Of a stretch of 21,217 nucleotides of DNA, positions 1 to 21,217 are shown piece after piece. The stretch comes from a virus, in IMG/VR virus record IMGVR_UViG_3300024264_000191, positions 1 through 21,217 of that record, one strand, 5' to 3'. Position 1 is the stretch's first letter. Each line of letters opens with the position of its first letter. The position numbers and the translations under genes are program-made. The notes below the pieces were generated by a model. It ran no database searches. It had not been told where the DNA came from and saw only the letters and a program-made list of their open reading frames with translations.

Positions 1-76
1 CGTTAGGCAATATTCTATCGTCAAGATCTTTATTCATCTTAGACTTTAGAAATGTGTTTTTTATTTGTTGAGCCAT
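1..76 (-). CDS. N-terminal fragment of a conserved phage tail/stabilisation-type protein (partial)
   Basis: An ATG at 76-74 opens a frame that stays open to the window edge, giving 25 residues that begin MAQQIKNTFLKSKMNKDLDD and continue R-I-L-P-N. The pattern of a short N-terminal strand followed by K-M-N-K-D-L-D-D-R and an L/I-P-N motif is one I recall at the start of large structural proteins (tail or DNA-stabilisation type) of marine and crAss-like phages. That assignment is from memory. The gene starts 4 nt after the TAA stop of the upstream 404-aa gene, as expected for one connector/tail operon. The rest of the protein lies outside the window, so neither domain content nor length can be checked. 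Confidence 0.6.
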   Translation of the reverse strand, partial: MAQQIKNTFLKSKMNKDLDDRILPN

Positions 77-80
77 TTAA

Positions 81-1295
81 TTATGATTTAATCCATTTAG
101 ATTTGCCTCTCATAACTTGAACTATTTCATCAAGTTTAATATTAGATAATCTTATTTTAGCATTTCTTAGCTTTGCAGATCTATCTCTTTTTAATCTTTG
201 TATTATATATTCCGGTTGGTTAATTCTAGATGCTAATATTGAGTAAAGAATATGAGCGTATAATGCATCTTCTGCCATTTTTGGTATTCTTGAATCCAAC
301 TCATACGCTAAGCCATCAGATATATAGTCAAGTATTATTAATTTATTTTTTAAATTTGAAGAAAAAGATATTACTCCGTCTCTTTCATTTAAATTAAACC
401 ACCCATTTCTTTGACTATATTGGGGGTCATTTCCATAACGCTCTCCCAAGAAAGGATTACCGGTTAGCCAACCAGCATAAGCCCAATAATCACGTAAAGT
501 TATATTCCCGTTTAATAAATTATCATTAGCTTCAGCCCATCTTTCCATTGTTTGTGATGAGCCTTCTAAATTATCACCAAAGTTGTCTTGTATTGGGTTG
601 CCATCGGGGCCATCTTGCAAAGGAACTTCATAAGGGGAACTAGTAAGATTATTAGCGGGATATATTGGGTGCTTAACACCTAAGGCATCTATATAAGAAA
701 CACCCACATAATTAACGTAGTCCTGAGGTATTATAACACTTAGCCCTTCTGAAATATTTAATTCTTGAGACTTTATGCTTTTTAAAGTATCATAGCTAAA
801 CTCTTGCATACCACGTTTTGCGTGAAATATTACATCTGTTCGTTTAACATCAGGTATTAACTTGTGTTCTCCAACATAAGTTGCAATAAATCCATTTACA
901 ATATCATTTAAGGATGTATATCCATAACTTCCATAATTTTCTTGGACAGCAGTACCTATAGCTTCGTTATTTCCATAACTACCACCATTCATTGCTTTTA
1001 ATTGAACCGCTACATAAGTGTTTAAAGGGATAGGAACTGCAGTGGTGATAGTATTGTTTTCCACACTAAAACTTGAGGTATATATAGTGTATGAGCCAGG
1101 AAGATTGGTTGGGCTAGTATAAATAACAAAATTATTTAAAGCATAATCAGGATTTAACGGATCTGAAGATCCTAAAATTAAATCTGTGTTAAAAGTTGTT
1201 GCAAAAACACCAGTGCCATCAGATAAAAATCGCTGAGATCCCGAATAATATTGTTCGTTAGTTTCGGTTATTAAACCGCCATTAGGTATAGGCAT
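81..1295 (-). CDS. Phage structural protein, probable head-tail connector/tail component (404 aa)
   Basis: This is a 404-aa protein with no signal peptide or membrane segment. The first 120 residues are rich in Thr, Ser, Asn, Gly and Tyr and look like beta structure. They open with PIPNGGLITETNEQYYSGSQ and have short strand-turn-strand patterns. From about residue 125 the chain becomes helical (DIVNGFIATYVGE, then VIFHAKRGMQEFSYDTL). A mixed region with an aromatic-rich segment follows (DYWAYAGWL), and the last 70 residues are basic and helical. I recall similar conserved proteins downstream of the capsid gene in marine and crAss-like phages, where they are assigned to the connector or tail, but I cannot name a precise homologue. 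It starts 3 nt after the stop of the 305-aa gene and is followed by the tail protein at 76, so it belongs to the same translational string. The exact role is unknown. Confidence 0.6.
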   Translation of the reverse strand: MPIPNGGLITETNEQYYSGSQRFLSDGTGVFATTFNTDLILGSSDPLNPDYALNNFVIYTSPTNLPGSYTIYTSSFSVENNTITTAVPIPLNTYVAVQLKAMNGGSYGNNEAIGTAVQENYGSYGYTSLNDIVNGFIATYVGEHKLIPDVKRTDVIFHAKRGMQEFSYDTLKSIKSQELNISEGLSVIIPQDYVNYVGVSYIDALGVKHPIYPANNLTSSPYEVPLQDGPDGNPIQDNFGDNLEGSSQTMERWAEANDNLLNGNITLRDYWAYAGWLTGNPFLGERYGNDPQYSQRNGWFNLNERDGVISFSSNLKNKLIILDYISDGLAYELDSRIPKMAEDALYAHILYSILASRINQPEYIIQRLKRDRSAKLRNAKIRLSNIKLDEIVQVMRGKSKWIKS

Positions 1296-1298
1296 ATC

Positions 1299-2216
1299 TT
1301 ATAGTGTTGAGCGTTGTACTTCTTGTTGAACTTGTTGTGCAGCTATTTGAACTATTGAAGGATCTCTTATTACAACTCCAGAGTAAAGTAATATTTTTAA
1401 TATAATATTAGTTTGTTCTGATTTTGATAATTCGAAATCAACAGAGTTAGTTGGATCCCATTGATAATAATTTTGTCCGGACGGTATTGTAAAATTCCAT
1501 ATTACATCCAAAGGCTTTCTTAAATAACTTACAGTTACATCCGATGTAATAGTTTGCGGATATAAATACAATTTATGATTTTCATATAAATATATAGGAT
1601 ATGTAGTAGTAGGCGCAACCAAAGGTGTAGTATTTATGTATAAAAGCTCGTTTCGCTGCACGAGTTGAGCTTCTGTGCTATCTTTGTATATAACTGTACC
1701 TAGCCTGTAAAAGTCCTCTGGGGTGGCCGTAACAACTATAGCTGCTAAATTAGCCGGAACAGTGTTAAATATTATATTAGCCCCACTAATAGTAAAAGCA
1801 GTTGTAACAACCCCATTAATAGTGACAGATATTACACTGCTAGCTAATTGAGAAGAAGTTATTGACGTAAACGGAAATGATATAGATGTGCCATTTCCCG
1901 TAAAGCTTTGTGTAGCTACGCTAGCTCCTGATGTAGTAGGCAATGTAAAACATTTATCTGGAGCGACATAAGTAGCCGTTCCGTATTCTTTAAAAATGGA
2001 AATATCTTGATCTACATTTTTAATTCGATCGCCGTATTCTGTATCATTATCCGGCCTTCTAAGCTGCTGATTTACAGTATCAAAATAACTCTCAAATATC
2101 TCAAGTTGCACTTGCGTAGCAACCTTGTTAAATTCGTCTGGTGATAAGTTACCTCTTTGCTCTTTATTAAGAATGAGTAACACCGTTTTATAAACTATGT
2201 CTACATTTACTGCCAT
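1299..2216 (-). CDS. Connector-like structural protein with an apparent inserted beta domain (305 aa)
   Basis: The N-terminal 75 residues are helical (NVDIVYKTVLLILNKEQRG, then SPDEFNKVATQVQLEIFESY), typical of small head-tail adaptor or ring proteins. The core resumes with EDFYRLGTVIY near residue 167 and ends in a helical C-terminus. Between about residues 94 and 166 lies a Ser/Thr/Val-rich stretch with a GNGTSISFPF turn, VTINGVV and an ANIIF strand. It resembles the GDGT-type beta modules of phage fibre proteins and appears to interrupt an otherwise continuous LP...DFYRLG segment. I chose the ATG at 2216: the longer frame would start with GTG at 2252 inside a hairpin, and the sequence just before ATG 2216 is the usual A-rich leader. 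It sits 3 nt upstream of the 404-aa gene. Connector function is inferred from position and helical content. Confidence 0.6.
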   Translation of the reverse strand: MAVNVDIVYKTVLLILNKEQRGNLSPDEFNKVATQVQLEIFESYFDTVNQQLRRPDNDTEYGDRIKNVDQDISIFKEYGTATYVAPDKCFTLPTTSGASVATQSFTGNGTSISFPFTSITSSQLASSVISVTINGVVTTAFTISGANIIFNTVPANLAAIVVTATPEDFYRLGTVIYKDSTEAQLVQRNELLYINTTPLVAPTTTYPIYLYENHKLYLYPQTITSDVTVSYLRKPLDVIWNFTIPSGQNYYQWDPTNSVDFELSKSEQTNIILKILLYSGVVIRDPSIVQIAAQQVQQEVQRSTL

Positions 2217-2240
2217 TTTATTTTTTTTGTTATAAATATT

Positions 2241-2266
2241 AACCGGTCTCACTTAAGAAACCGGTC
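2241..2266 (-). other. Hairpin in the leader of the 305-aa gene
   Basis: AACCGGTC occurs at 2241-2248 and again at 2259-2266. Because ACCGGT is its own complement, the minus-strand RNA can fold GACCGGUU against GACCGGUU as eight pairs, two of them G-U, around a 10-nt loop. No U-run follows, so it is a poor intrinsic terminator. It lies 24 nt before the ATG of the 305-aa gene and could be an mRNA processing or stability element. Function is unknown. Confidence 0.4.
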
Positions 2267-2316
2267 AATAATAATTCACCATCTATAATATAATTACGTG
2301 TTTTTTTTAAAAACTA

Positions 2317-3171
2317 CTAATTAAATTTCTTTTCTATAGATCGGTATACTTCAACTCCCTCATCAGTTTTAAAATATGCTGCCATAGCTGAGTATGGGTT
2401 TTCATCAAAAGGTACAGACATTAGCTTTCTACCATTAGATGTCCAAGAAAAAGTTCTTTGATCCTGTGACAAGGTAATTATATTAGCCTCTGTAGCTTTA
2501 ATAGCTACATTTCTAAGTCCTACATTTTCGTCTTGTGCTAATTCTAAAAATAAAGCAGGGTTGTTATTTGCAAACAATCGTAAATCTCTTTTAATTTCTT
2601 TAGAGGACAATTGATTAACTGCGTTACCCATTTCTACTCTTAATATAGCTTCGGCATCGTCGATATCCATATCTCTAGCAAATACTGCTGCATCTGTTTG
2701 CAAATCTAGTAACTCTAGATCGTCATAAGCTTCTTCAACAGGATCATATTCCTCGTAGATTCTTCCTTTTAACGGATGATATAATGAAAGTAGTTTTTGT
2801 AAATTCTGTTGTGTTTTAGGAACTCGTAAATCCCCATCTCTAAACATAATATGTCCTAACGTAGCTTCTCCTTCTTGTTCGCTTTTGAAAGGCGAATCAT
2901 GGTTAGTTGCATATCTAATTTCTTTTTGTGTACCAGTTTCTTCATCAAAATATAGCAGCGCATGTTTTCTAGTATGCTTACCTGGAATAGTTAACGTAAG
3001 AGGGGTGTGCCTACCTACTAAGTAGTACAGCCTATCTTTAATTTCCCATTTAGGTTTTGCTGGTTTTTCTGGTGCTTCTGCAACCGGTTTTTCAACAGCC
3101 GCTTTTGGGGCTGCTTCTACAATTTGTTCTTCTTGTGCAACTTTTTTAGCTGCTGGTTTTTTATTTGCCAT
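2317..3171 (-). CDS. Conserved phage protein of unknown function downstream of the capsid gene (284 aa)
   Basis: Residues 1-42 form a low-complexity Lys/Ala/Pro/Glu tail (MANKKPAAKKVAQEE and similar), probably disordered. A compact beta-rich region follows, with KDRLYYLVGRHTPLTLTIPG and HALLYFDEETGTQKEIRY, then an acidic helical middle around 145-185 (DPVEEAYDDLELLDL). The C-terminal domain contains DQRTFSWTSNGRKL and FDENPYSAMAAYFKTDEGVE. No catalytic motif is visible. The gene is the first after the capsid terminator, in a separate small unit with the 305- and 404-aa genes, so a head-completion or virion-associated role is plausible. I do recall similar sequences next to capsid genes in uncultured marine phages, without an assigned function. 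The gene before it ends with a terminator, so it may depend on read-through or a promoter in the AT-rich gap at 3172-3207. Confidence 0.6.
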   Translation of the reverse strand: MANKKPAAKKVAQEEQIVEAAPKAAVEKPVAEAPEKPAKPKWEIKDRLYYLVGRHTPLTLTIPGKHTRKHALLYFDEETGTQKEIRYATNHDSPFKSEQEGEATLGHIMFRDGDLRVPKTQQNLQKLLSLYHPLKGRIYEEYDPVEEAYDDLELLDLQTDAAVFARDMDIDDAEAILRVEMGNAVNQLSSKEIKRDLRLFANNNPALFLELAQDENVGLRNVAIKATEANIITLSQDQRTFSWTSNGRKLMSVPFDENPYSAMAAYFKTDEGVEVYRSIEKKFN

Positions 3172-3207
3172 AATATAATATAATTAAATAGTTAATAAGA
3201 ATAATAA

Positions 3208-3234
3208 TTACCCCCGTCATTACAACGAGGGTAA
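3208..3234 (-). terminator. Intrinsic terminator after the major capsid gene
   Basis: The minus-strand RNA forms a 10-bp stem, UUACCCUCGU with ACGGGGGUAA (one G-U pair), around a 7-nt loop. UUAUUAUUCUUAUUAAC follows directly. It begins 18 nt after the capsid stop codon at 3253. The stem is the most GC-rich patch in this neighbourhood. Stem plus U-rich tail supports intrinsic termination. It may be partial, since three structural genes continue downstream on the same strand. Confidence 0.8.
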
Positions 3235-3252
3235 GAATTACATTTGAAATCC

Positions 3253-4716
3253 TTAGATTCCTTTGAATAATACGAAGTTGTTAGCTGCTTGAGTAATCAA
3301 ACATCTTTCAGATAGGAAGTTTACTTCCATTGCATCAAGAGTTGAATTACTAGCACCTCCAACAGATCCTGTTAACCAAGATTTCATTCTACGGTCATCA
3401 GTTTGAGAAGCTCTGTATCGTACGTGTAAGAATGGACGACGAATGTTAGTTCCTAAAACTTGATCATAAACAGTTGAAGTTCCAGCTGGTACTAATACAC
3501 CTTCGATTGAATTAACTCCGTTGATTGCTCCACGTGTAGAAGCATCGTTTAAGTATTTCCAATCTGTTTTGTAAAAGTCGTAAGATCCTCTACGGAATCC
3601 GCTGAATCCTAAGTTAAGCGCCATGTCTTCTGAATTTTCAAATAATCCAAAAGCAACACCTCCAGTAGCTCCGCTAGAAATAGCCGCAAGCATATCATCA
3701 AAGTCTAAAGCAGTTTGACGGTTTAGGAATAACATGTTTTCCTCAATTGCTCCTTGAGTGTCAAGGTTTTTAAGGATAGCATCAAATTCATTTAATCCGT
3801 TAGCAGCTGTGAATCCAGTTTCTACATTACCTCTATCTTGGATAGCAGCAAATAAACCTTGTGTTCCTGGCTGAGTTAATGGGTTAAGAGTAGATGCATT
3901 TAATTCACCTTCTACCATTGCCATTTCTAAGTAATCTTCAAAACGTAAACGTGTTTCAGACTCAGCTTTCAAATACCATAGGTATCCGTCAGTTCCGTCC
4001 TCAGTCGCTACATTTACCCATCCGATTTGTGCAGTATCAGATCCAGATACAACGTACTGATCTCTAATAATGATTGGTGAGTTAGAAAACTGCGTTAATA
4101 CAGGCTCTACGCTAGTTCTAGCAGCTGAGTTTCCAGCGCCGCCAGCAGCTAATGTAGTTCCTTTAGAATAATCAGATCCGTAAACGAATACTTTTAATCC
4201 AGTTGCAGAGAAACCTTGAGTAGTCAAAGTTGTTCCAGCAAATGACTGAATAGTAATTGTTCCAGCTGCACCTAGTGTAGATGCTGTTACAATACCTTTA
4301 GCCTCTAATCCAGTAACCGGATCTAAAACAACAACAGTATCATTTACTGAAATTACATTACTAACTCCAGCAACAGCGCCAGGGTTAAGAGTAATTACAG
4401 ATAATGTACCAGCTCCGTTAGCTTGAGATACTCCAGCATAAGAGATGTGTAATCTGTTTTGTTCAGACCAAATAACTTGATCAGATGTCATTGGCATTTC
4501 AGCACCAACCATTCTTAAAAATCCAGATAACGTTCTGTTTCCGTAACGCTCTACTTCTGCTTCGTAGATTTCTGGTAAATACTGCTGAGCAAAATCAGCG
4601 AAATTTCCTGGAACTCCGGCACCTCCGCCGTTGTTGTTCCATTGTAAATAATTTGTAGCAAGTAATTGCTGTGTTTGTGATGGGATTATACTCCCAAATT
4701 GTGGTAATAAACTCAT
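3253..4716 (-). CDS. Major capsid protein
   Basis: A 487-aa protein in the size range of HK97-fold capsid proteins of crAss-like and related phages. The N-terminus (LPQFGSIIPSQTQQLLATNY) precedes a segment that looks like the capsid N-arm and spine helix, FAQQYLPEIYEAEVERYGNR. Residues about 100-190 are a Gly/Thr/Val-rich beta insertion. The central part has VEPVLTQFSNSPIIIRDQYV and a helical ESETRLRFEDYLEMAMVEGE stretch, and the C-terminus is a beta-rich P-domain-like segment. Position is strong support: terminase, portal, scaffold-like protein, then this gene, 5 nt after the scaffold-like stop and followed by the clearest terminator in the window. No protease motif is fused to it. The role is confident from context; the fold is inferred, and the crAss-like kinship is from recall. 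Confidence 0.85.
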   Translation of the reverse strand: MSLLPQFGSIIPSQTQQLLATNYLQWNNNGGGAGVPGNFADFAQQYLPEIYEAEVERYGNRTLSGFLRMVGAEMPMTSDQVIWSEQNRLHISYAGVSQANGAGTLSVITLNPGAVAGVSNVISVNDTVVVLDPVTGLEAKGIVTASTLGAAGTITIQSFAGTTLTTQGFSATGLKVFVYGSDYSKGTTLAAGGAGNSAARTSVEPVLTQFSNSPIIIRDQYVVSGSDTAQIGWVNVATEDGTDGYLWYLKAESETRLRFEDYLEMAMVEGELNASTLNPLTQPGTQGLFAAIQDRGNVETGFTAANGLNEFDAILKNLDTQGAIEENMLFLNRQTALDFDDMLAAISSGATGGVAFGLFENSEDMALNLGFSGFRRGSYDFYKTDWKYLNDASTRGAINGVNSIEGVLVPAGTSTVYDQVLGTNIRRPFLHVRYRASQTDDRRMKSWLTGSVGGASNSTLDAMEVNFLSERCLITQAANNFVLFKGI

Positions 4717-4721
4717 TGTTA

Positions 4722-5858
4722 TTAATTTTTAAACTTTTTAATTTTTAGTTTTGCAGAGTCCGTTCCAGAAATTGATTTAACTTTATACGCGCCAAAACGA
4801 GCACTTTCAACTGGTGCTGCTTTCCTAGCTTCAGTAGATGTATTATTAGATTTGTTTACAACATCTCTAATAGCATCTGCTTTGCCTTGTTCATAAAAAT
4901 GATTTGCTATTTTATCAGCATTCATTCCTGCGTATAAAGCTTTGTGATACCCTTTGGTATCTTTAACCGTGCCATCTTCCCCAAGGAACTTCCCTACGAA
5001 ATTACCGATGTCCGATTGTTTTTCCCCCACTTGAGATGCATTTTGCACTCCATATCTAAACTTTTTTTCGCCTAAGTTGAAATCGAAACCTTCGAAATCC
5101 TTATTGAATAATTGTTCAGTTTGAGCTTTAAACTTCTCATGATTCTGGGAGTTTCTTTCCTGATCCTCTTTATATCGATTAAAAAAGTCCGATGCTTTTT
5201 GTTGATCCTCAGAAAAACTTGGCGACTTCAACTTGATGTCATCATAATATTTTTCCTTGGTATCTTCTAAAAACTTACGAGCTTTTGAAACCTCTTCTTT
5301 ATATGCGAGTTTTTTTCTTTTGATGTCTCGCTCTTCATCAATATCTTCATCAAATGCGAAAGTGTCTTCGATCATAAAATCGATTTCTTCTTGTGACAAA
5401 TGAGGCTTTGTACTTTTATAGTATTCTTTTACTAAAACGTCTCTATCTACATCTTCGTAATTAGTGTTTAATCTTATGTAGTCCTGCATAGTCCCACCTG
5501 TTTCTCTCATAAAATCTACTAACTTATTTATGTTGTCAGGTAAATCATTTTGAGTAGGAGGTGGCTCAATAGCAGGAGCTTTAGCTTCTACTTCTTTTTC
5601 TTCGGTAATGTCTTTAATGACTGGTTCGGATGTTCCTTCCTCCACTTCTCGTACATCTTCGGCTGGTTTATTCTCATCCACACCGCCTGTGCTTGGCTCT
5701 TGAACGGCATCTTTTTCTTCTTTAGGAATTACTACTCTAGTTACATTGCTTGGAACGTCGATTAAAGGCTCCCTGTTTTTAGCCGCCAACTGTTCATCAG
5801 TTAGTTTAGGCTTGGATTGAATCTTAAAAGATCCTTCCGTTTTTACTTGTTCATTCAT
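4722..5858 (-). CDS. Scaffold-like head assembly protein between portal and capsid genes
   Basis: This 378-aa protein is strongly charged and looks largely helical or disordered, as expected of a capsid scaffold. Residues 40-105 are Glu/Pro-rich (KEEKDAVQEPSTGGVDEN, then VREVEEGTSEPVIKDITEE). Residues 120-250 are acidic, helical and coiled-coil-like (EEIDFMIEDTFAFDEDIDEE, then the basic KRKKLAYKEEVSKARKFLED). The C-terminus switches to a basic tail (SAKLKIKKFKN), which in other scaffolds contacts the coat protein. The location directly between portal and major capsid genes is the classic scaffold position in T7-like and many other phages. No sequence family is recognised, so this is a context and composition call. 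An alternative is a minor head or cargo protein injected with the DNA. Confidence 0.6.
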   Translation of the reverse strand: MNEQVKTEGSFKIQSKPKLTDEQLAAKNREPLIDVPSNVTRVVIPKEEKDAVQEPSTGGVDENKPAEDVREVEEGTSEPVIKDITEEKEVEAKAPAIEPPPTQNDLPDNINKLVDFMRETGGTMQDYIRLNTNYEDVDRDVLVKEYYKSTKPHLSQEEIDFMIEDTFAFDEDIDEERDIKRKKLAYKEEVSKARKFLEDTKEKYYDDIKLKSPSFSEDQQKASDFFNRYKEDQERNSQNHEKFKAQTEQLFNKDFEGFDFNLGEKKFRYGVQNASQVGEKQSDIGNFVGKFLGEDGTVKDTKGYHKALYAGMNADKIANHFYEQGKADAIRDVVNKSNNTSTEARKAAPVESARFGAYKVKSISGTDSAKLKIKKFKN

Positions 5859-5890
5859 GATATAATATTATATAATTATTAAATACTTAT

Positions 5891-8302
5891 TTATGTAGGA
5901 TCAAATGATGATAAGTCAAATCCTCCCATCACATCGTTTCCTTGTGACTCAAAATTCTTAGGCATTCCTTCAGTTTGCCTTTGTTGTATAAGTTCACTTT
6001 GTTGAGTACCCTGTATTTTTACTCTTTTATCTTTTCTATCTTCTATTTCTTTTTCTTTTTGTGTGGTAGCACCAATTTGTGCTTGAGCTAATTGCATATT
6101 ATACTCAAATTCAGTTGCCATTAACTGTCTTTTAATTTGAGCTTCTCTTTCCATTCTTTGTATTTCAAATTGCGATTTAGCTTGTTCTATAGCAACTTTT
6201 TCAGATGTAAGAGCTTGTTGCTTTTGCACTTCCGCCATTGCGGCTTTTTCAGAGGCTTCAGCATTTGCTGCTGCTTGGGCTTGTATATTTTGTTGAGTTA
6301 CGGCCTGTTCTCTTTCTAACTTTTTCTTGCGCTTAAGCTTTAACATTTGATTAGCCAGCTTAAGGTTTTTAATTTCACGTATATCAATAGCATCTTCTAT
6401 ATCAATACTACCTTGTTGCAACGAAGCATTTATATTGGCCGCTAATTCAGCTTTTTCTTCGTCATCTGGTTCCATTTCTAAATATATTCCAAAGTCATGA
6501 AGATTTAAATTTTCTATTTCCTTTAAAGTTTCTACGTTGAAAGTAGATATACTATTCATTAAAGAATTTTTAGTAAGAGGAAAATTTAATACATCAGCTA
6601 TTTTTAAAGAAATGTTTTCACAAGTACTAAGCGCTAAGAAAAGACTAGCATCTTGTATATGCTTAGTAGCTACATTAGAAGCATTAGCCGCCATTTTTTG
6701 TAGACCAACTAATGAATCAGCAGAAGGTAAAGATCCATCTCTTGCTTCATTTAATCCAGTAACATCTCTAATCATTTGCATATTGTAATTATATGCTGTA
6801 ATAAGAGATTGTATTTTACCCATTCCATTTGATGAAGACAATTCTTGAATTGGTACTTTACCTCTGTTTATATCTCCTTCTTGTGTAAGTGATCTACCTA
6901 CAACAGAACCGGTTTGAAAATACATATTTAATGCTTCAGCTGGATTGTAGTTTGTTCCATTGCCTAAATCAACCTCAGCTAAACCGTCCATATCTAAAAA
7001 GATACCATCGGGAACCATTCTGGATAATACTTGTTGTATTTTTAAATGAGTTAGTTGTATTACGTCGGCAAAACCTACACATTTACTTATTAAAGATTGT
7101 ATTTTACCTTTGTACATTCTTGGTGCACATAAGGAATAACTCATTTCTACGCGGGTAGTATCAGCCATTGGGCGTGTCATATTTTCTGACATTTCCCATT
7201 TAAGCATTGTATTAGTTCCAATTACTTTAGCCCCTTCATATAATACTTCTATAGACCTTGAAACTCTTTCAAAGTTGTCATTTGGAGGAGGATTAAACTG
7301 ATCAGTTTTTTCAATTGCCTTTTCTAAACCTGAATCTGTTTTCTTTATTTTAAAAACTTGGTCGGTATATGTTTTGTATTCAAAATACAATACTTGAACA
7401 GTATTGTAATCATAGCTTTCAAAACCTCGAATCATTCTTCGATTACCTGGCATGTCTTGAATTCTTTCTAACTCTTCGTCCGATATATTAGGAAATTCTT
7501 TTTTAAGCTCTGGTATAGTTATAGATTTAACTTCGCCTACGTAATATATGTCTTCAAAGTGAGGATCTTCCGTGTAAGACCAAACGCAATAAGCAGGATC
7601 AACGTAATCTACTACAATGCCTTCAGCTGGATTAAACGATGTTTTGGTTACACCTATTCCTATATTAACCAAATCTTGATTTACTCTAGATTTAGTTAAA
7701 TCAAATTCGTTAGTAGCTAATACGGTATTAATAGCTTCTTCTTCTGCCACCTCAATAGCTTGCTTGTAGCTAAGCTGCATGTGAAGATCTCTTTCCTCTA
7801 AAGACTCAGGTAGATTATCTGGTGATATATTAGATCTACTTAAATTTATATCTATAACTTGAGATGCCTCAGCTTGTTCATTTTTAGTTAACATATCAAA
7901 TAACAAGTCTTCCGCAAAATCAGTTCTTTTCTTTAAAGACTCTGGATCTTGAGCATAAGAAGTTAAGTCGTATTGTTTCTGTGTTATTCCATTTGCAACT
8001 ATGTTCGAAAACTTAGAAAGTATAGGAACTGGCTTCCAATCTAAGTTAAGATAAGATAAATCGCCATTAATAGCTAACTCATCCTTATACTTTTGCACGC
8101 TTTGTTCTCCTCTGGCATATAATCTTAAATTATGAAAATTATTCCAGTTTGTAGCGTAACGGTTTGAACCACTTCCACCGTAATTGAACCATTCTTGCTC
8201 AATAGCTCTACTAACCTGAAGCCCGTATTCCCACGTTGCTTTCTCTGCATCACTTACAACCTGATCCGGGAATGAGCTATTAGTATTTGTACTTATATTC
8301 AT
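5891..8302 (-). CDS. Portal protein
   Basis: An 803-aa protein encoded 3 nt after the terminase, the usual place for the portal, which forms the 12-fold ring through which DNA is packaged. The region LRLYARGEQSVQKYKDEL, then SYLNLDWKPVPILSKFSNIV (about residues 60-105), matches the N-terminal pattern I recall in portals of crAss-like and marine Bacteroidota phages. A beta-rich wing region with NIGIGVTKTSFNP and VDYVDPAYCVWSYTEDPHFE follows, then a clip/stem region. A helical segment with DVTGLNEARDGSLPSADSLVGL is characteristic of portal crown-stem junctions. The last 160 residues are a long Gln/Ala/Glu/Lys-rich coiled coil (QQNIQAQAAANAEASEKAAM) and a disordered tail. This barrel-like C-terminus makes it large compared with the 500-600 aa of siphovirus portals, in line with podovirus-type portals. 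Confidence 0.88.
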   Translation of the reverse strand: MNISTNTNSSFPDQVVSDAEKATWEYGLQVSRAIEQEWFNYGGSGSNRYATNWNNFHNLRLYARGEQSVQKYKDELAINGDLSYLNLDWKPVPILSKFSNIVANGITQKQYDLTSYAQDPESLKKRTDFAEDLLFDMLTKNEQAEASQVIDINLSRSNISPDNLPESLEERDLHMQLSYKQAIEVAEEEAINTVLATNEFDLTKSRVNQDLVNIGIGVTKTSFNPAEGIVVDYVDPAYCVWSYTEDPHFEDIYYVGEVKSITIPELKKEFPNISDEELERIQDMPGNRRMIRGFESYDYNTVQVLYFEYKTYTDQVFKIKKTDSGLEKAIEKTDQFNPPPNDNFERVSRSIEVLYEGAKVIGTNTMLKWEMSENMTRPMADTTRVEMSYSLCAPRMYKGKIQSLISKCVGFADVIQLTHLKIQQVLSRMVPDGIFLDMDGLAEVDLGNGTNYNPAEALNMYFQTGSVVGRSLTQEGDINRGKVPIQELSSSNGMGKIQSLITAYNYNMQMIRDVTGLNEARDGSLPSADSLVGLQKMAANASNVATKHIQDASLFLALSTCENISLKIADVLNFPLTKNSLMNSISTFNVETLKEIENLNLHDFGIYLEMEPDDEEKAELAANINASLQQGSIDIEDAIDIREIKNLKLANQMLKLKRKKKLEREQAVTQQNIQAQAAANAEASEKAAMAEVQKQQALTSEKVAIEQAKSQFEIQRMEREAQIKRQLMATEFEYNMQLAQAQIGATTQKEKEIEDRKDKRVKIQGTQQSELIQQRQTEGMPKNFESQGNDVMGGFDLSSFDPT

Positions 8303-8305
8303 TTA

Positions 8306-10516
8306 TTATATTATTTTTGAAGTAGTCCCCTCGTTATTATATTTTTTAAAACCCAAAGAATAAGATTTAATTTTTGTTATACCTTTAGGATTATACCTAT
8401 GTTTATTACAAGCCATTAAAGCTAACCCCGAACTTATCGAAGCATCATGCTTAGTTCTATTGTTTATATCAAACTTAGCCCAATCTTCTAAAGTTCTTTG
8501 TAAATACATATCCCCATATCCATCTTTCTTTTCTCCTATAAAATCTTCTATATATGTTTCAATAGCCGAAGCGTGTGCTTGTTTTATGTCCTCGCTTGAA
8601 TTAGGTATTCCGCCTACTTCTCTTTCAGCTATAGATAATTTATTATATGTTTTGTCCGGTCTGTTTATACTAAAACCTCTGTATCCTCTACGCTTTAAAT
8701 AATAAAGCAATCTAGGTTTGTTGTTTTCTGCTAGCAAAGGCATTCCGTAAAAAACACAAGCCATTAGTACATCTTCAAAAAACATTTCAGCTGTTGATGG
8801 CCTTGCAATATACTCAAGGAAAAAATGGTTAGGCGGAGCGTCTTCCATTGAAAACTTTGTTAATCCATGAAGCGATCCGTTAGATCCGCCACCACCAACA
8901 ACACCGCTAATATCATAACTATCACATCCAAAAGCTCCCATGTGTTCATTACCAGGATATTTAATGCCATTTTTTATTATTAAGTTATTTTGTTGTTCTT
9001 GATCCGGAACCCAAGTAATAAAAAATCTACCATTTTTATTAGGATAGAACACTACTCTGGTATCCTTAACTCCGTTTTCCCACTGGAAGTTACCTTGGGT
9101 AACCATAGCGGAGTTCTTTAATTCTTCGTTGTAATCTATTTGCTGGTAAATCTTTGTAAGATTAAATATAGATTGCTTAGCTTCATCTCTAAAAGCGTGT
9201 TGTTCCGTACGGGGGAACTGTCTGTAATATTCATTTAAGGCATCGGCATCGTCTTTTAAGCCTTCAACTTCATTCTCCCAGTGTTGTATAACACCTTCTG
9301 TAATAACATTACCTTGAGGATCTAATGTTTCTTTCGTTGGAATATCAAACACAGGATAGCCATACTGATCAATAAAACCCTCATAATTCCATTCCATAGG
9401 AATAAAAAGTTTGTATAAGCCCGTTTTAGTTTGACCGTTCTTGTTTCTAGCCGATGCATCTGATCCATCATATAGTTTTTTAAAGTTTTTACCTCCTTTG
9501 TCTAAAGCATTTGATGTTGACCCCATCATACACTTTCCAATAATTCTACTACCTAATCTTAAACAAGTTTTTGTTACTCGCCAGTTGTTAAGTATATTAG
9601 TTGGCTTTTCCCATTTACCTGATTCGTCATGAACCAATAGTTTTAATTTTTCACCATCATAACTGTTATCACCTGTGTTTTTCCAGTCGATAGTTGTATC
9701 TAATCCATCAAGCTCTTGAGCTGCTTGGTTTTCTTCTAACTTACGTCTCGTAAATTTAGAAGCGGGTACTCTGTATGCTAGTTCTGTTTTCGGACGGTCC
9801 ATACCGTCTTGTATTGGTTTAAAGAAAAAAGGATAATTTACCGAGATCGGTACAACTTTATCTGTAAACATTTTCTTGGCGTCAGCACCTGATTTGGATA
9901 ATATACCGAATCTAGAGTCTGAAGATATCGTAGCCGAATTAACTGTTTCTCCCGACGACATGAATGAAAATCCAGAGCGTCGATTTTTAAGGTAACAAAT
10001 GCCGTACGATCTTCTATCCGCTTTGCAGGCCTCCCAGAATATATAGAATAATCTATTTGATTCTCTAAAATCCGGTAGTCCGACATCAATTTTGGACCAC
10101 TGCAGGTACATATAGTGAGTGCCAGTAATGTAAGTAGGCTTACCTTTATTAATAAACCAAAAACCTTTTTCACGTCTTTCAAATTCTTCATCTATATATG
10201 GGTGCCACTGTTCTTTAAAACTATTTGGGTAAGCATTCCAATCTTGAACGCTTTTAATTTTTTTTAATGACTTAGGGTATTCTACAGCTTTCCATTTGCT
10301 GTCACCCATGTCTTCTGCGTTTTCCGCTTTAGGTAAAGCAATCATTATACCACTTATTTCATAGATCTCGCCAATCTTACCTGTTTTACTAATTATAACA
10401 GTATCGTACTCAGCATTATATCCGTACTCCCATTTGGAATATCGGTTTTTCTTTTTAATGACAGCTGGTTTAATATGGTCTTTTACAACCCTGTATAAAG
10501 TTTGTTCGTAAGCCAT
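8306..10516 (-). CDS. terL: Terminase large subunit (packaging ATPase and nuclease)
   Basis: The motor that pumps DNA into the capsid and cuts it. Numbered from the GTG at 10519, residues 171-190 hold a degenerate Walker A (CYLKNRRSGFSF). A clear Walker B follows at 293-300 (KLLVHDES, D298-E299), then the coupling motif GSTSN at 333-337. The C-terminal RNase H-like nuclease shows its acidic residues at GCDSYD (531-536), around E597 in LLAENN, and at KHDASISS (D692). I prefer the ATG at 10516: the upstream gene ends TGATG, so its stop overlaps this start and the two are coupled. The GTG just before it would add one residue. At about 737 aa it is longer than most TerL proteins (450-600 aa) but fits crAss-like terminases as I recall them. 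Confidence 0.92.
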   Translation of the reverse strand: MAYEQTLYRVVKDHIKPAVIKKKNRYSKWEYGYNAEYDTVIISKTGKIGEIYEISGIMIALPKAENAEDMGDSKWKAVEYPKSLKKIKSVQDWNAYPNSFKEQWHPYIDEEFERREKGFWFINKGKPTYITGTHYMYLQWSKIDVGLPDFRESNRLFYIFWEACKADRRSYGICYLKNRRSGFSFMSSGETVNSATISSDSRFGILSKSGADAKKMFTDKVVPISVNYPFFFKPIQDGMDRPKTELAYRVPASKFTRRKLEENQAAQELDGLDTTIDWKNTGDNSYDGEKLKLLVHDESGKWEKPTNILNNWRVTKTCLRLGSRIIGKCMMGSTSNALDKGGKNFKKLYDGSDASARNKNGQTKTGLYKLFIPMEWNYEGFIDQYGYPVFDIPTKETLDPQGNVITEGVIQHWENEVEGLKDDADALNEYYRQFPRTEQHAFRDEAKQSIFNLTKIYQQIDYNEELKNSAMVTQGNFQWENGVKDTRVVFYPNKNGRFFITWVPDQEQQNNLIIKNGIKYPGNEHMGAFGCDSYDISGVVGGGGSNGSLHGLTKFSMEDAPPNHFFLEYIARPSTAEMFFEDVLMACVFYGMPLLAENNKPRLLYYLKRRGYRGFSINRPDKTYNKLSIAEREVGGIPNSSEDIKQAHASAIETYIEDFIGEKKDGYGDMYLQRTLEDWAKFDINNRTKHDASISSGLALMACNKHRYNPKGITKIKSYSLGFKKYNNEGTTSKII

Positions 10517-10788
10517 CACTTAGATCTCCCTTCTGCAAATCCCTTAAACGCAGGTTTATTTGCTTTATTGTTTGATTCAGCAATCATACTTTCCTCCTCT
10601 TGAATTTTACTTAATATTTCAAAAGCATCGAATATGCAAAGCTTTTTAGTAGCGGCAGCATTTTTAAGTCTGTCAGCAGATATATCTTCTTCTGAGTCAA
10701 CGATCTTTTCTTTTGCTACCTTTACTAATTCTTTAATTGCTTCCCGCCCAGCGGCTATTATATTCTTCTTCGTTTCTATCGAGTTCAT
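10516..10788 (-). CDS. Possible terminase small subunit / DNA-recognition protein (90 aa)
   Basis: A 90-aa, mostly helical, charged protein: IAAGREAIKELVKVAKEKI, then DISADRLKNAAATKKLCIFD and AFEILSKIQEEESMI, with a basic tail (GFAEGRSK). The helix content, size and position immediately upstream of TerL with a TGATG stop-start overlap suggest a small terminase subunit or packaging-site binding protein. No helix-turn-helix can be assigned by eye, so this is a positional inference. Its ATG at 10788 lies inside the 3' end of the 201-aa gene, giving a 56-nt overlap in another frame. No later Met before the helical core would shorten this, so I keep the long form. The mRNA just upstream (AUAUUGUUAUAAAG) is A/U-rich without a strong ribosome binding site. 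Confidence 0.5.
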   Translation of the reverse strand: MNSIETKKNIIAAGREAIKELVKVAKEKIVDSEEDISADRLKNAAATKKLCIFDAFEILSKIQEEESMIAESNNKANKPAFKGFAEGRSK

Positions 10789-11338
10789 ACTTTATAACAA
10801 TATCATTTGATTTCATACAATACATAATCTGATCGTCTATAACAAATTCCCATTCGCTATTAGGCGTAAAACCAATTATGTCTCCTGGATTGATTCCAGC
10901 GCACTCTAAGGACTTATTACCTATCTTTAGTATACCAATAAGGTTAGCTGTTTTATCGCTGCTAAAAGGGTCTTTATTTTTGACCGGAGCAACAAAGCAT
11001 CTATCGCCGAATGATTTCCAGTTCTTTTTATTTTTGTACAAATATATTTGATCTATTGCACACATAAAAAGCCCGTCTTTAAGAAACGATCTACTATTTT
11101 TTTTAAGTCCTTTCATATCATAAAAAACTCTAAACACATTATGATGAACGACTATTAGATCACCTTTTTTTATTGGTGTTGCAAACGCCGCAGGGGTTTC
11201 AACAACCTCGGCTATATTGTTAACGTGTTTAAAACTTTCTATAGAAGTGTTGGTTATAAGGTCCACTTCTCCAACCTTAACCTGATTATCATATCTTCCT
11301 CCAACAGGCTTTATGATAAAATCGTATATACTTCTCAT
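10733..11338 (-). CDS. Tandem GroES-fold protein (two Hsp10-like domains)
   Basis: This 201-aa protein reads as two GroES-like beta barrels in one chain. Domain 1 (about 1-105) has the opening strand YDFIIKPV, then NIAEVVETPAAFATPIKKGD followed by LIVVHHNVF, and closes with FMCAIDQIYLY. Domain 2 (about 110-190) has GDRCFVAPV, NLIGILKIG, the segment LECAGINPGDIIGF, and closes with IMYCMKSNDIVIKYEL. The last pieces align by eye with the bona fide GroES at 16691-16951, where SECAGIKKDDVIYY is followed by YHVIKAQDVVFVL. Neither domain shows a clean G-G-I-V-L mobile loop, the part that docks on GroEL, so a GroEL-capping role is uncertain. I recall long GroES-like proteins of this kind in marine phage genomes. 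The start overlaps the stop of the 75-aa gene (TAATG). Confidence 0.7.
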   Translation of the reverse strand: MRSIYDFIIKPVGGRYDNQVKVGEVDLITNTSIESFKHVNNIAEVVETPAAFATPIKKGDLIVVHHNVFRVFYDMKGLKKNSRSFLKDGLFMCAIDQIYLYKNKKNWKSFGDRCFVAPVKNKDPFSSDKTANLIGILKIGNKSLECAGINPGDIIGFTPNSEWEFVIDDQIMYCMKSNDIVIKYELDRNEEEYNSRWAGSN

Positions 11339-11565
11339 TAGTACTCCAAGTCATACTCAACGGATATTGCCATATTAGAATTAAACTTCTTCCATGGCAT
11401 TACCTCGTCTTCTTTTTTTATAAATATATTATAAGAATTATCAGACTCTTCAAATATTATATGAGAAATTTCGTGCCCACCGTAAACTGTCTGCTTAACA
11501 GAGTAATGCATTGCTTCGTTCTTATAGTCAGCACCTATACTTATCTTTCTTATAATATTACCCAT
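11338..11565 (-). CDS. Small conserved phage protein of unknown function (75 aa)
   Basis: A 75-aa, beta-rich protein with no signal peptide or known motif. It has an N-terminal strand MGNIIRKISIGADY, a central HEISHIIFEESDNSYNIFIK hairpin pattern and a final ISVEYDLEY. I recall near-identical arrangements in uncultured marine phages, always unannotated. Its stop codon shares a base with the start of the tandem GroES-fold gene (TAATG), so the two are probably made in fixed ratio, and a link to that protein is possible but unproven. Confidence 0.6.
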   Translation of the reverse strand: MGNIIRKISIGADYKNEAMHYSVKQTVYGGHEISHIIFEESDNSYNIFIKKEDEVMPWKKFNSNMAISVEYDLEY

Positions 11566-11569
11566 GACC

Positions 11570-11836
11570 CTATTCTTTATCTGTAGGTATTACTTCATAA
11601 GTACCATCAGTTAAGTTAATATTAATAGGTCCATACTCATCCTCAATAGATTTTTTAAAATCCTCCATTTCTTTTTCAAGCATATTTATTTGATAAATAG
11701 CTTTTGCTTTTTGAACCTCTAATCCTCCAATATGTGCACAAAACTTTTGTAAGTCCGCTTGTAACGCTTGCACTTTTTCTAATTGTTCTTTACTGATTGA
11801 TAAATTTTCTGATTTCATTTCTTTTACTTTACTCAT
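11570..11836 (-). CDS. Coiled-coil small phage protein (88 aa)
   Basis: Residues 15-70 form a clear coiled coil or long helix (SISKEQLEKVQALQADLQKF, then IYQINMLEKEMEDFKKSIED). A short beta tail follows with YGPININLTDGTYEVIPTD. No catalytic motif is present. The family looks conserved among marine phages from memory, with no known role. It is 4 nt upstream of the 75-aa gene and in the same operon as the tandem GroES-fold and terminase genes. Confidence 0.6.
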   Translation of the reverse strand: MSKVKEMKSENLSISKEQLEKVQALQADLQKFCAHIGGLEVQKAKAIYQINMLEKEMEDFKKSIEDEYGPININLTDGTYEVIPTDKE

Positions 11837-11864
11837 TTTAATTTAATTTAATTATTAATAATTG

Positions 11865-12311
11865 TTAATATAATCTAAACTTTTCTTTTCTTCTTGAATC
11901 GTTATTACTAGTTGAAAAATCCACTATTTTGTTATTTTTATCTTTTGCTCTACCTTTAAACCCTTTAGGAAGAGTACCATAAGTAGCTCTTGTAGCTGTA
12001 GTGCTTTTATTTACGCCTCCCCCTGTTCTTGGGTCAGACTTCTTTTTTGCTAAAGATTTTTTGCTTTGATCTGCACTTTCAAAAGTTAAAGTACCTCCTA
12101 GCTCTTTAGTTAATTTAGCATCCCCAGACTTAGCCGTAACTTTTTTGGTAGATTCTTTACCGGTTTTTACGTTATAAGATTTTACTGTTTTCTTTTTACC
12201 CGTTTTTGGATCTTTCTTGTCATTATCATTTCTTAAAGGTGTACCATTGGTTAAAGCCTCAAAGTTTTTGTTTTTTAACGGAGCTCTACCGGGTTTTTGC
12301 ATATATGCCAT
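11865..12311 (-). CDS. Lysine-rich basic protein (148 aa), unknown function
   Basis: A low-complexity, strongly basic protein. It opens MAYMQKPGRAPLKNKNF and then runs through Lys/Thr/Gly/Asp-rich sequence (KKDPKTGKKKTVKSYNVKTG, KKSLAKKKSDPRTGGGVN) to a basic end, NDSRRKEKFRLY. No folded domain or active site can be seen, so it is probably disordered and may bind nucleic acid or be packaged in the virion. The QKPGRAP start is one I associate with small proteins of uncultured marine phages. It lies in the accessory gene string between the exported protein and the coiled-coil protein. Function unknown. Confidence 0.55.
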   Translation of the reverse strand: MAYMQKPGRAPLKNKNFEALTNGTPLRNDNDKKDPKTGKKKTVKSYNVKTGKESTKKVTAKSGDAKLTKELGGTLTFESADQSKKSLAKKKSDPRTGGGVNKSTTATRATYGTLPKGFKGRAKDKNNKIVDFSTSNNDSRRKEKFRLY

Positions 12312-12317
12312 AGCTTT

Positions 12318-12659
12318 TTATTTTAATCTTGTTAATATAAAATCTCCCGTAAGATCTCCGGTGTAAGTACATAAAATAGTATCATCGTTTTGTAATGAGT
12401 ATTCAATACTTACCGCATATCCGTTGTGAGTATTTTTTAGGTTAGTTATTAATTTGTTATTTTTATAATCTATTATTTTTTCTGGTATTACTCTGTATTC
12501 TTCAAAGCTTGTATTAAACACGTTTAAAACCGCATATTCTGAAGCCACTATTGTAGTTAAATAAGAAGATTCTTCACATTCCCATAACCCGCTTAATTCT
12601 TGTTGTGCAAATAATTGACTTGATACTAGTAATAATAATGCGATAAATAAATTTTTCAT
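12318..12659 (-). CDS. Exported small beta-rich protein with signal peptide (113 aa)
   Basis: The N-terminus is a textbook Sec signal peptide: MKN, a Leu/Ile/Ala/Val core, then SSQLFA followed by QQ, with likely cleavage after A18. The form is typical of Flavobacteriia. No lipobox Cys is at the cut site, so the product should be soluble in the periplasm or secreted. The mature part is about 95 aa and beta-rich: GLWECEES near the start and CTYTGDLTGDFILTRL at the end, a pattern reminiscent of small lipocalin-like barrels. C28 and C97 are the only cysteines in the mature chain and could pair in the oxidising periplasm. The role is unknown. Superinfection exclusion, envelope modification or inhibition of a periplasmic enzyme are possibilities, not conclusions. 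Confidence 0.65.
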   Translation of the reverse strand: MKNLFIALLLLVSSQLFAQQELSGLWECEESSYLTTIVASEYAVLNVFNTSFEEYRVIPEKIIDYKNNKLITNLKNTHNGYAVSIEYSLQNDDTILCTYTGDLTGDFILTRLK

Positions 12660-12682
12660 TTGATTAGATTTAATTGTTAATT

Positions 12683-12994
12683 TTATTTTTTTGTTTTATC
12701 GTATGCTTCTTTCTCCCAAGGTAATTTTTTAGATCCCTCTTTCATAGTGTTTCTTGAATAAGCTTTGCCCTTCCAATAAACGTTGTTATCGTCGTAATCT
12801 AAATCACCTCTTTTCATCTGATTGATATGTACCATTTCATGGTCTACCACTGAAGCCTCTTTAATTGGAGATAAATTTTTGTTTAATAAAATAGTGCCGT
12901 TATTATTAGCTAAACCCAAAGTATTATTGTCCATATCTTTATGATAGATAGGAGTATTAACTATTTTGTAAGGAGGAATAATTTTAAAGGCCAT
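12683..12994 (-). CDS. HExxH zinc-metalloprotease-like small protein (103 aa)
   Basis: Residues 49-60 carry VVDHEMVHINQM with HEMVH at 52-56, a zincin-type HExxH motif. A downstream WEKEAYD segment (93-99) could provide the third metal-binding Glu. I recall relatives in marine phages with the same HE-x-V-H-I-x-Q-M-K-R-G motif and PWEKEAY end. The N-terminal half (AFKIIPPYKIVNTPIYHKD, then LGLANNNGTILLNK) is a short beta sheet. At 103 aa it is a minimal domain. I chose ATG 12994: a longer reading from 13027 would start inside the stem of the terminator at 13012-13043. Substrate unknown; processing of a virion or host protein is conceivable. It may also be an inactive binding protein. Confidence 0.65.
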   Translation of the reverse strand: MAFKIIPPYKIVNTPIYHKDMDNNTLGLANNNGTILLNKNLSPIKEASVVDHEMVHINQMKRGDLDYDDNNVYWKGKAYSRNTMKEGSKKLPWEKEAYDKTKK

Positions 12995-13011
12995 ATTTAT
13001 ATTATTAATAA

Positions 13012-13043
13012 CAGCCCTGCAAAACAATAATTTTGCAAGGCTG
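13012..13043 (-). terminator. Intrinsic terminator after the 112-aa gene
   Basis: The minus-strand RNA forms a 13-bp stem, CAGCCUUGCAAAA with UUUUGCAGGGCUG (one G-U pair), around a 6-nt loop, UUAUUG. UUAUUAAUAAUAU follows. It starts 11 nt after the stop of the gene at 13055-13393. It is the strongest hairpin I see in the window and marks a transcription unit end before the metalloprotein gene. Confidence 0.8.
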
Positions 13044-13054
13044 AATTTTTAATC

Positions 13055-13393
13055 TTAAGCGAAGTTAATGTTTCTAATGTACATTCTATCGCCAGCGTCG
13101 TCTTCTCCTAAGAAAACTCTAGCTTTTACTCCTCCAGGATTTGCAGTTAACGCATAATTAAATGCTTTTGTTGCTAAACCAGTAGTCATAACTGGCGAAA
13201 CAAATCCTCCAGACGATGTTGTAGATAATGTTAATTCGATCTTGTCTCCCGGAGTCCCTCCGTTTGTAAGAATTTCTACAGCATTATCTGCTGTCTGATA
13301 AACTCCCACAATAGTTGCCACGTTTACAACGTGTTCTCCGTTTTCCCAATCGTTAGTAGCTCCCACTACGTCGAATGCAATAAAATTTGCCAT
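13055..13393 (-). CDS. Small abundant virion-type protein, possibly capsid decoration (112 aa)
   Basis: A 112-aa beta-rich protein rich in Gly, Thr, Ala and Val: MANFIAFDVVGATNDWENGE, a VATIVGVYQT strand, then IELTLSTTSSGGF, and a final DRMYIRNINF. There is no signal peptide, membrane segment or catalytic motif. Several features point to high expression: a 68-nt A-rich leader free of other genes and a strong terminator right after the stop, an arrangement shared with the capsid gene here. Small abundant beta proteins in late regions are often head decoration or tail proteins, so that is my tentative role. I do not recognise the family by sequence. Confidence 0.5.
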   Translation of the reverse strand: MANFIAFDVVGATNDWENGEHVVNVATIVGVYQTADNAVEILTNGGTPGDKIELTLSTTSSGGFVSPVMTTGLATKAFNYALTANPGGVKARVFLGEDDAGDRMYIRNINFA

Positions 13394-13461
13394 AATTTTT
13401 GTTTTTAGTTGTTAGTTTTTAATTATTTGTTTTAGGCTAGGTTTATACAGTCCTATTCTGT

Positions 13462-13698
13462 TTATTTTTTTAATATTTCTTTCATTGGCAAACTTTCTTT
13501 TGTAGCAGCCATTCGCATAGCTACAGGGCTAGTAGGTTTTCCGTAATCTCTCATTTTCCTGGGAAAAGTAGCTCTTTTATCTATTGGCATATCTTCCAAT
13601 AGATTTTTTCTTTCTTGTTTATTGCTTTCTCTTTTACCTGCTCGTGATTGGCTTTCTCTTTCTTCTTCTCTTTTCTTTCTTTCTTTAGTTTTGTCCAT
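13462..13698 (-). CDS. Small highly charged protein (78 aa), unknown function
   Basis: The first 35 residues are almost entirely Lys, Arg, Glu, Ser and Gln (DKTKERKKREEERESQSR), predicted as a charged helix or disordered. A short second part has DMPIDKRATFPRKMRDYG and MRMAATKESLPMKEILKK. No known domain. It is one of a string of small, charged proteins between the holin and the 112-aa gene, 11 nt after the 75-aa repeat protein. The second half looks conserved enough to be a binding motif, but I cannot name a partner. Confidence 0.5.
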   Translation of the reverse strand: MDKTKERKKREEERESQSRAGKRESNKQERKNLLEDMPIDKRATFPRKMRDYGKPTSPVAMRMAATKESLPMKEILKK

Positions 13699-13709
13699 TA
13701 TATATATAT

Positions 13710-13937
13710 TTACGAGTTTTTATGCCAATGCTTAGCTATAGAAGATCTATCTTTTTTTTCTACATCAGTTCTGTGAATTGCTCCTTTAGCATCGTAAACT
13801 AATTCACGGTCGTGAATCATTGTTTGTTTTGCTTTTTTATCACCGCCTTTATATTTTTTGTCAGCTCGGTGAAGTTGTCCTTTTGCATCATAGATTAATT
13901 CTCTTTCATGCATCATTTTTTTGTCGTACTTGTTCAT
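13710..13937 (-). CDS. Two-repeat small basic protein (75 aa)
   Basis: The protein is a duplication. MMHERELIYDAKGQLHRAD at residues 8-26 recurs as MIHDRELVYDAKGAIHRTD at 40-58, a shift of exactly 32 residues. The shared core is M-x-H-[ED]-R-E-L-[IV]-Y-D-A-K-G-x-[LI]-H-R-x-D, followed each time by a Lys-rich linker. The repeat looks like a short beta-hairpin (ELIYDAKGQLHR). Third positions of codons differ between the copies, so the duplication is old and kept by selection. Histidines in each copy could bind a metal, but this is only a possibility. Function unknown. Confidence 0.6.
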   Translation of the reverse strand: MNKYDKKMMHERELIYDAKGQLHRADKKYKGGDKKAKQTMIHDRELVYDAKGAIHRTDVEKKDRSSIAKHWHKNS

Positions 13938-13955
13938 GGTTTTGGTTGTTTATAT

Positions 13956-14441
13956 TTATTTTTTTTCTTTAGTTTTTCCGTATTCTCTTAATGTAAAATA
14001 ACCTCCAATTACGGTAACACCCATTGTCATTAATAAAGGCAAATAAGCTTCACCCAAAGGTCTTCCCCATTGAGATGTTATAATTACTATGTCTATTAAA
14101 AATGTAAAATTGGCAACAACTAAAGGTCTTATATTTCTAGCTAACCAACTTCCATATTTCATATCTTGTTCCCAGCGCTTACTTATTTCGATTTCACGCT
14201 TAGATAGCTCTTGTTCTACTACAATATCTTTTTCAAGCTCTTTAAGTAATACATCTTTATCTTCTGAAGAAATACTTGAACTTCCTCTGATGGCATCACT
14301 TAATTTATTAAATCCTTCTGCTCCAGTTAATGTACCTACTATGTTAAGTATATCAGGTGTAACCCCTGCTATAGTTCTAAGGGCATTGCCAACAAATGTT
14401 CCGTCCCCTCCGTTCTTTCTTAAATTAGGATTATCACTCAT
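13956..14441 (-). CDS. Holin of the 3TM (GTA-type) superfamily
   Basis: The product would form lesions in the inner membrane so that the endolysin reaches peptidoglycan. The C-terminal third has the family signature SWLARNIRPLVV (98-109), followed by a hydrophobic segment at about 107-123 and a second at about 133-151 ending in YFTLREYG. This fits the GTA_holin_3TM family as I know it. Before it is a charged helical region (about 58-95, KDVLLKELEKDIVVEQELSK) that probably lies in the cytoplasm, and residues 15-45 are mildly hydrophobic. At 161 aa it is in the usual range. It shares ATGA with the upstream 86-aa gene, and the endolysin lies five genes upstream on the same strand, so lysis genes are grouped but not adjacent. 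Confidence 0.75.
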   Translation of the reverse strand: MSDNPNLRKNGGDGTFVGNALRTIAGVTPDILNIVGTLTGAEGFNKLSDAIRGSSSISSEDKDVLLKELEKDIVVEQELSKREIEISKRWEQDMKYGSWLARNIRPLVVANFTFLIDIVIITSQWGRPLGEAYLPLLMTMGVTVIGGYFTLREYGKTKEKK

Positions 14442-14698
14442 TTTTTCTTTTTCTTTTTAAATCTACTAACTCTTCCTTTAGAATTTTTTTCTTTTTGAGC
14501 CGCTCGAAGTTCACTTTTTGTTAGCTCGCTGTATGTAGTGGCTGTTTTTTTATTTACTCTTTTCGTTGGTCTAAATAAGTTTTCTCCTTTGCTATAATCT
14601 TTGTCCCCACTAGGTGTTCTCCATTCTTCTTTAAACCAGCGTCTAAGTGATGCTCCTTTTTCAGTTTTTCTAACTTTACTTAATGGTGATCTATACAT
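14438..14698 (-). CDS. Basic small viral protein, DUF5872-like (86 aa)
   Basis: A very basic 86-aa protein with the core KGASLRRWFKEEWRTPSGDK, then GENLFRPTKRVNKKTATTYS and a Lys-run end (VSRFKKKKKK). The RRWF-x-E-x-W and FRPTKRVN-K-x-T motifs are ones I recall from a family found in cyanophages and large eukaryotic viruses and annotated as DUF5872. That name is from memory and should be checked. It begins immediately after the stop of the 40-aa gene (TAA then ATG) and overlaps the holin start by four bases (ATGA). Role unknown; nucleic-acid binding or virion packaging is plausible from composition. Confidence 0.6.
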   Translation of the reverse strand: MYRSPLSKVRKTEKGASLRRWFKEEWRTPSGDKDYSKGENLFRPTKRVNKKTATTYSELTKSELRAAQKEKNSKGRVSRFKKKKKK

Positions 14699-14821
14699 TT
14701 ATTTCTTGCCTTTATTTTTACGACACTTTGCTATAGCGCCACTAGCGTACGCGGATGGGAATACTTTATAGCTTCCTTTAATTTTGTAATAACAAGCGTC
14801 TTTGTTTGTTTTCTTTTTCAT
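14699..14821 (-). CDS. Tiny basic protein with a PSAYASGAIAKCRK motif (40 aa)
   Basis: ATG at 14821 to TAA at 14699 gives 40 residues: MKKKTNKDACYYKIKGSYKV, then FPSAYASGAIAKCRKNKGKK. The pattern K-D-A-C-Y-x-K-x-K, then V-[FW]-P-S-A-Y-A-S-G-A-x-x-K-C-R-K is a motif I recall from many phages and large viruses, either alone or at the end of DUF6321-type proteins. The coding frame exactly fills the space between its neighbours: its start overlaps the 44-aa gene (ATGA) and its stop abuts the 86-aa gene. Two cysteines (C10, C33) could bind a metal or pair. Function unknown. Confidence 0.7.
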   Translation of the reverse strand: MKKKTNKDACYYKIKGSYKVFPSAYASGAIAKCRKNKGKK

Positions 14822-14952
14822 CTTCTACCTGGATTAGTTATTCTAAACACTGGCTTTGCATCCCAACCATTTCTTCCTTTTGAGCCTTTTACGCCTTTAA
14901 TAGAAGGCTTCATATATTTGCTAAGGCAACCACAATTTTTTTTATTTTTCAT
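14818..14952 (-). CDS. Tiny basic protein (44 aa)
   Basis: ATG at 14952 to TGA at 14818 encodes 44 residues: MKNKKNCGCLSKYMKPSIKG, then VKGSKGRNGWDAKPVFRITN and PGRR. A C-G-C pair near the start, many Lys/Gly and no hydrophobic segment. Support comes from packing: it starts 1 nt after the stop of the 103-aa gene and its stop overlaps the next start as ATGA, leaving no unused sequence. Function unknown. Confidence 0.6.
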   Translation of the reverse strand: MKNKKNCGCLSKYMKPSIKGVKGSKGRNGWDAKPVFRITNPGRR

Positions 14953-14953
14953 A

Positions 14954-15265
14954 TTAGCAGTTCCATTTTCTTCGCGCAGCTAATCCTCTTTCTGAACTCC
15001 AGCCTTTGGATCTTGCGCAAAATGATTTACGTCTTTTAGCAGCCTTACTGCCTTTCTTAAGCTTTGAAGGAGGCGTAGTCACGGCAGTTTTTAATTTACT
15101 ACCAGGATTATCTTTACGATACTTAGCAACTCCTTTAGCAGTCATTCCACCGCCAGCTTTTTTGCCTGCTCCACCACCTTTTTTTACTTTTGCGTAGTTG
15201 CCCTCTGATTTTTTACGAGAAGGAGCTTTACCTCGTTTTTTTGGCGCTGCTTTTTTTGTTGCCAT
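14954..15265 (-). CDS. Histone-like basic small viral protein, DUF6321-like (103 aa)
   Basis: A Lys/Arg/Ala/Gly-rich protein. The first 40 residues look like a histone tail (MATKKAAPKKRGKAPSRKK). The conserved part is GGMTAKGVAKYRKDNPGSKL, then VTTPPSKLKKGSKAAKRRKS and FCARSKGWSSERG, ending RKWNC. The order G-x-[LM]-[ST]-x-K-G-x-x-x-Y-[RN]-x-x-x-x-[GS]-x-x-L-K-x-x-V-T, then KRRKSFCAR is one I recall from many viruses and annotated as DUF6321; this is from memory. Its start shares bases with the endolysin stop (TAATG). A DNA-binding or virion-internal role is inferred from charge only. Confidence 0.65.
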   Translation of the reverse strand: MATKKAAPKKRGKAPSRKKSEGNYAKVKKGGGAGKKAGGGMTAKGVAKYRKDNPGSKLKTAVTTPPSKLKKGSKAAKRRKSFCARSKGWSSERGLAARRKWNC

Positions 15266-15651
15266 TATTCTGATGTTTTATCCCAACGGGCTTTAGTTTT
15301 TCTTATGTCGTAATGCACGAAAGTATTATACAATCCTAATCCGCCCTCGGATATATGACCGTGCTCAATCAAGTTTGCTATAGTATCAAACACTTCTTTA
15401 GGAGACATATCTTTTACTTGAATGTCACAAGCTTTACCTAATATATGTTGTGAGTTGGAAACTCCTCCTACCGCTTTATTATGCTCGGGACATCTGTAAG
15501 CATTTGTTAAAGTCATAGGCTTTCTTATAAAGTCTCTAATGACTTGTAGGTTGCCAGCAAGTTTAGTTATTTCAGATAATACCTCTTCTGACATTTCGCA
15601 ACCACACTTACATTCAAACTCTGACTTATTAAAATTTTTAGTAAGTTTCAT
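15265..15651 (-). CDS. Endolysin, peptidase M15 family (peptidoglycan peptide hydrolase)
   Basis: A single-domain M15-type zinc peptidase that would cut peptide stems or crosslinks of host peptidoglycan. Numbered from the Met at 15651, the zinc site is visible: SQHILGKACD gives H69 and D76, and FVHYD gives H113 (with D115). The preceding AYRCPEHNKAVGG is typical of the YcbK/M15_3-like branch. The N-terminus, KNFNKSEFECKCGCE, is the usual M15_3 opening with clustered cysteines. I prefer ATG 15651 over 15672: AAAGGA lies 7 nt before it, one of the best ribosome binding sites here, and it shortens the overlap with the 74-aa gene to 14 nt. No signal peptide, so it depends on the holin at 13956-14441. 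At 128 aa it is a minimal catalytic domain without a wall-binding module. Confidence 0.85.
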   Translation of the reverse strand: MKLTKNFNKSEFECKCGCEMSEEVLSEITKLAGNLQVIRDFIRKPMTLTNAYRCPEHNKAVGGVSNSQHILGKACDIQVKDMSPKEVFDTIANLIEHGHISEGGLGLYNTFVHYDIRKTKARWDKTSE

Positions 15652-15862
15652 TGTACCGTCCTTTCTTGGCACATTCTGTTATTGGTTTTGATTCATAGCT
15701 GCAAGGGTATTTTAATACTTGCATTCCGTTTATTCCGGATGAAGATCCTTTTCCATGAGGTCTCCCCATTTGACTTAATGGGCCATCCCATAAAGCGCTT
15801 TCACCTACTTCACCTGAAGCTTTACCTGTTGCATTAGGTATTATTTTTTTTGTGTATTCCAT
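15638..15862 (-). CDS. Small conserved phage protein of unknown function (74 aa)
   Basis: A 74-aa protein with no membrane segment. The central part (SGEVGESALWDGPLSQMGRP, then HGKGSSSGINGMQVLKY) looks like a conserved Gly-rich loop region rather than a globular domain, and its end has two Cys. I have an impression of similar short proteins in other uncultured marine phages but no function. Its 3' end overlaps the preferred start of the endolysin by 14 nt, so translation of the two is linked. Confidence 0.5.
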   Translation of the reverse strand: MEYTKKIIPNATGKASGEVGESALWDGPLSQMGRPHGKGSSSGINGMQVLKYPCSYESKPITECAKKGRYNETY

Positions 15863-15870
15863 ATCGTTTA

Positions 15871-16245
15871 TTAATTAAATCTTCTGTTAAATATATTAGG
15901 ATCAATAGATCTATCTCTAGCCTCTTGAGTCCCGAACATTGTTTCCCCAGCTGCTAAAGCTCCTGGAGTCATTGATGAGGGAGCGGCAGCAGCGGCTGAA
16001 GTGCCTGAACCGGCTATGTTAGACCCTGCCGATTCCAAAGCTGCTATCCTAGCTTCTAGTGCATTAGTATCTGTGGATGTTGATGCTTCACCACTTACTG
16101 GTGTTGGTGCTGCTCCCGCTACCCCTGCTGTTTGACTTGCCGCCTGTCCTTGTATTTTTTGTCGAGCTTGTTGTATTGCTTTAATAGCTGGGTTATCTGC
16201 AAAAGCACTTCCCATTGCCCCAAATCCTGATACTATTCCTGCCAT
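15871..16245 (-). CDS. Ala/Ser/Thr-rich small protein, unknown function (124 aa)
   Basis: The first 35 residues are a glycine- and alanine-rich amphipathic stretch (MAGIVSGFGAMGSAFADN, then a helix IKAIQQARQKIQGQAASQ). The middle is low-complexity Ala/Gly/Ser/Thr/Pro, with a short helix DTNALEARIAALESAG that looks like a coiled-coil oligomerisation element. The end has MFGTQEARDRSIDPNIFNRR. No signal peptide and no continuous membrane segment. The gene begins 2 nt after the winged-helix gene. Such Ala-rich proteins are often internal virion proteins or membrane-active peptides, but nothing in the sequence decides between these. Confidence 0.5.
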   Translation of the reverse strand: MAGIVSGFGAMGSAFADNPAIKAIQQARQKIQGQAASQTAGVAGAAPTPVSGEASTSTDTNALEARIAALESAGSNIAGSGTSAAAAAPSSMTPGALAAGETMFGTQEARDRSIDPNIFNRRFN

Positions 16246-16247
16246 AA

Positions 16248-16694
16248 TTATCTTGTTTTATCTTTGTTAATTTTTTCTATAGCAGTGGCTAAAGTTTTGT
16301 CACTGTAAGAAATTCGTTTCATTGCTGGATTACGTCTTTTAGAAGTTGGTATATCTTCTTTACCGAGCATTATCCTATAAATCTGTTGTATTATATTTTT
16401 TGTTCTAAAACTGATTTCGTATATACTATAAGTTTTATCAGCCCCATTGTATCCTCTCCATTTAACTATCCAACCTTCTTTAAGTAGCCTATTCCATCTT
16501 CTATTATCCCAAGAGTAAATAAGTATACCATCTTCGAAATCTTTTCTTGTAAACTTACCTAAACAATCGAAATATATTAAAAGCTCCAGATCAGCATCGG
16601 TTAAACCTGTTTTTTTGCAAGCCCATCTTCGTATTACTCTATAATGTTTTAACAGCCCTATCTCTTTTAATTCTTGACCTGTTAACTCTCTCAT
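16248..16694 (-). CDS. Winged helix-turn-helix DNA-binding protein (148 aa)
   Basis: Residues 30-95 fit a winged-helix fold of MarR type. The helices are GLTDADLELLIYFDCLG, TRKDFEDGI and SWDNRRWNRLLKEGW, followed by a wing with IVKWRGY and TYSIYEISF. The C-terminal part is helical and basic (TKNIIQQIYRIMLGKED, then SKRRNP and YSDKTLATAIEKINKDKTR), which may mediate dimerisation or DNA contact. I recall this sequence pattern in uncultured marine phages. It overlaps the groES stop by four bases (ATGA), so it is co-translated with the chaperonins. It could be a late-gene regulator or a packaging or DNA-organising factor. Confidence 0.65.
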   Translation of the reverse strand: MRELTGQELKEIGLLKHYRVIRRWACKKTGLTDADLELLIYFDCLGKFTRKDFEDGILIYSWDNRRWNRLLKEGWIVKWRGYNGADKTYSIYEISFRTKNIIQQIYRIMLGKEDIPTSKRRNPAMKRISYSDKTLATAIEKINKDKTR

Positions 16695-16951
16695 AAAACA
16701 AATACTACATCTTGAGCTTTAATAACGTGATAGGTTTCTTTGTCTAGCTCTATCTTATGGCCAGCGTGCCTATCATAGTATATAACATCATCTTTTTTTA
16801 TTCCTGCACATTCAGACCCTGTAGACACTACAGTAGCTTCTACGTATCTTATATCCTCGCGGTGCGTTTCAGCCAGGAGTAAACCCCCTTTAGTTTTAGT
16901 AACACCTTCTTTTAACTTTTTTATTATTATGTTTCTACCTATTGCGTTCAT
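16691..16951 (-). CDS. groES: GroES co-chaperonin (phage-encoded)
   Basis: An 86-aa Hsp10 protein expected to form a seven-membered lid on GroEL. The N-terminal strand IGRNIIIKKLKEG leads to a mobile loop TKTKGGLLLAE whose GGLLL matches the GGIVL contact of E. coli GroES. The next strand is YVEATVVSTGS, then KKDDVIYYDRHAGHKI, and the closing strand is YHVIKAQDVVFVL. Between VSTG and KKDD there are only four or so residues (SECAGI region), where E. coli has the longer ENGEVKPLD roof hairpin. The roof therefore seems absent, as known for T4 gp31. The gene starts 1 nt after the groEL stop, in the reverse order to the usual bacterial groES-groEL operon, and overlaps the winged-helix gene. Confidence 0.88.
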   Translation of the reverse strand: MNAIGRNIIIKKLKEGVTKTKGGLLLAETHREDIRYVEATVVSTGSECAGIKKDDVIYYDRHAGHKIELDKETYHVIKAQDVVFVL

Positions 16952-16952
16952 A

Positions 16953-18491
16953 TTATCCTCTTACGTTAGACATAACACAGTTGGTAGACAATATAGTCGA
17001 AGCAACTGAGGCAGCATTCTTTAATGCCGACTTGGTAACTAACACAGGATCTATAATACCTGCTTTAAACATATTTACTGTTTTTCCAGTCTCAACATTA
17101 ACTCCAAAATCTTTTTTGTTTATAGGCTCATATTCTAATCCTGCATTTTTCATAATTGTTTTGCAAGGATAATACAAAGCTTCAATAACTAGCTCTTCAC
17201 TAGATGACTTTGGTTTTATACTTCGGATTGCATTAATTAGTGCAACTCCACCACCGGCAACCACACCTTCTTTTATAGCAGCTTTAGTTGCGCATATTGC
17301 ATCTTCTACTCTATCTTTCTTCTCATTTAATTCAACCTCAGAATTACCTCCAACTTTTACTATTGCAAGTTTTGCAGCTAGCATAGCTAATCTTTTTTCA
17401 AGTTTAACTACTTTGTTGGGATTGCTCTCTATAAGCAATTGCTCTTTTATACTTTCAATAATTAATTTAATATCTTCCGATTGATCTTCAGCCACCTGAA
17501 AAACTGTATCTTTAAATGTTGATACTGCTTTGATGCAAGTGCCTAAGCAGTCTAAATCAATTAAATCTAAATCATCACCTAGATTTTCGCTTACTACAGT
17601 TGCTCCTGTTAATAAAGCTAAATCATCAAATATTTCTTTTCTATTAACACCGTGTGTAGGTGCTGGAATTATATTGACTTTTATAGAACCTTTATTTTTG
17701 TTCATTGCAAGGGCTGCAGCAACCTTAGGATCAACATCACCAACTATAAGTAAAGTTAAGTTATTTTTTATAATATGCTCTAATATAGTTTGTATCTGTC
17801 TAATCGTGTCTACAGAAGAATCAACCAATAATATTTTTGGGTTGTTCAATTCAGCTGTGTTACTTGCGTGATTAGTTACAAAATGATTATTAGTAAAACC
17901 TTTTTCATACTGAACTCCTTCAACAACTTCTATACTAGTATTTCCGTCTTGTGCTGTTTCCATCATAACAACTCCCGTTAAATCTACAGCTCTATAAGCA
18001 TCAGCAATTAATTTGCCTAGTTCCGCATCGTTGTTAGTTGATATTGTAGCAACTTCATCTATCATATCCCCATTAACAGGTTTAGCTTGCTTTTCTAAAT
18101 GCTTTAAAGTTTTATCCACAATATTGTTTATTGCGTCTCTTTTCTCCCTACTAGTAAACTTCATAGGTGATTTAGAAAACTCTTTTAATATTGCATGCGC
18201 CAATACCGTAGAGGTTGTTGTTCCATCTCCGGCTTCAGCAACTGTTCTTCTAGCAGCTTGCTTAACTAATGATGCCCCCATATTTTCAACAGGATCTAAT
18301 AACACCGATAATTCTGCAACAGTTACACCATCTTTAGTTATTACAGGTATTCCTTGAGCATCTTCAAAGATTACACATTCACCGCCTCCCCCTAATGTTG
18401 AGGCAACAGCTTCTGTAAGTGTTTCAATACCTTTAAACACTTTTTCTCTACCTTTGTCGCCAAAGCTAAATTGTTTTACTATTTGATTCAT
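16953..18491 (-). CDS. groEL: GroEL chaperonin (phage-encoded, short C-terminus)
   Basis: A group I chaperonin of 512 aa that should fold proteins in an ATP-driven double ring. The nucleotide site is intact by eye: TKDGV with D54 (E. coli D52), GDGTTT at 88-93 with D89 (E. coli D87), RVEDAI with D397 (E. coli D398), VVAGGGVAL, and IIDP with D481. The apical domain (about 190-370) keeps the overall pattern (YEKGFTNNHFV, PKILLVDSSV, KVNIIPAPTHGVNRKEIFDD), but the phosphate loop reads TLGGGGE rather than TLGPKGR. The chain ends CVMSNVRG where E. coli continues with a GGM-repeat tail, so about 20 residues are missing. All features suggest a functional but specialised phage chaperonin. It precedes groES by 1 nt. 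Confidence 0.95.
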   Translation of the reverse strand: MNQIVKQFSFGDKGREKVFKGIETLTEAVASTLGGGGECVIFEDAQGIPVITKDGVTVAELSVLLDPVENMGASLVKQAARRTVAEAGDGTTTSTVLAHAILKEFSKSPMKFTSREKRDAINNIVDKTLKHLEKQAKPVNGDMIDEVATISTNNDAELGKLIADAYRAVDLTGVVMMETAQDGNTSIEVVEGVQYEKGFTNNHFVTNHASNTAELNNPKILLVDSSVDTIRQIQTILEHIIKNNLTLLIVGDVDPKVAAALAMNKNKGSIKVNIIPAPTHGVNRKEIFDDLALLTGATVVSENLGDDLDLIDLDCLGTCIKAVSTFKDTVFQVAEDQSEDIKLIIESIKEQLLIESNPNKVVKLEKRLAMLAAKLAIVKVGGNSEVELNEKKDRVEDAICATKAAIKEGVVAGGGVALINAIRSIKPKSSSEELVIEALYYPCKTIMKNAGLEYEPINKKDFGVNVETGKTVNMFKAGIIDPVLVTKSALKNAASVASTILSTNCVMSNVRG

Positions 18492-18528
18492 TTAATTAGA
18501 TTTTATTATATAATCACATATAATTTGT

Positions 18529-18553
18529 AAAAGCTACAATTATAATAGCTTCT
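18529..18553 (-). terminator. Weak hairpin between the 84-aa gene and groEL
   Basis: Minus-strand RNA AGAAGCUA pairs with UAGCUUUU (8 pairs, one G-U) around a 9-nt A/U loop, and the U-run is partly inside the stem. It starts 10 nt after the stop at 18563. Few G-C pairs make it a weak terminator at best. A second all-A/U hairpin (18505-18524) lies closer to groEL. Together they suggest a regulatory gap before the chaperonin genes, but no promoter can be named with confidence. Confidence 0.35.
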
Positions 18554-18562
18554 ATTTATTTA

Positions 18563-18817
18563 TTACATATTTGAACTTGAAATCCTTTGCCAATTTGTCC
18601 CGTTATAAAAGCATAAAGCGTTTAAAGTTGTGTTATATACTGTAAGCCCTTCTACTGGAGAAACTATTGCGTTTATTTCAGCAGTAGTCAGATTTTCTGC
18701 AAGCTTAAAATTTGAAGGAGTTATTCTGACATTATCTGTGCCGTTGTATCCGACTATGTAAGCTACATCCGCCGCAGTTGATTTTGTTACAAATTGTGAA
18801 AATTTTATAGTTGCCAT
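18563..18817 (-). CDS. Small tail-fibre-like protein (84 aa)
   Basis: The N-terminal part, IKFSQFVTKSTAADVAYIVG and TDNVRITPSNF, resembles the short repeats by which phage tail fibres begin (a strand ending in V-x-I-x-x-S-x-F/L). The C-terminal part, VEGLTVYNTTLNALCFYNGT followed by NWQRIS, is the VYNTTxNxLxxYNGTxW motif common at the ends of fibre and adhesin domains of Bacteroidota phages. The protein is thus a fibre-type module reduced to head and tail pieces. It follows the giant repeat protein by 34 nt of A/T-only sequence. A virion attachment or linker role is likely but not shown. Confidence 0.55.
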   Translation of the reverse strand: MATIKFSQFVTKSTAADVAYIVGYNGTDNVRITPSNFKLAENLTTAEINAIVSPVEGLTVYNTTLNALCFYNGTNWQRISSSNM

Positions 18818-18851
18818 TTTATTATTTTTTATTATTTATTTTTTATTATTA

Positions 18852-21217
18852 TTATATTGTACAGCTGGTAAATCCAGGTCGGGGTAATGTCCATGAACTT
18901 GCTCCAAAATCAAAGTTAGCGCAACTCGTTACATTAGGATTCACTGCCCAACTACTTAGGTCTTGATTAAAAGCAGTATCAAGATAAAACATAGCATTCA
19001 TAGAAGTAACACTACTTACATCCCAGCTACTTATATCTTTATTAAAAGCAGAATTATCATAAAACATAAGACTCATCTTATTAACACTACCCACATCCCA
19101 AGAACTTATATCTCCATTAAAAACGCAATTTCTAAACATATACTGCATAGTAGTCACATTACTCACATCCCAAGAGTTTAAGTCTTGATTAAATGCAGCA
19201 GAATCATAAAACATATCTTGCATATCAGTAACACTACTCACGTCCCAATTATCAATAGGCTGGTTAAATAAGTCTGATCTCTTAAACATTCCTCTCATAG
19301 TCAATGCGTTAATCGGGGTCCAACTATTTAAAGGCTGATTGTAGGCAGAATCATAAAATACTGAATCCATATTAGTTACACTACTAACATCCCAATTGTC
19401 AAGAGGTTGGTTAAAACTTTTATTTTTCAAAAGTAAAGCTTGCATATTAGTTACGCTACTAGTATCCCAAACTCCAATAGGCTGATTAAACGCGGTATTT
19501 TCCCAAAGCATATACTTCATATCAGTAACACTACTAGTGTTCCATCCAGTAACATCCTGGTTAAAAGCAGATTTAGCAAAAATATAACTTATATTTTCTA
19601 CACTACTCACATCCCAATTGTCAAGAGGTTGGCTATATGCTGCATTTTCAAACATTCTTTGCATAGTAATAACACTACTCACGTCCCAGGCGTTTAAAGG
19701 CTGATTAAAAACAGAGTCCCTAAACATAAAACTCATATCAGTAACGCTACTCACATCCCAAATGCTTATATTCTGGTTAAAGCTATTGGTATCTTCAAAC
19801 ATATATCTCATATCAGTCACATTACTCACATCCCAAGAACTTATATCTTGATTAAAAGAGTCAGCATTTTGAAACATTTCACCCATATTAGTAACACTAC
19901 TCACATCCCAAGTATTAAGGGGTTGATTAAAAACGTTTGCAAAGTCAAATAGTTGTTGCATATTTTCCACGCTACTTACGTCCCAAGAGCTTATATCTTG
20001 GTCAAAAGCTCTAGCGTCTCTAAATAAACCACTCATATCGGTCACGCTACTTACATCCCAGGAACTTATGTCTTGATTGAACCCGCGGGCATTATAAAAC
20101 ATCTGACTCATATTAGTCACACTACTCACATCCCAAGGGCTAATATCTTGGTCAAATGCCACGGAGGAATCAAACATGTTTTTCATGTTAGTAACACTGC
20201 CAACATTCCAAGAACTAATATCTTGGTTAAAAACTGGGTTGTTAAACCAATAAACAATATTAAACATGCTTTCCATGTTGGTAACATTACTAACATTCCA
20301 ATCACTTATATCCCCGTTAAAAGTCAATCTGTCAAAAAACGCATTACTCATATCAGTAACATTATCTACGCGCCAATTTTGTATTTTTCCATAGGGAACG
20401 AGATCGTAGTCTCCGTTGGGATCTTGTGCTAATATGTCATTAATTGCAGTTTGAAAAGTTGCGTTAGTTAACATAATCGCGAATGGAGGTTTTGGCAGTA
20501 GCCAGCTTGTAGCTCCGTCATCAAAATCAAGGTAATCAGTAACTTGATCCACATCCCATGTAATTAAGTTTTGGTTGAAAGTAGTAGCATCTCTAAACAT
20601 GCCACTCATATCAATTACGCTGCCAACATTCCAATTACTTATGTCTTGATTGAAAGAGGAGGCCCCTTGAAGCATACTAGCCATATTAGTAACACCACTA
20701 ACATTCCATCCGGCAATGTTTCCGTTAAAAGAATCGGCATTTCTAAACATATTTTGCATATTAGTAACGCTACTAACATCCCAGTTATTTAAAGACTGAT
20801 TAAAATTATCAGTAGAAATAAACATACTAGCCATATTAGTAACACTACTCACATCCCAAGAGTCTAAAGGCTGATCAAAGATAGTTGCATCTTCAAACAT
20901 ACTCTTCATGTTAGTAACACTGCTTGTATTCCAGGAACCAATAGCTTGATTAAAAGAAGTAGCCGCTAAAAACATAGAGTCCATATTTTCCACGCTGCCA
21001 ACATTCCAATTGCCAATAGCACCGTTAAAAGCACTACAATTTTCAAAAATGTTATTCATGTTAATAACGCTACTAACATTCCAGCCTGCTAGGGATTGGT
21101 TAAAAGCCAAAGCATCACTAAACATAGATTCCATATTAGTTACCTTACTTACATCCCAATTACCTATTGGTTGGTCGAAAACTTCAGCTCCAGAAAACAT
21201 AAATCTCATATTAGTTA
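18852..21217 (-). CDS. BspA/DUF285-type repeat protein, 5' end outside window (at least 787 aa)
   Basis: The reading frame is open to the right edge (…T-N before MRFMF), so the true start is not visible. The rest is a chain of about 25-residue repeats with the consensus FNQ[DP][IL]xxWDVSSVTNMxxMFxxA, the BspA-like/DUF285 repeat of bacterial surface proteins. By the W-[DN]-[VT] core I count 29 copies: nine, then a cap-like segment (ATSWLLPKPPF), an 80-residue linker-plus-starter (FQTAINDILAQDPNGDYDLV), then twenty and a matching cap (ASSWTLPRPGFTSC). No signal peptide, membrane anchor or sorting domain is seen in the visible part. In bacteria such repeats mediate adhesion. In a phage late region, a host-recognition fibre or long adhesin is the likeliest role. 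A host-derived surface protein is the alternative. Confidence 0.8.
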   Translation of the reverse strand, partial: TNMRFMFSGAEVFDQPIGNWDVSKVTNMESMFSDALAFNQSLAGWNVSSVINMNNIFENCSAFNGAIGNWNVGSVENMDSMFLAATSFNQAIGSWNTSSVTNMKSMFEDATIFDQPLDSWDVSSVTNMASMFISTDNFNQSLNNWDVSSVTNMQNMFRNADSFNGNIAGWNVSGVTNMASMLQGASSFNQDISNWNVGSVIDMSGMFRDATTFNQNLITWDVDQVTDYLDFDDGATSWLLPKPPFAIMLTNATFQTAINDILAQDPNGDYDLVPYGKIQNWRVDNVTDMSNAFFDRLTFNGDISDWNVSNVTNMESMFNIVYWFNNPVFNQDISSWNVGSVTNMKNMFDSSVAFDQDISPWDVSSVTNMSQMFYNARGFNQDISSWDVSSVTDMSGLFRDARAFDQDISSWDVSSVENMQQLFDFANVFNQPLNTWDVSSVTNMGEMFQNADSFNQDISSWDVSNVTDMRYMFEDTNSFNQNISIWDVSSVTDMSFMFRDSVFNQPLNAWDVSSVITMQRMFENAAYSQPLDNWDVSSVENISYIFAKSAFNQDVTGWNTSSVTDMKYMLWENTAFNQPIGVWDTSSVTNMQALLLKNKSFNQPLDNWDVSSVTNMDSVFYDSAYNQPLNSWTPINALTMRGMFKRSDLFNQPIDNWDVSSVTDMQDMFYDSAAFNQDLNSWDVSNVTTMQYMFRNCVFNGDISSWDVGSVNKMSLMFYDNSAFNKDISSWDVSSVTSMNAMFYLDTAFNQDLSSWAVNPNVTSCANFDFGASSWTLPRPGFTSCTI
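18864..21217 (-). repeat. Tandem ~75-bp coding repeats (BspA type) in two arrays
   Basis: Within the gene above, about 75-bp units recur with conserved DNA around the codons for SWDVSSVTNM (plus-strand form near ACATCCCA) and FNQ. Array 1 is roughly 20545-21217 (nine units, open to the right). Array 2 is roughly 18930-20400 (twenty units). Each ends with a similar cap of about 20 residues (near 20480-20545 and 18864-18930). Five units are shortened by one residue, and one is longer (near 20235-20255, with YWFNNPV). The units are not identical, so this is an old, diversified array. Confidence 0.8.

Follow-up and report, generated by a model that had tools for sequence, protein, structure and literature searches.

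The DUF285 repeat protein encoded at the right end of IMG/VR virus record IMGVR_UViG_3300024264_000191 is probably a virion-associated, surface-binding head of the tail-fiber apparatus in a podovirus whose hosts are Flavobacteriia-like. The stretch of DNA analyzed here (the window) comprises 21,217 bases and is a fragment. Contact of the protein with the cell surface is likely because related phages carry exchangeable tail-fiber genes at the same site. Directly observed are the repeats and caps, the order of the modules, the fiber slot, the fusions in homologs, and homologs free of secretion signals; its presence in the virion, its mode of attachment, its binding face and ligand, and its effect on host range are inferred.

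According to the mechanism proposed here, two tandem LRR-like solenoids, each with an N-cap and a C-cap, would form an elongated rod, with conserved W/V/M/F/N core positions holding the fold and variable repeat positions (10, 11, 14-18, 22, 24, and 25) presenting the predicted binding face. The missing N-terminus (about 60 aa, judged by the complete homolog L330) would couple the head to a fiber or a fiber-associated protein, a coupling that is modeled on homologs encoded directly after fiber genes. Head exchange would involve entire cassettes, located next to groEL or ahead of the terminase gene, and arrays would change through recombination.

Identity of the Phage

All clearly assigned phage genes of the window are located on the minus strand and encode virion proteins, a major capsid protein, a portal protein, the large terminase (TerL), GroES-like proteins, a holin, an M15 endolysin, and GroEL. 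TerL shows 63% identity to that of Podoviridae sp. ctfjg026, which is circular with 60.9 kb, and about 44% to those of Flavobacterium elemoviruses; further matches are found in Cellulophaga, Tenacibaculum, and Maribacter phages. Judged from these terminase relatives, the window is a podovirus fragment related to the Flavobacterium elemoviruses, and its host most likely belongs to the Flavobacteriia.

GroEL (16953..18491, minus strand; assigned by PHROGs, Pfam, and collinearity) forms the conserved downstream border of the region of interest and is adjoined by an 86-aa GroES (16691..16951, minus strand; Pfam). The window harbors a second GroES-like gene near the terminase gene, encoding a 201-aa form (10733-11338; phrog_13932), and both GroES-like genes are kept in relatives.

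Architecture of the DUF285 Repeat Protein

The gene (18852..21215, minus strand) is visible as an open reading frame (ORF) of 787 aa, whose 5' end lies beyond the right end of the contig. Residues 1-787 consist of DUF285/TIGR02167 repeats. The 25-26 aa repeat exceeds the curated profile cut-offs of both families (PF03382, 5.5e-259 and 843 bits vs. a cut-off of 25 in Pfam; TIGR02167, 321 bits vs. a cut-off of 30 in NCBIfam), and PHROGs 17273, 3649, 22899, and 35701 are matched as well. Repeat units were delimited by cutting at the repeat tryptophan. This splitting confirmed the two arrays described in the first-pass annotation, each terminated by a cap and the second opened by a starter segment. 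The visible part of array 1 (20559..21215, residues 1-219) consists of one partial repeat (19 aa) and eight full 25-aa repeats, followed by cap 1 (20481..20558, residues 220-245), a degenerate repeat with the end SWLLPKPPF. Module 2 begins with a starter or N-cap (LTNATFQTAINDILAQDPNGDYDLVPYGKIQN; 20376..20480, residues 246-280), continues with array 2 (18951..20375, residues 281-755; 19 repeats of 24-30 aa), and closes with cap 2 (18852..18950), a degenerate repeat comprising SWTLPRPGF and the end SWTLPRPGFTSCTI plus stop, with no sorting domain after it; all of these segments are encoded on the minus strand. The total amounts to 28 repeats, or 30 with both cap half-repeats included, and the earlier count of at least 29 is right within this counting convention. 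Across the 21 full 25-aa units, W1, M9, and F19 are invariant and V3, V6, F13, N20, Q21, and I/L23 near-invariant; positions 10, 11, 14, and 17 vary most.

Direct DNA repeats in the array lie above those of 300/300 synonymous-codon shuffles, and the repeat copies therefore share DNA ancestry and are not alike by chance. DNA likeness between the copies amounts to only about 60%, and the longest exact repeat spans 30 nt. Two more specific classifications were tried and rejected. Exact inverted k-mers (9-14) in the repeat DNA were not above 300 synonymous shuffles, which speaks against palindromic PARCEL DNA; the PARCEL authors used MEME palindromes, so degenerate symmetry is possible. As to BspA proper (TpLRR repeats, LRR_5 profile), Pfam reports DUF285 alone for the ORF at E 0.001, and NCBIfam likewise gave no LRR family other than DUF285/TIGR02167. 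Since neither feature was found when tested, we class the protein with DUF285/TIGR02167, and the label BspA, under which it had first been described, is loose: the DUF285/TIGR02167 repeats are real, but they match no other LRR family.

The AlphaFold2 model of the protein is a solenoid of moderate confidence (mean pLDDT 74), obtained from a shallow alignment of 7 sequences. Its best match in VIA-align is the Leptospira LRR protein 4u08 (Z 18.2, rmsd 5.0, 368 residues), followed by a long list of other LRR chains. Since repeat folds in general raise the Z values of this method, the model supports assignment to the LRR-fold solenoid class but no particular function. A phmmer search against PDB sequences returned no solved relative of the protein. 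For the homolog L032 (see below), a Foldseek search of the model against the PDB gave nothing significant, and its BFVD matches were mostly other viral DUF285 proteins.

An Old Two-Module Plan

For module 2 and for the junction between the modules, the closest homolog is found in a related phage, on the IMG/VR contig 3300005588_000106 (L330), which belongs to the same phage family as the window (TerL 65%) and encodes a complete DUF285 protein of 676 aa. This protein follows the module plan of the window, i.e. starter, array, cap, starter, array, cap, and shows 61% identity to the window protein over 131 aa at the module junction. Array 2 is shorter in L330 (12 repeats vs. 19). A tail-fiber gene of phrog_12296 precedes the L330 gene, and the lysis and terminase genes come after it; within the portion read, the gene does not lie directly ahead of groEL, a difference from the window. 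The alignment at the junction is offset by 62 residues. With an array 1 of equal length in both proteins, the window protein would thus lack only about 60 residues and measure ~850 aa in full. The description as a giant protein does not agree with this estimate. When the missing 5' end was sought in the viral contigs of IMG/VR, no near-identical gene and no exact 41-mer match appeared.

It had also been proposed that the whole module was duplicated. Arrays 1 and 2 share 47% amino-acid identity, compared with 48-50% within arrays, with no clearly preferred register, and a recent whole-module duplication was rejected on these grounds. Starters and caps, by contrast, match their positional counterparts in L330. 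The internal starter of the window agrees with its internal counterpart in L330 at 81% identity and with that in L268 at 79%, vs. 67-73% with the N-terminal starters of these two proteins. Cap 2 of the window shows 62% identity to cap 2 of L330 but 51% to cap 1 of the window, and the cap 1 sequences of the window and L330 are identical at 16/26 positions. On the strength of this pairing the duplication is judged to be real and old, and the two-module plan to be older than the divergence of these phages or to have spread among them.

The Fiber Slot

Relatives whose GroEL is 75-98% identical to that of the window (81-98% for L091-L131) are collinear with it on the groEL side until about 18537-18560. 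Beyond this breakpoint (18537..18560), relatives with enough upstream DNA carry long hypervariable tail-fiber genes unrelated to the window. Several of these slot genes start with conserved N-terminal anchors (MxxIxTY..., MANIKFSEF...), and, where scanned, they show S74 chaperone ends or matches to tail spike/fiber PHROGs. An elemovirus gene tried as a DUF285 relative, gp34 (L010 16510-16983), was rejected, as it has a fiber-type MAKIKTY start (MxxIxTY) and no visible repeat; its annotation as 'DUF285 domain-containing' is likely a misannotation.

Between the DUF285 gene and groEL, the window encodes an 84-aa protein (18563..18817, minus strand) that resembles a minimal fiber on the basis of its identity to fiber genes. 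Residues 1-36 form an N-terminal anchor (MATIKFSQF...), of which the first ~35 aa show 58-65% identity to the N-termini of larger ORFs (L016, L047, L037, and L089), and residues 43-84 form a C-terminal tip with up to 71% identity to the C-termini of fiber-type proteins (L147-L158); L047 and L158 have tail spike/tail fiber PHROG matches. By these resemblances, the 84-aa gene is classed as a fiber remnant or mini-fiber. Because collinearity ends at the breakpoint, relatives hold fiber genes there, and the 84-aa neighbor appears to be derived from a fiber gene, the DUF285 gene is assigned to the fiber slot.

This arrangement bears on two other possible origins of the gene. An assembly chimera, or a host gene joined to the end of the phage contig, might come to mind, since the gene is repetitive, located at the contig end, and absent from the other IMG/VR records found. 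Such an artifact is considered extremely improbable, as the fiber-derived phage gene lies between the DUF285 gene and groEL, the GC content of the gene region (0.34-0.37) falls within that of the rest (0.30-0.39), independent contigs (L032, L175-L177) carry DUF285 genes in the same slot, and a related phage encodes the closest homolog of module 2 and the junction. It is also very unlikely that the gene is a degenerate or unexpressed leftover of recombination in the fiber slot: a 787-codon open frame, core positions kept in nearly all repeats, and two intact caps oppose this reading, which could otherwise draw on the 84-aa neighbor, resembling a fiber without its middle, and on the shortening of one related DUF285 head (L179) to 295 aa.

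A Conserved, Putative Coupling Domain With Exchangeable Heads

Homologs with readable N-termini indicate how such a head may be attached. The complete DUF285 protein of L032 comprises 330 aa, of which the first 58 match phrog_21885. The gene order in this contig is an S74-ended fiber gene, a 1-nt overlap, the DUF285 gene, a 132-aa gene, groEL, and groES, continuing to the terminase and portal genes. The 58-aa N-terminal domain (pattern MAVPxTTTF...LLxFRNY) is fused to a DUF285 head in five contigs (L032 and L175-L178), and L305 represents a separate, second fusion of this domain to DUF285. L032 and L175-L179 are the sole DUF285 group seen directly upstream of groEL with a readable N-terminus and the gene order of the window. 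In L179 (3501 onwards), a stop at residue 295 truncates the DUF285 head, whereas the form in L175-L178 has 330 aa. Elsewhere in the same phage family, DUF285 genes occupy the interval from groEL or the lysis genes to the terminase gene (L028, L105, L268, L281, L313, and L330). A common start with differing heads is also seen in L268 and elemovirus gp40, which share MFISIANAIG.

The phrog_21885 domain occurs in 131 IMG/VR stretches. In 71 readable genes, it is followed by C-terminal heads that fall into 19 clusters without mutual similarity at E 1e-5, with DUF285 among them; one head found within L175-L254 is von Willebrand A-like (L206, L209). Where upstream DNA is readable (70 genes), 65 genes overlap the upstream ORF by exactly 1 nt and 64 come after an S74-type coiled fiber tail. 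In Cellulophaga phage phi18:1, the gene with this domain directly follows three structural genes proven by MS/MS; the carriers themselves (phi18:1 gp62 and phi38:1 gp086) are annotated as hypothetical and not as detected by MS. These proteins and their IMG/VR relatives appear to occupy the same slot as the window gene and include the DUF285 fusions of L032/L175-L178 and L305, but most members carry heads other than DUF285, and the N-terminus of the window protein itself lies beyond the contig. Likewise, the cassette site extends from the S74-ended fiber gene to groEL, and the window matches it on the groEL side with the 84-aa mini-fiber in between, the upstream side being beyond the contig.

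These observations permit a broader, tentative proposal that is possible but somewhat short of an even chance, namely that phages of Flavobacteriia use a cassette of 'one coupler, many heads'. The cassette would pair a chaperone-ended fiber gene with an overlapping gene whose 58-aa coupling domain stays constant while the head is exchanged. Capped LRR-like arrays with one module or two would represent one head class, which recombination of blocks inside the array would diversify. If true, it would in effect be a viral analog of repeat-based recognition receptors, e.g. the VLRs of lampreys.

Diversification of the Arrays

The DUF285 proteins of L302 (3195-5183) and L326 (5329-7350), two close relatives of the same family, show 91-96% identity over residues 1-400 and 59-70% over residues 401-600, followed by a rise at the cap. 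Among identical residues, the share encoded by the same codon falls from 0.92-0.98 to 0.56-0.75 over residues 401-600. Synonymous divergence thus climbs together with amino-acid divergence, placing a mosaic break inside the repeat array. This joint rise indicates that part of the array was replaced by recombination and did not diverge through selection on point changes. The suggestion that similar repeats provide a substrate for recombination is hence supported in these relatives and, for the window gene, is a possibility. In the heads of L175-L178, no excess of nonsynonymous change pointing to diversifying selection was found.

Virion Protein or Cell-Surface Protein

Bacterial DUF285 proteins are mostly surface proteins, and the homolog L169 from a Flavobacteriaceae MAG combines a signal-peptide-like start with a Por_Secre_tail domain. 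The window gene might accordingly be an accessory gene carried by the phage, with a product that the infected cell displays or secretes as an adhesin, a decoy, or a factor of superinfection exclusion, and that is not part of the virion. This alternative is regarded as improbable. The complete C-terminus of the window protein has no type IX secretion system (T9SS) sorting domain (PF18962/TIGR04183) in Pfam or NCBIfam, and a Pfam scan of nine viral DUF285 homologs gave none (0/9); the positive controls L169 and L298 carry one. A crude hydropathy test recorded a signal-peptide-like start in 4/66 complete viral DUF285 ORFs (L289, L292, L298, and L316), and no strong one in the family homologs with a complete N-terminus. 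The position of the gene inside the fiber slot argues in the same direction. A signal peptide and host-type flanking genes, named in the first-pass annotation as the features that would mark a host surface protein, were thus looked for in homologs and not found. Its suggestion of a receptor-binding protein finds partial support in the fiber slot, the 84-aa fiber-derived gene, the homologs without secretion signals, and the fiber-associated N-terminal fusion. Points against a virion-borne head are that the contig ends before the N-terminus of the protein, that a single DUF285 group (L032/L175-L179) shares the gene order of the window with a readable start, that gp62 and gp086 are annotated as hypothetical, that the heads of L175-L178 show no nonsynonymous excess, and that 7 sequences underlie the structure model.

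Distribution and Comparison With Known Systems

DUF285 matches are present in 115/50,697 phage records, and the repeats occur in at least 581 IMG/VR stretches. PARCEL repeats were reported for Vibrio phage pir03 (PMC7765460), and two DUF285 proteins were detected in purified virions of the Aureococcus anophagefferens virus (AaV) (PMC7507832), a precedent that counts in favor of a virion-borne head. DUF285 proteins also turn up in numerous aquatic viruses that are not related to each other, including jumbo phages, cyanophages, and giant algal viruses, and this might instead favor a virion protein that binds environmental surfaces, such as algal polysaccharide, particles, or mucus-like gel, and concentrates the phage near its hosts, without recognizing a bacterial receptor. 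Other phages carry non-receptor adhesion domains, as in the adherence-to-mucus model, which also speaks for this option. It is nevertheless thought unlikely, with some chance of being correct, as the gene occupies the slot of the fiber genes of its relatives, which normally decide receptor choice.

As a proposed surface-binding fiber head, the protein can be set beside several known systems. Phage proteins annotated as 'BspA family leucine-rich repeat' (Aeromonas phages D3 and LAh10, Synechococcus phage ACG-2014f, and Vibrio phage pir03) have the same 25-26 aa repeat and a solenoid. Most annotated examples stem from jumbo phages or cyanophages without an assigned location, whereas the window gene lies in the fiber slot of a small podovirus, with the mini-fiber and groEL as neighbors and two capped modules. 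BspA proper of Tannerella forsythia has 23-aa TpLRR repeats and shares with the window protein the idea of a solenoid repeat surface protein and the annotation name; it differs from the window protein, for which no LRR family beyond DUF285 was reported. In T-even phages, gp37 and gp38 constitute the long tail fiber and its tip adhesin, respectively, gp38 having a glycine-rich fold. The likeness to this pair is one of operation only: a chaperone-ended fiber gene comes first, and the next gene joins a conserved start to a binding part that is hypervariable. The head discussed here is a repeat solenoid and not the glycine-rich fold of gp38.

DUF285 in phages is already known; what is new is that a protein of two capped modules is encoded in the fiber slot, together with the broader cassette for swapping heads. 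DUF285 repeats, whose viral role has so far been unassigned, thereby gain a directly testable role as fiber-slot heads, a proposal that draws on complete single- and two-module homologs and on a conserved coupling domain. A general head-swapping cassette could aid the prediction of host recognition in marine flavophages.

Two further genes of the window may be mentioned. The variable region between the lysis genes and the terminase gene contains a 113-aa protein (12318-12659) with a strong signal-peptide-like start (MKNLFIALLLLVSSQLFAQ). A basic 103-aa protein (14954-15265), rich in Lys, Ala, and Gly and of histone-like composition, shows 90-97% identity in the compared relatives L032, L105, and L130.
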